Origin: Candidatus Kryptonium thompsonii
GTDB taxonomy: Bacteria; Bacteroidota; Ignavibacteria; Kryptoniales; Kryptoniaceae
Reading direction: 5' to 3'
DNA: 64,000 nucleotides
Assembly: GCA_001442925.1 (NCBI GenBank)
Contig: LDXX01000007.1
Location: forward strand, 1 to 64,000
In this document: positions 1-64,000 of the stretch, one piece after another
Layout: the number at the start of each line of letters is the position of its first letter
Position numbering within the stretch: position 1 is the first letter of the stretch
Notes under the pieces: model-generated
What the model was told of the DNA's origin: nothing
The model's input: only the letters and a program-made list of their open reading frames with translations
Databases searched by the model: none
Made by a program: the position numbers and the translations under genes

Positions 1-65
1 TATATTTCTACAGTTTGATCACGAATAAGTTTTCAAGTGTTAAGAAGATGGTTTTGGTGAAGTAG
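1..65 (+). CDS. 3' end of a T9SS cargo protein (partial)
   Basis: Only the last 20 codons lie in the window, read from base 3 to the TAG at 63-65. They end in [11 protein letters not shown], which is almost the same as the end of the type IX secretion C-terminal sorting domain of the propeller protein that ends at 13189 ([20 protein letters not shown]). The nucleotide sequence is also close to that gene's end. The protein is therefore probably an exported or surface-anchored T9SS substrate. The rest of the gene is outside the window, so the N-terminal domains are unknown. Confidence 0.8.
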   Translation, partial: YFYSLITNKFSSVKKMVLVK

Positions 66-120
66 GGCATTTCGTGAAATGCCCTTACTTAAGGGTGAAG
101 GCATCGTTTTGCCTTTGCCC
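64..120 (+). terminator. tandem hairpins after the T9SS cargo gene
   Basis: Two inverted repeats follow each other. At 64-85 a 9-bp stem (AGGGCATTT / AAATGCCCT) closes a 4-base loop and overlaps the TAG stop codon. At 93-120 an 11-bp stem (GGGTGAAGGCA / TGCCTTTGCCC, two G-T pairs) closes a 6-base loop. Neither has a good T run, so this could be a terminator, an mRNA-stabilising structure, or a dispersed REP-like palindrome. Confidence 0.5.
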
Positions 121-157
121 ATTATTTAAAAAATAAAATTTGTATGGAGGAATAAAT

Positions 158-3100
158 ATGAAGGTAAAATTATTTACTGTCGCGTTGTTTTTAACGATAT
201 TCTTAACTGTCAATTCTTCTCTGCAATGTCAATCTATTAGCGGAGAATTAATGCTCAATCCGTTCCCGTCGCCTTATATTAATGACTGGCAAAGTAATCC
301 ATCTGCATTAGGAGTGCTAAAAATTTCAAATCCTTCTTCCTCCACAATTCAGATAAAACTCAGAGTTATCGTTGAACGAGGTAGAAGTGAGATTTTTAGA
401 ATTTTAACCAATCCAATTTCATTAACTGGAGCGCCTGTTCAGGTAATTGATAATACAAACATCGTGCGTCTTTCAGATGTTTCATTCAGAGATACGGGTT
501 ATAGAGACAAAGTTATGAAGACTGGAAGATTGCTTGAAGGGGAATACACAGTTTGTGTAAACATAGAAGATATGACAGGCAATGTTTTAGCAAGCAATAT
601 CTGTGCTAATTTTACAATTCTTTATCCAGATCCGCCGAGATTAATCGCACCTGTGGATAATGCAAATTTAGATCCAACAACTGCTTATCCTACATTTCAA
701 TGGACCCCTGTTGTTGTGCCATCTACTTATGAGGTAAAGTACACTTTAAAAATTGTCGAAGTAATGAGAGGGCAAACCCCAGCGCAGGCAATAAGTGCAA
801 ATATACCCGTTTATGAAAATAATCAAATCACAACTAATACTTTTGTTTATCCTATTGATGCACGAGAATTAGTAGCAGGTAAAACTTATGCTTGGCAAAT
901 TCAGGCGCTTGATCGGTTTGGTCTCCCACCAACTCAGAATGATGGTAAATCCGAGATTTTCACATTTACTAAAAGTGCTGTATCGGGCACAGGTAATCTT
1001 ACCGTTGTTTATCCTTTGAACAATGATACTATTCCCTGGAATTACTTTCCAATAATATTCAGATTTGATCCTTATTCAGATTCATACCGTAGATGTCGTT
1101 TTCAATTCCAGTTATTTGAAAATGGATCATCACTATATTCCTGGAACAGAGAATTAAGTTGGCCAGATGGTCCAGAGCGCTCCCAGGAACGGGTATTAGG
1201 TGTAGATATCACTCAAGAAGAATCCCAGCATTTATCGCTCAATAAGCGTCTTAATGAATCTCCGGCACCGCCAATGTTTGTGCGTGGAAGAAATTATAAC
1301 TGGACGGCTGATATAGAAATCAGGAGCGATGCAAGGACCGAAATCAGTGGAAGCTTAAGAGGCAATTTCAGTATTGGGATGGGGAAACCAATTTTAAGAC
1401 AACCTGCAAATAATGATACTCTACCTCCTGGGAGGATAAATTTATTGTTTAAGACTTCAGATGCCCCTACCAGAATTGCACCTCCTTTTTCAATTCTTCA
1501 GTCAGGAAGAGGAAAAACGCCAGCCACATTTTTTAATGGTGGAATTGATGAAAGATGGGTACTTGAAATCTCAAGGGATAATTTCCAAACCGTTGACACA
1601 ATTTTAGCCAATGAGAGATTAGGATCTGGAATTGATTTGAACGGTGCCATTGATAACCCTTCAAGTGTTCTTTCTCAACTTTACAAAGATGTAAATGTGC
1701 CTTACACAGCTAACGATACTGGCTGGTATTACTGGAGAGTTAAGTGGTTATCCGATCCAAACAATCTTAATAGCACTGCTTATCGCACGAGCGATGTTTA
1801 CAGATTTTATATCGGCACCCGTAGAGGCAGGGAGATTGTTTCGACACCTGGGGACTGCTTAGCTGATTGCGAAGCTCCGGAAATTTCAGATAGACGTCCT
1901 GTTACAACTGCAAGAGTTGGAAGTAGGCTTCGGATTGGTTTATTTACATTAACTGTAACCGAGATACGATGGACGGATGAAACAGCGAGCGGGAAAGGCA
2001 CCATAAATGTTCCTTTTCTCAGAGCGCCAATAAGAGTTGTTTTTAATAACATAAGGGTTAATGGAGATAATAAAATTTATGAAGGTGATGTTCATGCTGA
2101 ATATGACAGCGAGAGTGTAATTCCTTCTGCTTTTCGTTTGGCTGGTGAATTAGCTGGCATGAGCGATGATGAACTTCAAAACTTAAATACTTTTGTAAAT
2201 CAGACTTCCAGACTTGTAAGTGCTCTTGTAGATAGCACTCCAATTGGATTGCCGATAGGTTTAGATAGAATGGTAGAGGGAAGAAGATATACAATTGCAA
2301 TTGTCGGAATGAATTTCACTCCTCGACGGGCTGAATTAAATGCAATTATTGCATTGGAGTTTCCTGAACTGCATGGTTGGTTGGGTTTAGGTGCAAAAGA
2401 TATATGTTTTCATCCAAATGGTCTTAATATGGGGAGAGGAATGCTTTATTTACCAATTGATAGAGATTTAGTATGGTCAGATGATATAACAATTAGATTG
2501 AAGAGAACTCAAATCAGTTCTGATGCTGATTCAGGTACTTTTGTCAGGTGGGATTGTAATGGATTTGTTAGTTTAACTATAGCAGGCGAGATTATCTTTG
2601 GTCGTAATCTTCTTGTTGAAGATTTAGATGATGGTAACATTGGGTCAGATCAGATTAAAGCTGAATTTAGAACAACAGTAAGAAGACATGACAACTGGAT
2701 TGTCTCACTTACTTTCAATAAACCATTTCAGATTCGTGGTGTTGAAGGATTTGGGTTTAGAATAGAGGAAGCATGGTTGGATTTTTCAGACCGTGAGAAT
2801 CCAACTTCTTTTAACTTTCCCTCAAACTATAGATACACAGGCGATCAACTTTTGTGGAAAGGATTTTATTTAAAGACGGTAGAAATAAAACTTCCTGGGC
2901 AGTTTAGAACTTACGATTCTCCAACTCAGAGAGTAAGTTTTAGGGCAAATAATATGATTATTGATAGAACTGGTTTCACTGCAAATATTAGAGCTGAAAA
3001 TGTTTTGAGAAATGGAAATCTGGATGGCTGGAGCTTTTCGATTGATACAATTTATTTTGACATGGTTCAAACTTCATTCTCACGAGCCGGATTTACGGGT

Positions 3101-6100
3101 CAGATAGGGACTTCATTCACAGATTCTACTTTACTTTACAGGTCTGTTCTTAGTATGGATACGACAAGTAGGAATTTGAGCTATAATTTCACAATAGAGC
3201 CACCACGATCAGGAATAAATTTCAACTTGTGGCAGGCAACGCTTGAACTTGAACCAACTACTAATATTCGTGTAGATATTGACAGATCAGGATTTCAAGC
3301 GAGAGCGGTGTTGAATGGAAGATTAAACATAAATGCAGATTTGCCGCCGGTGGGTCGGACTAATTTTACGGGATTAAGATTTCAAGGGTTAACTTTCCAA
3401 ACAAGGCCTCCTTATATAGCTTGTCCTGATAGTTGCGTAAGATTTGGAAGCGCAAGTCCGCAAAAGTTTTTGGCAATGGAACAAAGTGATTTTTCACCCA
3501 ATGTTCCTAATCCACCAGATAGAGGTCGGACGGGTGGATTTCCAGTATCCATACAGAATGTTAGAGTTACTACAAGGGATAGCAGCGTACATTTAGCTGG
3601 AATAGAATTTGATTTAAGTTTGAATCTTACAGGGGAATCAAATACATTTTCAGCAGCGACAACCCTTGCGATTCTTGGTAGATTAAATCTCCCAAGAACC
3701 GGAAGGCAATTTTGGGAATTTGACAGAGTTGAATTTGATTCAGTAAGTATTTCTGGGGATGTGGGTATTGTACGATTAAATGGTGGGCTGAGGTTTTACA
3801 ATCAAGATCCTACTTACGGAAATGGTTTTAAAGGGTTCGTTCGTGCAACATTTCGTCCGACAATTAGTGCACAGGTTGCTGCACAGTTCGGCACCAAAGA
3901 TGGATATAGATATTGGTTTGTAGATGCTCAGGCGGTCTTTAGTCCAGGGATAACTATAGTTCCAGGGCTTGACATTTATGGTTTCGGAGGAGGTGCTTGG
4001 TATCACATGCGAAGGGCTTCACCTCTTCCTGATGCTGGGTCACTTAGAACTGCTGGAACAGCTGACACTACAGGGAGAGGGAGACCGGGTGGGACGCTAA
4101 GTGGTGTTACATACGTTCCAAATGACTCAATTGCTTTTGGATTTGAGGCCACTGTTATTTTCGGAAATACCGGCGGTGGTCAAACTTATAATGCAGATGC
4201 AACATTAGGTGCGGAATTTAATTCTGGAGGTGGCGTCAGTCAAATGTATCTTAGGGGAGATGTTTACTTCCTAACTCACATTAATAACAGAACTAATGTT
4301 CCAATTAGGGGTTCAGCAAGGATTAACTATAATTTTCGGGATACTATTTTTAGCGGAATATTTGATGTTAACATAAATTACCTTCGCATTCTCACGGGAG
4401 GAGGCACAGTTAATCTCTATATATCGCCATCCACCTGGCATATACACATTGGTACTCCAACGGAACCTATTAATGTTAATATTAATATCCCTGGCTTAGA
4501 TAGCACTGAATTCAGTGCTTATTTTATGGTAGGCATGAATTTACCTCCTGCTCCCGATTTACCTGATGATGTAAGAAGTATAACTGGAATAAGATATCCA
4601 GATCGAGATGTTACTGCACAAGAAAGAGGAAATGGCTTTGCTTTTGGGGCAAGGCTTAGAAGTAGAACAAATATAGGAAGGTTATCATTGGGACCTTTTA
4701 TTGCAAGATTGGATTTAGTAAAAACTGGATTTGATATGGCGTTTAAAAATTATCCGGGTTTAACATGCGAAGGTTTTCCACCAGGTACACCTATTGGTAT
4801 TAACGGTTGGTATGCATCTGGACAATTGTGGGCATATTTACAAGGTGAAATAGGTATTAATGTTGATGCATGGTTTGCCAGCGGAGTATTTAAAATAATT
4901 GATGTTGGAGTAGCTGCAGCACTTCGGGGAGGTTTGCCTAATCCTACCTGGTTAAGTGGTAATGTGGGTGGTTATTACAATATCCTTGGTGGACTTGTCA
5001 GAGGAAATTGTAGTTTTGAGTTTACTCTCGGAGAGAGATGCCGTATTCCAACTGAATCACCTTTAGCTGCTATTCGAATTCTGGAAAGTTTAGTTCCTGG
5101 AGACGGAGCAACAAATGTTGATCCATATATTAACCCCGTAGCAGCTTTTAACGCTGAAGTTTACACGCCATTTGAAATTGAGCAGGTTCGTGATGATGGG
5201 AGTAAAGTAACCCGGAGATTTAGATTTATTATTGAAAGATTTGAACTCAGGAGAGGCTCATCAACCGTACCCTGTACACAACAGATTGCTGATAATGGAC
5301 TTGGTGCTGCTCTCGTACCAATTGATATGTTAGAACCTAGAACAGATTATAATGTAACGATCAGGATTCGTGGTCAGGAATTTATTGATGGCCAGTGGAG
5401 AAATGCGCGCAAAGCTGATGGCTCAGAAATAATTGCTGAATTAAGTCATAATTTCACAACCGGGAATGCCCCTGATCATATTCCACCGGACGCCGTTGCT
5501 TATTCTTATCCATTTCATACTCAAAGATATTTTCTGATTGATGAGTGTAGATCAGGGGTTATTCAATTAAAGCAAGGAAGGCCTGATTTGTTTAATGTGA
5601 GTATTCCAGACTACGATATAAGCTATCATGTTAAATTTGTTCCAGTTGATGGGGGACCAATTCTTACTACTGAAGCAAGATATAATAATTCTACCCAAAC
5701 TATCTCATTCCAGATCCCCGCAGGACTCCAAACATCAACAACTTATGCTGCTCAATTAATCAGAAGGAAAACACCAAGACCTGGAACAGTGGCATCTGCC
5801 GTCTCTGAAAATTATTATGCTCAGAGACTCAGTAATATATTATTAAGAACGCGTACTTCAGTTGCCCCAGGAGTAGAGGTTCGACAAACGAGAATAGATG
5901 GAAGAATCACAACTGATCCCAATGAAAAAATTTATTATGTATTCTTCTTCAGAACCAGTCGATATAGAAATCTTCAGAGCAAAATTAATCAGTTAACATT
6001 TGTTTCAACTAGATGGGAATCTAGGGGTGGTGATTCTTACCAAGGCAACTCAGCATTAGTACTTTACCCAACATTTAATACACAAGAATTGTTTGATATT

Positions 6101-6856
6101 TTTGATGTGGAAGGACATACTTATCGGTTGGGTTTAACTACTTACAGAATTCCACCTTTAGTGAGAACACTTGATGGTCACCAAAATAATTGGTACAATA
6201 CTTTTGCGTATCCAGTTATTTACGAATACTATAATGAATTTAGATATCGTACAACACAAAGCTTAAGAGCTCAAGAACCATATGGAATTCCACCATTTTA
6301 TACTGTTACAATAACTTTTGCGGACCCTCCTTTGGATGAAAGTGAGTATTTACCACAGAGTCAATCTTCTTCAGCTCAATATGCATCGATAATGAGTTCA
6401 ATTGGAGTTAATCTCTGGAGTAGTTCTTTCAGTGGTGGTAGAAGAAGTAGTGGTTCCGGTGGTAGGATTGGTGGAAGTCGGGACCTCATTGTCGGTGGTA
6501 GAATTGGTGATGGTACTGCTGGTACTGCTGTAAGATCTACCAGTCAACAAGTGGAATTAGAAATGATAACCGACGCAATTGCGAGTGCAGATTATAGAAG
6601 ATTATGGGCTATGACATCAAATTACATTCTTCAAAATGGTCATCCAAATAGTCAACGACGCAATCAAAGCGCTTACCCTGAGCGATTGCGGTCACGGATG
6701 ATAGGATTTTTGAGATCGAGTTGGCGACATTTAGATAGAGGTTCATATAGGGTAGGTTTTAAATTTAATGCGATAAACTGCATAAATTCTGATCGTGTGC
6801 CAACTTATTATAAAGACTACAACTATGATTATCCAACTATAAATATTTATAGGTGA
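158..6856 (+). CDS. giant exported surface protein with FN3/Ig-like domains
   Basis: This is a 2232-residue protein with an N-terminal signal peptide (about residues 1-26, ending near LQCQS). The start is the ATG at 158, which has GGAGG eight bases upstream; an in-frame TTG at 140 lies before that Shine-Dalgarno and is unlikely. The first 160 residues resemble the N-terminal part of large Bacteroidota surface proteins (TANFOR-like, by memory only). FN3-like segments follow (from about 165, opening with PDPPRLIAPVDN). The middle is a long beta-rich stretch with many amphipathic strands. An Ig-like SbsA/Big_5 type segment starts near residue 1646 (LVPGDGATNVDPYINP). A Gly/Ser-rich linker lies near 2090-2130. 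No T9SS sorting domain is visible. It is followed with a 4-base gap by an FN3 protein and then an outer-membrane barrel, which suggests one exported complex. The function is unknown. Confidence 0.85.
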   Translation: MKVKLFTVALFLTIFLTVNSSLQCQSISGELMLNPFPSPYINDWQSNPSALGVLKISNPSSSTIQIKLRVIVERGRSEIFRILTNPISLTGAPVQVIDNTNIVRLSDVSFRDTGYRDKVMKTGRLLEGEYTVCVNIEDMTGNVLASNICANFTILYPDPPRLIAPVDNANLDPTTAYPTFQWTPVVVPSTYEVKYTLKIVEVMRGQTPAQAISANIPVYENNQITTNTFVYPIDARELVAGKTYAWQIQALDRFGLPPTQNDGKSEIFTFTKSAVSGTGNLTVVYPLNNDTIPWNYFPIIFRFDPYSDSYRRCRFQFQLFENGSSLYSWNRELSWPDGPERSQERVLGVDITQEESQHLSLNKRLNESPAPPMFVRGRNYNWTADIEIRSDARTEISGSLRGNFSIGMGKPILRQPANNDTLPPGRINLLFKTSDAPTRIAPPFSILQSGRGKTPATFFNGGIDERWVLEISRDNFQTVDTILANERLGSGIDLNGAIDNPSSVLSQLYKDVNVPYTANDTGWYYWRVKWLSDPNNLNSTAYRTSDVYRFYIGTRRGREIVSTPGDCLADCEAPEISDRRPVTTARVGSRLRIGLFTLTVTEIRWTDETASGKGTINVPFLRAPIRVVFNNIRVNGDNKIYEGDVHAEYDSESVIPSAFRLAGELAGMSDDELQNLNTFVNQTSRLVSALVDSTPIGLPIGLDRMVEGRRYTIAIVGMNFTPRRAELNAIIALEFPELHGWLGLGAKDICFHPNGLNMGRGMLYLPIDRDLVWSDDITIRLKRTQISSDADSGTFVRWDCNGFVSLTIAGEIIFGRNLLVEDLDDGNIGSDQIKAEFRTTVRRHDNWIVSLTFNKPFQIRGVEGFGFRIEEAWLDFSDRENPTSFNFPSNYRYTGDQLLWKGFYLKTVEIKLPGQFRTYDSPTQRVSFRANNMIIDRTGFTANIRAENVLRNGNLDGWSFSIDTIYFDMVQTSFSRAGFTGQIGTSFTDSTLLYRSVLSMDTTSRNLSYNFTIEPPRSGINFNLWQATLELEPTTNIRVDIDRSGFQARAVLNGRLNINADLPPVGRTNFTGLRFQGLTFQTRPPYIACPDSCVRFGSASPQKFLAMEQSDFSPNVPNPPDRGRTGGFPVSIQNVRVTTRDSSVHLAGIEFDLSLNLTGESNTFSAATTLAILGRLNLPRTGRQFWEFDRVEFDSVSISGDVGIVRLNGGLRFYNQDPTYGNGFKGFVRATFRPTISAQVAAQFGTKDGYRYWFVDAQAVFSPGITIVPGLDIYGFGGGAWYHMRRASPLPDAGSLRTAGTADTTGRGRPGGTLSGVTYVPNDSIAFGFEATVIFGNTGGGQTYNADATLGAEFNSGGGVSQMYLRGDVYFLTHINNRTNVPIRGSARINYNFRDTIFSGIFDVNINYLRILTGGGTVNLYISPSTWHIHIGTPTEPINVNINIPGLDSTEFSAYFMVGMNLPPAPDLPDDVRSITGIRYPDRDVTAQERGNGFAFGARLRSRTNIGRLSLGPFIARLDLVKTGFDMAFKNYPGLTCEGFPPGTPIGINGWYASGQLWAYLQGEIGINVDAWFASGVFKIIDVGVAAALRGGLPNPTWLSGNVGGYYNILGGLVRGNCSFEFTLGERCRIPTESPLAAIRILESLVPGDGATNVDPYINPVAAFNAEVYTPFEIEQVRDDGSKVTRRFRFIIERFELRRGSSTVPCTQQIADNGLGAALVPIDMLEPRTDYNVTIRIRGQEFIDGQWRNARKADGSEIIAELSHNFTTGNAPDHIPPDAVAYSYPFHTQRYFLIDECRSGVIQLKQGRPDLFNVSIPDYDISYHVKFVPVDGGPILTTEARYNNSTQTISFQIPAGLQTSTTYAAQLIRRKTPRPGTVASAVSENYYAQRLSNILLRTRTSVAPGVEVRQTRIDGRITTDPNEKIYYVFFFRTSRYRNLQSKINQLTFVSTRWESRGGDSYQGNSALVLYPTFNTQELFDIFDVEGHTYRLGLTTYRIPPLVRTLDGHQNNWYNTFAYPVIYEYYNEFRYRTTQSLRAQEPYGIPPFYTVTITFADPPLDESEYLPQSQSSSAQYASIMSSIGVNLWSSSFSGGRRSSGSGGRIGGSRDLIVGGRIGDGTAGTAVRSTSQQVELEMITDAIASADYRRLWAMTSNYILQNGHPNSQRRNQSAYPERLRSRMIGFLRSSWRHLDRGSYRVGFKFNAINCINSDRVPTYYKDYNYDYPTINIYR

Positions 6857-6860
6857 TAAA

Positions 6861-8960
6861 ATGGTGAAAAATACTTTAAAATTCATCTTTTCACTCATTC
6901 TTTCAGTGACATTTAATGTAGTCGCCCAACAAGGTAATCGGTCAATTGATTCAGTCAGGAATATATATGCAATTGCAAATGTTAAAAGTGATCAAATTAT
7001 AATTCGTTGGGCTCCGCCAAATCATATAGCATGGACAAGAGGGAATGTTTCGGGTTATAAAGTTATAAGATACAGGGTGAATCTTGAAGGGAGAAAACCA
7101 GTTGAAGCAAAACAGATCGGCAATGACACAATTAAACCATTCTCATTAGAGGAATGGAAATCAAAATTTCCACAGGATCATCCTTATGCACCAATCGCGG
7201 TGCAGGCGCTTTATGGGAAGCAGTTCAGGATTAGTGAACAGAATTTTGACATTGCAAATATTAGAACCTTATCACAGGAACAGGAACTTCGTTATTCATT
7301 TGCTTTATTTACAGCAGATATGGATGCACAGGTGGCTGAAGGTTTAGGTTTAAGAGTGGTTGATAAAAATTTTGAAAAGGATGAGCAATATTTATATGTA
7401 ATTATACCTTACGATGTAAGCCAAATGGATACAGGTTACGTTTTTGTCGATACGAGGCTTTTAACTCCAGTTCCAAAAGCTCCAAATCTTGAAAAGAACG
7501 AAATGGAAAATCAGATTGAATTGCGATGGAGCGTTGAAAATATGCAGAATGTTTTTACTGCTTTCTGGATTGAGAGAAGTGAAGATGGCAAAAACTGGGT
7601 ACGGCTAAATAAAACTCCTTACATTCAGGCGACTCAGAATCCAAATCAGCAGGATAAATATATTTATTACACAGATACTACCATCTCAAGAAATTATTTG
7701 CCATACAAATATCGTTTGATAGGTATCACTCCTTTTGCTGAGTTAAGCGAACCGTCAGAAGTAATTGAGGCAATGGGAAGAGACAGAACAGCTCCACAGC
7801 CACCTGTAATTACTTCTATAAAAGATGTTAAAGGTAAAATAGAGCTTGAGTGGAAAATAGAAAACCCACCTTCTGATTTGAAAGGTTTTATAATTGGTAG
7901 AAGCAATTCAATTGGAGGAGAGTATAAACCACTTACGACACAAATACTTGAACCTTCTGTTAGAAAATTTACAGATAATAGTCCTGATCCTATAAATGAA
8001 AATTATTATGTAGTTTTTGCTTTGGACACAGCAAATAATGCAAGTGTTTCAATGCCAGCGTATGGATTTCTTATTGATTCCATCCCACCAGCTAAACCGG
8101 TTGGATTAACTGGAAGTATTGATACTCTTGGTATAGTTAGGCTTCACTGGCCCTTAGGAAAAGATCCTGATATCACAGGCTACAGAGTATATTTTGCTAA
8201 TGCTATTGATCACGAATTTAGCAATTTAACTCCATATCCCATTCAAGATACTGTGTTTGTTGATACGCTAAATCTTAATACCCTTACGAAGGAAATATAT
8301 TATCAGATCGTTGCGGTTGACAGAAACTTTAACCACAGTGCTCGCTCGGACATTTTAAAATTAGTAAAGCCTGATATAGTTCCCCCTGTACCACCACTCA
8401 TTTCAGATTATCTTGTAACGGATTCGTCTGTTGTTTTAGATATTATTCCGAGTTTAAGTGATGATGTAGCTAAATATATTATATTCAGAAAAGGAGGTAA
8501 AGAAAAAGATTGGACTCAAATTCTTGTTCTAAGCAGAGAATCACTAAATAAAAAGAAAATTATCGATAACACTGTAACTGGTCCTAATTTTTATTCATAT
8601 GCACTTCAAGCAGTAGATAGTTCAGGAAATAAGTCAGAATTATCTCCATCAGTCGGTGTTAAGGTAAATCAAAGTATTAAAGTTTTTCAAATTGAAGGAT
8701 TAAATGCCAGTTACGATAGTCAGAAAAAGGCTATCATACTTACCTGGATGAAGCCGAAGAGTGAGGTGGAATATTATGTAATTTACAAAAGGGTTAACGG
8801 TGGGAAATTTGAGAATTTTGCTTCAGTCGGTCCAGATAAAGTCAATTTCACAGATACTGAGTTAATATATCAGGGTGAGTATCAATATGGAATTAAGGCG
8901 GTATTCAAGAATAATGAGTCTCCGATATCTTTCAGTCCAATTGTTTTAGTCAAATATTAA
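6861..8960 (+). CDS. exported fibronectin type III repeat protein
   Basis: A 699-residue protein with a signal peptide (about 1-22, ending VVAQQ). It contains at least five FN3-like units of roughly 100 residues, beginning near residues 206, 310, 409, 507 and 612. Each starts with a proline-rich linker such as PPQPPVIT or PPAKPVGL and has the Trp and Tyr pattern of the fold. A divergent N-terminal unit (about 30-200) precedes them. The ATG is four bases after the upstream stop, and AGGTGA overlapping that stop can serve as Shine-Dalgarno, so the two genes are probably translationally coupled. No sorting domain is seen. FN3 repeats are commonly binding or spacer modules. The likely role is a periplasmic or surface partner of its two neighbours; the specific function is unknown. 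Confidence 0.85.
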   Translation: MVKNTLKFIFSLILSVTFNVVAQQGNRSIDSVRNIYAIANVKSDQIIIRWAPPNHIAWTRGNVSGYKVIRYRVNLEGRKPVEAKQIGNDTIKPFSLEEWKSKFPQDHPYAPIAVQALYGKQFRISEQNFDIANIRTLSQEQELRYSFALFTADMDAQVAEGLGLRVVDKNFEKDEQYLYVIIPYDVSQMDTGYVFVDTRLLTPVPKAPNLEKNEMENQIELRWSVENMQNVFTAFWIERSEDGKNWVRLNKTPYIQATQNPNQQDKYIYYTDTTISRNYLPYKYRLIGITPFAELSEPSEVIEAMGRDRTAPQPPVITSIKDVKGKIELEWKIENPPSDLKGFIIGRSNSIGGEYKPLTTQILEPSVRKFTDNSPDPINENYYVVFALDTANNASVSMPAYGFLIDSIPPAKPVGLTGSIDTLGIVRLHWPLGKDPDITGYRVYFANAIDHEFSNLTPYPIQDTVFVDTLNLNTLTKEIYYQIVAVDRNFNHSARSDILKLVKPDIVPPVPPLISDYLVTDSSVVLDIIPSLSDDVAKYIIFRKGGKEKDWTQILVLSRESLNKKKIIDNTVTGPNFYSYALQAVDSSGNKSELSPSVGVKVNQSIKVFQIEGLNASYDSQKKAIILTWMKPKSEVEYYVIYKRVNGGKFENFASVGPDKVNFTDTELIYQGEYQYGIKAVFKNNESPISFSPIVLVKY

Positions 8961-8977
8961 AAAAATCAGAGGGATCT

Positions 8978-10960
8978 ATGAGGTTATATATCATATTTAT
9001 TTCAGTTTTTATTTTGATGTTTAGTATTTCTCTGTTTGCACAACAAGGCATTTGGGGTGAGGGTTATAATTTCATTAAAAGGAATTTCAAAATTAGTGGT
9101 GAGATAGGAGGGTACGGAGAATATTATACAACGACCAGTGAATATGCCAGAAGACCTAACAATACAGGAAGACTATTTTTCAGACCGACAATTAGTTTAT
9201 TTAATTTGATTCAAATTCCATTTGAATTTTTAATTTCCACTGAAGGAAGTTCCGCAAGGCAGGATATTAATCAATTTGGAATAAATCCGAGGTGGTCGTG
9301 GGGTTCATTACATCTGGGAGATTTCAGCACTGAATACTCAAAATATACATTGAGTGGTATTCTAATTCGTGGAGGTGGCATTGATATAAATCCGGGAAAT
9401 TTTCGCTTTTCAACTGCTGCTGGTTTCACAAAACGGGCAGTTCCCGGAGGTGCTCAGGATGGTAGTTTTAAGAGATTTCTTTTTGCGTCAAAAATAGGGT
9501 ATGGGAATGAGTCTGTAAGTTATCTTGATTTAATCTTTGTAAGGGCGAAGGATGAGATATCTTCATTAGATCAAAGCCATAAAAGTATAACAGTTCTATC
9601 ACCAAATGGGAGGGATGTACTTAATATCGGTTCGGTTGTAACAATCACTTGGAATTCATATAATGTTGGTGGTGCAGTTAAAATTGAAATATCTAGGGAT
9701 GGGGGAGCAACGTTTGAGCTAATAGCAGATAAACAGCCAAATGTTGGTTTTTATAATTGGACTGTAACAGGGCCTGCAACTTTTGAAGCGTTGATCAAGA
9801 TATCAAGTGTTGAGGATTCAACGGTATTTGATTTAAGCGATAACTTCTTTTCAATTGGTTCTGGGGTACAGACCACAATTGTTCCCAACACAAATAATAT
9901 CGTAAATCAGAATGCAGTTGTACCTCAGGAAAATTTAGTTTTGGGAGCAAAGGGGAGAATATCTTTTCTGAGGAGTGCAATTAGTTTTGATTTTGATGCA
10001 GCTGGAAGTGTTTACACAAGAGATTTAAGAGCTCAAGAAATTAATATTGATTCATCAAAAATTCCTTCATTCGTTTTAAAGATTTATAAACCGCGCATAA
10101 GCACTAATTATGATTTTGCATTTAATACTGCACTGGGTCTCAGATTTAGTTCATTCAGTACAAAAGTTGGTTATCGAAGAATTCAACCAGGATATAATTC
10201 TTTAGGGACGTCTTATCTTCATAATGACATACAGGAAATTTCTGTAATGAACAATATCACAATATTAAATGTTAATTTGAATTTGTCCTATATTAGACAA
10301 ACTGATAATTTGCTTAAACAAAAATCATTTACCACTGCTCGAAACATTATCACAGCAGGGATCAATGCCAGAATTTTAAAAGGCTGGACAACAACTATTT
10401 CAGGGAATGTTCTTTTGATGACCAATAATTCAAAAAAGGATTCAACGAGGATTAATTTTAGGAGTTATGTTCTGAATCTTAATAACAATTTTGTTTTTGA
10501 CCCTAAAGGATTTACTAAAGGACTTATTAGATCTATAAATTTGAATTATTCACTACAGAGTTCAGATAATAGATCTTACTTACTAAAGAATAACACCACT
10601 TTGGTGCACTCTGTCAATTTAGGGTTGAGTTTTGTAATAAGCAATGAGTTAAGTTCCAGTTTCAGTGCTGGTTTTGTGAGTTCGAGTATTTTTGATACAG
10701 TAAAATCATTCACACATAACTATACATTGAGTTTTCAGCATAAAGCATTTTCAAACAAGCTCAATTCATCGTTGAGTTTATCTTCAGCATTTAACAATGC
10801 AAACAAGTCATATCGTGCAAGCGTCAGCAGTGGTTATAACATAGCTGATTCGGATAATATTACATTATCTATTTCATTTTTGAGGTTTGATGGTAAGACT
10901 TTCAGAGGTGGAAGTTTTAATGAGTTGTTAACTTATTTAACTTATAATCATCGATTTTGA
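8978..10960 (+). CDS. outer-membrane beta-barrel with inserted Kre9/KNH-like Ig domain
   Basis: A 660-residue protein with a signal peptide (about 1-22, ending SLFAQQ). Most of it shows alternating hydrophobic/polar strands ending in aromatic residues, typical of an outer-membrane barrel, and it ends in Phe (YNHRF), as barrel proteins usually do. Residues about 202-292 form a separate Ig-like domain (ITVLSPNGRDVLNIGS ... VTITWNSY ... IEISRDGG) that resembles the Kre9/KNH family. The gene is 17 bases after the FN3 gene, with GAGGGA upstream of the ATG. It closes the three-gene cluster and could be the outer-membrane anchor or channel for the two exported proteins (inference). Confidence 0.8.
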   Translation: MRLYIIFISVFILMFSISLFAQQGIWGEGYNFIKRNFKISGEIGGYGEYYTTTSEYARRPNNTGRLFFRPTISLFNLIQIPFEFLISTEGSSARQDINQFGINPRWSWGSLHLGDFSTEYSKYTLSGILIRGGGIDINPGNFRFSTAAGFTKRAVPGGAQDGSFKRFLFASKIGYGNESVSYLDLIFVRAKDEISSLDQSHKSITVLSPNGRDVLNIGSVVTITWNSYNVGGAVKIEISRDGGATFELIADKQPNVGFYNWTVTGPATFEALIKISSVEDSTVFDLSDNFFSIGSGVQTTIVPNTNNIVNQNAVVPQENLVLGAKGRISFLRSAISFDFDAAGSVYTRDLRAQEINIDSSKIPSFVLKIYKPRISTNYDFAFNTALGLRFSSFSTKVGYRRIQPGYNSLGTSYLHNDIQEISVMNNITILNVNLNLSYIRQTDNLLKQKSFTTARNIITAGINARILKGWTTTISGNVLLMTNNSKKDSTRINFRSYVLNLNNNFVFDPKGFTKGLIRSINLNYSLQSSDNRSYLLKNNTTLVHSVNLGLSFVISNELSSSFSAGFVSSSIFDTVKSFTHNYTLSFQHKAFSNKLNSSLSLSSAFNNANKSYRASVSSGYNIADSDNITLSISFLRFDGKTFRGGSFNELLTYLTYNHRF

Positions 10961-11047
10961 AGTTTAAGGGTGGAGGGTGAGAGAGGAGGAGTTGAAGTAA
11001 TAGGTGTGAGTTAAATTGAGTAAAATTAAAATAAGGAGAAAGAAACT

Positions 11048-13189
11048 ATGATTAGAAAAATTCTATCGTCACTTTTCTTCATTTTTTGGGCTTTCAATTT
11101 TTTATTTTCACAAAGTCCAGAGTGGGTTAATTTTACTGCAAATAAAAATATTCTTTCGCTTACCGTTGAGGGAAATTACATTTGGGTTGGGACTAAAGGA
11201 GGGTTAGTTAGGTTAAATATGCTCACGGGTGAGAAAGTTAACTATAACAGTGCAAATTCAGGTTTGCCAGATAATTATGTTCATGCGATAGCGATAGATG
11301 GGGAGGGTAACAAATGGATTGGGACAGATAGAGGTGGATTAGCAAAGTTTGATGGGGTAAATTGGACTGTTTATGACACATTAAATTCAGGTTTGCCAGA
11401 TAATTATGTTCATGCAATAGTGATAGATGGTCAAGGAAACAAATGGATTGGGACAGCTGGAGGATTAGCGAAGTTTGATGGAGTAAATTGGACTATTTAT
11501 AACACTTCAAATTCAAATCTGCCGGTTAATTGGATTTTTACGATAGTGATAGATGCTCAAGGAAACAAATGGATTGGGACTTGGGGAGGGGGATTAGTGA
11601 AGTTTGATGGATTAAGTTGGAATATTTATAACTCATCAAATTCAAAACTGCCAGATAATTTGATTCATACAATAGTGATAGATGACCAAGGAAACAAATG
11701 GGTTGGAACAGGTAGAGGGTTAGTGAAGTTTGATGGATTAAGTTGGACTGTTTATAATACTTCAAATTCAGGTCTGCCAAGTAATGATGTTTGGGCTATA
11801 GCGATAGATGGGCAGGGTAATAAATGGATTGGGACATATGGAGGGGGGTTAGCGAAGTTTGATGGAACAAATTGGGTTGTCTATGACACATCAAACTCAG
11901 GTCTGCCGGATGATCATGTTACTGCTATAGCCATAGATTCACAAGGAAACAAGTGGATTGGGACAGATGGAAGAGGATTAGCTAAGTTTGATGGAGTAAA
12001 TTGGACTGTTTATAAAATTTCGAACTCAGGTCTTCCGGGTGATTGGGTTTCTGCGGTAGCGATAGATGGACAGGGAAACAAATGGATTGGGACGTATGGG
12101 GAAGGATTAGCGAGGTTTGATGGGGCAAAGTGGACTGTTTATAACACATCAAATTCAGGTCTTCCAGATGATTGGATTAATGCAATAGCTATAGATTCCC
12201 AAGGAAATAAATGGATTGGGACATGGTGGGGTGGATTAGCGAAGTTTGATGGAACAAATTGGACTGTTTATAATTTTTCAAATTCAGGTCTGCCGGGTGA
12301 TTATGTTCGTGCAATAGCAATAGATTCCCAAGGCAACAAATGGGTTGGAACAGCTGGAGGGGGGTTAGCGAAGTTTGATGGTGTAAATTGGACTGTTTAT
12401 AATACACCATTTAATTATGTTACTGCAATAGCAATAGATTCACAAGGGAACAAATGGATTGGGTCAGAAGGAGGAGGTTTAGCAAAGTTTGATGGAGTAA
12501 ATTGGGCTGTTTATAATACTTTAAACTCAGGTCTTCCAGATAATTGGATTAATGCAATAGTGATAGATGGACAAGGGAATAAATGGATTGGGACATGGTG
12601 GGGAGGGTTAGTGAAGTTTGATGGAGTAAATTGGACAGTTTATAACAGATCAAATTCAGGTCTGCCAAATGATTATGTTCATGCAGTAGTGATAGATGGA
12701 CAAGGGAACAAATGGGTTGGGACAGCTGGAGGAGGGTTAGTGAAGTTTGATAGTGTAAATTGGACTGTTTATAGTTCATCAAATTCAGGCCTACCATATA
12801 ATTATGTTTGTGCGATAGCAATAGATAGACAAGGGAACAAATGGATTGGGACAGCTGGAGGATTATCAGTGTATAAAGAGGGTGGGGTAATACTTGATGT
12901 TTATGAGAAAGGAGAGATAATACCGAGGGAGTTTTCGCTTTATCAAAATTATCCGAATCCATTTAATCCTGCGACTGTGATTGAGTTTGATATAGCCGAG
13001 GTTACGGATGTTAGGCTTGAGGTATATGATGTTTTGGGTAGGAAGGTTAAGACAATTCTTGATGAGAGGTTGGAGGTTGGGAGGTATCGTGTCAGGTTTG
13101 ATGGTGGGGATTTGGTGAGTGGGGTGTATTTTTACAGGTTGATCACGGATAAATTTTCAAGTGTAAAGAAGATGGTGTTGGTGAAGTGA
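11048..13189 (+). CDS. T9SS-exported propeller protein with 13 tandem repeats
   Basis: A 713-residue secreted protein. It has a signal peptide (about 1-22, ending FLFSQS) and a divergent first repeat. Thirteen copies follow of a 41-43 residue unit with the core [20 protein letters not shown] and the linker NSGLP, like the repeats of two-component-regulator propellers. Residues about 625-713 are a type IX sorting domain ([19 protein letters not shown] ... VYFYRL ... KKMVLVK). Repeat 10 is short and lacks the NSGLP linker. AAGGAGA lies upstream of the ATG. There are no signalling domains, so it is a stand-alone surface propeller, not a sensor kinase. The ligand is unknown. A broken paralogue lies just downstream. 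Confidence 0.92.
11255..12885 (+). repeat. tandem coding repeats, about 126-129 bp each
   Basis: The 13 protein repeats are also strongly alike at DNA level, with recurring blocks such as AACAAATGGATTGGGACA and AAGTTTGATGG. The units are close enough for slippage or recombination. Repeat 10 (around 12402-12510) has lost about five codons. The high identity also creates long antisense open frames in this stretch, which are artefacts. Confidence 0.9.
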
Positions 13190-13294
13190 CTCACTTGTAT
13201 GTGAATTAGCTTATGATAGTAGGGTTTGGTGGTCTTAACAAAAAGTGGAGTTATTTTTAAAATTTTAGCAAGTTAAACTAAATAGAGGGAAACC

Positions 13295-14099
13295 ATGAAG
13301 AAAGGAATTTTATCTTCGCTTTTTTTCATTTTTTGGTTTTCAATTTTTCATTTGCTCAAAGTCCCGAGTGGGTTAATTTCACTGCTGGAAATTATATTCA
13401 AGCGCTTGCGTTTGAGGGTGATTACATTTGGGTTGGGACAGAAGGTGGTGGTTTAGTTAAGTTAAACATGGTTACTGGTGAAAAGGTTCACTATAATAAG
13501 GCAAATTCAGGTCTGCCAAGTAATTGGGTTCTTGCGATTGCGATAGATGGTCAAGGTAATAAATGGATTGGGACAGATTGGGGAGGGTTAGTGAAGTTTG
13601 ATGGCCTAAATTGGACTGTTTACAATACTTCAAATTCAAGTCTGCCAAGTGACACTATTTTTGCAATAGCAATAGATTCCAAGGGAAGCAGATGGATTGG
13701 GACAAGTAGAGGACTTGCAAAGTTTGATAGGGTAAATTGGACAGTTTATAACACTTCGAATTCAGGTCTGCCAAGTAATTATGTTTATGCAATTGCAATG
13801 GATGGGTAAGGCAACAAATGGATTGGAACATGGAGAGGAGGATTATCAAAGTTTGACGGAGTAAAGTGGAGTGTTGTTAATACTTCAAATTCAGGTTTAC
13901 CAAATAATAATGTTTATGCAATCGCAATAGATTCACAAGGAAACAAATGGATTGGGACAGATGGAGGTCTTGCAGTGTATAGGGAGGGCGGAGTGATACT
14001 TGATGTTTATAGAAAGAAGGGAAGATAATACCGAATCAATTTAATTTAGGTATTGTTATTAAGTTTGATATACCTAAGGTTTCAGATGATATTGGTTAA
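13295..14099 (+). pseudogene. decayed paralogue of the T9SS propeller protein
   Basis: The ATG at 13295 starts a signal peptide almost the same as that of the upstream propeller gene ([14 protein letters not shown]). The reading then needs a one-base shift near 13335-13340 to continue as [14 protein letters not shown]. About four propeller repeats follow. A TAA at 13807-13809 replaces the glutamine codon of DGQGNKW. The same frame continues with good repeat sequence to a second stop at 14026-14028. One more base shift then recovers a damaged sorting domain (IPNQFNLGIVIKFDIPKVSD) that has lost the NYPNPFNP core and ends at 14097-14099. Two frameshifts, one nonsense codon and a truncated sorting domain make expression as a functional protein unlikely. 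Confidence 0.85.
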
Positions 14100-14328
14100 A
14101 TAATTGAGGAACCTTCCTTATTCCTGACATCGGCTCATATTTTTGTGTAAAAAATTGATAAAAACAAGAGTTCAAATATGAACAAATTAGTTGCAATGCA
14201 TCACGTCAGAAAACATAAAATCGAGTGGATGATTCAAGGAAGATCCACATTTTACTGAAGATGTGCGTCTTTAGTTTAGCGAAATTCATCAAAACATTAT
14301 TAACCAAAAACTAAACGAAGAGGATAAA

Positions 14329-14886
14329 ATGAGGAATCAATTTTCATTTTTAGTAGTGGTAGTAGTTTTAATGGCAGGTATTTTAACTGTGGTAACTCCA
14401 GCATCTGGCCAAAACCCACAAAGGGTTGTATCTGTTAATCCTGTGGGTCTTATTTTTGGAATTGCTGATGTAGAATACCAACAGAATATTGATAAAAGTT
14501 CTGCATGGGCTGTGGAAGCTCTATATTGGGGTCACAAGATTGTAGATTGGAGCTGGAGCGCTGTTGGTGCAGGAGGAAGTTATAGAAAGTGGTTCTTCAG
14601 TTTCAAAGGAGAAAACCCCACGGCACCAGAAGGTGGTTATTGGAGCGTTGGAGTAGATGCGTTATTTTTATCAGCTACATATGCATCGGAAAGGGCCTCT
14701 TCTTTCACTTTTGGTCCTAGGGGTGGGGTAGGTTACAGATGGCTTTTAGGAAGTAAAAAGAATTTTTCAATTAGTGTAGGTATAGAAGTAATGTATTACT
14801 TTGGAAGTATAGAGATTTTAGGTGTGAAAATGCCTTATACGGGCATAGGATATAGCACACCATTAAGCATCGGTTATGCATGGTAA
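14329..14886 (+). CDS. small exported barrel-like protein, function unknown
   Basis: A 185-residue protein with a signal peptide (about 1-27, cleaved near ASGQNP). The mature part (QRVVSVNPVGLIFGIADVEYQQ ...) has alternating hydrophobic strands, many aromatic and glycine residues and a C-terminal IGYAW, which fits a small eight-stranded outer-membrane barrel (DUF3575 or OmpA-like by pattern only). GAGGATAAA precedes the ATG. It stands alone between the pseudogene and a convergent kinase gene. I do not recognise a specific family. Confidence 0.7.
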   Translation: MRNQFSFLVVVVVLMAGILTVVTPASGQNPQRVVSVNPVGLIFGIADVEYQQNIDKSSAWAVEALYWGHKIVDWSWSAVGAGGSYRKWFFSFKGENPTAPEGGYWSVGVDALFLSATYASERASSFTFGPRGGVGYRWLLGSKKNFSISVGIEVMYYFGSIEILGVKMPYTGIGYSTPLSIGYAW

Positions 14887-15210
14887 AAATAATTTTATCT
14901 TAAGACTAATTGTTGACCTCCTTTTAGCCTGCAACCAATAGGCAAAGTGAGTACACAATATCTATTACACATATTTGAATAGATAAGTGGTGAGTCCGCA
15001 TCCTTGCGGGCTCGCCATAATTCGTCTATCTTACTTGCTAAATTACAAACTGAAAATACAATAGTAACCTCTGTGGTTGTCCCAAATAACAAAATCTTTT
15101 TAGGATGTGTTTAGCACAGACTTTATTAAGAATGCGGGAAAAATAACCCAACCTCCTCAATCTCAAATTCAATTCCCTTTCTAATTCCTTTTTGAAAGCG
15201 CATATATGCT
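14887..15210. other. 324-bp convergent intergenic region
   Basis: No gene is seen here. The region separates a plus-strand barrel gene from a minus-strand kinase, so it should hold both transcript ends. The only structure I see is the hairpin at 14989-15016. The only open frame longer than about 60 codons is a minus-strand one at 14895-15092 with no recognisable protein character. Confidence 0.7.
14989..15016. terminator. GC-rich hairpin between convergent genes
   Basis: The arms GGTGAGTCCGCA and TGCGGGCTCGCC form a 12-bp stem with two G-T pairs around a 4-base loop. It lies between two converging genes but lacks a T run on either side. It may be a bidirectional terminator or a REP-like palindrome. 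Confidence 0.45.
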
Positions 15211-16179
15211 TTACACGCTAGTGTAAGTTAACTCTTCAAACGCGAGCGCACCTGCGCCAAGAATTCCAGCTTTGTTTCCAAGCATAGCGGGGATTACAAT
15301 GGCTTTTTCTGCAATTGGTTTCAATGCTCTTGATTTAACAGTTTCATTGATTGAGTCAAATAAAATTTTTCCGGCTTTTGCGACTCCACCTCCTATGATT
15401 GCAACAGTTATATCAAATAGATTCATAACGGAAGCAAGCATTACTCCGACATAAAATCCAGTCTTTTTCCAAACATTAATTGCAAATTCATCGCCTTGTT
15501 CTGCTGCAAGTGAAATTATATAGGGTTCAATTTTTGAAAGGTCACCACTTATAAGCTCGATTATTTTTGAGTTTGAATTCGCCTTGAGTTCTTCGGCAAC
15601 CCATGATGATAGGTATTTTTGGCCAACATAAGCTTCAGCACAGCCATAATTTCCACAGTTACATTTTGGACCATTAAAGTTAATCGTGACGTGTCCTATT
15701 TCTCCGGCTCCGCCCGTTGGTCCACGATATATTTTCCCTCCGATTATAATTCCGCCCCCTATACCTGTTCCAAGCGTTACCATTATGAAATTCGGATGTT
15801 CTTTTCCAGCGCCAAATTTTGCCTCACCAATTGCAGCGACATTTGCGTCATTGTCAACGATCGTCTTTAAACCTGTTATCTTCCCAACTTCCTTTGCTAA
15901 GTAAACAACCGTCCATCCCGGAAAATTAGGTGGATATTTGACTCCACCTTCAGGGTCAACTTGTCCAGGTGCTCCAATTCCAACGCCAAGAATTTCTCCC
16001 TCATCGAAATTTTGGGCGAGTTTTTTCACAATTTTTGATATCTGTTCAATTACATGTGAAGGTCCTTTTTCAGCTTCGGTTGGTATTGAATCCTCAAGAA
16101 CGATGTTGCCTGTTTCATCAACTATACCAGCTTTAATGAATGTTCCACCGAGGTCCACACCGATAGCGAATTTTTTCAT
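15211..16179 (-). CDS. ROK-family glucokinase-like sugar kinase
   Basis: A 322-residue cytoplasmic kinase expected to phosphorylate glucose or a related hexose using ATP. It has the N-terminal phosphate-binding DLGGTFIKAG, the conserved VDNDANVAA and GTGIGGG segments, and the ROK zinc motif CNCGNYGCAE. The C-terminal GGGVAKAG segment also fits. The length is normal for the family. The ATG at 16179 is 8 bases after the stop of rarA, so the two may be cotranscribed. Substrate choice (glucose versus N-acetyl sugars) cannot be fixed from sequence alone. The family call is firm. Confidence 0.92.
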   Translation of the reverse strand: MKKFAIGVDLGGTFIKAGIVDETGNIVLEDSIPTEAEKGPSHVIEQISKIVKKLAQNFDEGEILGVGIGAPGQVDPEGGVKYPPNFPGWTVVYLAKEVGKITGLKTIVDNDANVAAIGEAKFGAGKEHPNFIMVTLGTGIGGGIIIGGKIYRGPTGGAGEIGHVTINFNGPKCNCGNYGCAEAYVGQKYLSSWVAEELKANSNSKIIELISGDLSKIEPYIISLAAEQGDEFAINVWKKTGFYVGVMLASVMNLFDITVAIIGGGVAKAGKILFDSINETVKSRALKPIAEKAIVIPAMLGNKAGILGAGALAFEELTYTSV

Positions 16180-16187
16180 CCGAATTT

Positions 16188-17486
16188 TTATTTTTGTTTT
16201 CTTTTATTCCACAATTTCTCAAGTCGCTCTTTTAGAATTTTTTCTCTTCCAAGTTCGGTGGGCCTGTAGTAAATTTTATCCTTAATTTCATCTGGTAGAA
16301 ATTGTTGTTCGACGAAATGATCCGGGAACTCATGGCTATATTTATAGCCCTTGCCATAGCCGAGTTCTTCCATCAGTTTTGTTGGTGCGTTTCTTAGATG
16401 GAGTGGCACTGGAAGTTCACCATACTTTTGCGCGTCTTCCATTGCTTCTTCGATTGCAATATATGCTGCGTTGCTTTTTGGGCAACTTGCTAAATAGGTT
16501 GCAACTTGTGCAAGGATTATTCGAGCTTCTGGCATTCCGACATAATCGACAGCAGTGAAACAACTTGTTGCAAGTGTTAAAGCGTAGGGTTCCGCATTTC
16601 CAATATCTTCGCTTGCTAAAATTATCAACCTTCTTGCGATAAATTTTGGATCTTCTCCCGCAAGCAACATTCTGGCAAGCCAATAAACAGCTGCATCTGG
16701 GTCGCTTCCACGAACACTTTTTATGAAGGCTGAGATCAAATTATAGTGTTCTTCTCCTGCTTTGTCATATTTAAAATGTTTGCGTTGAAATGCTTCTGAA
16801 ATAATTTCTTTCGTCAAAAATATCTCGTTTTTATCTGTTGGTTTTGCAATTTTTACGGCGACTTCAAGTGCGTTTAACATAACTCGTGCGTCTCCCCCTG
16901 AATAGAGAAAGAGTGTTTCCTTATCCTCAATGTGGATTTTAAACTTTGAAAGTATTTCGTCATTTGTCAGGGCTCGCTGGAGAATTGTCTCAAGCTCTTT
17001 GACTCCAAACGGTTCAAGTACAAAAACTTGGCATCTTGATAACAGTGGCGATATTATTTCAAATGAAGGATTTTCTGTTGTTGCGCCTATGAGTATAATT
17101 GTTCCTTTTTCAACGCTGTTAAGAAGGACGCTTTGCTGTGCCTTGTTAAACCTATGGATTTCGTCGATGAAAAGTATCGTCTTTTTCCCGTAGTATTTTA
17201 GATTTTTTTCAGCTTTTTCAATGATTTCTTTTATTTCTTTTGTACCCGACAGAACCGCATTTATTTGAAAGAAATCAGCATTGACTTTTTCAGCAATTAT
17301 TTTAGCAAGCGTTGTTTTCCCAACCCCAGGTGGACCCCACAGGATCATCGATTGGATTTCACCAGTTTCAATCATTATTCGCAAAGGCTTTCCAGGACCG
17401 ATTATGTGTTCCTGCCCCACAAACTCATCAAGTGTTTTCGGTCTTATTCTGTCCGCGAGTGGCGGGTAAATTTTTTCGGTTTTCAT
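16188..17486 (-). CDS. rarA: replication-associated recombination protein A (AAA+ ATPase)
   Basis: A 432-residue AAA+ protein of the RarA/MgsA/WRNIP1 family, which acts at stalled replication forks with single-strand binding protein. The N-terminus PLADRIRPKTLDEFVGQEHI is typical. Walker A is GPPGVGKTT near residues 51-59, Walker B is ILFIDEIHRFNKAQQ, and sensor 1 is GATTENPSFE. The C-terminal tetramerisation region contains RGSDPDAAVYWLARML and RNAPTKLMEELGYGKGY. The length matches the family. It sits between the ftsB-like gene (17 bases upstream) and the ROK kinase. Confidence 0.96.
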   Translation of the reverse strand: MKTEKIYPPLADRIRPKTLDEFVGQEHIIGPGKPLRIMIETGEIQSMILWGPPGVGKTTLAKIIAEKVNADFFQINAVLSGTKEIKEIIEKAEKNLKYYGKKTILFIDEIHRFNKAQQSVLLNSVEKGTIILIGATTENPSFEIISPLLSRCQVFVLEPFGVKELETILQRALTNDEILSKFKIHIEDKETLFLYSGGDARVMLNALEVAVKIAKPTDKNEIFLTKEIISEAFQRKHFKYDKAGEEHYNLISAFIKSVRGSDPDAAVYWLARMLLAGEDPKFIARRLIILASEDIGNAEPYALTLATSCFTAVDYVGMPEARIILAQVATYLASCPKSNAAYIAIEEAMEDAQKYGELPVPLHLRNAPTKLMEELGYGKGYKYSHEFPDHFVEQQFLPDEIKDKIYYRPTELGREKILKERLEKLWNKRKQK

Positions 17487-17503
17487 TTTTGGGAATGAAT
17501 AAT

Positions 17504-17791
17504 TTACTTTTCTTTTATATTGTAAACTTCTTCACCTTCCCTTGCCATGCCGTATTTTTCGCGGGCTATCCTTTCGATTTCTTTAGGGTCTGTTTCAAGT
17601 TTGTGAATCTTCTGTTTTAGAGATGCGTTTTCCCTCTCCAATATCTCGATCTTCTTTTTCAATTTGTTTAATTCAATTTCAACTCTTATCCGTTTCATAA
17701 GCCCTTTTTCAGCGAATATAAGGTAAAGTAAAAGCGCGATTAGAATACCGCCGAGGATTATATTTACAGGGTTTGAAAAAAGTTTTTTCAT
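17504..17791 (-). CDS. FtsB/DivIC-type septum formation initiator
   Basis: A 95-residue bitopic membrane protein: a short N-terminus, one transmembrane helix (about 10-26, IILGGILIALLLYLIF), then a periplasmic leucine-zipper coiled coil (about 33-68). It ends with the family signature DPKEIERIAREKYGMAREGEEVY. FtsB/DivIC proteins bridge early and late divisome components. The length and domain order fit exactly. It heads the minus-strand group with rarA and the ROK kinase. Confidence 0.9.
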   Translation of the reverse strand: MKKLFSNPVNIILGGILIALLLYLIFAEKGLMKRIRVEIELNKLKKKIEILERENASLKQKIHKLETDPKEIERIAREKYGMAREGEEVYNIKEK

Positions 17792-17846
17792 TTAAGCATA
17801 TTTTTTGATTTCGCTGTTGAAAATATAAAAAAGATAGCAAGAAGTA

Positions 17847-17856
17847 GCAAATTTGC
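17847..17856. promoter_or_regulatory. short palindrome in a divergent promoter region
   Basis: GCAAATTTGC is a perfect 10-base palindrome in the 123-base gap between the divergent ftsB-like gene and the PEBP gene. It could be an operator, but it is AT-rich and short, so chance is a fair explanation. Confidence 0.2.
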
Positions 17857-17914
17857 ATATTTGCCAAAATTTGTTTAATTAATTTAGCGGTGAAAAATAA
17901 ATTTTTGATCGCAT

Positions 17915-18463
17915 ATGAAGATGAAATACATTTTTCTGTTTTTCCTTTGTTTTCTTATCATAACTCAAACCAATGCTCAAAAAAGAGGGGGTGAAAAGAT
18001 GTTCACTATCAAATCAACAGCATTTAAAGACGGTGAAACGATTCCAAAAAAGTTTACCTGCGATGGGCAGGATTATTCACCGGAGCTAAGTTGGGAGAAT
18101 GTTCCAGCTGGAACCAAAAGTTTCGCTCTGATCTGTGAGGATCCAGATGCCCCGGGAGGAACATTTATACACTGGGTTATCTACGATATTCCAGCAAATG
18201 TGACAAAGCTTGCTGAGAATGTGAAAAAAGTTGGTCTCGTTGATAATAAGATTAAACAAGGGATAAATGATTTTGGTAGAATTGGATATGGTGGACCATG
18301 CCCTCCGCGTGGACACAAACCGCATCGTTATATTTTTAAACTCTATGCCCTCGATATCGAAACACTCGGGCTGAATTCCGGAGCGACAGCTGAGCAAGTT
18401 GAGGCTAAGGCAAAGGGACATATTCTTGGGGAGGCAAGGATAACGGGTTTATATGGTCGGTAA
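17915..18463 (+). CDS. exported YbhB/YbcL-type PEBP protein
   Basis: A 182-residue phosphatidylethanolamine-binding-protein family member (bacterial Raf-kinase-inhibitor-like group). It has a signal peptide (about 1-21, ending TNAQKRGG), so it is probably periplasmic. The conserved ligand-site segments are present: DGQDYSPELSWENVP, CEDPDAPGGTFIHWVIYDIP and YGGPCPPRGHKPHRYIF. Bacterial members have few known functions. It is followed 21 bases later by asparaginase, perhaps in one transcript. Confidence 0.9.
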   Translation: MKMKYIFLFFLCFLIITQTNAQKRGGEKMFTIKSTAFKDGETIPKKFTCDGQDYSPELSWENVPAGTKSFALICEDPDAPGGTFIHWVIYDIPANVTKLAENVKKVGLVDNKIKQGINDFGRIGYGGPCPPRGHKPHRYIFKLYALDIETLGLNSGATAEQVEAKAKGHILGEARITGLYGR

Positions 18464-18484
18464 TATTTGATTTATGTTGAACAT

Positions 18485-19480
18485 ATGAAACGAATCCTTC
18501 TTATTCACACCGGCGGAACTTTCGGTATGGCTTTGAAAGATGGGACGCTCGCTCCAAGTGCGTTTGTTCAGAAAATTCTTGAATTTGTTCCCGAGGTTAA
18601 ACGAATCGCTGAGATTGAATCTCACATAGTTGCGAATATTGATTCGTCAAACATTGGAATTGAGCACTGGATTAAAATTGCTGATGTGATCAGCGCAAAC
18701 TATGAACGATTTGATGGTTTTGTGATAACCCACGGGACTGACACGATGGTTTATACCGCCACTGCTCTTTCTTTTATGCTTGATGGCCTTTCAAAACCAG
18801 TTATTCTAACTGGTTCCCAGCGTCCGCTTTCCGAGATAAGAACAGATGCGAGAAATAATCTTATAAATGCTGTTGAACTTGCAACATTTTCAATTCCAGA
18901 GGTTGGTATTTTCTTCAACAATAAATTGTTCCGTGGGAATAGAACAAAGAAGTTGAACATTTGGGGGTTTGATGCGTTTGACTCGCCAAATTATCCACCG
19001 CTTGCGGAGGTTGGGGTTGGGATAGAGATTTACAAGGAAAATTTCTTGAAGCGTGAGGGAGGGAAATTAAATGTCTTAAAAAATTTCTCGGACAAGGTTT
19101 TTTGCGTGAAAATTTTTCCTTCTTTAAAAATTGATTATCTCATATCTTTGTTGAATTTAGATGTTCAAGGGTTTGTGCTTGAAGCGTTTGGTTCCGGCAA
19201 TCTCCCTAATATAGAGGGCAGGTCTTTGATTCCATTTATTAAATCTGCGGTTGAAATGGGTAGAGTCGTTGCAATTTCAACTCAAGCTGTTTATGGGAAA
19301 GTGGATCTTACGCTTTATCAGTGCGGAAAAGATGCGCTTGATGCAGGAGCATTAAGTTGCAAGGATATGACAACGGAAGCAGCGCTTGTAAAATTGATGT
19401 TTTTGTTTGGTAAATATGGGGATGATACTAAGAAAGTCGTTGAAGAATTTTATAAACCTATTGCTGGGGAAATAAGCTAA
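18485..19480 (+). CDS. ansA: type I L-asparaginase
   Basis: A 331-residue cytoplasmic amidohydrolase converting L-asparagine to aspartate and ammonia. Both catalytic threonine motifs are visible: HTGGTFGM at the N-terminus and VITHGTDTMVYTA near residue 80. The conserved VILTGSQRPLSEIRTDARNNL segment is also present. The start is the ATG at 18485, since MKRILLIHTGGT is the usual family N-terminus; the in-frame TTG at 18467 would add six odd residues. The lack of a signal peptide fits the cytoplasmic type I enzyme. Confidence 0.92.
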   Translation: MKRILLIHTGGTFGMALKDGTLAPSAFVQKILEFVPEVKRIAEIESHIVANIDSSNIGIEHWIKIADVISANYERFDGFVITHGTDTMVYTATALSFMLDGLSKPVILTGSQRPLSEIRTDARNNLINAVELATFSIPEVGIFFNNKLFRGNRTKKLNIWGFDAFDSPNYPPLAEVGVGIEIYKENFLKREGGKLNVLKNFSDKVFCVKIFPSLKIDYLISLLNLDVQGFVLEAFGSGNLPNIEGRSLIPFIKSAVEMGRVVAISTQAVYGKVDLTLYQCGKDALDAGALSCKDMTTEAALVKLMFLFGKYGDDTKKVVEEFYKPIAGEIS

Positions 19481-19621
19481 TAAGGGGTATAATTTAATAT
19501 CTTTCAATTGATCATTTTGATGTCCTAATTTCAACCTTTGGTTATTATGATTTTTTTTGCTAAATTTTAAAAAAATTTTATGTCTTCGCAGAAAAATTTA
19601 AAAATTCATAAGGAGTTTTTA

Positions 19622-21130
19622 ATGACCCAGCCCCTTAATATCCTTTTTCTTTCCAGTGAAGTTGTTCCTTTTGCGAAGACAGGTGGGCTTGCGGATGTAT
19701 CTTTTGCTCTTCCTCAAGCTATAAAGGAGCTCGGCCATGAAATAAGGGTCATGATGCCAAAGTATGGCTTTATAAGTGAGCGGAAATTTGGCATCCACGA
19801 GATAGTGCGTTTAAGGGAGATTGATATTCCAGTTGGAGATAAACTTCAAAGAGGAAGTGCCAAGGCATCTTTTATCGTTGGACAAAAGGTAAAGGTTCAA
19901 GTTTATTTCCTTGAAAATGAATTTTATTACAATCGTGATGGGCTTTATGTTGACTCTAAGACGAAAAAAGATTACTCAGATAATGACGAAAGGTTTATAT
20001 TTTTTTGCAAGGGAGTGCTTGAATCATTGAAAAAACTTGGATGGCGTCCTGATATAATTCACTGTAATGACTGGCAAACTGCACTTGTCCCTGTTTATCT
20101 TAAGACACTTTATAAGAATGAACCTTTTTTTAATGGAGTTAAAACGGTTCTAACGATACACAATATTGGTTATCAAGGCATTTTCGGGAAAGAATCATTT
20201 TATAAGTCAGGTCTTCCTGATGAGATTTTCCGTGAGATAGAGCATAATGGTAACTTTAACTTCCTTAAAGCTGGGATATTGTATTCTGATGTCATTACAA
20301 CTGTAAGTCCGACATATGCAAAGGAGATAATCTCTGATGATGAACTTGGGGCGGGGCTTTCAGCTACTCTTAAAAAGAGACGAAAAGATGTTTATGGAAT
20401 TTTAAATGGAGTTGATTATTCTGTCTGGAGTCCTGAAAATGATAAATATATTCCTGTTCCATATAGCATTCAGACGATAGAAACAAAGTATGAGAATAAA
20501 AAGGCGCTTTTGAAACATTTTGGGCTTGAATATAATGAAGAAATCCCAGTGGTTGCTCAAATTTCACGGCTCGCCGAACAAAAGGGGTTTGACCTTATTG
20601 CAGAAGTAATCGATGAAATGATGAAACTCGACATTCAATATATTGTTCTTGGCACAGGCGATCCAAAGTATGAGGAGATGCTTGAAAAAATAAAGAGAAA
20701 GTATCCGAAGAAAGTTGGAGTTCATATCGGGTTCAGCGAGGAGCTTGCGCACTTAATTGAAGCGGGCGCAGATATATTTCTTATGCCTTCAAGATATGAG
20801 CCGTGCGGTTTGAATCAAATGTATAGTTTGAGATATGGAACTGTTCCAGTTGTTAGGAAGACGGGTGGGCTTGCTGATACGGTTGAGGAATTTAATTCAA
20901 AGACTGGGCGAGGTACGGGATTTTTATTCGAGAAGTACTCGGGACAGGACCTGTTGAAAGCATTGAAGAAGGCATTGTCAACTTATAAAATTAGGAAGGT
21001 ATGGTTAAAATTGATGAAAAATGGAATGACAAAGGACTTTTCATGGACGACATCTGCGAAGAAATATGTTGAGCTTTATCAGAAATTGATGACACCACAA
21101 AAAAAGGCGCGAACTGTTAAAGCAAAATGA
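19622..21130 (+). CDS. glgA: glycogen/starch synthase, GT5 family
   Basis: A 502-residue glucosyltransferase that extends alpha-1,4-glucan from ADP-glucose (or UDP-glucose). The N-terminal AKTGGLADVSFALP carries the nucleotide-sugar-binding KTGGL motif. The C-terminal GT-B half has PSRYEPCGLNQMYSLRYGTVP and a second KTGGLADTV. The start is the ATG at 19622, which has AAGGAG six bases upstream; the upstream in-frame ATG at 19580 lacks such a site. It overlaps the next gene by four bases (ATGA), so the two are coupled. Confidence 0.95.
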   Translation: MTQPLNILFLSSEVVPFAKTGGLADVSFALPQAIKELGHEIRVMMPKYGFISERKFGIHEIVRLREIDIPVGDKLQRGSAKASFIVGQKVKVQVYFLENEFYYNRDGLYVDSKTKKDYSDNDERFIFFCKGVLESLKKLGWRPDIIHCNDWQTALVPVYLKTLYKNEPFFNGVKTVLTIHNIGYQGIFGKESFYKSGLPDEIFREIEHNGNFNFLKAGILYSDVITTVSPTYAKEIISDDELGAGLSATLKKRRKDVYGILNGVDYSVWSPENDKYIPVPYSIQTIETKYENKKALLKHFGLEYNEEIPVVAQISRLAEQKGFDLIAEVIDEMMKLDIQYIVLGTGDPKYEEMLEKIKRKYPKKVGVHIGFSEELAHLIEAGADIFLMPSRYEPCGLNQMYSLRYGTVPVVRKTGGLADTVEEFNSKTGRGTGFLFEKYSGQDLLKALKKALSTYKIRKVWLKLMKNGMTKDFSWTTSAKKYVELYQKLMTPQKKARTVKAK

Positions 21131-21726
21131 ATCAACGCCACGCAGCTATATTTCTTGACAGGGATGGAACGATCAATGAGGATGTAAATTTTTTATCTTC
21201 CCCCGAACAGATTGTCTTGATAGAAAATTCGGCTGAAGCTATAAAGGAGGCAAATGAGCTTGGCTTAAAGGTCATCGTCTTTACGAATCAAAGTGGCATC
21301 GCTCGAGGTTACTTTACAGAGGAGGATTTGCATAGAATTCACAAACGGCTTGATGAATTACTCGCTGAGAAGGGCGCAAAGGTGGATGCTTACTATTATT
21401 GTCCGCATCATCCCACAGAAGGAAATGGGGAATACAAAGTTGAGTGTGAATGTAGAAAGCCCAAGGACGGTATGCTTCGGCGTGCTTCAAGAGAACAAAA
21501 TATTGACTTGAAAAAATCGTTCGTTATCGGAGATAGATGTGTTGATATTCAAGCGGGCAAAACAGCTGGGGCGACAACTATACTTGTTTTAACTGGTTAT
21601 GGCAAAGAGGAATATGAGAAGTGTAAAAGTGAAAATCTTGAGCCCGATTTTGTCGCTGAAAATTTGGAAGAAGCAATTGAAATTGTCAAGAAAATATTTA
21701 ATTCAAAAAAATTAATTGATGTGTGA
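21127..21726 (+). CDS. GmhB-type HAD-IIIA phosphatase
   Basis: A 199-residue HAD phosphatase of the D-glycero-D-manno-heptose 1,7-bisphosphate / histidinol-phosphate phosphatase group. The nucleophile motif is FLDRDGTINED, motif II is VFTNQSGIARGYF, and the C-terminal motif is FVIGDRCVDIQAGKTAG. The zinc loop is present (CPHHP followed by CECRKP). The likely role is heptose supply for lipopolysaccharide or a related core sugar. It overlaps glgA by four bases and touches the next gene by one base. Confidence 0.9.
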   Translation: MNQRHAAIFLDRDGTINEDVNFLSSPEQIVLIENSAEAIKEANELGLKVIVFTNQSGIARGYFTEEDLHRIHKRLDELLAEKGAKVDAYYYCPHHPTEGNGEYKVECECRKPKDGMLRRASREQNIDLKKSFVIGDRCVDIQAGKTAGATTILVLTGYGKEEYEKCKSENLEPDFVAENLEEAIEIVKKIFNSKKLIDV

Positions 21727-22847
21727 TGAGAAATAGGATTGTGGGGAGTAAAGTAAAACGAAGTTTGAGCAATATACTTGGTATCTTTGTGCTTTCGGTC
21801 TTCCTTATAGGATGCTCCAAGGAACCAAACGATGTTGGTTTTGGACTTTTGCCAGATAATGAACTCTTCAATGTAAAGGTGTACGAAGATTCTGTGGAAA
21901 TTTACGCTGAAAACATTCAAAACTTTATTTCAAATTCATCATCAAATATTTTGTTAATTGGAAATTATGATGGTATCTCGTGTGATATTTTAATTCGCTT
22001 TGATATTCCTGACACGTTGAGGGATATAAAAATTGAGTGGGCTCAAGTGAGGTTGTTTAAATCTGGGTTTGTAATGGGAGATAGCACTTTGCCCGTTCAT
22101 TTCACTGCTCATAAAGTTCTTTCAAACTATTATGATACGCTGTATGATTCACGAATTATTGGGGAATTTGAAAGCGTTCCTGATTCTGTTAATTATTTTA
22201 AAATTGATACGGGAGTTGTTAGAGAATGGCTGAATGGAAAAAATTATGGGCTTTATCTAAAATCACAAAGCAATGGTGTAATATGGGGATTTAATTCGTT
22301 AGATGCACCACTTTTTACACCTGCACTTGAAATTGCGGTTCCTAAAGAAGGTGGTGGAGTTGACACAATTAGGTTTGTTTATGGGAGTGATGGCTATATT
22401 GCGAAGTTAAACGAAAGAATAGATACAAATTATATTGTGCTTCAAGCTGGTGTTGGTTTGCGGAGCATTTTGAGATTTAATGTGTCAAAGCTTCCGAAAA
22501 ACATCATCATAAATCGTGCGGAGGTTTCACTTTATTTAAAGGATAAAAGAAAATATGGTGAAAGGGGAGATTCATTAATCGCCAGCTTTATTACTGATAT
22601 CAACCTTGTGAGGAGCTCAACCGGTGGATTTGAGGGAGATTATCTTGGTTTGAAAAATCCGGTTGACACGCTTGAATATGTGATTCCAATTACAACTCCA
22701 GTTCAACGGTGGGTAAATGGGGAACCAAATAATGGAATCTTGCTGAGGTGCCTTTCGGAGGTGGATAACTTCGATCGCTTCACTTTTTATTATGTTGAGA
22801 GAAAACCAAAGTTAAAAATTTATTACACAACAAAACCAGAGATTTAG
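21726..22847 (+). CDS. DUF4270/DNRLRE-like lipoprotein
   Basis: A 373-residue lipoprotein. The signal peptide ends in the lipobox LIGC near residue 31, followed by SKEPNDVGFGLLPDN. The body has paired beta-rich halves ending in segments such as VQRWVNGEPNNGILLR and KPKLKIYYT, the pattern of DNRLRE/CBM96 domains and of the DUF4270 lipoproteins often found after glgA in Bacteroidota. The start is the ATG at 21726, overlapping the gmhB-like stop by one base. The function is unknown. Its place between glgA and an outer-membrane barrel suggests an envelope role. Confidence 0.75.
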   Translation: MRNRIVGSKVKRSLSNILGIFVLSVFLIGCSKEPNDVGFGLLPDNELFNVKVYEDSVEIYAENIQNFISNSSSNILLIGNYDGISCDILIRFDIPDTLRDIKIEWAQVRLFKSGFVMGDSTLPVHFTAHKVLSNYYDTLYDSRIIGEFESVPDSVNYFKIDTGVVREWLNGKNYGLYLKSQSNGVIWGFNSLDAPLFTPALEIAVPKEGGGVDTIRFVYGSDGYIAKLNERIDTNYIVLQAGVGLRSILRFNVSKLPKNIIINRAEVSLYLKDKRKYGERGDSLIASFITDINLVRSSTGGFEGDYLGLKNPVDTLEYVIPITTPVQRWVNGEPNNGILLRCLSEVDNFDRFTFYYVERKPKLKIYYTTKPEI

Positions 22848-22852
22848 CGAGA

Positions 22853-24070
22853 ATGAAATTCAAGATTTTCATTTTCTCAATTTTCCTTTGTTCAATTTCT
22901 ATTGCAGGAGGTTCGATTTATTCAAGGTTTGGACTTGGGACTTTGCGTTTTTCAACGGTTGATAAAACAGCAGGTCTCGGTGGGCTTGGGATCGCTCTCT
23001 TTGACCCAATTTATATAAATCGATATAATCCTGCCTTGTGGAGCGAGCTTGCAAGGGTAAGAATTTCGGGTGGTTATCTCTACGAAGGAACAGCGATGCA
23101 GGATAAAGTTAAAAATACTTTTTTAACGAGCGGAAATTTTGATGGTGTTTTGTTTGCAATCCCGTTATGGAAAAGGCACGGGTTAACATTTGCGACTGGA
23201 GTGATGCCCTTTAGTACGGTAAATTATAGCATTAAAAAGGATTCGGTTTTGGAGAACAGATATTTTTCGCAGAGTTATAAAGGTGAGGGTGGGATTTCAA
23301 GTTTTATTTTGGGATTTTCATTTCGACCCTTCAACAAGTTAAGCTTTGGGGTTAGGGGTGAGTATTATTTTGGAACGATAGTTAATTTATGGGAGGCTGA
23401 TTTTGGAAGCTCTGAGTTTTTCTTTTCGAGCATAAGGCGTGAAAGAAATTATGGAGGATTTGGTTTCACCCTTGGGCTTGCATATGGGCTTGGCATCGGG
23501 AAGAATTCTTTGACAGTAGGATTTGTTTTCTCTTCTCCTGTTAATTTGAAGGGATTGACAACGGTTGAGTATTCAGTTCCTGTTGTGGGTAGCTCAACTG
23601 TTTCAGAGGTTAACGAACTAACTTCTCAATTACCATATAGAGCTGGATTCGGATTCAGTTATTTTATCGGTGATAGGGTTCAATTCTCAAGTGATGTCTA
23701 TTATCAAAATTGGGAAAAGTTTCGCATTAATGGTGAACATCCGAAGGAGATAACGAATGCAGTAAGAGTTGGTGCTGGGCTTGAAATTTTGCCGTCTAGG
23801 GAAGTAATTGCGGGATTTTTTGAAAAGACATCATACAGATTTGGAATTTTTTATAACAAAACATATTTTAAAATAAATGAGAAACAAGTTAATGAGCTGT
23901 TTTTCGCTGTTGGATTTGGTTTCCCTGTGAGTTTTGATACGAGAGTGAATTTATCAATTGAATATGGTTTCAGAGGTGATCTTGATATAGTGAGAGATAG
24001 AATTTTAAGAATATCAATTGGTGTTAACACAGGAGAAATTTGGTTTGTAAAACAAAAACTTGAGGATTAA
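22853..24070 (+). CDS. outer-membrane barrel protein, FadL/OmpP1-like
   Basis: A 405-residue exported protein with a signal peptide (about 1-19, ending SIAGGS). The mature N-terminus SIYSRFGLGTLRFS is a common opening in Bacteroidota outer-membrane barrels. About fourteen amphipathic strands rich in Gly and aromatics follow, for example FGFTLGLAYGLGIG and VNLSIEYGFRGD. It may be a FadL-type channel for hydrophobic compounds, but no substrate can be inferred. It lies five bases after the lipoprotein gene and four before the TPR gene, so the three are probably cotranscribed. Confidence 0.75.
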   Translation: MKFKIFIFSIFLCSISIAGGSIYSRFGLGTLRFSTVDKTAGLGGLGIALFDPIYINRYNPALWSELARVRISGGYLYEGTAMQDKVKNTFLTSGNFDGVLFAIPLWKRHGLTFATGVMPFSTVNYSIKKDSVLENRYFSQSYKGEGGISSFILGFSFRPFNKLSFGVRGEYYFGTIVNLWEADFGSSEFFFSSIRRERNYGGFGFTLGLAYGLGIGKNSLTVGFVFSSPVNLKGLTTVEYSVPVVGSSTVSEVNELTSQLPYRAGFGFSYFIGDRVQFSSDVYYQNWEKFRINGEHPKEITNAVRVGAGLEILPSREVIAGFFEKTSYRFGIFYNKTYFKINEKQVNELFFAVGFGFPVSFDTRVNLSIEYGFRGDLDIVRDRILRISIGVNTGEIWFVKQKLED

Positions 24071-24074
24071 CAAA

Positions 24075-25358
24075 ATGAAAAGGTCGGTTTTAACATTTTT
24101 AACGCTTTTTTTTATTTCAGGTATAGTTTATGCACAGGGGACTCAACAAGATTCGATCGAGGTTTTAAAGAATTGGTCTTTGTTCTTTGAGTATTTTAAA
24201 ACTGGGGATTATGTTAGTGCAGTTCCGTATGGATGGAAAGTTATGGAGATGCAACCAACGAGGTTTAAAACGCTTTATAAAGCGATGGAAAAAATTTATT
24301 TGAAGTTTTACGAGGAGGCGCCAGAGGAAAAGAGGCGTGGGTATGCAGATACTCTTTTAATAATTTATGATAATGCAATAAAGTATCATCCTGAAAATGC
24401 GTCGGAATATTATTTGCGGAAGGCTTATGTTCTTGAAAACTACTACACAGGTAGGGACAGCGAGGCAATAGTGGCATATGAAAAAGGAATTGAGCTTGAT
24501 TTCGAACATACTGAATTTTATTACATTGATCGCCTTGGGGTTCTTTACATAAAACATATGGAGGAAAATCCTGATTTCAGGGAGAAAGCGATCGACCTTT
24601 ATCGTAAAGTTCTTGATAAAGATCCACAAAATGTGACTGCAAATGACAGACTGAGAATGCTTGTGAAGGATATAACCGAGTTGATTGAACTTAACAAGAA
24701 GCGACTTGAGACAGATCCTGAAAACACAGAACTTATATGGACAATTGCAAATCTTTATATCCGTGCTGAAGACTTCAAAAATTCAATCCCGTATCTTGAA
24801 AAGTTGACGAAAAAGTTTCCCGACAATGAGATCTATTGGAACCGCCTTGGTTATAGTTATCAAAGGATTGGGGAATACAGAAAAGCAATTGATGCTTATA
24901 ATCGTTCGTTAAAGATAAATCCAGATGCAAAAGAAATAATTTTAAATATCGCTGTTTGTTATCGTGAGCTTGAGAATTTTGAGCAGGCAAGGGTTTGGGC
25001 AAGAAGGGCAATGGCAAAGGATAAAAATTGGGGAAGGCCATATATTGAAATAGCTCAAATTTATGAGGCAGCAGTTGCGAAGTGCGTTAAGACAACGAAA
25101 GGAGGCGACTGGACAAAGATTGAGTTTGTAGATAAGCTTGTTTATCAACTTGCGGTTGAATATTATGAACTTGCGAAAAGAATTGATCCAAGTGTCGCAA
25201 ATGAGGCAAATCAGCGCATAAAGAATCTTGAGACACTTGTTCCAACGCAGGAAGATTATTTCTTCAACAAGAGAAAGATAAAAGATGGTAAAATTCCGAT
25301 AACGGGTGGATGCTATGATTGGATAGGCGAGAGCATAACTGTGCCGTATAAGATATAA
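24075..25358 (+). CDS. exported TPR-repeat protein
   Basis: A 427-residue protein with a signal peptide (about 1-20, ending VYAQGTQ). Tetratricopeptide repeats occupy roughly residues 95-320; the clearest are NTELIWTIANLYIRAEDFKN, NEIYWNRLGYSYQRIGEYRK and AKEIILNIAVCYRELENFEQ. TPR arrays bind peptides or assemble complexes. The start is the ATG at 24075 with GAGGA upstream; an in-frame TTG at 24060 lies inside the previous gene. It is the last gene of the glgA operon, and a strong terminator follows it. Confidence 0.85.
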   Translation: MKRSVLTFLTLFFISGIVYAQGTQQDSIEVLKNWSLFFEYFKTGDYVSAVPYGWKVMEMQPTRFKTLYKAMEKIYLKFYEEAPEEKRRGYADTLLIIYDNAIKYHPENASEYYLRKAYVLENYYTGRDSEAIVAYEKGIELDFEHTEFYYIDRLGVLYIKHMEENPDFREKAIDLYRKVLDKDPQNVTANDRLRMLVKDITELIELNKKRLETDPENTELIWTIANLYIRAEDFKNSIPYLEKLTKKFPDNEIYWNRLGYSYQRIGEYRKAIDAYNRSLKINPDAKEIILNIAVCYRELENFEQARVWARRAMAKDKNWGRPYIEIAQIYEAAVAKCVKTTKGGDWTKIEFVDKLVYQLAVEYYELAKRIDPSVANEANQRIKNLETLVPTQEDYFFNKRKIKDGKIPITGGCYDWIGESITVPYKI

Positions 25359-25391
25359 TTTCTGTGTTAAATATGATAGTTTAGTTGTAGT

Positions 25392-25420
25392 CGCAGGCGT
25401 TTGCCTGCGTTTTTATTTTT
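25392..25420 (+). terminator. rho-independent terminator of the glgA operon
   Basis: A 7-bp GC-rich stem CGCAGGC / GCCTGCG with loop GTTT is followed directly by TTTTTATTTTTT. It lies 33 bases after the TPR gene and before rpiB. Confidence 0.9.
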
Positions 25421-25442
25421 TAAAATTAAAAATTTCGGGTTT

Positions 25443-25883
25443 ATGAAAATATCAGTAGCAAGCGACCATGCTGGATTTGAGTATAAAGAAAGACTTAAAG
25501 AATTGTTAAAATCCCTCGGACATGAAGTTGTTGACTTTGGCTGTTTTTCTCCTGATTCGAGCGATTATCCTGATTTTGCTTATCCAGCTGCGAAGGCGGT
25601 TGGAAATGGAGAATGTGAAAGGGGGATATTTATATGTGGGACTGGGGTTGGTGTTTCCATAGTTGCAAATAAAGTTAAAGGGGTAAGAGCTGCAAATTGC
25701 TGTTCTGTTGAAGAGGCAAAACTTTCAAGACAGCATAATAATGCAAATGTCTTAACATTTGGGGCGAGACTTATATCGTGGGAGCTTGCTAAGGAGATAG
25801 TTAAAGTTTGGCTTGAAACGGAATTTGAAGGTGGTAGGCACGAGAGGAGAGTTGAAAAAATTCATAAGTTGACGGGGCTTTAA
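25443..25883 (+). CDS. rpiB: ribose-5-phosphate isomerase B
   Basis: A 146-residue RpiB/LacAB isomerase that interconverts ribose 5-phosphate and ribulose 5-phosphate. The start is the ATG at 25443 (MKISVASDHAGFEYKE); the open frame extends upstream into the terminator, which cannot be coding. Conserved are SDHAGFEYKE, the catalytic-cysteine segment FICGTGVGVSIVANK and NVLTFGARLI. The length is normal. It is transcribed alone. Confidence 0.95.
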   Translation: MKISVASDHAGFEYKERLKELLKSLGHEVVDFGCFSPDSSDYPDFAYPAAKAVGNGECERGIFICGTGVGVSIVANKVKGVRAANCCSVEEAKLSRQHNNANVLTFGARLISWELAKEIVKVWLETEFEGGRHERRVEKIHKLTGL

Positions 25884-26016
25884 TTAGATTTAACATTTTT
25901 GAAATTCCTTTCTATTTTGAACCGAAGTTATATTTGTTTCAGCTAAGATTTTTTGGGAAATTTGATATTTGGTGTGGGTTTTGATAAATTATTTAAAAAA
26001 TTTAATGAGGTTTGAC

Positions 26017-27057
26017 ATGGTTAAAGCAGTTGCTTTGCTTATTGGGCTTTCAATTTTTTTATTTGCTTGCACAGGGGGTGAAAAACTTCCTTCGCTAAAA
26101 GAATATTTTAAGTCCGATGAAACTGGGATAAAAACAGGTGGTGTTAAGTTAATCCCTGTACAAACTCCAAAGGGAACTTTTAAGGTATGGACCAAGAGGT
26201 TTGGCAATAACCCAAGGATAAAAGTTTTGCTTTTACACGGTGGGCCTGGTTCAACCCATGAATATTGGGAATGTGCCGAGAGTTTCTTACCGCAAGAGGG
26301 GATAGAGTTCATTTATTATGATCAGCTTGGCTCATGGTATTCCGATCAACCCGATGATAGTTCGCTTTGGGTGACGGAAAGATTTGTTGAAGAAGTTGAA
26401 CAAGTTAGGAAGGCACTTGGACTCAATAAAGATAATTTTTATCTACTTGGTCATTCTTGGGGTGGTATTCTTGCAATGGAGTATGCTTTGAAGTATCAGG
26501 ATAATCTCAAAGCGTTGATAATTTCAAATATGATGTCAAGCTGTCCTGAATATGATAGGTACGCTGATGAAGTTTTGTCAAAAGATATTCCGCCCGATGT
26601 TTTGAAACAAATTCGTGAGTTTGAGGCAAAAGGTGATTATAAAAATCCAAAGTATATGGAACTTCTTCTAAAGCATTACTATGTTAAGCATATTTTGAGA
26701 ACACCTGTTGAAGAATGGCCTGATCCTGTTGTTAGAGCGTTCAATCACACAAACGAGAAAATTTATGTTTTAATGCAGGGACCAAGTGAATTTGGGATTT
26801 CGGGGCGACTTGAAAAGTGGGATAGATCAAAAGATTTGAACAAGATAAAAGTTCCAACGCTTGTCATCGGCGCAAGATATGATACGATGGATCCAGAGCA
26901 TATGAAGTGGATGGCTACTCAAGTTCAAAATGGAAGTTATCTCTTTTGTCCAAATGGAAGCCATATGTGTATGTATGATGATCAAGAAACTTACTTTAAG
27001 GGTTTGATAAAATTTATAAAAGAAGTTGATGCTGGGAAGAAGAAAGTTGAATTTTAA
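26017..27057 (+). CDS. lipoprotein proline iminopeptidase-family hydrolase (S33)
   Basis: A 346-residue alpha/beta hydrolase. The start is the ATG at 26017 with GAGG six bases upstream. A lipoprotein signal ends FLFAC near residue 18, so the enzyme is probably tethered in the periplasm or outer membrane. It has the oxyanion motif HGGPGSTHEYW, YYDQLGSWYSDQP, the nucleophile elbow GHSWGG, an acid in GARYDTMDPEHM and the catalytic His in PNGSHMCMYDD. These are hallmarks of proline iminopeptidases, which release N-terminal proline, but the family also holds other amidases. It overlaps nothing, and the amidase gene starts seven bases later. Confidence 0.9.
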   Translation: MVKAVALLIGLSIFLFACTGGEKLPSLKEYFKSDETGIKTGGVKLIPVQTPKGTFKVWTKRFGNNPRIKVLLLHGGPGSTHEYWECAESFLPQEGIEFIYYDQLGSWYSDQPDDSSLWVTERFVEEVEQVRKALGLNKDNFYLLGHSWGGILAMEYALKYQDNLKALIISNMMSSCPEYDRYADEVLSKDIPPDVLKQIREFEAKGDYKNPKYMELLLKHYYVKHILRTPVEEWPDPVVRAFNHTNEKIYVLMQGPSEFGISGRLEKWDRSKDLNKIKVPTLVIGARYDTMDPEHMKWMATQVQNGSYLFCPNGSHMCMYDDQETYFKGLIKFIKEVDAGKKKVEF

Positions 27058-27064
27058 GGTGTCC

Positions 27065-28570
27065 ATGATAAAGATGTTTAAATATTTTGTCTTTGTTTTT
27101 TTAATTTTTGAAACGCTAATTGCTGATGTTTTCAAGGTCAGGATAAACGATAAAGTTGAAGTAATTCCAGCTTTTTATGAGGCGAGGACACTTTACATTT
27201 CTTTGCCCGACTTTTTAAGACTTCTTGAAGTAGATTATACTTCTGACACATTAAATGGTTCATTTTTATTCCAAATTTCGGGTTACACTTTCAAGTTTAT
27301 ATCCGAGAATCCTTTTGTTGTTGTATCTTCGGGGGATGAGGTCAAAATTTGGCAATTTCCAGTTGAGGTAATTTCTGGCGCTGATAAAATTTTTGTTCCA
27401 GTTAAGTATTTTTCGGAAGTTTTCGGTCGCTATTTTCCGCATGATTTTGGATTTGATGAAAAGAATAATTTGATCGCTGTTTCAATTCCAAAGGCTGTAG
27501 AGATAAAGCGACCGAAATTTGATGTCTATGATGTGAAAGTTGAGAAAAGGACCAATGGATATCTTTTGCGAATTATGACTGCAAAGAAAATTACGGATTA
27601 TGAGGTTTGGCTTGGGAGAGATAATTGGTTTAACATAACAATTTCAAATGCAAGGGTTGATATTTCAGCTTTCAAAAATCTTTCTGCCCCTGATTTATTT
27701 GGCGGTGTTGAGGTTATACCGTATTCACAGTCCGTTCAAGTATCATTCAAATTGAAACCTAAAATAAAACATTACGAAGTAATAGCGGATAAAGAAAGCA
27801 CTGATATTTTGATATCACTTTATATAAATGAGGCAACTTCAAAGCTTGAAGATGTTAAGAAGAAATTTTTACTTGATGTTATTGTTGTCGATGCAGGTCA
27901 CGGGGGCAAGGATCCTGGTGCGATCGGAGTTTATGGCACTCGTGAAAAAGATATAACTCTTGCGGTTGCGAAAAAATTGAAATCTTTACTTGAATCGCTT
28001 GGTGTAAAAGTTGTGATGACAAGGGAGGAAGATGAGTTCATTGAGTTATACAAGCGTGGTCAAATTGCAAACTCAAATGGTGGGAAGCTCTTTATAAGTT
28101 TGCATTGTAATTCGATGCCCTATAAACCACACAATGCAAATGGGTTTGAGGTTTATATTTTAAGGCCTGGGAAAACTGAGGACGCCATAAGAATTGCAGA
28201 AAGAGAAAATGCGGTTATTAAACTTGAGGAAAATTATGAAGAGAGATACAAGCGCTTGACGGATGAAAGCTATATTTTAACCGCCATGGCGCATAATGTT
28301 TATGTTAAAAATAGTGAAAGATTTGCTGAGATTTTGAACAATGAAGCAAAGAAAGGCTTAGATATCAAAATAAATGGCGTAGATCAAGCTGGTTTTTATG
28401 TTCTTGTTGGTGCAACGATGCCAAGTGTTCTTATTGAAATGGGATATCTCTCAAATCCGGAGGAAGAAAGGTATCTTAGAGGGGGAACAAATCAATGGAA
28501 GATAGCTAGAACAATTTTCAATGCTGTTAAAAGATTTAAAGAGGAATATGAAACATCGATTGCAAATTAA
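27065..28570 (+). CDS. N-acetylmuramoyl-L-alanine amidase (Amidase_3)
   Basis: A 501-residue periplasmic cell-wall hydrolase that cuts the amide bond between muramic acid and the stem peptide. It has a signal peptide (about 1-17, ending TLIADVF) and an N-terminal region resembling the copper-amine-oxidase-N/AMIN substrate-binding folds (about 18-260). The zinc amidase domain starts near residue 270: VVDAGHGGKDPGA, TREKDITLAVAKKL, FISLHCNS and VLIEMGYLSNPEE, which supply the zinc ligands and catalytic Glu. The ATG at 27065 follows AAGGTG. It overlaps the next gene by 23 bases. Confidence 0.92.
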   Translation: MIKMFKYFVFVFLIFETLIADVFKVRINDKVEVIPAFYEARTLYISLPDFLRLLEVDYTSDTLNGSFLFQISGYTFKFISENPFVVVSSGDEVKIWQFPVEVISGADKIFVPVKYFSEVFGRYFPHDFGFDEKNNLIAVSIPKAVEIKRPKFDVYDVKVEKRTNGYLLRIMTAKKITDYEVWLGRDNWFNITISNARVDISAFKNLSAPDLFGGVEVIPYSQSVQVSFKLKPKIKHYEVIADKESTDILISLYINEATSKLEDVKKKFLLDVIVVDAGHGGKDPGAIGVYGTREKDITLAVAKKLKSLLESLGVKVVMTREEDEFIELYKRGQIANSNGGKLFISLHCNSMPYKPHNANGFEVYILRPGKTEDAIRIAERENAVIKLEENYEERYKRLTDESYILTAMAHNVYVKNSERFAEILNNEAKKGLDIKINGVDQAGFYVLVGATMPSVLIEMGYLSNPEEERYLRGGTNQWKIARTIFNAVKRFKEEYETSIAN

Positions 28571-29120
28571 ATTTTTTGTAGCTTTAGCTATTTTGCTTGT
28601 AAGTTCAAGCTCATTTGCTGATGTCAAAGAGGCTTTAAAGTTTGCTCGTGAAGGGATTGATAGAGCTGTTGAGATCGCTTCAAAAGTTAAGAAGAGAAAG
28701 TCATTTGATAGCAGAAATTATTATCCTGGTGAAAAAATTTTTTATAAGGTTTCTGTGAAAAGAGATACAACGGATGATTTGATAATAAAATCAACCGGAT
28801 TTTCCGGAATTGATGAGGCAACAATTGAAATTAAGCTCTCGAAGATAGAAAGGATTAAATTTCTTGAAGATGCGTTACTTTCGGCTTGGGGAATGCTCAA
28901 CAATAAAAATTTTATAAAGGCGGACAAGAAAACTGATAAAGTTGAGGTGAAAATTGGGAGCTACATGACTAATATAAGTGTAAAGTTTGAAGGTTCTGAG
29001 TATGCTGAAATTAAGGTTGCCAAAGTAAAAATTGTTGTTAAGAATCCAGATGAGGAATTTGAAACTGCGGTGATTCAAGCAATAAGAAGATACAGGGTTT
29101 CGGATGGAAGTTTCATTTAA
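28548..29120 (+). CDS. exported protein of unknown function
   Basis: A 190-residue protein with a signal peptide (about 1-22, ending SSSFADV). The start is the ATG at 28548 with GAGGA three bases upstream, inside the end of the amidase gene, so translation is likely coupled. The mature part is charged and lysine-rich, with beta strands such as IEIKLSKIERIKF and VKIVVKNPDEEFE. I do not recognise a family. Its coupling to the amidase suggests a role in the cell wall or periplasm (inference). Confidence 0.7.
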   Translation: MKHRLQIKFFVALAILLVSSSSFADVKEALKFAREGIDRAVEIASKVKKRKSFDSRNYYPGEKIFYKVSVKRDTTDDLIIKSTGFSGIDEATIEIKLSKIERIKFLEDALLSAWGMLNNKNFIKADKKTDKVEVKIGSYMTNISVKFEGSEYAEIKVAKVKIVVKNPDEEFETAVIQAIRRYRVSDGSFI

Positions 29121-29141
29121 AAATAAAGAATTGGGGAGAGA

Positions 29142-30365
29142 ATGAATACAATTGGAGTTGTAGGAGCAGGGAGAATGGGAAGCGGTATTGCACAAGTTAT
29201 GGCTCAAGCAGGCTATGATGTGATATTGTTTGATATTTCTAATGAAACATTGCAGAGAGCCCTTGAAAATATAAAACGCCATCTTCAGAGGGCGATTGAG
29301 CTTGGAACGATTAAGAAAGAACAATTGCGAAACATTTTAACAAAGATTCATCCTACTACGAAGTTAAAGCATTTTATGACCGCAGACATCGTTTTCGAAG
29401 CTGTGATTGAAGATCTTGATGTTAAACGCAAAATTTTTCAGGAGCTTGATGATAGGTGTGCTCCAACGACTATACTTGCGACCAATACATCTTCTCTGTC
29501 GGTTACAAAAATTGCATCAGCAACGGAGAATCCATACAGAGTTATAGGTACTCATTTTTTCAATCCGCCGTATGTTTTGAAGCTTGTTGAAGTTGTGAAG
29601 ACGCAGAATACATCTGATGAAGTTGTGGGGAAAACAGTTAAGTTTCTGAAGGATATAGGGCATTCGCCGGTGGTTGTTAAGGATTCGCCCGGCTTTATAG
29701 TTAACCGAATTTCAAGGCATTTTTATCTTGAGCCATTGCGTGCTTATGAAATTGGACTTGCTGATATAGAAGAGATAGATCAAGCCTTCAAACTTTTAGG
29801 GCTTGAGCTTGGACCATTTGAGGTGATCGATTATGTGGGGCTTGATGTGAATTATGTTGTTTCGAAATCAATTTATGAAAGATTTAATTATGAAGAAAGG
29901 TTTAGACCGGTTACTTTTCAAGCGTGGCTTGTTGAAGCAGGTTTGCTTGGGCGAAAGACAAATTCGGGATTTTATAATTATGTTGGGAAGGATAAGAAGG
30001 TGCAAGATTTTCTAAAGCGTGAAAAAATCAAGTATAAATTCAGCAAAAAGTTTTTGAATCTTGCTGACACGATATGCAAAAAAATTTTATCTCGGAAGGA
30101 TGAGTTAAACGAAACGCAAAAAGTTGTTCTTGCTTTAACCATTGCGATGATTGTTAACGAAGGATTTTACGCATTGATGGAAGATCTCGCAAGCAAAGAT
30201 GATATAAATCTTGCATTTCGACTTGTTAGGTTTCCTGCTGGACCATTTGAATTTGCCGAGCAGATTGGCTTGAGAAATATACTTAACTTTTTAAATCTTG
30301 CTCAAGTGGAGCTTATGTCCGGGAGATACAAACCAGCTTTACTTTTGGCAAGAAAATCAGAGTAA
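29142..30365 (+). CDS. 3-hydroxyacyl-CoA dehydrogenase with two C-terminal domains
   Basis: A 407-residue NAD-dependent enzyme oxidising 3-hydroxyacyl-CoA (or reducing acetoacetyl-CoA). The Rossmann motif is GVVGAGRMGSGIAQVMAQAG at residues 5-24. The catalytic His/Asn segment is THFFNPPYVLKLVEVV, and the first C-terminal domain contains SPGFIVNRI. Residues about 300-400 form a second 3HCDH C-terminal domain (VNEGFYALMEDLASKDDINLAF, FPAGPFEFAEQIGL). Short 3-hydroxybutyryl-CoA dehydrogenases have only one, at about 282 residues. GGGGAGAG precedes the ATG. A zinc dehydrogenase follows after three bases. Confidence 0.93.
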   Translation: MNTIGVVGAGRMGSGIAQVMAQAGYDVILFDISNETLQRALENIKRHLQRAIELGTIKKEQLRNILTKIHPTTKLKHFMTADIVFEAVIEDLDVKRKIFQELDDRCAPTTILATNTSSLSVTKIASATENPYRVIGTHFFNPPYVLKLVEVVKTQNTSDEVVGKTVKFLKDIGHSPVVVKDSPGFIVNRISRHFYLEPLRAYEIGLADIEEIDQAFKLLGLELGPFEVIDYVGLDVNYVVSKSIYERFNYEERFRPVTFQAWLVEAGLLGRKTNSGFYNYVGKDKKVQDFLKREKIKYKFSKKFLNLADTICKKILSRKDELNETQKVVLALTIAMIVNEGFYALMEDLASKDDINLAFRLVRFPAGPFEFAEQIGLRNILNFLNLAQVELMSGRYKPALLLARKSE

Positions 30366-30368
30366 AAA

Positions 30369-31394
30369 ATGTTAAGTGCGTTTTTAACTGATGTAAAGAA
30401 GATCGAAATAAGGGAAGTTGAAATTCCGGAACCGTTGGAAGGAGAGGTTGTTGTTAAGGTTAAATCTGCTCTCACATGTGGAACCGATTTAAAAATGTAT
30501 CTTAGAGGGCATCCGAAGTTTAAATTTCCGATGCTTTTTGGGCATGAATGTTCTGGTGTTGTATACAAGGTTGGAGCTGGCGTTAAAAATTTTAAGGAAG
30601 GTGATGAGGTTATGTTTGCAAATTCCGCTTCCTGTGGTGAATGCTATTATTGTAAAAGAGGTTTTGAGAATTTGTGTGTTAATCTGTTTGATGGTATCTT
30701 TTTGGGGGCATATTCAGAATTTGCAAAAGTTCCTGCGGGAATTGTTCGAAAAAATATGTTTATAAAGCCTAAAAATCTTTCCTTTACACAAGCATCTTTT
30801 CTTGAGCCTGTTTCATGTGTGATGAATGGAGTGAGAAACCTAAACATTCAAGAAGGCGATTCTGTTTTGATAATCGGCGATGGAACAATTGGTTTGTTAT
30901 TTACCCTTGTGATCAAAAAATTTTTTGATTTGCATCTCATCGTGGCTGGGAGGCATGCAGAGCGACTTAATCTTGCACTAAAGTTTGGGGCGGATGAAAT
31001 TGTAAATGTTGCTGAATTTGCCTTGGGAGATAGATTAAAAGAAATTACATCTGGGGTGGGACCAAATTTAGTAATTGAATGCACAGGTAAGCCAGATGTC
31101 TGGGAAAGGAGCGTTGATATAGTAGCAAAGGGTGGCAAGGTAATTTTGTTTGGTGGTGTACCTGCAGGAACAAAGGTAAAATTTGACGCAACAAAACTTC
31201 ATTATGATCAAATAACAGTTAAGGGAGTTTTTCATTTTACATCGAAAGATGTAAGATCAGCTTATGAATTTTTAAGTGATAATTCAGATAGGCTTGTTGA
31301 AATTATAACTGGAAAGTTCAAATTAACTCAACTTCCCGAGGCGTTTGAAAAACTTGCAAGTCGCAGTGGAATTAAATATGAAATCGAACCATAG
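30369..31394 (+). CDS. zinc-dependent medium-chain alcohol dehydrogenase
   Basis: A 341-residue MDR-family dehydrogenase. The catalytic zinc site is CGTDLKMYLRGH with GHECSGVV, and the structural zinc loop is CGECYYCKRGFENLC. The cofactor motif is VLIIGDGTIGLL in the Rossmann domain. The substrate could be a polyol, a threonine-like compound or a simple alcohol; I cannot choose. It is probably cotranscribed with the 3-hydroxyacyl-CoA dehydrogenase three bases upstream. Its last 23 bases overlap the convergent idi gene. Confidence 0.88.
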   Translation: MLSAFLTDVKKIEIREVEIPEPLEGEVVVKVKSALTCGTDLKMYLRGHPKFKFPMLFGHECSGVVYKVGAGVKNFKEGDEVMFANSASCGECYYCKRGFENLCVNLFDGIFLGAYSEFAKVPAGIVRKNMFIKPKNLSFTQASFLEPVSCVMNGVRNLNIQEGDSVLIIGDGTIGLLFTLVIKKFFDLHLIVAGRHAERLNLALKFGADEIVNVAEFALGDRLKEITSGVGPNLVIECTGKPDVWERSVDIVAKGGKVILFGGVPAGTKVKFDATKLHYDQITVKGVFHFTSKDVRSAYEFLSDNSDRLVEIITGKFKLTQLPEAFEKLASRSGIKYEIEP

Positions 31395-31926
31395 ATTTTT
31401 TCTGAATTTCCATCAGTTCCTTTGAGTAATGGTTTAAAATCAAGCGGAACCAGGGCGTGTAAAGTTCGGGATTTTGCTTTATATCCAATAATAAGAAGTC
31501 CAACTTAGCAAGCTTTATATCTGCGACTTCATCGGGGTTTGGTTCCATTTTGCCAGTGTAAAATCCAAAGAAAAGTGTATTAAACTCATGCTCAATTAAA
31601 TCTCCAACTTTGAGTTTGTATATTATCGTGCCAAATTTTTTGATTTTGCATTCAATTCCAAGTTCTTCTTTTAATCTTCTTATAGCTCCGAATTTAGATT
31701 TCTCCCCAGGTTTTGGGTGTCCACAACATGTATTGCTCCACAGCAGAGGTGAATGGTATTTATTTTCGGCACGTTTTTGAAGGATTAAATTTCCATTTGA
31801 ATCAAAAATGAAAACAGAAAAAGCTCGATGTAGTATGCCTTCACGATGTGCTTTCAATTTTTCTACTTCGCCAAGTTTGCGATTATATTTGTCAACAGCG
31901 ACAACGTATTCTCTCTTCATTTGCAT
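31372..31926 (-). CDS. idi: isopentenyl-diphosphate delta-isomerase, type I (Nudix)
   Basis: A 184-residue Nudix-fold isomerase interconverting isopentenyl and dimethylallyl diphosphate for isoprenoid (quinone, carotenoid, undecaprenol) synthesis. The metal and catalytic motifs are visible: HRAFSVFIFDSNGNLILQKR, the active-site cysteine in NTCCGHPKPGE, and the Nudix helix AIRRLKEELGIEC. The start is the ATG at 31926; a second ATG two codons on is equally possible. No Shine-Dalgarno is seen. It is a single-gene minus-strand unit, divergent from the next dehydrogenase. Confidence 0.93.
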   Translation of the reverse strand: MQMKREYVVAVDKYNRKLGEVEKLKAHREGILHRAFSVFIFDSNGNLILQKRAENKYHSPLLWSNTCCGHPKPGEKSKFGAIRRLKEELGIECKIKKFGTIIYKLKVGDLIEHEFNTLFFGFYTGKMEPNPDEVADIKLAKLDFLLLDIKQNPELYTPWFRLILNHYSKELMEIQKKSMVRFHI

Positions 31927-32001
31927 TTAAATTTTTTGAATTACGAACACCTTGTTGCTAAATTATTTAAAGTTTTAATTTTAACAAAATTTGTCAAGCC
32001 A

Positions 32002-33027
32002 ATGAAAGTTGCAAAATTGTATGATTTTGGAGATATAAGGATTGAGGAAATTCCAACACCAGAGATCGGAGACGATGAAATGCTTGTCAAGGTTAAAGCC
32101 TGTGGGATTTGCTCAAGTGATACGATGAAATGGTACATAAAAAAGAAGGCACCACTTGTGATAGGGCATGAGCTTGCAGGGGTAGTTGTCGAAGTTGGAA
32201 GCAAGGTTAATAAATTTAAACAAGGCGATAGAGTTTTCGTTCACCATCATGCACCTTGCATGGAATGTAGATATTGTAAGCGTGGAAATTATGTCATGTG
32301 CGATGTGTGGAGAAAGTCAAAGATAATCCCTGGGGGAATTGCTGAATATGTAAAAGTTCCCAATGTTAATTTGAGGAATGATACGTTGAAATTGCCCGAT
32401 GGTGTTTCTTTTGAGGATGGCGCCATCGTTGAGCCAGTTGCTTGTTCTGTTAAAGCATTTAAGAGAGCAGGTATAAGGGAAGGGGATTATATAGTTGTGC
32501 TTGGGCTTGGATTTATGGGTCAGGTGAATGTAAAACTTGCTAAGTTTTATGGTGCTGAAATTATCATCGGGGTTGATAAAGTAAAGTATAGATTAGAGAA
32601 GGCAATTGAAAACGGAGCCGATTATGTAATTGATTTTTCAAGTGAAAATGTCAAGGACAGGGTTTTGGAATTCACAAACGGTTATGGAGCGGATATTGTC
32701 ATAGTTGGTCCAGGAACGATTGAGGCAATTAAAATGGGTCTCGAGCTTGTCGCAAAAGGTGGAAAGTTGATTTTGTTTACGCCAACGCCTGATGATGCAA
32801 AACTTGAGATAAAACCGTATGAGATTTATTTCAACGAGATTTCAATAATCCCAAGTTATTCGGCAGGTCCTGATGATACGGCTGAAGCATTAAATTTGAT
32901 AAGTAAAGGTATAGTAAAAGCAGAAAATCTTGTCACGCATAGGTTCAAAATAGAGAATACACTTGATGCTTTTATGTTAACTGCGAATGCTGGTGAATCT
33001 TTAAAATGTATGATTGTTTTTGATTAA
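32002..33027 (+). CDS. zinc-dependent medium-chain dehydrogenase (second copy)
   Basis: A 341-residue MDR dehydrogenase related to the gene at 30369. The catalytic zinc region is CGICSSDTMKW and GHELAGVVVEVG, and the structural zinc loop is CMECRYCKRGNYVMC. The nucleotide-binding motif is VLGLGFMGQVNVKLA. The start is the ATG at 32002, since the longer open frame runs antisense through idi. The sorbitol/threonine dehydrogenase group is the closest by pattern; the substrate is unknown. It ends four bases inside the convergent lipoprotein gene. Confidence 0.88.
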   Translation: MKVAKLYDFGDIRIEEIPTPEIGDDEMLVKVKACGICSSDTMKWYIKKKAPLVIGHELAGVVVEVGSKVNKFKQGDRVFVHHHAPCMECRYCKRGNYVMCDVWRKSKIIPGGIAEYVKVPNVNLRNDTLKLPDGVSFEDGAIVEPVACSVKAFKRAGIREGDYIVVLGLGFMGQVNVKLAKFYGAEIIIGVDKVKYRLEKAIENGADYVIDFSSENVKDRVLEFTNGYGADIVIVGPGTIEAIKMGLELVAKGGKLILFTPTPDDAKLEIKPYEIYFNEISIIPSYSAGPDDTAEALNLISKGIVKAENLVTHRFKIENTLDAFMLTANAGESLKCMIVFD

Positions 33028-34649
33028 AATTTTATGTTTATGTTCTCGGTTGTCCATCTCGCTCTAACTTTTACCGTATCTGGATAAACGGTAAACTTCT
33101 CTGATGGGGCAAATGGAAAAACTTTGCCGTAATCGTAAGTTCCATTTCCGTTTGAATCGATAAATGCTTCAATCAAATATCTCCCCTGTGGAATTTGTTC
33201 AATTGTAAACTTTGAGTTGCATTTTGTTTTTGTTGTAAATTTTTTCCCAGTTGAAGTTTCAAACGCTGAAATTATAACGCTTGATATAGTATCTTCGCAG
33301 GTTACACTTCCTTCAATAGCTCCAAAAATTAGTGGGTTGATGGTTTTGAATGATAATTTTAATGTGTCCTTTTGAATGTTGTTGTTAAGATCACGAGCTT
33401 CAGAGATTTTAAGCGTGTAAAGCTCATCGGGTTTTAGTTCTGTCTCTGGTTCAATGATTAGCTCGTTTAAATTTTGTTTCGCTTTAACTTTTATTTCGTT
33501 TCCCGTTGAATCAAATAGCTGTATTTTAGGCTCCGAAAGTAGAACATCATCAAAGAAAAGTTTAATTTCTGGTTTTAGGTTTACATCATTTTCACCTTCA
33601 GCTGGAATTGAAAAAATTAATGTGGGTGCGGTTGTATCATCTGCAAATTCACCTGGAGGTTCATAGATATGTTCACCAAGTTCATTTCCAGCGAGGTCTG
33701 TTGTCTTTGAAAGAGCAAGTTGATATTTATTTCTTGTGTCAAGTTTTTCCAATAAAATCAAGATTATTTTACTGCTATCGGGATAAATTTGGGTTATCAG
33801 TGGAAGTGTTTCGGTTTCGTTTTTTTCGATTTTTATCGTTGCGTTTTCCGGATTTATTTTTTCTGAAAATTTTATAAGTATGTGCGAATTGTCGAGGACA
33901 TTCACCGATGAAACGAAAGGTTTGCTTGTGTCTTCAATTGTGGTTTTAAAAATTACATTCGTAGCAATTGGGTTTTTTGAGTTGATTACAATATCTTCCC
34001 AAAAGACGCCGTATTCATCTTCCCCAGGATCGTAAAGAAGGTTTTTAGTCTTATCATTTATTGCAAACAATCGATATTTGCCAAGTTTAATGAATTGAAA
34101 TTTGAAGGCGCCGTCTCTTCCAGCTTGGGTGGCGTAATCTGGTTTTGTGTGAAGTGGAGAAAGTGTGTCAGGGTTTAATTTGTCAATTAAGTAAGCGAAG
34201 ACCATGAAATTCCCTTTGTTTGAAAAAATTTTCCCTTCTATTGAGCCCGAATCGATTGCTGAGCCAGTTGAGAAAGCAAGTGTAAATGATTCCTTCATTT
34301 TGTTGCCAGCGTTTAAATCTTTAATTTCGGTTCCAAAAGTTATAACATAGGTTGTGCTATCTTTGAGTTTTTCTGGAAAAACAAGTTTTAATTTTCTTCC
34401 AGACCATTTGTATTGGATTTCACCTTGGATGTACGGAGAGATGTAAATAGCATCTTGAACAGAACGTTTATCAACATATTCGCTGAATTCAACTTCAACG
34501 TAATTACCTTTAAAGTTAACAGTTCCATTTTCGGGATAAGTTTTGACAATTTCAGGTGGGGTTGTGTCCAGTGGACCTCCAGAAGGTGGAACTTGGGTTG
34601 CGCATCCAATGATGATAAGAACGAAAATTAAGCAAGGTATTGTTCTCAT
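33024..34649 (-). CDS. Ig-like (SbsA/Big_5) lipoprotein
   Basis: A 541-residue lipoprotein. The lipobox IIIGC near residue 16 is followed by ATQVPPSGGPLDTTPPEIVKTYP. The first domain (about 28-130) is an SbsA-type Ig domain with VEVEFSEYVDKRSV and TTYVITFGTEIKDLN. A CNA-B-like carboxypeptidase-regulatory fold follows (about 135-225). More Ig-like units come next (for example APTLIFSIPAEGENDVNLKP), then a second CNA-B-like fold at the C-terminus. This arrangement is common in Bacteroidota cell-surface lipoproteins. No enzymatic motif is seen. Confidence 0.85.
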   Translation of the reverse strand: MRTIPCLIFVLIIIGCATQVPPSGGPLDTTPPEIVKTYPENGTVNFKGNYVEVEFSEYVDKRSVQDAIYISPYIQGEIQYKWSGRKLKLVFPEKLKDSTTYVITFGTEIKDLNAGNKMKESFTLAFSTGSAIDSGSIEGKIFSNKGNFMVFAYLIDKLNPDTLSPLHTKPDYATQAGRDGAFKFQFIKLGKYRLFAINDKTKNLLYDPGEDEYGVFWEDIVINSKNPIATNVIFKTTIEDTSKPFVSSVNVLDNSHILIKFSEKINPENATIKIEKNETETLPLITQIYPDSSKIILILLEKLDTRNKYQLALSKTTDLAGNELGEHIYEPPGEFADDTTAPTLIFSIPAEGENDVNLKPEIKLFFDDVLLSEPKIQLFDSTGNEIKVKAKQNLNELIIEPETELKPDELYTLKISEARDLNNNIQKDTLKLSFKTINPLIFGAIEGSVTCEDTISSVIISAFETSTGKKFTTKTKCNSKFTIEQIPQGRYLIEAFIDSNGNGTYDYGKVFPFAPSEKFTVYPDTVKVRARWTTENINIKF

Positions 34650-34734
34650 TTTGTAAGGTTAGATTTCGTTAGACTTTTGAAAATTTAAAAAATCTTTTTA
34701 AAATGAAAAAAGCAAAAAAGTAGAACTTTGAGCG

Positions 34735-35085
34735 ATGAAAATTCAATTTCTTTACTTTTCCGATTGTCCAAATCATAAGAAGGCGAGGGAGAATTTGTTG
34801 GAAGCGATAGAAAAGGCAAGGATAAAAGACTATCATATCGAGGAAATTGAGATAAAAACTGAGGAAGAGGCTTTAAAATATAAATTTCCTGGGTCTCCAA
34901 CAATAAGAGTTAATGGTGTTGATGTTGATCCATCTTATATGGATAGTGGAAATTACGGTATGACGTGTCGGATTTACAAAATTAATGGTCAATTTTATGG
35001 TGCGCCAACCGTTGAGATGATAAAGGAAGCTCTTGAGGACGCAAGTTTTTATGAAGGTATAAAAGAGGTTGGCGGATGTTGTTAA
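34735..35085 (+). CDS. thioredoxin-fold protein with CPNH motif
   Basis: A 116-residue cytoplasmic protein with a thioredoxin-like pattern: beta strand QFLYFSDCPNHKKARENLLE, then FPGSPTIRVNGVDVDP and GMTCRIYKINGQFYGAPT. The active site is C-P-N-H in place of CxxC, and another Cys lies in GMTC; the tail ends GGCC. Proteins of this type are often found beside mercury or arsenic genes, though none are seen here. It starts a plus-strand group with the methyltransferase (19 bases on). The function is unknown; a thiol or metal role is likely. Confidence 0.75.
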   Translation: MKIQFLYFSDCPNHKKARENLLEAIEKARIKDYHIEEIEIKTEEEALKYKFPGSPTIRVNGVDVDPSYMDSGNYGMTCRIYKINGQFYGAPTVEMIKEALEDASFYEGIKEVGGCC

Positions 35086-35104
35086 AATAATTTAAGATTG
35101 AAGC

Positions 35105-35938
35105 TTGCCTGAGAACGGTAAATTTGAAACATATGGTAAAGTTAAATCTGCTTCTGATTTTTACGATGAGCTTTCGGAAGATTATATGGATATGATTGAG
35201 TTTTCGTCCAAGGTTGAAAGCGAAAGTGAAATTTTCAAAACCATCGTTAGTGAATATAAAATTACCCGATGTCTTGATGCTGGTTGTGGGGTTGGGCTTC
35301 ATTCAATAATTCTTTCAAAGCTCGGTGTTGAAGTTCTTGGGATAGATATTTCCGCATCTATGATCGAAAAGGCGAGGGAACTTGCCCAAAGATTTGGGGT
35401 ATCAGCGGAGTTTGAGGTTCTTGATTTTTCTTTGATAAAGGAAAAGTATAAAGAAAAATTTGAACTTGTTTTGTGCATCGGGAATACGCTCCCCCATTTG
35501 ATCAATGAAAAAGATTTGTTAATTGCTTTGCGAAATTTTTATAACGCTTTGGTGCCGAATGGAATTTTGATTGCTCAAATTTTGAACTATGATAAAATTA
35601 TGGAAAATGAAGAAAGGATAGTGAATGTTCGTGAGACTCCCGAAAGAATTTTTGTCCGTTTTTATGATTTTGAACCTACGATAGTTGGCTCCCCGAGCTT
35701 AAAAGTTTTTGAGATAAGAAAAGATTTTTTGAAGTTTAATGTTTTAATAGTTGATAAGACAAAAAATTACTCCCATAAGCTTATAACCACAAGAATTAAG
35801 CCGATAAAAAGTGAGGATCTATGTAGGAAACTTCGCATGGTCGGATTTAAGGAGATTGAAATTTTTGGAGATTTTTTAAAAAGAGAGTTTAAAGCTAATG
35901 AATCAAAAAATATTGTTGTGTTTGCACGGAAAACTTAA
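35105..35938 (+). CDS. class I SAM-dependent methyltransferase
   Basis: A 277-residue methyltransferase. The SAM-binding motif I is CLDAGCGVGLHSIIL, motif II is VLGIDISASMIEKARE, and post-motif segments LCIGNTLPHLIN and NALVPNGILIAQI follow. The region before motif I (SDFYDELSEDYMDMI) is typical of the family and supports the TTG start at 35105; the first ATG, at 35188, would cut it. The substrate is unknown. It lies between the thioredoxin-like protein and the YwiC-like gene. Confidence 0.85.
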   Translation: MPENGKFETYGKVKSASDFYDELSEDYMDMIEFSSKVESESEIFKTIVSEYKITRCLDAGCGVGLHSIILSKLGVEVLGIDISASMIEKARELAQRFGVSAEFEVLDFSLIKEKYKEKFELVLCIGNTLPHLINEKDLLIALRNFYNALVPNGILIAQILNYDKIMENEERIVNVRETPERIFVRFYDFEPTIVGSPSLKVFEIRKDFLKFNVLIVDKTKNYSHKLITTRIKPIKSEDLCRKLRMVGFKEIEIFGDFLKREFKANESKNIVVFARKT

Positions 35939-35956
35939 AAAAATTAAGATGGTTCT

Positions 35957-36766
35957 ATGATAATTTTCCCCAAAGAACACGGTTCTTGGGCTATTTTGCT
36001 CATCCCGTTTTTAATGGGTGCAAAAATTGGCGGTGGATTTGATATAAAAATAGTTCTTTTTCTAGTTTCCGTTCTTTCAATCTTTCTCGCTTATCAGCCT
36101 GCGTTGATGCTTGCGAAGTTGAGGTTAAAAATCTCATCTGAAAATGTAAAGGATGCTTTAAAATCTTTCCTTGTTTTTCTACCATTTGCTGTTTTGCCGT
36201 CGCTTGTTTTGATTTTTTATTTTAAGCTTTACGGGTTGCTTTTATTTGGGTTGATAGGCTTGATTGCTTTCTTTCTCCAACTTTATCTTGCCAAGTTAAA
36301 TCTTGACAAAACGCAGGGTGGACAACTTTTCGCAATGAGTGTGCTTGTGATGACGGCTCCATCGGCTTATTATGTCGGTATAGGTAGATTTGATCTGATC
36401 ATGCTTCAGCTTTACTTTTTAAATTTAATATTCTTTGGGAGCGGGATAGTTTATGTTAGGATGAAGATATCTGCGCTTGCAACGAAGAAGGAAAAATTTA
36501 CACTTAGTGAAAAACTTTTCATCGGCAGATATAACATTGCCTATCATGTTGCCATTTTAATTTTGATTAGTGCGTTGTTTGCTTTCAATTCAGTAGGTCT
36601 TCTAACCTTTCTTGGATTTTTGCCAGTGATAATTCACTCGATCATGGGGACATTTATGCTTGAGAGAAAGGTGAAATTTAAAAAACTTGGTTGGATTGAG
36701 ACGGTTTATTCAATTCTATTCGCCATTATGGTGATCATTGAATTCAGTCGAAATTTGCCCAAATAA
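35957..36766 (+). CDS. YwiC-like membrane protein
   Basis: A 269-residue integral membrane protein of the YwiC-like family. The N-terminal signature is MIIFPKEHGSWAILLIPFL, and about eight hydrophobic helices follow. Related proteins occur near nitrate-respiration genes in some bacteria, but the function is not established. The 3' end overlaps the convergent archaemetzincin gene by 51 bases. Confidence 0.85.
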   Translation: MIIFPKEHGSWAILLIPFLMGAKIGGGFDIKIVLFLVSVLSIFLAYQPALMLAKLRLKISSENVKDALKSFLVFLPFAVLPSLVLIFYFKLYGLLLFGLIGLIAFFLQLYLAKLNLDKTQGGQLFAMSVLVMTAPSAYYVGIGRFDLIMLQLYFLNLIFFGSGIVYVRMKISALATKKEKFTLSEKLFIGRYNIAYHVAILILISALFAFNSVGLLTFLGFLPVIIHSIMGTFMLERKVKFKKLGWIETVYSILFAIMVIIEFSRNLPK

Positions 36767-37297
36767 TTTTTTATAGCATTCGTCACAAAATGATGCTGTC
36801 TTTATATCAACTTCTTCAACGGAAGTTGAGGAATGCATAACACATAGATAATTCTCACAGTGTAGAAGCCCAAAATTATGTCCAAGTTCATGGACGGCTT
36901 CTTTTAAAAGTCGCTCCGCAGTTAGTTTTTTATTTTCGGGGAAACCATAGGTAATTTCGTTTAATCTAAATGTCGAGACGATGGAAACTTTCCCTTTAAG
37001 CTGTGCTTCTCCGAATACATAAGTCAACACGGGGATGAACAAATCAATTGAGATCACACCAAGGACTTTGCCGTTGAAGTTTTTGAATTTTTCAAGAAGG
37101 ATTGAAATTATTTTCGTTGAGTTGAACTGTTCTCTTGAACTGTCATAAGCAGATAGAAGGTTGAGGTGATTTGTATTATCAAGTAAAACATCACATTTAA
37201 AAATTTCCCTAAGTTGTGAGGGAAGGGTTAGAACAAGTTCAAGATCGACCGGGTAAATTGGGACTATAAGAATTTTACATGGTTTTGTTAAGGTCAT
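36716..37297 (-). CDS. archaemetzincin zinc metalloprotease
   Basis: A 193-residue protein with the archaemetzincin signature: HELGHNFGLLHC (zinc ligands His-His-His), then C-x-M (CVM) and CDEC downstream, for a second zinc. The N-terminal half (about 1-115) has the expected alpha/beta fold with GVISIDLFIPVLTYVFG. Archaemetzincins are most common in archaea; in bacteria they are sporadic. The gene starts 6 bases after the NtrC-type regulator, so it looks like the last gene of the kinase-regulator operon. Peptidase activity is inferred from family knowledge. Confidence 0.93.
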   Translation of the reverse strand: MTLTKPCKILIVPIYPVDLELVLTLPSQLREIFKCDVLLDNTNHLNLLSAYDSSREQFNSTKIISILLEKFKNFNGKVLGVISIDLFIPVLTYVFGEAQLKGKVSIVSTFRLNEITYGFPENKKLTAERLLKEAVHELGHNFGLLHCENYLCVMHSSTSVEEVDIKTASFCDECYKKLFGQISTEFNDHHNGE

Positions 37298-37303
37298 GAG
37301 TTT

Positions 37304-38653
37304 TTAAGCGACCCTGTTTCTCTTCAGATTGTACTTCTCGATTTTGTTGTAGAGTGTAACTCTATCTATGCCGAGAATTTTTGCTGATTGTGTTATGTTC
37401 CAATTTGTTTTATTTAAAATTTTGAGTATATGAGCTTTTTCAACCGCTTCAAGTGTTTCATTTTCAGGTTGTTCTTCTTCGATTAGTTGAATTGGTAAAT
37501 CTTGGGGTCTTATCGCGGGTGGTTTCGCAAGCACCATAGCTCTTTCAATGGCATTTTTTAGTTCTCTTACGTTTCCAGGCCAATCGTATCGTATTAGTAT
37601 ATCCATCGCTTCTGGTGAGATCTCAGTTATTGGTTTATGCATCATTGTTGCATATTTTTCAAGATAATATTTTGCTATTAATGGGATATCGCTTCTTCTT
37701 TCCCTAAGCGGTGGGATGAAGATTGTGAAAACATTAAGCCTATAATAAAGGTCTTCTCGGAATCTTCCTTCTTTCACTGCTTGTTCAAGGTCTGAGTTTG
37801 TTGCGCAAATGACTCTAAAATCACTTGTTATTATTTCGTTCCCACCAATTCTTGTAAATTGTTTTGTTTCAAGGACGCGGAGAAGTTGGATTTGCATTTT
37901 CAAGCTTATGGTTCCAACTTCATCGAGAAAAATTGTTCCTCCATCCGCAAGTTCAAATTTACCTTTTCTTCTGTAAAGCGCATCTGTGAAAGCTCCTTTT
38001 TCATGTCCGAAGAGTTCAGATTCAAGAAGCGTATCTGGAACAGCGCCGCAATTTACTGAGATAAATGGAAAATATCTTCTTGGGCTGTGTGCGTGAATTA
38101 ATCTTGCAACAAGTTCCTTACCTGTTCCGCTTTCGCCTCTTATCATTACGGTGGTATTTGTCGGGGCGACTGTTTTCGCAAGTTCGATTACTTTTTTAAT
38201 TTGCGGGCTCTCGCCGATGAGTTCTTCTCCCATGACAAGCTCGGATACATGTTCGCGCAGTTTAATGTTCTCATCCGTTAATTTTTTCTGCTTTAGGGCA
38301 TTTTTAACAAGGTGCGAAAGGTAATCTGGGTCAACTGGTTTTGTGATATAGTCGTAAGCTCCTTCTTTCAATGCTTGAACGGCGGAGTCAACAGATGCAA
38401 ATGCAGTAATTATGATAATTATAGCGTTCGGGTCAATCTCTTTTATCCTTTTTTGAAGTTCAAGCCCATCCATTCCGGGCATTTTAATATCAATGAAGAT
38501 TATATCCCATGGTCCTTCATTCATCAGTTTTAATGCTTGTGCTGCGTTTTCCGCTACGCCAACTTTATATCCATCTTGTGTAAACCATTTTGATAGGGAA
38601 TCTCTGACGATAAATTCGTCATCAACAACTAAAATGCTAAATTTGTGCGTCAT
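37304..38653 (-). CDS. NtrC-type sigma-54-dependent response regulator
   Basis: A 449-residue activator with three domains: receiver (about 1-120, phospho-acceptor D55 in IDIKMPG), AAA+ (about 145-380) and a C-terminal Fis-type helix-turn-helix (LNKTNWNITQSAKILGIDRVTLYNKI). Walker A is GESGTGKE at 163-170 and Walker B is GGTIFLDEVG. The sigma-54-contacting loop reads GAFTDA (210-215) where the common form is GAFTGA. Its start lies 17 bases inside the kinase gene, so the pair is coupled. Likely targets are the two sigma-54 promoter matches between 43715 and 44001. Confidence 0.95.
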   Translation of the reverse strand: MTHKFSILVVDDEFIVRDSLSKWFTQDGYKVGVAENAAQALKLMNEGPWDIIFIDIKMPGMDGLELQKRIKEIDPNAIIIIITAFASVDSAVQALKEGAYDYITKPVDPDYLSHLVKNALKQKKLTDENIKLREHVSELVMGEELIGESPQIKKVIELAKTVAPTNTTVMIRGESGTGKELVARLIHAHSPRRYFPFISVNCGAVPDTLLESELFGHEKGAFTDALYRRKGKFELADGGTIFLDEVGTISLKMQIQLLRVLETKQFTRIGGNEIITSDFRVICATNSDLEQAVKEGRFREDLYYRLNVFTIFIPPLRERRSDIPLIAKYYLEKYATMMHKPITEISPEAMDILIRYDWPGNVRELKNAIERAMVLAKPPAIRPQDLPIQLIEEEQPENETLEAVEKAHILKILNKTNWNITQSAKILGIDRVTLYNKIEKYNLKRNRVA

Positions 38654-40253
38654 AGCTGATGTTTAGTTTTTTGGGCAATGTAATTGTAAACGTTGTTCCT
38701 TGGTTTACTTTTGATTCAACTTTTATGCTTCCGTTATGTCTTTCGGCAATTCCATATGCGACCGCAAGGCCGAGTCCGGTTCCCTTGCCCTCTTTTTTCG
38801 TCGTAAAGAAAGGTTCAAATATATGGGGCAAGATATCTTCCGGTATTCCAATTCCAGTATCTGTCACTTTGATTTGAATTTTATCACTGTCAATTTCGTT
38901 AAGTTCGATTCTTAAAGTCCCACCTTCTGGCATTGCTTCAATTGAGTTTATTTCCATTGCGAGAAGCATTTGTTCAATTTGTTGTGCATCGCAAAAAACA
39001 AATACGGGATTTTCGGGGATATCAAGTTCAAGTTTTATATTGTTCATTTGAAGATGATGAGATATTAGAGCGACGCTTCTTTTTATCACCTGGCAAATGT
39101 CCTCATCTTTAAATTCTCCCACTTTTTGCTTTGAAAACAGAAGAAGGTTTTTAACTATATTTCCACATCGAGATGTTTCATCAATTATAATTGAAAGCTC
39201 GTTTAAAATTTCGTTTTTCTCCGCTTCGCTAATTTCACCATTTTGAAGTCTTCTCTTTAAAAGTTTGGCGTATGTTAGAACTCCTTCAAGTGGGTTATTA
39301 AGTTCATGTGCGACGGTTGCAGCAAGTTTTCCCAATGAAGCCATCTTTTCAATTTGCACCATATATGCGTGAGCTCTTTGAAGTTCCGCCGTCTTCTCAT
39401 TAACCTTTTGTTCAAGAAGCTTAGCCCAGTTTGTAAGTTCTTCGTGTGCTTGTTTTAATTTTTCGGTCATTTTGTTGAATGACTCGGCAAGCAAGCCAAT
39501 TTCATCTTTTGATTTGAAGTCAAGTTTGAAATCGAGGTTCCCGTTCATTATCTCAGTTGTCCCGTATGTCAATTTTTTTAATGGCACATTTACAAATTTC
39601 CAGATGAAAACTAAAACAAAGAACGAGATTACAAAAAATATCACCAATCCGCTCATATATTGAATTTCACTGAGGCGTTCTATGTTCTTATGCATATCTT
39701 TAAGCGAGATCATTACATCGAGAACACCGAGAATTGTTTGCTCTTTTTTATGTGCGTGACAATCAGCAGTGTAGCAAGACTCTTCATTTCTTATTGGATT
39801 AATCGCTCCAAGAATTTTGTATTCTTCGTCGGAGTGAAATATGCGGGTTAATTGCGATGCTTCTGCTGGGACATTTATTTTGCCATTTTTATGGCAGACA
39901 TTGCAAGCCTCACTTTCCATTGGTATTACTTTGCCAACCTCATCAGGTATAGTTGAGAAAGTGATCTCACCTCGTTTATTATAAATTCTGATAACTTTAA
40001 TTCCGGGTTGTTTTCCGAGCATGTTTATTATTTGGTAAATATCTTCTCTGCGATTACGGAGCATGCTGTGGTGCGTGGCTCGTTTAATAAGATCACTTGT
40101 TTTAATTGCGTTTTCTGTTGAGATGCGTAAAAATTGCTTGGTTTGCCATTGTATAATTAAAGCTGAGAAAATAATTGACACCCCAAGCACAAGTATAAAG
40201 ATGAGAATGAACAATTTAAATGCTAAACTTTGAAAAATTTTCATAGTTTTCAT
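38637..40253 (-). CDS. haem-binding sensor histidine kinase
   Basis: A 538-residue membrane kinase. Two transmembrane helices (about 12-35 and 198-219) bracket a periplasmic sensor with the c-type haem motif CNVCH at 117-121 and a C-x4-C-H motif (CYTADCH) at 160-166. A HAMP linker follows (about 220-275), then a coiled coil, HisKA (AATVAHELNNPLEG, H316) and HATPase (DTGIGIPEDILPHIF, KGTGLGL). Such haem motifs suggest redox or ligand sensing in the periplasm. It phosphorylates, by inference, the overlapping NtrC-type regulator. The ATG at 40253 has a weak ribosome site; a second ATG lies three codons on. Confidence 0.93.
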   Translation of the reverse strand: MKTMKIFQSLAFKLFILIFILVLGVSIIFSALIIQWQTKQFLRISTENAIKTSDLIKRATHHSMLRNRREDIYQIINMLGKQPGIKVIRIYNKRGEITFSTIPDEVGKVIPMESEACNVCHKNGKINVPAEASQLTRIFHSDEEYKILGAINPIRNEESCYTADCHAHKKEQTILGVLDVMISLKDMHKNIERLSEIQYMSGLVIFFVISFFVLVFIWKFVNVPLKKLTYGTTEIMNGNLDFKLDFKSKDEIGLLAESFNKMTEKLKQAHEELTNWAKLLEQKVNEKTAELQRAHAYMVQIEKMASLGKLAATVAHELNNPLEGVLTYAKLLKRRLQNGEISEAEKNEILNELSIIIDETSRCGNIVKNLLLFSKQKVGEFKDEDICQVIKRSVALISHHLQMNNIKLELDIPENPVFVFCDAQQIEQMLLAMEINSIEAMPEGGTLRIELNEIDSDKIQIKVTDTGIGIPEDILPHIFEPFFTTKKEGKGTGLGLAVAYGIAERHNGSIKVESKVNQGTTFTITLPKKLNISYDAQI

Positions 40254-40290
40254 CCCAGGTAAAATTACTTACTTTTCATGCTCTTAAAAA

Positions 40291-40306
40291 CTCAAATTTT
40301 GTGCCA
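40291..40306 (-). promoter_or_regulatory. weak sigma-54-like promoter before the kinase
   Basis: On the minus strand this reads TGGCACAAAATTTGAG. The -24 element TGGCAC matches the sigma-54 consensus, but the -12 element is TTGA, not TTGC. It lies 38 bases before the kinase start, in a 146-base gap that would need its own promoter. A very similar site precedes hsp20. Confidence 0.3.
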
Positions 40307-40399
40307 TTTTAAAATCTTGTTTTTAAATCATTTTTGCTCGCAAGTTTGCGTTTTATCTTCATTTTTGTCTCAAATGATGTTCTAAAAAGGGACAATTTT

Positions 40400-41020
40400 T
40401 TAAAGAAGTTCAAAAACTTTATTTACGAGTGAAAGATATCGCTTGGTTCCAAGAAGTTCTTTTACTGTTTCAATGACCTGTCCCCCATCTTGAAGTGTTG
40501 GAACCGAAACTGGTTTAATTGATTCAGTCAGGTTTAAAAGTAGCTCTTTTTTAAGGATTTCGATTTTAGTTCGGTACAGCTCTAAAAATTCGGAATGCTT
40601 CATAAATCCGGCAATAGGGTCATCTGTTCTGATTTTGAAAAGCCAGCCCGCAAAATAGGGGTCTTGGTTTACGAGGTCGGGATCTTTAAGTAATGCTCTA
40701 TTTATTTCCAGAAGCTCGCCCCGGAAGGGCGAGCGAACCGTTAAAATTCCATCCCTGTGCATTATCCATGTGCACGGTGTGCCTTTGCCGAGAAACGAGG
40801 GGACTTGTAAAAATATTAATTCAGTGATTGGTGCAAAGAGGTAGACAATTGAGGCGCTTATGCCTACGTTTATAAACTCAGGTTCAGACTTTATCCATAT
40901 ATGCGACTTTGTATAAAATCTGTCCTTTGGGAAATCTACCCTTTCAAGGTTTTCTACGAAGCGTGAGATAACCTCAAGAGCGGTAGTTTCATGTATGTTT
41001 TTAAGTTTTTTATCGAGCAC
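40400..41020 (-). CDS. GcvH-like protein without lipoyl lysine (soluble)
   Basis: A 206-residue protein related to glycine-cleavage H protein. The core has YTKSHIWIKSEPEFINVGIS and SPFRGELLEINRALLKDPDLVNQDPYFAGWLFKI, like the H-protein hammerhead fold. The position of the lipoylated Lys (in ExVKAxSD) aligns with Asp in MHRDGILTVRSP, so it should not be lipoylated. It is the fourth gene of the redox operon, 14 bases after the NrfD-like gene. The role is unknown; it may be a structural or electron-transfer partner. Confidence 0.8.
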   Translation of the reverse strand: MLDKKLKNIHETTALEVISRFVENLERVDFPKDRFYTKSHIWIKSEPEFINVGISASIVYLFAPITELIFLQVPSFLGKGTPCTWIMHRDGILTVRSPFRGELLEINRALLKDPDLVNQDPYFAGWLFKIRTDDPIAGFMKHSEFLELYRTKIEILKKELLLNLTESIKPVSVPTLQDGGQVIETVKELLGTKRYLSLVNKVFELL

Positions 41021-41034
41021 CTGGGCAATTAAAT

Positions 41035-42213
41035 TTAATCTTTAAAAACTTCTCTTATTGGGATAACTTCAAAACCTTCTGCGATGATTTTTCTTTCTTC
41101 GACCTCAGGTGGAAAAACGGGTAGATGTTTCGCTATCAATCTAAATGCTGCAAAACCAAGCGCGACTATGAAGAGCGTCACCGATATCTCGGTCCATTTC
41201 GGGAAATAACCCGCCTGTGTATAATTTTCAAGCCCTGTAATACTCACATTCAACCTGTTGAGTATAAAACCAAGCACTGTAATTAACTGGGCAACAAATA
41301 AGCCTTTTTTACTTCCCCTTATTTTTGAGTTTGTCAGCAGCGCTATCGGCACAATTACACCAATCGCGAATTCAAGCCAGAACATTAGCGACTCGTAACC
41401 AAGGCTGAAAATGTGGGGGAAAAGTTTATAGTTAACTATGTCTTCAACCTTCAAGACAAAGTAAACCATTAATGCAACTGCGGTAACCTTTGCAAGTTTT
41501 GCCAATATGTGAATTTCTATTTCTCTTTTAAAAGCCCTTGAGCTTAAATACGATTCAATTGTAACCATTGCTGGGCCAACAGCAACAGCGGAGAGAAAGA
41601 AAAGGTAAGGCAGATTACTTGAATACCAAATTGGATGAAGTTTTTCGGGAACTATAAGATAAAGTGAGCCAAGTGAAGATTGATGTAAAGTTGAAAGTAT
41701 AACGCCAGCTACGACAAGTGGGATAGTTAAACTTTTTATTATTTTTTGTGGTTTTTCAAGTCGAAGTTTTTGAAAGAGCATTGGGCTAAATTCGAGGGCG
41801 AGAACCGTTGTGTAAAGCATAACGCACCATGCCACTTCAAACATAACTGATTCAGGGTTCCACATTATGATTGGGTGCCATATGTTCCATGGTTTTCCAA
41901 GATCATAAAGCAAAGCGACAATTACAAGGAGATAGCCTAAGAAAGCAGTTAAAATAGCGGATGGCAGAATTGATTTATATTCTTCAAGGTTAAAAATGTA
42001 AACAGCTGCAGCTATCACAAATCCACCAGCTGCAAGCCCAACGCCACATAAAACATCAAATCCAATCCATAATCCCCACGGGAAATTATCGCTCAAATTT
42101 GTAGCTGCGCCAAGTCCTTTCGTAAAACGAAGTATTGTCGAGTAGATGCCAAGTGCAACTATAATCCAAAAGACAAAACCCCAAAAAGTAAGTTTTGGAA
42201 CTTTTATCTTCAT
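41035..42213 (-). CDS. NrfD/HybB-type quinone-interacting membrane protein
   Basis: A 392-residue integral membrane protein with about ten hydrophobic helices and no cofactor motif. Signature segments include [34 protein letters not shown] and [10 protein letters not shown], as in HybB, the membrane subunit of hydrogenase-2 and related NrfD/PsrC modules that exchange electrons with quinones. It overlaps the ferredoxin gene by four bases (ATGA), so the two form one module. No hydrogenase or molybdopterin subunit is adjacent. Confidence 0.92.
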
Positions 42214-42980
42214 TTTCCATTCCCCTTTTTGTTGTTTTCTTCCATTTCTTTAAGCTTTTTTTGCAGACGTTGAACTTCATCTCTTCGCTTCGTTATCCAC
42301 CAGATTCCGAAAAGCAGCGTTCCACCCCAAAAGATGTAATTTGGGATTTTGGACATAATTTGTTCTGTAAAATGGGAAAGTGGAACTTCGGGCAAGTTGA
42401 CTTTAAAGCCAAGTTTATTCAATGGTCTATCCGCGAGGTAAAGAATAGATGTTCCTCCAGCTTCTTTTAAACCAAAAATGTGAGGGTAATACGTTTCGGG
42501 GTTTTCGTTAATTCTTCTTTTTGCTTCTTCTATCAGTTCTTCTCTTGTTCCAAATGTTCTTGCCTCAGCTGGACATGCTTCAACGCAAGCAGGAACTCCA
42601 CCTTTTTGTATCCTTTCATAACACATATCACATTTAGTAACTTTGGGATTTAGCTTATTCCACTGATATTTTGGCACATTGAATGGACATGCCTGTATAC
42701 AATATCTGCATCCCAAGCATTTTAATGGATCATAGACGACTGGACCAAGCTTTGTTTTTTGAAATGCGCCTACTGGGCAAACGGATGCGCATGTTGGTTT
42801 TTCACAGTGCATGCAAAGTCGTGGAACATAAATGCCGTCATGGTCTTCAACCGCTGTGTTTTGAATTGCAGAAAGCCTGTGCTCTTCCGTAATGGGATTG
42901 CCCCATCTTTCAGCGCAGGCTTCTTCGCAGGCATAACAGCCTATGCATCTGGTTATGTCAACTAAAATTCCATATTTCAT
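42210..42980 (-). CDS. HybA-like 4x[4Fe-4S] ferredoxin with membrane anchor
   Basis: A 256-residue electron-transfer protein. Four cysteine clusters are visible: [11 protein letters not shown] (12-22), [26 protein letters not shown] and [21 protein letters not shown] (the last two halves are separated by a loop). A single C-terminal helix (about 212-230, [15 protein letters not shown]) and a charged tail follow. HybA/DmsB-type proteins pass electrons between a catalytic subunit and an NrfD-like membrane protein, which here is the next gene. No signal peptide is present, so the side of the membrane is not fixed. Confidence 0.93.
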
Positions 42981-43001
42981 CTTTGGAACCCAGTTTAATT
43001 T

Positions 43002-43670
43002 TTAAAGTTGTCCTATGAATTCTTTTTCAAATTTTTCCCAAGTTTTTTCATCAACATTTTGCAAAACTCCTTTTATCACGAGTCCACCATCTGCAAGGGT
43101 TGGTTCAAGCGTCGGTGAGAACTTTGGTGCCTCTCTACTGATGAACTCTCTGAATCTTTTTATTTCATTTTTCAACCACCGGGAAGCTTCACTTCCAATG
43201 AGCAAGTTTTTTACCTCAGAGGCAACATCCTCTGGCTCAATCATCAGAATCCAACCATTGAGGTACGGGTCTTTTAAAATTGTTTCTGGTGACTCGAGTA
43301 TGTTTGGATTAATGGCGGTTATCTTTCCAGTCACTGGTGAAAGGAATGTAAGTTCCCGAGCGCCTTGTTTGATTTTGAATATAGGCTCACCCTTTTTGAC
43401 CTTCTCTCCTAAAGGTAAAATTTCAATTGCGTCAACCTTTCCAAGTACCTTTGAGATGAAATCATCAACACCGACATAAACTTTCCCAGAAAATAGAAGT
43501 TCAAGCCATGTGTGTGCTTTGCTGAAAAAGTAACCGCGCGGGAGGATAAAACTTTCACTGCTTAACACAACCTGAGGTTGGTAAACTTCACGTTTTTTCT
43601 GGGCTCTTTGAACCAGATAGTCAATTGTTATGCAAATTAAAATTGTTGCTAATACGAAAAGTGCTACCAT
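43002..43670 (-). CDS. membrane-anchored GcvH-like protein without lipoyl lysine
   Basis: A 222-residue protein with one N-terminal helix (ALFVLATILICITIDYLV) and a GcvH-like domain: YFFSKAHTWLELLFSGKVYVG, FLSPVTGKITAINP and DPYLNGWILMIEP. The lipoyl Lys position is not a Lys (KQGARELTFLSPVTG). The start is the ATG at 43670 with GGAG about eight bases upstream; the open frame continues to a GTG at 43703, but that lies at the predicted transcription start. It is the first gene of the minus-strand redox operon, 21 bases before the ferredoxin gene. Confidence 0.82.
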   Translation of the reverse strand: MVALFVLATILICITIDYLVQRAQKKREVYQPQVVLSSESFILPRGYFFSKAHTWLELLFSGKVYVGVDDFISKVLGKVDAIEILPLGEKVKKGEPIFKIKQGARELTFLSPVTGKITAINPNILESPETILKDPYLNGWILMIEPEDVASEVKNLLIGSEASRWLKNEIKRFREFISREAPKFSPTLEPTLADGGLVIKGVLQNVDEKTWEKFEKEFIGQL

Positions 43671-43714
43671 GGTGGTTTCTCCAAAAATTTTATTTTTGTT
43701 CACATTAGATTAAG

Positions 43715-43730
43715 TGCAATTACAATGCCA
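43715..43730 (-). promoter_or_regulatory. sigma-54 promoter for the redox operon
   Basis: The minus strand reads TGGCATTGTAATTGCA. Against the sigma-54 consensus TGGCAYRNNNNTTGCW only one position (R) differs, and the -24 GG and -12 GC are exact. The predicted start of transcription is near 43704, giving a leader of about 34 bases to the ATG at 43670. Confidence 0.7.
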
Positions 43731-43761
43731 ATGCAGAAGGATGTATCTAAATTGATTAAAT

Positions 43762-43955
43762 TTCAACGCGAATTTAATTCTATTCGCAGATGTATTGGTT
43801 CATCACCGTTTAAATTTTCAACGATAATTCTCGCTGTGGTGTGGAAATTTTTTAACTATAAAGCTCTTTATGTGTTGAAAAATTCAATAGGATGGTGTTG
43901 AAGATTTAAGCGGTTGTGGCCAGACTAAGATGGGGATTGGAATAAAAGTGTTGAA
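43762..43955. promoter_or_regulatory. repeated GTTGAA boxes, candidate activator sites
   Basis: The hexamer GTTGAA or its complement TTCAAC occurs at 43762, 43817, 43874, 43897 and 43950. The copy at 43874 is part of the palindrome TTGAAAAATTCAA (43875-43887). They lie 30-250 bases upstream of both sigma-54 sites, where NtrC-type enhancers usually sit. The region is AT-rich, so chance must be excluded. Confidence 0.4.
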
Positions 43956-43985
43956 AGTTATGAAATTTACAGTTGGCGAAATTTT

Positions 43986-44001
43986 TGGCATAGCGTTTGC
44001 A
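43986..44001 (+). promoter_or_regulatory. sigma-54 promoter for the split-Soret cytochrome
   Basis: The site TGGCATAGCGTTTGCA matches the sigma-54 consensus TGGCAYRNNNNTTGCW at every defined position. Transcription should start near 44012, giving a leader of about 44 bases to the ATG at 44056. The nearby NtrC-type gene supplies a plausible activator. Confidence 0.8.
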
Positions 44002-44055
44002 ATTTCATAGCCGAAGCAAAAATTTTATTTCAAAAACAAAAGCACATATTTAGCT

Positions 44056-45177
44056 ATGAAAGGAAAATTAACACGTAAACAATTTCTTGAAGTTGCAGCA
44101 AAAAGCACCATTGGGGGAGCAGTAGGTTTTTCACTTATCAACCTTGCCAATTCTGTGAAAGCCCAAGCTCAAATTACTTGGCCGTTGCCTTATGAAATTC
44201 TTGATCCAGAGCATGTAAGAAAATTGGGACATCAATTTTACTGGACTGGAAAGGGATGTTCTTACGGTGCGTTTAAAGCGATATTTTATGCGATGCATGA
44301 AAAAGTTGGGGAACCGTTTACAAGTTTACTACCTTTGTGTGAAATGATGATTTATGGGCATGGTGGTGTTGTTGGATGGGGCACAACCTGCGGGGCATTG
44401 TTAGGGGCTTGTGCAGCAATTAATTTGTTCTGTGATAAGGCAACAACGGATAAAATTGCCCATGAGCTTATGGGTTGGTATACCCAGGCAGTATTCCCAA
44501 GTGACATAAGCAATCAATACGCTGTAAATGGACAATTTTACGATAATCGCTTGAATCAAGCTTTGCCACAGGCTAGCTGCGGCTCAGCGTTATGCCATGT
44601 TTCAGTTACCACTTGGTGCGTCACTTCTGGCTATAAAGCTGGCTCAACTGAGAGGAAGGAAAGATGCGGAAGGTTAACAGGTGATGTTGCAGCGAAAGCA
44701 GTTGAATTGTTAAATGCATGGAAGAGCGGACAATTCCAGCAGACATATCAACCACCGAGTGTCGTCGGCAGTTGCCTTGCATGTCACGGTTCAGCTTATA
44801 AGGACAATGTCAAGTCAGTTATGACCTGTGATCAATGCCATAAACCGAATTGGAGCCATCCACAGACGAAGGTAGAACAGCTTTCGGAGGTTGCGTTTAC
44901 ATTTAAATTGAGCCAAAATTATCCAAATCCGTTTAATCCATCAACGAGTATTGAGTTTTCAGTGCCGAAATCTTGCGATGTGAGGCTTGAAATTTATGAC
45001 ACATCAGGGAAGATTGTCAGAAGGTTGATCGATGGTGAAAGGTATGAGCCGGGAGTGTATAAAGTTGTATGGGATGGCACGGATGATCATGGGAATCGCG
45101 TGGCAAGTGGAATTTATTTGTATAGAATGATCGCGGGTAGTTATGTTGCAACTAAAAAGATGGTTCTTATGAAGTAA
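44056..45177 (+). CDS. split-Soret-type cytochrome c with T9SS sorting domain
   Basis: A 373-residue exported cytochrome. An N-terminal leader with LTRKQFLEVAAKS and a hydrophobic stretch resembles a Tat signal with R-K in place of R-R. The C_GCAxxG_C_C region has Cys at 68, 95, 112, 119 and 126 (for example TTCGALLGAC), and CHVSVTTWC plus KERCGRLTGDVAAKAVELLN fit split-Soret cytochromes. Two haem motifs are CLACH (240-244) and CDQCH (258-262); a C-x4-C-H lies at 175-181. Residues about 280-373 are a type IX sorting domain ([17 protein letters not shown] ... KKMVLMK). Surface exposure is therefore likely. It is divergent from the NrfD/ferredoxin operon, and a sigma-54 site precedes it. Confidence 0.88.
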   Translation: MKGKLTRKQFLEVAAKSTIGGAVGFSLINLANSVKAQAQITWPLPYEILDPEHVRKLGHQFYWTGKGCSYGAFKAIFYAMHEKVGEPFTSLLPLCEMMIYGHGGVVGWGTTCGALLGACAAINLFCDKATTDKIAHELMGWYTQAVFPSDISNQYAVNGQFYDNRLNQALPQASCGSALCHVSVTTWCVTSGYKAGSTERKERCGRLTGDVAAKAVELLNAWKSGQFQQTYQPPSVVGSCLACHGSAYKDNVKSVMTCDQCHKPNWSHPQTKVEQLSEVAFTFKLSQNYPNPFNPSTSIEFSVPKSCDVRLEIYDTSGKIVRRLIDGERYEPGVYKVVWDGTDDHGNRVASGIYLYRMIAGSYVATKKMVLMK

Positions 45178-45185
45178 ACCCACTG

Positions 45186-45214
45186 CCCCGGCAGATGCCG
45201 GGGTTTTTATTTTT
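45186..45214 (+). terminator. terminator after the split-Soret cytochrome gene
   Basis: A 7-bp stem CCCCGGC / GCCGGGG with loop AGAT is followed by TTTTTATTTTTT, nine bases after the stop codon. It is a strong rho-independent terminator and isolates the cytochrome transcript from the fatty-acid operon. Confidence 0.92.
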
Positions 45215-45297
45215 TGTCCCCTACCTTCTATATCCCATTTTGGCTTGTATATAACTTCTTTTTTGTTTATATTTAATTCAAAATTTTTAAAATTTGG

Positions 45298-45837
45298 ATG
45301 GATTCTTTGATGAAAATCAATATTTCAAGGCTGTCCGATGGAGAACATTTTTATACATTTATAGTGAAGCCATCGGACTTAGAACTTGAGGAGAAAAGAT
45401 TTAATAAGCCTGTCTATGTTGAGGCGAAGCTTGAGAAATCGAAGCGTCAATTTTATCTGAAGGCAAATGTTTATACTGTTGGAAGATTTCAATGTGATAG
45501 ATGTGTTGAGGATTTTGATATGGTGCTCGAGAACAGTTACAATATGTATTATGTTTACGATGAGGAAGAATCGAAAAAATATGAACCTGAAGAAGTTGTT
45601 GTGATTACACCTGAAACCAACGAAATTGATATATCTGATGATGTCAGGCAGATGGTTTTACTTTCTGTTCCGATGAAGTTACTTTGTTATGAAGAATGTC
45701 TTGGACTTTGTCCAAAATGTGGGAAAAATTTAAATTTTGAAGTATGCACCTGTAAAGTTGAGGAAATAGACCCGAGATGGGCTCCTCTTTTAAAGCTTAT
45801 GGAGAGTGAAAATTTAGGTAAGGAAAGTGAAAATTAA
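45298..45837 (+). CDS. DUF177 (YceD-like) 23S rRNA accumulation protein
   Basis: A 179-residue cytoplasmic protein of the DUF177/YceD family, linked to 23S rRNA accumulation and usually encoded just before rpmF, as here. It has FQCDRCVEDFDMVLENSYNM in the middle and a C-terminal zinc-like CPKCGKNLNFEVCTC. The ATG at 45298 is taken; an internal ATG at 45310 is also possible, since neither has a clear ribosome site. It heads the rpmF-plsX-fab operon. Confidence 0.88.
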   Translation: MDSLMKINISRLSDGEHFYTFIVKPSDLELEEKRFNKPVYVEAKLEKSKRQFYLKANVYTVGRFQCDRCVEDFDMVLENSYNMYYVYDEEESKKYEPEEVVVITPETNEIDISDDVRQMVLLSVPMKLLCYEECLGLCPKCGKNLNFEVCTCKVEEIDPRWAPLLKLMESENLGKESEN

Positions 45838-45855
45838 TTTAGAGGTGATTGATCT

Positions 45856-46035
45856 ATGCCAAATCCAAAGCGCAGACACTCAAGGTCGCGTAGGGACAAA
45901 AGGAGGGCAAATTATAAGCCCACAGCACCGACTTTGAGTGAGTGTCCACAATGTCACGAGCCTAAACTTCCACATCGCGCCTGTCCGAAGTGCGGATATT
46001 ACCATGGCAGAACTGTTATAGCTCCGAAGGAGTAA
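45856..46035 (+). CDS. rpmF: ribosomal protein bL32
   Basis: A 59-residue protein starting [20 protein letters not shown], the typical basic bL32 N-terminus. Two CxxC pairs (CPQC and CPKC) form the zinc ribbon of the C+ type, followed by [19 protein letters not shown] lies upstream of the ATG. The position between DUF177 and plsX is the classical one. Confidence 0.97.
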
Positions 46036-46067
46036 ATTCTAACACATTTTAAAAAATTTAAAATTTA

Positions 46068-46104
46068 AACCCCTGGAACTTTCCGTTTCAGGGGTTGTTA
46101 ATTT
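46068..46104 (+). terminator. hairpin between rpmF and plsX
   Basis: AACCCCTGGAAC and GTTTCAGGGGTT form a 12-bp stem with one G-T pair and a 5-base loop. Only a short T-rich tail follows. It may be an attenuating terminator that lowers plsX-fab expression relative to rpmF. Confidence 0.65.
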
Positions 46105-46129
46105 TAACCAAAGATATTTTTCCATTTTT

Positions 46130-47173
46130 ATGGCAGAATCAGTAAATGCAAGGAAGCTGAAAATCGCAGTTGATGCAATGGGTGGAGATTATGCGCCAGC
46201 AACTGTTGTTGAGGGTGCATTGGCTGCTTTGAGAGAATCGAATAATCGATTTGAAATTATCTTTGTTGGCGATGAGAAAAAGATCAAAGAAGAATTGAAG
46301 AAACATGAGAGCACGGGACTTAATTTTTCAATTGTTGATGCTCCACAGGTGATAGAGATGGATGATATTCCAACTATTGCCTTGAGGCGGAAGAAAAATT
46401 CGTCTATTGTTGTTGGAATGAAGCTTCATAGTGATGGTGAAGTCGATGCATTTGCAAGCGCGGGAAATACGGGGGCTGTGCTCATAGCTGCAACTTTTAT
46501 ACTCGGCAGGATTGAAGGGATTTCAAGACCAACAATTGGAAGTGTGTTGCCCACTGAAGCGGGAACTAAAAGTATAATGCTTGATGTCGGGGCTAATGTT
46601 GATTGTAAACCACATCATCTGCTTGAATTTGCGATTATGGGGCATATTTATTCAAATATGATGCTTGGGCAAAAAAATCCTAAAGTTGCTCTTTTAAACA
46701 TTGGAGAGGAAGGCACCAAGGGTAGCGAGGTAATTTTGCAAACTTATCGTCTTCTTTCCGAAAGTAAATTAAACTTTATCGGTAATGTTGAAGGCCGAGA
46801 TATACTTCTGGGGAAAGCTGATGTGATTGTTTGTGATGGCTTCGTTGGTAATATAGTTTTAAAATTTGCTGAAAGTGTTCTTGGGGTTTTAAAGAGAAGA
46901 TTAAGAAATTATGCGGTTAAAAATATATTCAGGAAATTAACATTTGGATTTCTAGCTCGTGGCTTAAGGAAGGCGTTGAAGGAATTTGACTATCAAGAGT
47001 ATGGCGGTGTTCCATTTCTTGGTGTCAATGGCGTTGCCGTGATTGGACATGGAAGTTCTAGTGCGGTGGCCATAAAAAATATGATTTATAGGGCTGAGGA
47101 AATGGTTCAGAAAAAGATTAATCAGAGGATAAAAGAAGCATTAAAAAATTACAAACTTAAGACGGAGGTGTAA
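46130..47173 (+). CDS. plsX: phosphate acyltransferase PlsX
   Basis: A 347-residue enzyme making acyl-phosphate from acyl-ACP for phospholipid synthesis. The conserved N-terminus [13 protein letters not shown] is present, followed by [45 protein letters not shown] and the C-terminal [18 protein letters not shown]. The length is normal. It is two bases before the TTG start of fabH. Confidence 0.96.
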
Positions 47174-47175
47174 AA

Positions 47176-48276
47176 TTGGGGCAAAGGAGAGCAACAATTA
47201 CAGCTGTTGGGCACTATGTGCCGGAGAAGGTTCTTACAAATTTTGATCTTGAAAAAATGGTTGATACAAGCGACGAATGGATAAGGACAAGGACTGGAAT
47301 TCGCGAGAGAAGAATTCTTGAAAAAGGAGCAACATCCGATCTCGCCGTTGAAGCCATAAAAAGATTATTTGAAAACAGTGGTGTTGCGCCTGATGAAATT
47401 GAAGTGTTAATAGTTGCGACAGTTACACCGGACATGTTTTTTCCTTCAACTGCAGCGGTGATTCAAGAGAAACTTGGTTTGAAAAAAGCTTGGGGGTTTG
47501 ATCTTTCTGCGGCTTGTTCTGGATTTATTTATGCTTTGATAACAGGGGCACAATTTATAGAGTCAGGAAATTACAAAAAAGTTCTTGTAGTCGGCGCTGA
47601 TAAAATGAGTTCAATCGTTGATTATACTGATAGAAATACATGCGTGTTATTTGGCGACGCTGCAGGTGCTGTTTTGCTTGAACCTACTGATGACCCTGAG
47701 TATGGAATTATCGATCATGTTTTTTACATGGATGGGTCTGGCGGGAAATATCTCTATATGCCTGGCGGTGGGAGTTTAAATCCACCAAGTCATGAGACAG
47801 TTGACAAAAAGATGCATTATATTTACCAAGATGGGAGAGCAGTTTTCAAGGTTGCGGTTGTTGGAATGGCGGATGTTTCCGCCGAAATAGTTGAGAGGAA
47901 TGGATTAACGGGCAAAGATATTGATTGGCTTGTTCCGCACCAAGCGAATTTACGAATAATAACCGCAACAGCGGAGAGAATGGGGCTTGATCTATCAAAA
48001 GTTATGATAAATATCGATCGATATGGAAATACAACAGCGGCGACGATCCCACTGTGTTTATCTGAATATTGGGAATGTGGGAAATTGAAACCTGGGCATA
48101 TGGTTGTTATGTCTGCATTTGGTGCTGGTTATACATGGGGTGCGGTATTAATGAGATGGTCGCTTCCTAATCCACCTAAGCCGAGACCTGATGTCGCAAG
48201 GTATTGCGAGGAAATGGACAGCAGGCGATTTGAGATGGTGGAGGAATTGAAAATAAAGAATGAAGTTGGTAAATGA
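47176..48276 (+). CDS. fabH: beta-ketoacyl-ACP synthase III
   Basis: A 366-residue condensing enzyme that starts fatty-acid chains from acetyl-CoA and malonyl-ACP. The catalytic triad is visible: Cys near residue 112 in [12 protein letters not shown], His in VPHQANLRI and Asn in [11 protein letters not shown]. The start is TTG at 47176, supported by GGAGGTG six bases upstream. The C-terminus extends about 35 residues past the usual end (after GAVLMRW), with a charged tail. It overlaps fabD by four bases. Confidence 0.95.
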
Positions 48277-49187
48277 AAGTTGCTTTTATATTCCCAGGTC
48301 AGGCTTCACAGTATGTAGGGATGGGGAAGGATTTATATGAAAACAGTCAAATTGCAAGGGAGATTTTTGATGAAGCGGAAGAAATACTTGGTTTTGAATT
48401 GAAAAGAATTTGTTTTGAAGGTCCCGAGGAAGAATTAAAGCGAACAAAAGTCACTCAGCCAGCGATCTTTGTTCATAGCTATATTGTTTCAAAGCTTATT
48501 AATGGCAAGTTAAAAGCTGATATGACTGCTGGTCATTCGCTTGGAGAATATTCAGCGCTTGTTTATGCTGGCGTGTTAAGTTTTGAAGATGCCTTAAAAA
48601 TTGTGAAACTTCGGGGTGAGCTGATGCAAAAGGCAGGCGAGGAAAACCCTGGAACAATGGCTGCAATTGTTGGACTTGAAGATGTGAAAGTAAGAGAGAT
48701 TTGTGAAGAAGTTAAAGATGGCGTAGTTCAGCCTGCAAATTTTAATGCCCCTGGACAAATTGTAATATCTGGTGAAGTTGAAGCAGTTAAAAAAGCTATG
48801 GAACTTGCGCAAAAAGCTGGGGCGAAGATGGTTAAAGAACTTGTCGTAAGCGGTGCCTTCCATTCTCCACTTATGGAAAGTGCGAAGGAAAAGCTTAAAG
48901 AAGCCCTCGACGAGGTTAAGTTTCACAAACCATCAATTCCAGTTTATTTCAATGTGACCGCAAAACCTGCCTTTGAACCTGAAGAAATAAAAAACCTACT
49001 TTATCTTCAAATAACAAGCCCGGTGCTCTGGTCTCAGATCATAATTAACATGGCTTCAGATGGAGCGACGAAATTTTATGAAATTGGGCCCGGGAAGGTT
49101 TTACAAGGTTTGGTTAAAAGAATAATTTCAAATGTTGAAATAGCTGGCTTTGATAAACTTAACGATATCGAAAACTTTAATGGATAA
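48273..49187 (+). CDS. fabD: malonyl-CoA:ACP transacylase
   Basis: A 304-residue enzyme that loads malonyl groups onto ACP. The nucleophile motif is [14 protein letters not shown], with [16 protein letters not shown] at the N-terminus and [10 protein letters not shown] carrying the catalytic His. The ATG overlaps the fabH stop (ATGA). The length is normal. Confidence 0.96.
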
Positions 49188-49196
49188 GCGAAGGCT

Positions 49197-49835
49197 ATGG
49201 AAAGCACAGTAAAAACTTCTGCAAGCGAAAGAGAAATTGTTCAAGTTAAAAATTACAAAATAGATACACTTGTTTTTACCGCTGGGTTTGTTCCGTTCTG
49301 CAATGTTCCAGTTTGCCGTGCAACTTGCTGTTATTGGGGAGTTTATGTTGATGTTAAAGAAAGGGAAAAGATCCTTGAATACAAGGATTTAATTTTGAAA
49401 TATATGGATGAAACTCAACCGCATGATGTTGAGCTTTGGTTTGAGAAGGAAGAGTGGGATGATGCTGATTTCCCATCGGGTAAGTGTGTTGGGACAAATG
49501 TTTATAATGGTAAGTGTGTATTTTTAACGAAGGAAGGGTATTGTGTTTTGCAGATCGCTGCAGAAAAAAATGGAATGTATAAATGGGCTTTGAAACCATT
49601 TTATTGTTGTATTTATCCCTTAACTTTTTGGGAAGGTGTTTTAACTTATGATGATGGACATGCGCAGGATTTGCCATACTGTGGGATAAATGCAGTGCAC
49701 AATCACGCTGGGCCGGTGGTTGAAATTTGTAAAAACGAATTTGTCTATGTTCTTGGTGAAGATGGTTATGCAGAGCTTTTAGAGATTTATAAAAAGTGGA
49801 AGCAGGAAAATTCAAATATAAGCGGGGTTAAATAA
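49197..49835 (+). CDS. cysteine-cluster protein, DUF3109/YkgJ-like
   Basis: A 212-residue protein with many cysteines: CNVPVCRATCCYWGVYVD near residues 38-55, GKCVFLTKEGYCVLQ, and KPFYCCIYPL, followed by LPYCGINA and VEICKNEF. The spacing resembles the zinc- or iron-chelating cysteine clusters of DUF3109/YkgJ proteins. It starts 9 bases after fabD, and its stop overlaps the fabG start by one base, so it belongs to the fatty-acid operon. The function is unknown. An Fe-S or zinc-bound modification role is possible. Confidence 0.78.
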   Translation: MESTVKTSASEREIVQVKNYKIDTLVFTAGFVPFCNVPVCRATCCYWGVYVDVKEREKILEYKDLILKYMDETQPHDVELWFEKEEWDDADFPSGKCVGTNVYNGKCVFLTKEGYCVLQIAAEKNGMYKWALKPFYCCIYPLTFWEGVLTYDDGHAQDLPYCGINAVHNHAGPVVEICKNEFVYVLGEDGYAELLEIYKKWKQENSNISGVK

Positions 49836-50578
49836 TGGATGACTTTAAAAACAAGGTTGCTATAGTCACAGGTGGTTCAAGAGGAATAGGCAGGGCTATT
49901 GCTAAAGTTCTTGGCTCGGCGGGGTGCTCCGTTGTGATAACTTATAAAAGTTCAGCACAACAAGCACAGGAAGTTGTTGACGAGATTTCAAAAAATTCGA
50001 AAGCTATGGCAATTCAAGCGGACTCTTCGAAATTTGAAGATGCTCAAAGGGTTGTGGACGAAGTTTTGAAAAATTTCGGCAAAATTGATATACTTATTAA
50101 CAACGCCGGAATTACAAAAGATAATTTGTTGCTCAGGATGAGTGAAAGTGATTGGGATGATGTAATTGAAACTAATTTAAAGGGAGTATTTAATTTTACA
50201 AAAGCAGTCATAAAACATATGATAAGCCAAAGGTCGGGAAAAATAATCAATATTGCTTCCGTTGTTGGATTGATAGGTAACCCTGGACAGGCAAATTATG
50301 CAGCTTCAAAAGCTGGAATTATCGGTTTTACAAAGGCATTAGCGAAAGAAGTTGCTTCGAGAAACATACAAGTGAATGTCGTTGCGCCAGGTTATGTTGA
50401 AACGGAGCTGACGGGAAAATTAAGTGAGGAGCAGAAGAAAAGACTTTTTGAAATGATACCAGCGAAGAGGATAGCCAAACCTGAGGAAATTGCGTATGTT
50501 GTCAAGTTTCTTGCTTCGTCTGAATCTGATTATATCACAGGTCAAGTTATAGTTGTTGATGGTGGTCTAACTGCATAA
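49835..50578 (+). CDS. fabG: 3-oxoacyl-ACP reductase
   Basis: A 247-residue short-chain dehydrogenase using NADPH. The cofactor motif is VTGGSRGIGRAIAKVLG, NNAG is present, and the catalytic residues are Ser in NIASVVGLIG and Tyr/Lys in YAASKAG. The C-terminal SSESDYITGQVIVVDGG is typical of FabG. The ATG shares its first A with the previous stop. The length is normal. Confidence 0.96.
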   Translation: MDDFKNKVAIVTGGSRGIGRAIAKVLGSAGCSVVITYKSSAQQAQEVVDEISKNSKAMAIQADSSKFEDAQRVVDEVLKNFGKIDILINNAGITKDNLLLRMSESDWDDVIETNLKGVFNFTKAVIKHMISQRSGKIINIASVVGLIGNPGQANYAASKAGIIGFTKALAKEVASRNIQVNVVAPGYVETELTGKLSEEQKKRLFEMIPAKRIAKPEEIAYVVKFLASSESDYITGQVIVVDGGLTA

Positions 50579-50611
50579 AAATAAAACCAAAAACAAAAAG
50601 AGGAGAAAAAC

Positions 50612-50851
50612 ATGGACATTGAAGCAAAGGTCAAGCAGATAATCGTGAACAAATTGAATGTAAGTGAGGATAAGGTAGTCCCCGAGGCGTCTTTTATTAA
50701 TGATCTTGGTGCTGATTCGCTTGACACTGTTGAGCTTGTTATGGAATTTGAGAAGGAATTTGGTATTCAGGTTCCAGACGAAGATGCGGAGAAGATAAGG
50801 ACAGTCGGAGATGCGATTAACTATTTAAAGCAAAAGCTCGGGCAGGCGTAA
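50612..50851 (+). CDS. acpP: acyl carrier protein
   Basis: A 79-residue acidic helical protein. The phosphopantetheine serine lies in [15 protein letters not shown] near residue 37. GAGGAG is placed before the ATG. It is the carrier for the fab enzymes on both sides. Confidence 0.97.
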
Positions 50852-50861
50852 AAATCTTTAC

Positions 50862-50893
50862 GGGGGAGCGTTTGTCTCTCCCCTTTTTATTTT
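50862..50893 (+). terminator. terminator after acpP
   Basis: GGGGAG and CTCCCC form a 6-bp stem with a 9-base loop, followed by TTTTTATTTT. It lies 11 bases after acpP and before fabF, so fabF-rnc may also have its own promoter. Confidence 0.82.
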
Positions 50894-50919
50894 GTTAAAA
50901 ACAAAAATTACACTGAATT

Positions 50920-52173
50920 ATGTTCAACCGTAAAAGGGTTGTGGTCACAGGGATGGGCGTAATATCGCCCGTTGGGTTAACTATTGATGAATTTTGGAAA
51001 AGTTTGTTGGAGGGTAAAAGTGGTGTCGATTATATAACAAAGTTTGATACAACAAATTTTACAACTAAGTTTGCAGCTGAGGTAAGAAATTTTGATCCTA
51101 CAAATTACATGGATAAAAAGCTTGCCCAAAGGATGGATATTTTCACCCAGTTTGCGATGGCTGCAACTGAGATGGCAATTCAAGATGCTGGACTTAACTC
51201 TGATTCAAAATTAGATAAGGAAAGAGTAGCTGTTGTCTACGCATCTGGAATTGGAGGTATGTGGACTTATCATAATCAACATGAATTGTTGTTTAAAACG
51301 GGAACACCAAGGCACATAAGTCCATTCACTGTGACAATGATGATTGTCGACATAGTTGCTGGATATATTTCAATAAGATATGGTTTCAAAGGACCAAATT
51401 ATGCGACTGTTTCTGCTTGCGCAAGTTCAGCAAATGCGATAACGGACGCGGTTATGTTAATTGAACGAGGGCTTGCAGATGTAGTTATAACTGGTGGAGC
51501 TGAATCTGCCATTTGTCCGATGGGAATTGGTTCATTCAATGCTATGAGAGCCCTTTCAACAAGGAACGATGAACCTAAAAAAGCAAGCAGGCCGTTTGAT
51601 GCTCAGCGTGACGGTTTTGTGATGGGTGAGGGTGCTGGAACTTTGATACTTGAATCGCTTGAACATGCTTTGAATCGAGGTGCAAAAATTTATGCTGAAG
51701 TAGCGGGTTTTGGTCTTACGGCGGATGCGTATCATATAACTGCTCCAGCTCCAAATGGTGAAGGTGCTGCAAGATCAATGTCAATAGCACTTAAAGATGC
51801 TGGACTTCAACCTGAGGACATCGACTATATCAATGCACATGGAACCTCGACCAAGGAAAATGATAAAAATGAAACTCAGGCGATTAAAACTGTTTTTGGC
51901 GAGCATGCATATAAGCTTGCGGTGAATTCGACAAAATCAATGATAGGTCATCTCCTTGGCGCTGCTGGGGCGGTTGAGGCAATCGCAACAATTTTAACAA
52001 TAACCACAGGCAAAATCCACCCAACGATAAATTATGAATATCCAGATCCCGAGTGTGACCTTTTCTATGTTCCTAATCAAGCGATAGAAAGGGAAGTAAA
52101 AGCGGCGATTTCAAATTCGTTTGGCTTTGGTGGTCATAATGTTTCAATAGTTTTCAAAAAGTTTGAAGAATAG
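50920..52173 (+). CDS. fabF: beta-ketoacyl-ACP synthase II
   Basis: A 417-residue elongating condensing enzyme. The catalytic Cys lies in [14 protein letters not shown], one His in [12 protein letters not shown] and the second in [15 protein letters not shown]. The N-terminus [15 protein letters not shown]-like ([15 protein letters not shown]) is standard. The length matches the family. It is followed two bases later by rnc. Confidence 0.96.
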
Positions 52174-52175
52174 TT

Positions 52176-52961
52176 TTGATTAAGTTAATTAAAAAGCTAT
52201 ACGCGTTTTTAAATCGTAGGGATTCGAAACTGATAAGCAAAGATAAGTTTAAAGAGCTTGAAAAAACTCTTGGAGTTAAAATTCATAACAAGGATATTTT
52301 TATTCAAGCGCTGACGCACAGATCGTTTGTTCCTGTTGCAAAGCAGAAGTATGGAATAAAACTTGAATCAAATGAGAGGCTTGAGTTTCTTGGCGATTCA
52401 ATTTTAAATCTTGTTGCTGGAGAATTTCTATATAAAGCATATCCATTCGCAACTGAGGGAAGATTAACTCGTTTAAGGTCACGAATTATAAACAAGGGGA
52501 TTTTAATTAAGTATGCTTATCTTTTGAAGCTTGATGAGTTTATACTTCTAAGCCACTCTGCCAGGCGAGCCTTAATGCAGGGATATAATTCAATGCTTGC
52601 GGATGCGTTTGAGGCAATTGTTGGGGCAATATATCTTGATTCGGGGTTTGAGAAGGCAAAAAAATTTTTAGCTCGTGTTTTTAAGGAGTTAATTGGAGAG
52701 TTCGATTTAAGTTTTTACGAGTCGACAAAGGAGCATTATAAAAGCATACTCGTTGAATATTCTCATAAGAAAAATCTTGAGGTGTCTTACAGAGTTGTAA
52801 ATGTTGAGGGTCCTGAACATGAAAGGGTTTTCACTGTTGAAGTTTTACTTGGGGGACAAGTTGTCGGGGTGGGGCAAGGCAAAAGCAAGAAGGAAGCCGA
52901 AAAATTTGCAGCTTACGACGCTCTCGTTAAACTTGGCCTCATTGAAAAGCCCGTAAGTTGA
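52176..52961 (+). CDS. rnc: ribonuclease III
   Basis: A 261-residue double-strand RNA endonuclease for rRNA and mRNA processing. The catalytic signature is NERLEFLGDSILNLVAGEFL, with a second acidic site in LADAFEAIVGAIYLD. The C-terminal dsRNA-binding domain (about 180-255) ends GKSKKEAEKFAAYDALVKLG. The start is TTG at 52176; no ATG occurs before the catalytic domain. It is the last gene of the fab operon. Confidence 0.95.
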   Translation: MIKLIKKLYAFLNRRDSKLISKDKFKELEKTLGVKIHNKDIFIQALTHRSFVPVAKQKYGIKLESNERLEFLGDSILNLVAGEFLYKAYPFATEGRLTRLRSRIINKGILIKYAYLLKLDEFILLSHSARRALMQGYNSMLADAFEAIVGAIYLDSGFEKAKKFLARVFKELIGEFDLSFYESTKEHYKSILVEYSHKKNLEVSYRVVNVEGPEHERVFTVEVLLGGQVVGVGQGKSKKEAEKFAAYDALVKLGLIEKPVS

Positions 52962-53017
52962 AATTTACCTGAATTTTTACAAATTTATACTAGTGAAAAA
53001 TAAAGCTAAGCTTTTAA

Positions 53018-54373
53018 ATGTTAAGAAGTTTATTGGGTTTGAAGTTTTTAATTTTGCTTCTTCATTTTAATATCACAGCGCAAAATATATGGTTCTCCGA
53101 GGATTTCATTGGCTCGAAGCTAAGTAGCGTATGGATTCCTATATCTGGCGATTGGGAGATCGAAAATGGTAGGCTCAAGTTAAAATCAGAAAATAAATCA
53201 TCACTTTTGGGATTGAATTTTTTAATCCCACCAAAGTCAAAATATACTGTAAAATTAAAATTTTCGGGGGGTAATATCTTAATTCTGTTTAATGTTTACG
53301 ATATTTACTCGTTTCGCGCTGGAAATTATGTTAAATTGCTCAACAACGCTGTTTACACTGGAATAATTGAGCCAACAGGGGAAGAAAAAATCAAAAAATT
53401 TGCATCGCTTTCTCAAACAACGGATAAATTTAGAACAATATCTATTGAGGTCGCTTCTGAAAAATACACTGTCTATCTAAATGACAAGAAAGTGTTGGAA
53501 GAAAATTTATATTTTAACTCTGGCTTTATAATTCTTGGTGTGGATAAGGGAAAAGCAGAGATCGATTACTTTATAATTTCATCCCGTGAAAAGTATAGAA
53601 CAATCGAGGATATGAAAAGGGTTAAAGAACCTTTGCTCGATCATATAAATTCGATAGCAGTCATCAATGAATCGAAGTTTGCAATCTCAAGTGAACTTTA
53701 TTCACAGGTTCAGGTGCTTGATATTACTGGGAATGTTCTAAATAGATTTACATATTTGAGGTGGGCTGGCGGGGTAATGCATTTTAAAGATGGTTTGTAT
53801 ATTTGTGATGTGGGTAAAATAACAATCGTTTATCCCGATAAAACTATGAGTGTTGCCCAATTTTTTGTAAAGTATCCGAATTATATAGCCACGGATGGTG
53901 AAAGATTTTATGTCATTGATGATGGAGCAATTAAAATTTTTAACCGTAATTTTAATCTTATCTCGTCCTTCTCGGATCCTGAAAAATTAAAATTTCCAAC
54001 CGCTGTATCTGTTGATAAGTATAACATTTATTGCACTGATCCAGAACTCGGTCAAATTGTTGTTTATTCAAAAAGAGACACAGTAAAATTTTTGCGTGGG
54101 ATTAAAGATATTCTAATCGCGCCAGTTGATGTAAAGTATGATTCGACATTAAATTGCTTATTCGTTGCCGATCTTGGGCTTAAAGGTATCGCAAAGGTTG
54201 TGGGTGATAAGGTTGAAAAGATTTTTAAAGCTGAAAATCTGGGTGGGTTAAAATTCCCCCGCAGCCTTGATTTAAAATCGGGTTTGATTTTCATTGCTGA
54301 CGCTGATAAAATTGTATGTGTTGATACAACACTTGCAGAACGCTCGGCAAGATTGGTTCTGCGAAGCAAGTGA
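53018..54373 (+). CDS. exported protein with LamG-like domain and NHL-like propeller
   Basis: A 451-residue protein with a signal peptide (about 1-21, ending ITAQNI). Residues about 22-190 resemble a concanavalin/LamG-type beta-sandwich (WFSEDFIGSKLSSVWIPISGDWEIENGRLKL appears as two blocks around a Gly). Residues about 205-440 have repeated beta-propeller blades (INSIAVINESKFAISS, KFPTAVSVDKYNIYCTD, KFPRSLDLKSGLIFIAD). No sorting domain is present. The function is unknown. An inverted repeat covers its last codons. It converges on the minus-strand DsbD-alpha-like gene. Confidence 0.78.
   Translation: MLRSLLGLKFLILLLHFNITAQNIWFSEDFIGSKLSSVWIPISGDWEIENGRLKLKSENKSSLLGLNFLIPPKSKYTVKLKFSGGNILILFNVYDIYSFRAGNYVKLLNNAVYTGIIEPTGEEKIKKFASLSQTTDKFRTISIEVASEKYTVYLNDKKVLEENLYFNSGFIILGVDKGKAEIDYFIISSREKYRTIEDMKRVKEPLLDHINSIAVINESKFAISSELYSQVQVLDITGNVLNRFTYLRWAGGVMHFKDGLYICDVGKITIVYPDKTMSVAQFFVKYPNYIATDGERFYVIDDGAIKIFNRNFNLISSFSDPEKLKFPTAVSVDKYNIYCTDPELGQIVVYSKRDTVKFLRGIKDILIAPVDVKYDSTLNCLFVADLGLKGIAKVVGDKVEKIFKAENLGGLKFPRSLDLKSGLIFIADADKIVCVDTTLAERSARLVLRSK
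54332..54370. repeat. inverted repeat at the end of the propeller gene
   Basis: CTTGCAGAAC (54332-54341) and GTTCTGCGAAGCAAG (54356-54370) form an interrupted stem over a 14-base loop, within the last codons (ERSARLVLRSK). No T run follows. It may serve as a bidirectional transcript-end signal between convergent genes, or be a small inserted repeat. Confidence 0.4.
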
Positions 54374-54381
54374 ATTTCAAG

Positions 54382-54765
54382 TTATGGTTTAACTTCAAAT
54401 TTTTCAACGAATTTCGAACACCATCCTTCGGAGTTAGAACAATAGAAATATGTTAATTCCCCCCTTAATGATTTTAAATTTTTTGTTTTGCTTTTTAACT
54501 TAACAATTATCGGTTTTTGTGTGTCGATATAATTTTTTTCTGTTTTATCAAATTTGATTTCTAAAATTTCAACGGGTGGGTCATTGAATTTTATACTTGG
54601 TGCAGGCTCAGAGTTTATGTGAATCCCATTGGTTGGTTTTAGGGTGACGATAAGAGCAAATTCGTTATGTTTGCCTTTTTCAAGTTTAAAATCTGAAGAA
54701 ACATATTTATTTTTACTCAATTGTGGGTTAGTGAGCAGGAAGATTGCCAAGATTATCGCGAGCAT
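54382..54765 (-). CDS. DsbD N-terminal (alpha) domain-like exported protein
   Basis: A 127-residue protein with a short signal peptide (LAIILAIFLLTNPQ). The mature part has GIHINSEPAPSIKF and ends LTYFYCSNSEGWCSKFVEKF, with two Cys spaced as in the DsbD-alpha / thiol-disulfide interchange domain. Only that domain is present, with no membrane or thioredoxin part. It could accept electrons from a DsbD-type partner elsewhere. It lies three bases after nagA. Confidence 0.7.
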   Translation of the reverse strand: MLAIILAIFLLTNPQLSKNKYVSSDFKLEKGKHNEFALIVTLKPTNGIHINSEPAPSIKFNDPPVEILEIKFDKTEKNYIDTQKPIIVKLKSKTKNLKSLRGELTYFYCSNSEGWCSKFVEKFEVKP

Positions 54766-54768
54766 TTT

Positions 54769-55935
54769 TTAATCTCTTCTGTATTTTATTTCTCCCTCAT
54801 AAATTGTCATATGAACATTGAAATCTTTATCAAGCACAACTATATCAGCATCCTTTCCGGTGGCGAGTATCCCTTTGCGATGTTCTTTACCAAGGACGCG
54901 TGCGGGATTTAGCGAAGCCATTCTAACTGCTGATGTAATTGGAACATCGACGAGCTCGACCATGACCTTTACCGCTCGTTCCATGGTGAGCATACTTCCA
55001 GCTAAAGTGCCATCTTCAAGAAATATCTTTTTGTCTTTAACGATAACTTTTTGATCGGCGAATTCATATTCGCCATCTGGCAGTCCACACATTTTCATTG
55101 CATCGGTTATAAGTATGATCCCGGAAGCTCCTTTTATTTTGTAAAGGAGTTTCATCACCATGGGATGTACATGGATTCCGTCAGCGATGAGTTCTATTTT
55201 AAGCTCATCAAAGAGAAGTGAGCCTGTTATAACGCCAGGGTCACGGTGGTGAAATGGTTTCATTGCATTGAACATATGTGTCACATGAGCAGCGCCATTA
55301 TGTATCGCTGTTTGAATTTCATCTATATCCGCAATTGAATGTCCAATTGACAATATAACTCCATCAAGAGCAGCCTCGCGCATGACTTCATAAGCCCCAG
55401 GAAGTTCGGGAGCAATTGTCATTATTTTTATGAAACCTCGTCCCGCATCTCGTAATGTATACCACGCGTCGAGCGAAGGTTTCAAAAGGTAATCTGGATT
55501 CATCGCTCCCCTTTCTTCTGGATTTAAAAATGGACCTTCAAGATGTATGCCCCAGATGTTCGAATGGTTTTGTTCTATAAAATCGGCGAGTCGTCTCAAT
55601 TCACGAATGAATTCTTTTTCTGGCTTTGGGTAAAGCGTTGCAAGTAAACCAGTTGTGCCATGCTGGAAGAAAAATTCACTTATTTTGAAAAGTGCATCCT
55701 CATCCTCGTCCTCAAAACCATATCCAAGTCCACCGTGAACATGAAGATCGATGAATCCAGGCACAGCATACATGCCCTCGAAATCAAAAAATTCATATTC
55801 TTCGTCTGGTTCAAAACTTAAATCTTCAAGCTTTCCTATCTCTGCTATTTTCTTTCCCTCTATTATTATGCCGGAGTTTTCTATTATTCTGAAGGGTGTA
55901 ATCGAGTTGACATTTCGTAAGACAATCTTTTTCAC
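54769..55935 (-). CDS. nagA: N-acetylglucosamine-6-phosphate deacetylase
   Basis: A 388-residue amidohydrolase removing the acetyl group from GlcNAc-6-phosphate in amino-sugar and cell-wall recycling. Metal-site motifs are DLHVHGGLGYGFED, WGIHLEGPFLNPEERGA, IGHSIADIDE, VTHMFNAMKPFHH and LITDAMKMCGLPDG. The start is a GTG at 55935 that overlaps the rpe stop by one base. The length is normal. Confidence 0.95.
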   Translation of the reverse strand: MKKIVLRNVNSITPFRIIENSGIIIEGKKIAEIGKLEDLSFEPDEEYEFFDFEGMYAVPGFIDLHVHGGLGYGFEDEDEDALFKISEFFFQHGTTGLLATLYPKPEKEFIRELRRLADFIEQNHSNIWGIHLEGPFLNPEERGAMNPDYLLKPSLDAWYTLRDAGRGFIKIMTIAPELPGAYEVMREAALDGVILSIGHSIADIDEIQTAIHNGAAHVTHMFNAMKPFHHRDPGVITGSLLFDELKIELIADGIHVHPMVMKLLYKIKGASGIILITDAMKMCGLPDGEYEFADQKVIVKDKKIFLEDGTLAGSMLTMERAVKVMVELVDVPITSAVRMASLNPARVLGKEHRKGILATGKDADIVVLDKDFNVHMTIYEGEIKYRRD

Positions 55936-56621
55936 TACGCAAATTTTGTTTTGTTTTTAAATTCATACTCAAGAAACTTTTTCTTGAATTTTTTAACTGT
56001 CTCTGTTACATCATTTGATTTAAAAACCGATGAGCCAGCGACGATTATATCAGCCCCAGCTTCAAGTAAAAGCTCAACATTATTGATATCAATCCCGCCA
56101 TCAACCTCGATTTCAACATTAAGATTTCTTTCGGTAATGATTTTTTTAGCCTGAACAACTTTTCTTAATGAAGTTTCAATGAATTTTTGTCCCCCGAAGC
56201 CGGGGTTAACAGACATTATCAACAGGAGATCAACATAGTCGATAATTTCTTCAACGGCATAAACAGGCGTAGCGGGATTTATAGCGACGCCAGCTTTTGC
56301 GCCGGTTTGTTTAATTTTCATTATTGTTCTATGCAAGTGTTGGCACGCCTCATAATGAACTGTTATTATGTCCGAGCCAGCGTTTCTAAATTCGTCTATG
56401 TATTGGTCTGGGTTTGAAATCATAAGATGAGAATCAAGGGGCAAGGAAGTTAATTTTCTTATCGCTTTAACTATCATCGGTCCAAATGTTAAATTCGGAA
56501 CGAAATGCCCATCCATTATATCGAGATGAAAAAGGTCTGCTCCACCTTCTTCTGCTTTCTTTATTTCATTTTTGAGATCGGAAAAATCGGCGGACAGTAA
56601 AGATGGTGCGAGTTTAAACAT
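55935..56621 (-). CDS. rpe: ribulose-phosphate 3-epimerase
   Basis: A 228-residue pentose-phosphate enzyme. Metal and catalytic motifs are LAPSLLSADFSDL, LFHLDIMDGHFVPNLTFGP, MSVNPGFGGQKFI and EVDGGIDINN. The start is the ATG at 56621 (MFKLAPSLL) with GAGAATA upstream; the open frame runs 27 codons further up, into the PASTA gene, and is unlikely to be used. It is coupled to nagA. Confidence 0.95.
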   Translation of the reverse strand: MFKLAPSLLSADFSDLKNEIKKAEEGGADLFHLDIMDGHFVPNLTFGPMIVKAIRKLTSLPLDSHLMISNPDQYIDEFRNAGSDIITVHYEACQHLHRTIMKIKQTGAKAGVAINPATPVYAVEEIIDYVDLLLIMSVNPGFGGQKFIETSLRKVVQAKKIITERNLNVEIEVDGGIDINNVELLLEAGADIIVAGSSVFKSNDVTETVKKFKKKFLEYEFKNKTKFA

Positions 56622-56628
56622 TCTATTC

Positions 56629-57378
56629 TCAATAGTTTTGTTTTTGCATTTCTGAAAGTTCCTTAGCAACGAAGATATCAACGGATGAACCTTTAGCAAC
56701 AAAAAAGCCAGGTCTTGGGAATTGCTCGATTACGGTATTCGGTAGAACCGTAGAGCTTGGTTCGTAAACAATTTTACCTATGCGAAGCCCAGCCTCATTT
56801 AAAATCCTTTCAACTTTTGAAAGTGGAATTCCGATTAAATTGGGAACCTGTGTTTTTCCCTCCGCATCTCCTAAACTTACAACAACTGAGACTGGTGTCC
56901 CAATTGAAACTTTCGCTTTTTCGGGGATTGACTGTGAGAAAATCGCTCCCTCGGGGAAATCCTCGGAGAAGTCATATTCAACAGCACCAAGTCGTAATCC
57001 GAACTTTTCAAGTGTTAATTTAGCCTCACGAACCGACTTTCCAATAAGTGATGGAACCTCAACTTTTTGTTCGCCTGAGCTGACAACAAGGTAAACACGC
57101 CTTCCCTCTTTTATCTTCATCTGTGGTCTTGGGTTTTGAATTATCACATATCCAGCGGGAAATCTCGCATCATGTCGCTCGGTTACATTTTCAAGCTTGA
57201 GATTTAGGGAATCAATTATTTGCTTTGCTTCTTCAAGTTTTTTACCGATAAGATTTGGCATTTCAATTGATTTAACTGAGTTAACATAAAATGGCATCAC
57301 AGCTTTATCCATTGCTAAAACAAAAAGAACAAATACCGCAGCAATTATAAATAATTTTTTGAGACGTTGCTTTTTCAT
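56629..57378 (-). CDS. PASTA-domain membrane protein
   Basis: A 249-residue bitopic protein: a basic N-terminus (MKKQRLKK), one transmembrane helix (LFIIAAVFVLFVLAM, about 9-25) and three PASTA domains (starting near IEMPNLIGKKLEEAKQIIDS, VEVPSLIGKSVREAKLTLEK and TQVPNLIGIPLSKVERILNE). PASTA domains bind peptidoglycan stems or beta-lactams. No kinase or penicillin-binding domain is fused. The start is the ATG at 57378; the longer open frame lacks a ribosome site. It heads the operon with rpe, nagA and the DsbD-alpha-like gene. Confidence 0.9.
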   Translation of the reverse strand: MKKQRLKKLFIIAAVFVLFVLAMDKAVMPFYVNSVKSIEMPNLIGKKLEEAKQIIDSLNLKLENVTERHDARFPAGYVIIQNPRPQMKIKEGRRVYLVVSSGEQKVEVPSLIGKSVREAKLTLEKFGLRLGAVEYDFSEDFPEGAIFSQSIPEKAKVSIGTPVSVVVSLGDAEGKTQVPNLIGIPLSKVERILNEAGLRIGKIVYEPSSTVLPNTVIEQFPRPGFFVAKGSSVDIFVAKELSEMQKQNY

Positions 57379-57582
57379 CTTTGTGATGTGATAATGTTTT
57401 TGCTTTTGTAAAAAATATAAAATAATTTCAGAATTCACAAATTGTGGAGATTTCGGGAAAATGCTAAAAGAATCATATTGAATTGACACTTTGACATTTG
57501 CGTGGCAAAATTTCAAGGGATTGTTGTCACTCTGACAGATTTTGCGTTGTGGCTAAATGAATGATTTTTAATTATTTCAAAG

Positions 57583-57598
57583 TGGCACAATATTTGAA
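57583..57598 (+). promoter_or_regulatory. sigma-54-like site before hsp20
   Basis: TGGCACAATATTTGAA matches the sigma-54 -24 element, but the -12 element is TTGA, not TTGC. It lies 65 bases before the hsp20 ATG and resembles the site before the haem sensor kinase (40291-40306). No CIRCE element is present in this 285-base gap. Confidence 0.3.
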
Positions 57599-57663
57599 TT
57601 TATATTTTAGTGGAAGTTTGAACAAAAACAAAAAATAAAAAATCGGTAAGGAGGTGAAGAACC

Positions 57664-58119
57664 ATGACACTCATCAGATGGAGCCCAATAAGAGATCTTG
57701 CAACAGAAATCTTTGACCTTCAAAAAGAAATAAACAGAATGTTTGACAGATTTTTCCGTGGTTTCGAGGACGAAGAAATTAGAATGATAAGTTGGAGCCC
57801 GAGGGTTGATATATCTGAGACGGATGATGAATACATCGTAAGAGCTGAGATTCCTGGGGTTAGCAAGGATGATGTTAAGATAACGATAAAGGATGATATT
57901 CTTACGATAAGTGGTGAGAAGAAACAAGAGAAAGAAGCGAAAGGTGAGAATTTCCATAGGATTGAGCGAGTGTATGGTTCATTCTCGAGATCGTTTGCTC
58001 TGCCAGGCAGTGTGAAAGTTGACAAGGTTGAGGCTAAGTTTAAAGATGGAGTTCTCACAATAAAACTTCCGAAAGTTGAGGAAGCAAAGCCACGGGAAAT
58101 TGAGATCAAGGTTGATTAA
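57664..58119 (+). CDS. Hsp20 small heat-shock protein
   Basis: A 151-residue alpha-crystallin-type chaperone. The N-terminus is MTLIRWSPIRDLATEIFDLQ, the crystallin domain contains PRVDISETDDEYIVRAEIPG and GSFSRSFALPG, and the C-terminal segment is FKDGVLTIKLPK. A near-ideal ribosome site AAGGAGGTGAAG precedes the ATG. It is a single-gene unit with its own terminator, as expected for a stress gene. Confidence 0.96.
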   Translation: MTLIRWSPIRDLATEIFDLQKEINRMFDRFFRGFEDEEIRMISWSPRVDISETDDEYIVRAEIPGVSKDDVKITIKDDILTISGEKKQEKEAKGENFHRIERVYGSFSRSFALPGSVKVDKVEAKFKDGVLTIKLPKVEEAKPREIEIKVD

Positions 58120-58124
58120 TTCAG

Positions 58125-58157
58125 AAAATCCCGCCAACTTTTGGCGGGATTTTTTTA
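58125..58157 (+). terminator. terminator after hsp20
   Basis: An 11-bp stem AATCCCGCCAA / TTGGCGGGATT with a three-base loop runs directly into TTTTTTAATTTTT. It is a strong rho-independent terminator. Confidence 0.95.
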
Positions 58158-58205
58158 ATTTTTAAATTATATAGAGGTTGTAAAAACAAATTCCCAAAAA
58201 ATCAA

Positions 58206-58700
58206 ATGGTAATGGAAGCACAAGCAAGGAAAAAAGGTTTTACTGAAATTTTAAAAAGTTTATTTATGCCATATTTTTCTGAAAAGGAAGAGCTTGTGAA
58301 AATTTTAAATGAAAATTATTCAAAGGAGATTGCTATTGCAAAGATGCTGGAGGAACATTCCGAGATGATACCGTTTGATTTTTTGAGGGAAAGGTTGAAG
58401 AAAGTTGCAGAAGAGGAAAGAAAGCATGCTGAAAGGTTAAGGCAAAAAATTATAGAACTTGGGGGAAGCGTAAATCCATCGCCGAGAATATTTGATGTAA
58501 AAACTGAAACAATTCACAACCAAAAAGGTTTTAGGAAACTCGTTGCTGATCTTGAGTTTGACAAGGAAATTTACGAGAATTACATCGCACAAATCAATAA
58601 AGTAGAGAATGATGAGATTAAAAAGTTGCTTAGGGAAATAGTTGAGGATGAGGAAAAACATAAAGATATTTTGATGGACATAGTAATGAGGTTATGTTAA
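58206..58700 (+). CDS. ferritin-like / rubrerythrin-type diiron protein
   Basis: A 164-residue helical protein. Two E-x-x-H motifs typical of ferritin-like diiron sites are visible (AEEERKHAERL and EDEEKHKDIL), together with earlier Glu residues in NYSKEIAIAKMLEEHSE. The order fits a four-helix ferritin-like bundle. It may bind iron or manganese and act against oxidative stress. ATG at 58206 or 58212 could be the start. It precedes lon by 38 bases. Confidence 0.82.
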   Translation: MVMEAQARKKGFTEILKSLFMPYFSEKEELVKILNENYSKEIAIAKMLEEHSEMIPFDFLRERLKKVAEEERKHAERLRQKIIELGGSVNPSPRIFDVKTETIHNQKGFRKLVADLEFDKEIYENYIAQINKVENDEIKKLLREIVEDEEKHKDILMDIVMRLC

Positions 58701-58738
58701 TTTTTTCAACAAATTAAAACAAAAGGTAATAAACAATC

Positions 58739-61114
58739 ATGGGAGAAGAAAGCAAATTTACGAAGAGCCCCGAAAAGCATGTGCATATCCCTGAGGCGAT
58801 GTCTATTTTACCGTTGAGGAATTCGGTGTTTTTCCCAAGGCAATTTATGCCCCTTTCCGTTGGGAGGGAAAGCACCATAAAGTTGATCGAGGATGCTGGG
58901 AAGACTGGAGAGTTAATTTTGATTGTTGCACAGAAAGAGCCACAGATAGAGAAGCCAACGCCAAACGATATTTACCACTTTGGAACGGTTGCGAAGATAC
59001 TTAAGGTTTATAACTTGCCTGACGGTTCAAAAAGCGTATTTGTTCAAGGCTTGCATCGGGCGAAAGTTTTATCGTTTATTCAGCAGGAGCCGTATTTGAG
59101 GGGATTAATTCAGCAAGTTGATGATGAGGGTGAAATCGATATCGAAGCTGAAGCTCTTGCAGTTGCAATTAAGAATGTGTTTAAGAAAGTTGTTGAGCTT
59201 TCCCCCGACTTAACACCTGAGCAGGCAAATATGGTAAGTGGTACTGATGATATTTATGCACTTCCTGATATAGTTGGGTCAATTTTAAGTGTCTCAGTTG
59301 CTGAAAAGCAAGAGATACTTGAACAGGTGAACATAAAGGAACGCTTGAAGAAGTGTCACTTTATTTTAAATCGACATGCTCAAAGGCTTGAACTTGGAAG
59401 CAAAATCCAAGCTGAGGTTCAAGATGAAATCACAAAGAATCAGCGCGAATATTTCCTTAGGGAGCAATTGAAAGCGATAAAACGGGAACTTGGAGAAGAT
59501 GAAGAAGGTGCAGAGATTAGGGAGTTGAGGGATAAAATCGAAAAGGCGAACATGCCTGAGGAAGCTCGAAAGGTTGCGTTGAAAGAGCTTGAAAGGTTAT
59601 CACGGATGCATCCATCTTCCGCCGAGTATACAGTCTCAAGAACTTATCTTGACTGGCTGATAGAATTGCCTTGGAGCATATCAACGGAAGACAATCTTGA
59701 TATAAAGAAAGCCGAGGAAATACTTGAGAGAGACCATTATGGACTTGAAAAGGTTAAGAAGAGAATTCTTGAGTATCTTGCGGTTCGCAAATTGAAGAAT
59801 GATATGCGTGGTCCCATACTTTGCTTTGTTGGTCCACCTGGTGTTGGTAAAACATCACTTGGAAGATCGATTGCGGAGGCTTTGGGGAGAAAATTTGTTA
59901 GAATTTCGCTTGGTGGGGTTCATGATGAAGCTGAGATAAGAGGGCATAGAAGAACTTACATCGGTGCTTTGCCAGGAAGAATAATCCAAGGGATTAGAAA
60001 AGCTGGTTCAAATAATCCTGTCTTCATGCTTGATGAGGTTGATAAAATAGGTGCTGATTTCCGTGGTGATCCTGCAGCTGCTTTGCTTGAGGTTCTTGAT
60101 CCAGAACAGAATCATTCATTTAGTGATCATTATATTGAAGTCCCGTTTGACCTTTCAAAAGTTATGTTTATAGCAACTGCGAATATGATTGAGCCAATTC
60201 CGCCTGCTTTGAGAGATAGGATGGAAATAATTGAGATACCAAGTTATATAGAAGAAGAAAAGTTAAACATTGCAAAATATTTTCTCGTCCCGAAGCAGAT
60301 AAAAGCACATGGATTGACGGAAGACATGATAAAATTTGAGGATTCCGCACTTAGGAAAATAATCAATTCATATACTCGTGAAGCAGGTGTTAGAAACCTT
60401 GAAAGGAGGATAGCAGATATATGTCGTGGGGTTGCAAAGGATGTTGCCATGGGTAAAACCGAGCCTACAACTATAACTGAAGATGTGGTTCCTAAATATC
60501 TTGGGCAACCGAAGTATTATCATGAAGCTGCGGAAAGGATCAACAAGCCTGGCATTGCTATGGGTCTTGCATGGACACCAGTTGGTGGTGAGATTTTATT
60601 TGTTGAGGCGACGAAGATGAAAGGTAAGGGAGCTCTTCATCTTACTGGTCAGCTTGGCGATGTTATGAAAGAATCGGCGCATATAGCGTTAAGTTATATT
60701 GCTTCTAAAGCCGAGGAGTTCGGGATAGATCCCGAATTCAAAGATAAATACGATATTCATATACATGTCCCAGCTGGGGCAATTCCAAAGGATGGACCTT
60801 CGGCGGGAGTTACGATATTAACGGCTCTTTATTCTTTGTTGAAAGGCTGGGTGGTATGTAATGATATCGCTATGACGGGTGAGATTACATTGCGAGGAGC
60901 CGTTTTGCCTGTCGGCGGAATAAAGGAAAAAGTTCTTGCAGCGCATAGAGCGGGAATTAAGAAAGTTATATTGCCAGAGAAGAATAAAGCCGACATTGAA
61001 GAAATCCCAGAACAAGTTAGAAGTGAAATGGAATTTTACTTTGTAAAGGAGATGGACGAAGTTATTGAGATCGCTGTGAAAAAAGAAGTTGCTGAGGAAG
61101 TTGAGCAGGTTTAA
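58739..61114 (+). CDS. lon: Lon ATP-dependent protease
   Basis: A 791-residue protease. It has the N-terminal LON substrate domain (about 18-210, LPLRNSVFFPRQFMPLSVG), an AAA+ domain with Walker A GPPGVGKTS and Walker B PVFMLDEVDKIG, and a C-terminal protease domain with catalytic Ser in PKDGPSAGVT and catalytic Lys in GIKEKVLAAHRAGIKKV. The length is normal. It follows the ferritin-like gene, and a strong terminator ends the unit. Confidence 0.97.
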   Translation: MGEESKFTKSPEKHVHIPEAMSILPLRNSVFFPRQFMPLSVGRESTIKLIEDAGKTGELILIVAQKEPQIEKPTPNDIYHFGTVAKILKVYNLPDGSKSVFVQGLHRAKVLSFIQQEPYLRGLIQQVDDEGEIDIEAEALAVAIKNVFKKVVELSPDLTPEQANMVSGTDDIYALPDIVGSILSVSVAEKQEILEQVNIKERLKKCHFILNRHAQRLELGSKIQAEVQDEITKNQREYFLREQLKAIKRELGEDEEGAEIRELRDKIEKANMPEEARKVALKELERLSRMHPSSAEYTVSRTYLDWLIELPWSISTEDNLDIKKAEEILERDHYGLEKVKKRILEYLAVRKLKNDMRGPILCFVGPPGVGKTSLGRSIAEALGRKFVRISLGGVHDEAEIRGHRRTYIGALPGRIIQGIRKAGSNNPVFMLDEVDKIGADFRGDPAAALLEVLDPEQNHSFSDHYIEVPFDLSKVMFIATANMIEPIPPALRDRMEIIEIPSYIEEEKLNIAKYFLVPKQIKAHGLTEDMIKFEDSALRKIINSYTREAGVRNLERRIADICRGVAKDVAMGKTEPTTITEDVVPKYLGQPKYYHEAAERINKPGIAMGLAWTPVGGEILFVEATKMKGKGALHLTGQLGDVMKESAHIALSYIASKAEEFGIDPEFKDKYDIHIHVPAGAIPKDGPSAGVTILTALYSLLKGWVVCNDIAMTGEITLRGAVLPVGGIKEKVLAAHRAGIKKVILPEKNKADIEEIPEQVRSEMEFYFVKEMDEVIEIAVKKEVAEEVEQV

Positions 61115-61151
61115 TTCCCAACGGTAAACTTTAAACCTGTGTAAATTTTTC

Positions 61152-61197
61152 AAAGGCGAATTATCTCATTAGTTGAGATAGTTCGCCTTTTTTGTTT
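61152..61197 (+). terminator. terminator after lon
   Basis: A long stem (about 17 bp, one G-T pair) formed by AAAGGCGAATTATCTCA and TGAGATAGTTCGCCTTT closes a 4-base loop and is followed by TTTTGTTTTTA. It lies 38 bases after the lon stop. Confidence 0.95.
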
Positions 61198-61299
61198 TTA
61201 TTGGGATTGGGTTATAGGACACCATCTGAGCTATTGAATAAAAAGCAGGATTTTTTTATTTTTGCTTTGTGTAAATTTGAAAAGACATTTAATAGCCTT

Positions 61300-62556
61300 A
61301 TGAAAAAAATTTTTTCCATTGCTTGGTGGGAGTATATAACGAAGGTTAGAACAAAAACATTTTTGATTTCACTGGTTTTAATGCCAGTTTTTATATTTGT
61401 TTTTTCAGTCCTTCCAACTGTTTTGATGGAAAAATTCAAGGCAACTCAAAAGGTAATCGGGGTTGTTGATTTGTCGGGATGGATTTTTGATGATTTTAAT
61501 AAAAAAATTTCAGAGGAGTTTAAACTTCCGAATGGCAGACAAAATTATATCATCGTTAAGATAACAACACCTACATCAAGCGATGATATTAATGAGATTA
61601 AAAAATATGCGAACCAATTGGTCATAACTGGTAAAATTGAGGGATATATTATTATACCAAAAAATTTCGGTGAGGATACCTTAAGTTTTCAATATATCGC
61701 TCAAAATGTTGGAAACTTGAATGATCTCGAAAGATTTAGAAGTGTATTGCACGAAATTCTTATCGGAGCGAACCTTGAAAAGTATGGCGTTGGGAAAGAT
61801 AAAGTTAAACAGATAATAAAAACTGTAAAGTACACGACGATAAAAATTTCGAAAAGGGGTGAGGAAGAAAAAACTGACTTTATAGGTATATTTTTCAGTT
61901 CTTATATTTTTATTTTTGCGCTGATGATACTTGTTTTGACAGGCGGTCAGATGTTGATAAGAAGCGTAGTTGAGGAGAAGTCAAATCGTGTCGTTGAGCT
62001 TCTTCTTTCATCGTGCACCGCAAACCAATTGATGGCTGGGAAAATAATTGGGCTTGGCATGGTTGGATTAACTCAAATGCTTGTGTGGGCTTTGATTGGA
62101 TTTTATTTTATTTCTGGATATGCACTTACATCAATAAATCTTGAGGTATTGGGTATTTCTTTGATTTATTTTGTGCTTGGTTATCTTTTTTATTCCGCTA
62201 TTTTTGTTGCGATTGGGGCGCCTGTAAATTCGGAGTATGAGGCTCAGCAAGTTGCTGGATATGTGGGTATTTTGATGTTTTTGCCGATTGCCTTTGCTTT
62301 TTTAATTATGCAAAATCCAGATTTGCCATTTATAAAAATTTTATCTTTCATTCCAATCTTTACTCCTTCATTCATGGTTGCACGGATTCCGATAAAAATG
62401 CCAGCGCTTTGGGAAATTTTGGGGACAATATTTGTGCTTGCTTTGTCAATTTTAGTAATGATTTGGGTCGCTGGGAGAATTTTCAGGATTGCAATTTTAA
62501 GTTATGGGAAATTTCCAAGTTTTAAGGAGCTAATTTCTTGGATTCAAACAAAATAG
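61300..62556 (+). CDS. ABC-2 type (NatB-like) permease
   Basis: A 418-residue membrane protein. The N-terminal MKKIFSIAWWEYITKVRTKTF and first helix are followed by a large periplasmic domain (about 50-195) and then five to six helices with VVEEKSNRVVELLLSSCTANQLMAGKIIG, the hallmark of NatB/YhaP-type exporter subunits (split here at the middle: VVEEKSNRVVELLL and SCTANQLMAGK). The start is the ATG at 61300; the open frame runs back into the lon terminator. No ATPase gene is adjacent, so its partner lies elsewhere. Confidence 0.88.
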   Translation: MKKIFSIAWWEYITKVRTKTFLISLVLMPVFIFVFSVLPTVLMEKFKATQKVIGVVDLSGWIFDDFNKKISEEFKLPNGRQNYIIVKITTPTSSDDINEIKKYANQLVITGKIEGYIIIPKNFGEDTLSFQYIAQNVGNLNDLERFRSVLHEILIGANLEKYGVGKDKVKQIIKTVKYTTIKISKRGEEEKTDFIGIFFSSYIFIFALMILVLTGGQMLIRSVVEEKSNRVVELLLSSCTANQLMAGKIIGLGMVGLTQMLVWALIGFYFISGYALTSINLEVLGISLIYFVLGYLFYSAIFVAIGAPVNSEYEAQQVAGYVGILMFLPIAFAFLIMQNPDLPFIKILSFIPIFTPSFMVARIPIKMPALWEILGTIFVLALSILVMIWVAGRIFRIAILSYGKFPSFKELISWIQTK

Positions 62557-62567
62557 GGGGCTATTCA

Positions 62568-63215
62568 ATGTATGATGTTTCCTTTTTAACTCTTATGATA
62601 AGTACCGCATCTATAGCATTTCTTCATGCGCTTGCGCCTGACCATTGGCTTCCGTTTATAATGATAGGACGGGCGCAGAAATGGTCGATAAAGAAATTGA
62701 TCTTTGTAGCCTTTATAGCTGGGATTGGACATGTTGGTTCGTCCGTTTTGCTTGGACTTTTGGGTTTGTTTATTGGTATGGAGTTAAGCAAGCTTGAGGG
62801 GCTTGAAGCGTTGCGTGGTGAAGTTGGGTTATGGCTTTTGATCGGTTTTGGGGTTGCCTATGCCATTTGGGGGTTAAAACACGCAAGGCATCCGCACAAA
62901 CATGAGATCGTTGATGAAAAAATTTTAAATAAAAAAGTTGTCACTGTCTGGACATTGTTTGCTATTTTTGTTCTTGGTCCTTGTGAACCTTTGATCCCGC
63001 TCTTCTTTATCTCACTTAAATTTAAACTTGCGGGAATTCTTACAGTGGTAATAGTTTTCAGTGTTGTAACTTGGTTGATGATGATCGGGCAAGCGTTAAT
63101 TGGTTATCTTGGAATTAGGCTTATTAACTTTGAAAGACTTGAGCGATATTCGCACACAATTGCTGGGGTTGTAATCGCTCTTACGGGGATTTTTATACTT
63201 ATCTCAGGAATATAG
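62568..63215 (+). CDS. NiCoT/SafE-like membrane transporter
   Basis: A 215-residue protein with about six helices. The motif HALAPDHWLPF near residue 20 resembles the HAxDPDH metal-binding motif of nickel/cobalt transporters. GIGHVGSSVL and a later GPCEPLIPLFF segment also fit the UreH/SafE/TauE-type group. A His-rich loop (KHARHPHKHE) may bind metal. The start is the ATG at 62568 with AGGGGG upstream; it begins 11 bases after the permease. The transported substrate is uncertain. Confidence 0.75.
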   Translation: MYDVSFLTLMISTASIAFLHALAPDHWLPFIMIGRAQKWSIKKLIFVAFIAGIGHVGSSVLLGLLGLFIGMELSKLEGLEALRGEVGLWLLIGFGVAYAIWGLKHARHPHKHEIVDEKILNKKVVTVWTLFAIFVLGPCEPLIPLFFISLKFKLAGILTVVIVFSVVTWLMMIGQALIGYLGIRLINFERLERYSHTIAGVVIALTGIFILISGI

Positions 63216-63282
63216 AAATTTGGGCATTCAAAAATTAGTTCAAGTTCAAGAGCGAATAAGTTCCTGTGTAAACTTTTAAAAG

Positions 63283-64000
63283 TTAAAGAGGGAATTCTGA
63301 GATATTAAATCTTGTGTCAAGTTCGACATACTTTTTCCCTTGCTTTACGGTGGCGCAGTCCGCATAAGGGTCATGTTCAAAGAATAAAATCCAGTTCTCT
63401 TCAACCGCTCTTTTTAAAAGTTTTTTCTTTTCTTCCATTGTTATAAGAGGTTGCAGGTCGTAAGCCATGACATAAGGTATTGGGATGTGTGAAGAAGTTG
63501 GGATTAAATCGCCACAATAGACAATTGTTCTCGTTCCATCCGAAACTTTAACAAGTTGCTGACCAAAAGTGTGTCCATCGGAAATGATAAGTTCAATTCC
63601 ATCAAAGATTTCAAATTCCCCATCAACGATTTCAAGTTGATTAAACTCAATCAATGGAAGAAAATTTTCAGGTAGATAGCTCGCTCTATCTTTTTCATTT
63701 GGGTTCATTGCGAGTTCAAGATTGCGTTTTTGAACATAGTAAGTTGCGTTTTTAAAAGTTGGTCTTATAATTCCATCTGAATCAATCATAGTTGCACCAC
63801 CTGCGTGGTCAAAATGTAGATGGGTTAATATAACATCGGTTATATCATCTGTTTTTAAACCAATTTTTGCAAGGGAATCTTCAAGTGTATATTTTGTGTG
63901 ATCGATGCCGTAGATGTCAGCATATTTTTCCTCCCATTTTTTACCTATGCCAGTGTCCACAAGAATTCGTTTATTATCTCCAATGATCAAGAGCGTTCTT
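63283..64000 (-). CDS. MBL-fold metallo-hydrolase (5' end outside window)
   Basis: At least 238 residues of a metallo-beta-lactamase-fold protein. The metal motif THLHFDHAGG is present, with LVDTGIGKKW upstream, a metal-ligand His in SDGHTFGQQ and FEHDPYAD near the end. The reading frame stays open to the window edge (RTLLIIGD), and the usual N-terminal strands are missing, so the real start is beyond base 64000. The family includes lactonases and glyoxalases; a specific substrate cannot be named. Confidence 0.9.
   Translation of the reverse strand, partial: RTLLIIGDNKRILVDTGIGKKWEEKYADIYGIDHTKYTLEDSLAKIGLKTDDITDVILTHLHFDHAGGATMIDSDGIIRPTFKNATYYVQKRNLELAMNPNEKDRASYLPENFLPLIEFNQLEIVDGEFEIFDGIELIISDGHTFGQQLVKVSDGTRTIVYCGDLIPTSSHIPIPYVMAYDLQPLITMEEKKKLLKRAVEENWILFFEHDPYADCATVKQGKKYVELDTRFNISEFPL

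Follow-up and report, generated by a model that had tools for sequence, protein, structure and literature searches.

Three consecutive plus-strand genes at the start of the window (the whole stretch of DNA analysed, 64 kb from the start of contig C7 in a 2.59-Mb, 98% complete genome) encode a giant protein, an FN3 protein (FN3P) and a barrel. What such a trio does, and by which route its giant reaches the cell exterior, is the question raised by this locus. The preliminary description had proposed a tight cluster of exported proteins ending in a likely outer-membrane barrel with an Ig insert, and this account holds in each respect: the intergenic gaps of 4 and 17 bases are confirmed by the ORF coordinates, all three N-termini resemble signal peptides by simple hydropathy, the second protein matches Pfam fn3, and an AlphaFold2 model predicts a 25-strand barrel with an Ig-like insert for the third. 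The features are as follows.

158..6856, plus strand: giant exported protein, 2232 aa, ATG at 158; TANFOR-type N-domain, Ig-like segments, middle module M, Big_5 and variable C-terminus, in that order
215..1057, plus strand: N-domain, aa about 20-300, TANFOR-like (hhalign probability 99.6, E 1.2e-24, against 11 TIGR02542-positive sequences); candidate barrel-docking domain
1850..5062, plus strand: module M, aa about 565-1635, about 1035 aa, all-beta, amphipathic strands
5081..5365, plus strand: Big_5 Ig-like domain of the giant (Pfam E 1.4e-5)
5366..6853, plus strand: variable C-terminal region of the giant; zero Pfam matches in the final 400 aa
6861..8960, plus strand: FN3P, 699 aa, co-inherited with M (Pfam fn3 E 5e-8)
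8978..10960, plus strand: predicted outer-membrane barrel, 660 aa, about 25 strands, co-inherited with the N-domain (structure prediction and sequence comparison)
9584..9856, plus strand: Ig-like insert of the barrel, about aa 203-293, between predicted strands 8 and 9

Base 1 is the contig end, so the gene content 5' of the giant is not visible. On the other side, 87 bases after the barrel, begins a gene (11048-13189) outside the conserved trio; its 713-aa product, partly similar to PorZ, combines 13 Reg_prop stretches with a T9SS type A tail.

Domains of the giant and fold of the barrel

The first 300 residues of the giant are homologous to the TANFOR domain, in diverged form. TANFOR stands at the N-terminus of Bacteroidetes polymorphic toxins of a class described in 2020 (Jana, Salomon and Bosis, PMC7073777). 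The window giant itself gives no TIGR02542 match up to E 10 and thus lies outside the curated cut-off of that model. In addition to the hhalign comparison listed above, a clade profile of the N-domain reaches a profile-comparison probability of 99.9 against TANFOR, and 45 of 63 related N-domains match TIGR02542 at E 0.01 or better; the one relative whose score was inspected in full reaches 39.6 bits, below the 67-bit cut-off.

The window giant shares with TANFOR toxins, as far as these are set out in the main text of PMC7073777, a homologous N-domain, a large Sec-type exported protein, a variable C-terminus and Fn3 enrichment nearby. It differs in its C-terminal end and in its neighbours. The giants' C-termini are not conserved between loci, and Pfam matches no domain in the C-terminus of any of 48 trio giants, so that none ends in a recognisable toxin. 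No immunity gene lies directly downstream of the window giant, where FN3P follows 4 bases on. A toxin role for the window giant is rejected on these two grounds, no recognised toxin domain and no immunity gene; its C-terminus may still hold a toxin domain of an undescribed kind. A phmmer search of the giant against PDB sequences returns no match. The trio also has a dedicated barrel plus FN3P, in contrast to the toxins as described in that main text, which makes no mention of a barrel or porin (PMC7073777). No description of a barrel partner of TANFOR proteins was found in the open-licence literature.

Module M, with which the giant ends in three loci (L075, L076, L099), has strongly two-faced strands (score 2.47 vs a shuffled mean of 1.43 and a shuffled maximum of 1.99). 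Its model has a pTM of 0.48, and the best Foldseek matches are to LptD (E 2e-6), with ApoB also among the matches, all at TM-scores of 0.23 or less. No fold is assigned to M, because the LptD, ApoB and porin matches combine low TM-scores with high rmsd. The all-beta, two-faced character of M and the LptD and ApoB matches would fit a conduit or groove of amphipathic beta strands that carries lipid or glycan, with the barrel as its outer-membrane gate and a non-protein substrate. The poor TM-scores and pTM weigh against such a conduit, as do the 18 of 48 loci in which N-domain and barrel are kept with M-less bodies, and we regard it as improbable.

The barrel model (mean pLDDT 86.4) begins its barrel at about aa 37. 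The Ig-like insert, with weak, sub-cut-off Kre9_KNH and Big_7 matches, is a lineage feature, common in alignment A1 to the window, L086 and L087 only. No Pfam or NCBIfam family was found for the barrel, its relatives giving a few weak single-member matches, and phmmer against PDB sequences finds no match. The best structural match is MtrB (6r2q; Z 20.8, 444 residues aligned, rmsd 5.1); the model also resembles SprA, at Z 16.7, and ushers of the FimD type, at Z 16.1, all of them wide barrels. Ordinary porins score comparably to SprA and FimD (Z about 15-17), so the fold is uninformative about function.

Despite its structural match to MtrB of the Mtr complex, the trio barrel has no Pfam family match, and no cytochrome family is recognised among its partners; the likeness may reflect a common wide-barrel form. 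The chaperone-usher proteins FimD and PapC resemble the trio in having a wide barrel of similar size and Ig-type modules. The prediction here is 25 strands, next to 24 in usher translocation barrels, and porins reach Z 16-17 where FimD reaches 16.1. The trio barrel has no Pfam usher match, and no pilin or usher-chaperone family is recognised. Nor does the barrel match a Pfam POTRA or Omp85-type family of the kind that marks two-partner secretion (FhaC/Omp85). An ordinary two-partner or usher system is rejected for lack of a family match.

Conservation and co-inheritance of the trio

The preliminary description made its reading depend on the same trio recurring in other genomes, and the trio is present across the phylum. 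A contig scan with the barrel yielded 290 relatives; among the best 80 of these, hosts include Ignavibacteria- and Kapabacteria-type MAGs, Spirosoma, Dyadobacter, Flavobacterium, Hymenobacter and Sphingobacterium, and most of the 80 loci have the three genes adjacent. By strict criteria the trio is complete in 71 of 123 loci examined, reduced to 48 non-redundant loci by dropping barrels more than 80% identical. Gene order in these 48 is barrel-giant-FN3P in 37, giant-FN3P-barrel (the window order) in seven and giant-barrel-FN3P in four. A chance gene cluster is rejected in view of this conservation. The suggestion of an unstudied surface assembly was a fair guess as regards a conserved trio, but the TANFOR-like N-domain belongs to a class published in 2020.

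One genome of the window's class (G032, L069-L074) has six loci with at least two trio genes, four of them complete, with giants of up to 3741 aa. In some Spirosoma- and Dyadobacter-type loci (L127, L137, L141, L156) giant and FN3P are separated by a further gene, for a product of 236-379 aa. A contig labelled Armatimonadetes (L163, JADZEY010000060.1) also has the trio, and equals a G032 contig (L069) in length and gene coordinates; since G032 is placed in the window's class, the public label is probably wrong.

The window's own copy was probably acquired horizontally, judging from its distribution and sequence divergence. In a class-level scan of 41 genomes, the window's own included, the trio occurs in several families; giant and barrel are absent from all six genus mates, four of which are at least 93% complete. 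Dxr of these genus mates is 85-90% identical to that of the window genome. In G264, a member of another family, Dxr is 60% identical, whereas giant, FN3P and barrel are 65.6%, 73.7% and 77.5% identical. Vertical inheritance within the genus is unlikely given both the absence from genus mates and this excess over Dxr; loss in the genus mates is a less simple alternative. The trio has a GC3 of about 0.25, vs 0.32 +- 0.03 in 48 other ORFs.

N-domain and barrel occur together. Their presence is concordant in 296/296 genomes of a phylum sample (69 with both, 227 with neither), at thresholds of at least 80 bits for the N-domain and at least 150 bits for the barrel and with one 102-bit fusion barrel added by hand; leaving this fusion out gives 68 genomes with both and one discordant. 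The independent TANFOR model TIGR02542 matches in eight of the 296 genomes, and all eight have a trio-type barrel. At the gene level, with bit thresholds that, like those for co-occurrence, were set after inspecting the lists, an N-domain accompanies 70 of 82 trio-type barrels at a distance of up to 15 kb (same contig and strand) and is at most 1 kb downstream for 53 of the 82; the other 12 barrels have none in the 15-kb range. Conversely, 42 of the 113 strong N-domain rows lack a trio-type barrel within 16 kb; several of these adjoin a fused or second-type barrel, and others are orphans. Six loci (L179-L184) encode N-domain and barrel in one frame.

Pairwise identities point to inheritance in two units, one of N-domain plus barrel and the other of M plus FN3P. 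Across the 48 loci, the partial r is 0.87 for barrel and N-domain and -0.03 for barrel and FN3P. In the 27 loci with M, it is 0.80 for barrel and N-domain (bootstrap range 0.62-0.91) and 0.83 for M and FN3P (0.71-0.90), the other pairs lying between -0.19 and 0.24. FN3P identity tracks the presence of M (0/2000 label shuffles reach the observed value), and barrel and N-domain identity do not (196/2000 and 179/2000). Gene adjacency and ancestry may account for part of the signal. Adjacency alone is insufficient, because barrel and N-domain still correlate at 0.71 in those pairs where one or both loci have another gene order. Alignment A5 uses 67 of 78 barrels and alignment A7 62 of 68 N-domain pieces, near-duplicates and short or ragged ends having been omitted by eye.

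Where M is missing, the N-domain-barrel pair accompanies bodies of quite another kind. In L089, for instance, barrel and N-domain are each 54% identical to those of the window, with no M match and a weak FN3P match at 22%. Since other bodies are carried by N-domain and barrel in other lineages, the constant unit would be barrel plus N-domain, with an exchangeable body.

A paralogous cluster (G000:C8 L169:6621-10791, minus strand; also L171, L172, L173, L176, L177, L178) mostly adjoins dxr- and rseP-like genes. One of its proteins, of 356-397 aa, resembles the N-domain by profile in all seven loci except L176, and usually has a protein of 230-360 aa with it, identified as FecR in 2/2 cases tested. 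The other members are barrel-like, at 788-915 aa, or CHASE2 plus cyclase proteins (in 2/2 cases tested), at 669-860 aa. This cluster may be an outer-membrane-linked signalling unit. By extension, the N-domain-barrel pair could be a sensing or scaffold unit and the trio a receptor instead of an exporter, given that an N-domain-like protein, FecR, the barrel-like protein and a CHASE2-type protein follow one another in this order in the window's own genome and in other loci. The window trio has no cyclase or FecR protein, however, and giant C-termini vary as expected of cargo; we give a receptor only a slim chance.

The T9SS question

As the preliminary description stated, the trio is free of T9SS domains: no C-terminal sorting-domain tail was found in giant, FN3P or barrel, so by this feature none of them classes as T9SS cargo. 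The further claim that T9SS cargo genes flank the trio is borne out on one side, where the next downstream gene (11048-13189) carries the type A tail; the other side is the contig end. One more tail lies at about 44.9 kb, and two tails in 64 kb vs 48 in the 2.59-Mb genome is roughly chance expectation. The argument from flanking cargo is weak for this locus.

T9SS export of TANFOR proteins has been put forward as a hypothesis, and T9SS cargo is reported to be enriched near TANFOR genes (both in the main text of PMC7073777). On such a reading T9SS exports the giant by a signal that escapes recognition, and an SprF/PorP-like barrel receives and anchors it after T9SS. There are precedents: SprB-SprF and PG1035-PorP are described as surface protein/barrel pairs (PMC9143113), and T9SS anchoring of this type likewise joins a large surface protein to its own outer-membrane barrel (PMC9143113, PMC12618676). 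In Flavobacterium-type loci, a gene with a T9SS-like C-terminal end, judged by eye, lies upstream. SprA is found in 61/61 trio genomes of the phylum sample (counted by eye) vs 229/296 overall; since every one of these 61 has SprA, the trio may depend on T9SS, though ancestry alone may explain the association.

Unlike SprB-SprF and PorP systems, the trio has a giant without a T9SS tail, another gene set and a barrel unmatched by PorP/SprF models: NCBIfam gives no such match for the window barrel to E 1, nor for 19 barrels to E 0.1. Locus-based checks of 14 genomes found SprA in 13. The remaining one, Sphingobacterium puteale, carries the trio, lacks SprA and has a single T9SS tail, vs 50-98 tails in three compared genomes. 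The presence of the trio in a genome without SprA is a further difference from the TANFOR toxins as published. In Sphingobacterium the barrel occurs in 16 of 93 genomes, and an N-domain gene adjoins it in all 10 loci examined. Sphingobacterium puteale, the one trio genome tested for T9SS absence, suggests that T9SS is probably not required; a T9SS substrate with SprF/PorP-like anchoring seems to us rather unlikely.

A candidate outer-membrane route for giant proteins

The barrel is best read as an outer-membrane partner dedicated to TANFOR-type giants, serving as their pore or anchor. That the whole trio forms a dedicated display or export system for such giants, with M and FN3P as the passenger unit, has in our estimate close to an even chance. 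Giant, FN3P and barrel would cross the inner membrane by Sec, and the barrel would insert in the outer membrane. The N-domain of the giant would then dock on the periplasmic side of the barrel, a position suggested by fusions in which the N-domain is N-terminal to the barrel. The remainder of the giant might be held in the wide barrel or threaded through it to the outside, with FN3P binding and supporting the M part.

In other lineages, N-domain and barrel would carry other bodies, perhaps toxins. In four Flavobacterium-type loci (L194, L196, L197, L198), a TANFOR giant follows the barrel directly and has small genes behind it, FN3P being absent, and one giant of this type has a weakly TNT-like C-terminus, below cut-off. 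These loci suggest that TANFOR proteins with toxins, too, may use the barrel. The window trio, lacking a recognisable toxin, probably serves as a surface structure. The broader proposal, that TANFOR giants, toxins included, use a dedicated T9SS-independent outer-membrane pathway in which a wide barrel is paired with its own docking domain at the N-terminus of exchangeable passengers, is put forward tentatively, as less likely than not.

These readings have concrete consequences. The two-unit pattern predicts binding partners, N-domain with barrel and M with FN3P. Sphingobacterium, with one SprA-free trio genome, is the place where the T9SS question becomes testable. The barrel, co-occurring with the N-domain in 69/69 genomes, is a concrete candidate for the export partner of TANFOR proteins. 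The trio is probably a little-studied route by which large proteins, possibly including some antibacterial toxins, reach the cell surface across Bacteroidota; if the dedicated pathway is real, it would be a protein export route of this phylum not yet described.

What the first reader, a model, noticed from the sequence alone, without database searches (positions are those of the whole stretch)
44056..45177. Cytochrome with Tat-like leader, split-Soret core and T9SS sorting domain
The leader has R-K before a hydrophobic stretch, the core resembles split-Soret cytochromes with two CxxCH motifs, and the last 90 residues are a type IX sorting domain. If exported by Tat or Sec and then T9SS, a haem protein would reach the cell surface. 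Surface cytochromes sent by T9SS are little described.
Basis: partly seen in the sequence, partly recalled or inferred. Interest (0 to 1): 0.75.

Follow-up and report, generated by a model that had tools for sequence, protein, structure and literature searches.

The report
Split-Soret cytochrome with surface-export tail
A two-haem electron-carrying protein that other bacteria are expected to keep inside the cell envelope carries, in this hot-spring bacterium and across its relatives, a tail that should send it to the cell surface, behind a leader resembling the export signal for pre-folded proteins, a route that reviews of this secretion system do not describe.

Summary
Window 44056-45177 (+) encodes 373 aa: leader MKGKLTRKQFL, a split-Soret cytochrome core (two CxxCH, four conserved cysteines) and a C-terminal T9SS type A sorting domain. 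An AlphaFold model matches 1h21 over the core (Z 28.9) and PorU's own sorting domain over residues 281-373 (Z 11.3). The tail is under purifying selection. Of 80 homologues from many phyla, all 54 tailed ones come from Bacteroidota/FCB records (two 'Trueperaceae' and two unnamed bins aside); the 26 tailless come from phyla not known for T9SS and mostly end just after the last haem. The genome has SprA, PorU, TatC, Ccm-type proteins and three Sec-type, T9SS-tailed multihaem cytochromes.

New points: (1) the leader descends from a Tat signal: homologues elsewhere read SRRxFL; tailed ones keep R and F but never the second R (0 of 54, mostly RK). A 2023 review says all T9SS effectors use Sec. (2) In relatives the gene often sits in arsenic-resistance neighbourhoods (ACR3 within 10 kb in 6 of 17 genomes, 0.09 expected). 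(3) In the window it faces an HmcBC-GcvH-kinase cluster, shared with thermophilic Acidobacteria whose copy lacks the tail.

Surface location, Tat use and electron partner are inferred.

The parts
44056..45177 (+). Whole gene: Tat-like leader, split-Soret cytochrome core, T9SS type A sorting domain (373 aa plus stop)
44056..44175 (+). Leader, residues 1-40; motif TRKQFL at 44071-44088; weak hydrophobic stretch; basic residue (K35) before the likely cleavage region
   Evidence: sequence; R7 and F10 invariant in 54 homologues; hydrophobicity and c-region comparison
44176..44859 (+). Split-Soret cytochrome core, residues 41-268
   Evidence: NF047622 and PF09719, 1h21 Z 28.9 over 224 residues
44257..44667 (+). 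Span holding the four conserved cysteines C68, C112, C180, C204, candidate ligands of the non-haem iron centre
   Evidence: invariant in 54 homologues and present in the D. desulfuricans protein; iron centre by analogy
44773..44787 (+). First haem motif CLACH, residues 240-244
   Evidence: invariant cysteines and histidine
44827..44841 (+). Second haem motif CDQCH, residues 258-262
   Evidence: invariant cysteines and histidine
44857..44859 (+). H268, kept in 90% or more of homologues and near the native C-terminus of tailless ones; possible haem ligand
   Evidence: ligand role is inference
44896..45174 (+). T9SS type A sorting domain, residues 281-373, Ig-like fold
   Evidence: TIGR04183 above cut-off; model matches 6za2 PorU, 8qb1 mirolase CTD, 8glk NucA CTD
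45186..45215 (+). Terminator-like hairpin (CCCCGGCAGATGCCGGGG then T-rich), suggesting the transcript ends here
   Evidence: read directly; not tested further
43002..43703 (-). GcvH-like protein with N-terminal membrane stretch, divergent neighbour
   Evidence: PF01597 E 1.1e-19
42210..42980 (-). HmcB-like iron-sulfur protein
   Evidence: NF045715 E 5.8e-71, below its cut-off
41035..42213 (-). HmcC/NrfD-like membrane protein, probable quinone-side subunit
   Evidence: PF03916 above cut-off, NF045714 E 3.7e-105, below its cut-off
40400..41020 (-). Second GcvH-like protein
   Evidence: PF01597 E 5.7e-15
38637..40253 (-). Sensor histidine kinase with a CxxCH motif in its extracytoplasmic part
   Evidence: clustered with kinases beside the acidobacterial genes
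37304..38653 (-). Sigma-54 activating response regulator next to the kinase
   Evidence: sequence; homologue grouped with the PAS-sigma54 cluster

Best explanation
The gene makes a small dihaem electron-transfer protein that this lineage sends to the cell surface instead of keeping in the periplasm. Proposed steps: (1) the protein leaves the cytoplasm by Tat through its RK leader, with its four-cysteine iron centre already formed [inferred]; (2) the Ccm system attaches two haems at the C-terminal CxxCH motifs in the periplasm [inferred; CcmF/CcmC-type proteins shown]; (3) the folded protein is recognised by its C-terminal sorting domain, passes the SprA channel, and PorU removes the domain, leaving the cytochrome on or outside the cell [inferred; SprA, PorU and the domain shown]; (4) it passes electrons outside the outer membrane, possibly together with the genome's larger T9SS-tailed multihaem cytochromes [inferred]. 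The sorting domain is joined just after the native end of the cytochrome, so the dihaem fold need not be disturbed.
For: Core and tail identified by profiles, PDB sequence search and an AF2 model of mean pLDDT 86.8. Tail presence follows lineage: 54 of 80 homologues are tailed, all in Bacteroidota/FCB records apart from two 'Trueperaceae' bins and two loci titled only 'bacterium'; the 26 tailless mostly end near the last haem, a few with unrelated ends. All 39 tailed members of A3 match TIGR04183. The tail is under purifying selection, dN/dS 0.017-0.094 in three comparisons with the window gene. SprA 998 bits, PorU 1020 bits, TatC 235 bits, Cytochrom_C_asm proteins present; 55 T9SS tails. Leader: R7 and F10 invariant over 54 proteins from many phyla; tailless homologues have RR in 19 of 23; peak hydrophobicity 1.85 +/- 0.21 in tailed, 1.92 in tailless, against 2.79 +/- 0.32 in the genome's Sec-type T9SS cargo; a basic residue follows the hydrophobic stretch in 42 of 50, against 14 of 43.
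Against: No localisation data. The second arginine is absent in all 54 tailed leaders scored, and six Bacteroidetes/Bacteroidales homologues have S, T, G, Q or N there, unlike the RR of canonical Tat substrates in the window genome. The general Tat models TIGR01409 and PF10518 do not hit the window leader. In the window the nearest redox genes encode an inner-membrane complex (HmcBC-like), a poor partner for a surface protein, and thermophilic Acidobacteria with the same neighbours have no tail.
Confidence: 0.6

Rival explanations
1. The tailed proteins changed from Tat to Sec export: the leader descends from a Tat signal, the second arginine was lost because Sec took over, and T9SS then delivers the protein as for other cargo. 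Any iron centre would be assembled outside the cytoplasm or be absent.
For: Second arginine never kept in 54 tailed leaders; quite different residues in six Bacteroidetes/Bacteroidales homologues. The 2023 review PMC10202324 states that all T9SS effectors have a Sec signal. All six of those genomes still have TatC, so loss of the motif is not due to loss of Tat.
Against: First arginine and F10 are invariant, low hydrophobicity and the basic c-region persist; none is needed for Sec. The four cysteines are all kept.
Confidence: 0.27
2. The protein stays in the periplasm or on the inner leaflet of the outer membrane, acting as electron carrier for the divergently encoded HmcBC-GcvH complex; the sorting domain is inactive or only an anchor.
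For: Kryptonia and thermophilic Acidobacteria share HmcC/GcvH/haem-kinase neighbours, and the acidobacterial copy has no tail. D. alaskensis split-Soret cytochromes are described as periplasmic (PMC4215793).
Against: Tail conserved, above cut-off and under purifying selection; T9SS machinery present; tail kept across lineages.
Confidence: 0.1
3. On the question of role: in many Bacteroidota the surface cytochrome serves arsenic or another thiol-reactive element (detoxification or redox conversion outside the cell) rather than mineral respiration.
For: ACR3 lies within 10 kb of the gene in 6 of 17 genomes with both, 0.094 expected, P about 9e-10 treating genomes as independent. 18 of 54 tailed loci have ACR3, ArsC, ArsF, ArsG or ArsM within about 7 kb, 0 of 26 tailless (family names). 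Thioredoxin, CcdA-like, PAS-sigma54 and TPR genes precede it in many Ignavibacteria.
Against: The window genome has no ACR3 and its copy sits by other genes. The genomes are related, so the P value is optimistic. Co-location shows no chemistry; arsenic clusters also collect general thiol-redox genes.
Confidence: 0.3

Closest known systems
Split-Soret cytochrome c of Desulfovibrio desulfuricans ATCC 27774 (PDB 1h21)
   Same: Core fold (Z 28.9, 34% identity over 224 residues), two CxxCH, four conserved cysteines
   Different: The window protein has a T9SS sorting domain and an RK leader; it scores 170.5 against the 400-bit cut-off of the Desulfovibrio equivalog model
T9SS type A cargo (for example NucA and the mirolase sorting domain; PorU's own C-terminal domain)
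   Same: C-terminal Ig-like sorting domain, TIGR04183 above cut-off, structural match to CTDs 6za2, 8qb1, 8glk
   Different: The passenger is a c-type cytochrome, and the leader is Tat-like instead of Sec
Outer-membrane multihaem cytochromes of porin-cytochrome conduits (MtrC type)
   Same: Would place haem on the cell surface
   Different: Delivered by T9SS instead of as a lipoprotein through other routes (general knowledge); only two haems; unrelated fold; no porin partner noticed among the neighbouring genes
C_GCAxxG_C_C family (PF09719, TIGR01909)
   Same: Shares the cysteine-rich redox domain (PF09719 above cut-off)
   Different: The family models do not include the haem region or the sorting tail; TIGR01909 is below cut-off here

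Membership tests
Split-Soret cytochrome fold family | Homology over the whole core to 1h21 | tested here: met
   phmmer E 7e-36, profile E 2.7e-61, Z 28.9
Split-Soret cytochrome fold family | Two CxxCH haem motifs near the C-terminus of the core | tested here: met
   residues 240-244 and 258-262, invariant in 54 homologues
Split-Soret cytochrome fold family | Cysteines of the extra iron centre kept | tested here: met
   C68, C112, C180, C204 invariant; that they bind iron was not tested
Split-Soret cytochrome fold family | Dimer with stacked haems and a split Soret band | not testable with these tools
   needs purified protein
Desulfovibrio split-Soret equivalog NF047622 | Score above the curated cut-off of 400 bits | tested here: not met
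   170.5 bits; a homologue, not filed under this equivalog
T9SS type A cargo | C-terminal sorting domain above cut-off at the very C-terminus | tested here: met
   TIGR04183 32.7 bits, cut-off 23, residues 289-370 of 373
T9SS type A cargo | T9SS machinery in the same genome | tested here: met
   SprA, PorU; other components not searched
T9SS type A cargo | N-terminal Sec signal peptide | tested here: inconclusive
   leader is less hydrophobic than the 43 Sec-type T9SS cargo leaders of the genome and has a Tat-derived motif
T9SS type A cargo | Surface delivery and removal of the sorting domain | not testable with these tools
   needs an experiment
Canonical Tat substrate | Consecutive arginines in S/T-R-R-x-F-L | tested here: not met
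   TRKQFL; second R absent in all 54 tailed homologues scored
Canonical Tat substrate | Remaining consensus, weak hydrophobicity and basic c-region | tested here: met
Canonical Tat substrate | Hit by a general Tat signal model | tested here: not met
   not hit at E up to 1 in the window protein; TIGR01409 search of the genome does not list it at E up to 10
Canonical Tat substrate | TatC in the genome | tested here: met
   but also in 98 of 100 relatives, so uninformative

The most novel reading that the evidence does not exclude
A Tat-to-T9SS route exists: a class of T9SS cargo leaves the cytoplasm already folded with a metal centre through Tat, using a leader with a systematically altered second arginine, gains haems in the periplasm and is then sent whole to the surface. 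It would need three maturation or transport systems in series and would break the rule that all T9SS cargo uses Sec.
Probability: 0.5. Interest if true: 0.78.

Novelty: new variant of a known kind. Interest (0 to 1): 0.57.

Why it matters
If true, it adds a delivery route for surface redox proteins in Bacteroidota and relatives, distinct from porin-cytochrome conduits, and offers a compact, widely conserved test protein for two open points: whether T9SS can carry Tat substrates, and whether it carries cofactor-bearing (haem) proteins. It also gives a genomic context (arsenic-resistance neighbourhoods in Ignavibacteria and relatives) for split-Soret cytochromes, whose role is unknown; D. alaskensis mutants showed no phenotype (PMC4215793).

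Tried and rejected
A third haem site (CGSALCH) was considered and rejected: its first cysteine is not conserved. An accidental tail from a frame or assembly artefact was rejected: independent genomes carry it and it is under purifying selection. A DNA-pattern search for other S/T-R-K-x-F-L leaders in the genome gave 77 hits against 74 for the reversed control, so it was uninformative. TatC presence is too common to discriminate. System II cytochrome maturation (ResB) was not found, whereas Cytochrom_C_asm proteins were. A test of one origin of the tail was inconclusive (p-AU 0.066); a second constrained search did not finish. Paired comparison of tail and twin arginine has only 3-4 independent changes and cannot reach significance. 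Ten paper searches found no T9SS-tailed cytochrome described in the open-access library (among them); subscription papers and supplements were not covered.

Full report
WHAT IS THERE. The ORF at 44056-45177 (+) is real and complete. It encodes 373 aa in three parts. Residues 1-40 are a leader (MKGKLTRKQFLEVAAKSTIGGAVGFSLINLANSVKAQAQI). Residues about 41-268 are a split-Soret cytochrome core: PF09719 54 bits against a cut-off of 27, NF047622 E 4.7e-50, 1h21 E 7e-36. Residues about 281-373 are a T9SS type A sorting domain: TIGR04183 32.7 bits against 23. An AlphaFold2 model from 54 homologues has mean pLDDT 86.8, low mainly in the leader. The core matches 1h21 with Z 28.9 over 224 residues. The tail matches PorU's C-terminal domain (6za2, Z 11.3), the mirolase sorting domain (8qb1, 8.8) and the NucA sorting domain bound to the T9SS (8glk, 8.3); many unrelated Ig-like folds also score 8-9.7, so the sequence profile, not the fold alone, identifies the tail. 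A terminator-like hairpin follows the stop (by eye).

WHERE IT COMES FROM. The nearest named relatives are 'Candidatus Kryptonia' and 'Ca. Thermokryptus' records; the genome is 2.59 Mb in 18 contigs. The Kryptonia description reports 811 proteins with this sorting domain and proposes iron respiration, without naming this protein in the main text (PMC4737851). In our genome 55 T9SS tails are found, with SprA (998 bits), PorU (1020 bits), TatC and three Cytochrom_C_asm proteins (CcmF/CcmC assignment by size and neighbourhood is inference).

A CONSERVED ARCHITECTURE, TIED TO LINEAGE. Core and tail, with the leader wherever the N-terminus is present, occur together in 28 loci found in 100 genomes of the class. 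A scan of bacterial and archaeal genomes gave 80 homologues from many phyla. Of these, 54 have a C-terminal extension of more than 80 residues. All come from Bacteroidota, Ignavibacteria, Caldithrix, KSB1 and similar records, except two 'Trueperaceae' bins and two loci titled only 'bacterium'. The other 26 (Chloroflexi, Bacillota, Spirochaetes, Archaea, Acidobacteria, a Desulfobacteraceae; two are broken sequences) mostly stop 1-10 residues after the last haem; a few have unrelated ends of 20-60 residues. In a 54-member alignment all 39 tailed members match TIGR04183. In the core tree tail presence needs 4 changes. Three thermophilic Acidobacteria (no tail, RK leader) group with Kryptonia (97/99), which fits transfer from this group with loss of the tail, though the direction is not proven; the Kryptonia rows themselves are split by them only weakly (85/38). 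Within the genus, dN/dS of the tail against the window gene is 0.017-0.094, lower than the core in two of three pairs. The tail is therefore maintained.

THE LEADER. Tailless homologues have canonical Tat motifs (S/T-R-R-x-F-L type) in 19 of 23 scored; several also show a lipobox-like cysteine (by eye). In the tailed ones the first arginine and the phenylalanine are invariant, but the second arginine is absent in all 54 scored: mostly K, and S, T, G, Q or N in several Bacteroidetes/Bacteroidales homologues. Peak hydrophobicity is 1.85 +/- 0.21, like the tailless Tat leaders (1.92 +/- 0.24) and unlike 43 Sec-type T9SS cargo leaders of this genome (2.79 +/- 0.32). A basic residue follows the hydrophobic stretch in 42 of 50, against 14 of 43 in Sec-type cargo. 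Against Tat: the clear Tat leaders found in this genome have RR, and general Tat models do not hit the window leader. From memory, a single R-to-K change is tolerated by E. coli Tat; this was not tested here. The 2023 review PMC10202324 says that all T9SS effectors possess a Sec signal, and a 2022 review says that T9SS substrates use the Sec machinery (PMC9251779). I judge Tat use more likely than Sec, about 2 to 1.

HOW IT MIGHT WORK. By analogy with D. desulfuricans, the core should be a dimer with two stacked haems per subunit; cited titles and text report stacked haems and a further iron centre (PMC5701242, PMC5928083). The four cysteines are invariant here. The sorting domain starts about a dozen residues past H268, which is near the native end of tailless homologues, so it can be removed without touching the haems. 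The genome also has three larger cytochromes with T9SS tails and Sec-type leaders: 7, 8 and 9 CxxCH (L172, L179, L180). The tail of the 7-haem one is the closest found in the genome to the window tail (61%). A T9SS-delivered set of surface haem proteins is thus plausible in this organism.

GENOMIC CONTEXT AND ROLE. In the window the gene faces GcvH-like, HmcB-like, HmcC-like, GcvH-like, a haem-motif kinase and a sigma-54 regulator. Members of the same set neighbour the gene in the three thermophilic Acidobacteria. In Ignavibacteria a thioredoxin, a CcdA-like protein, a PAS-sigma54 regulator and a TPR protein precede it, often within an arsenic cluster. Among 17 class genomes with both genes, ACR3 lies within 10 kb of the cytochrome in 6, against 0.094 expected; relatedness makes the P value of 9e-10 optimistic. 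The window genome has no ACR3, so the arsenic link may not apply to it.

VERDICT. A real, conserved new variant of the split-Soret cytochrome. Its parts are known kinds; the combination, and above all the Tat-derived leader on a T9SS cargo, is unusual. What stops a higher score is that the domain annotations alone would already suggest a surface cytochrome, and that the most interesting step (Tat followed by T9SS) rests on leader features only.

Noticed in passing
L172:1475-3322, L179:281-1657, L180:499-2586 (window genome, contigs C18, C9, C2): Three multihaem cytochromes (7, 8 and 9 CxxCH) with Sec-type leaders and T9SS sorting domains; L180 also matches an MtrC/MtrF-like domain above cut-off.
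   Followed up: partly
loci L085-L160 of Bacteroidota/FCB, for example L119, L149, L152, L160: The tailed split-Soret gene often lies with ACR3, ArsC, ArsM, ArsF/ArsG, ArsP-type permease, thioredoxin and CcdA-like genes.
   Followed up: partly
window 38637-40253 (-): Sensor kinase whose extracytoplasmic part carries CxxCH (CNVCH) and a CX4CH-like motif: possible haem-based sensor, with relatives beside the acidobacterial copies.
   Followed up: no
window 40400-41020 and 43002-43703 (-): Two GcvH-like proteins flank HmcBC-like genes; by eye the lipoyl lysine position does not look conserved in the membrane-anchored one.
   Followed up: no
L130, L143: Two bins titled Trueperaceae (Deinococcota) carry T9SS-tailed copies that group with an Ignavibacteriales copy; misbinning or transfer.
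   Followed up: no
G000:C3:252296-256504: A second PorU-like ORF of 1613 aa, below the PorU cut-off, besides the clear PorU on C13.
   Followed up: no
L125, L132: Bacillota homologues have an extra stretch between leader and core that looks like a copper-amine-oxidase-type N-terminal domain (by eye).
   Followed up: no
window 34735-35085 (+): Small DUF2703 thioredoxin-like protein, resembling one found in the ars-linked loci of Ignavibacteria.
   Followed up: partly
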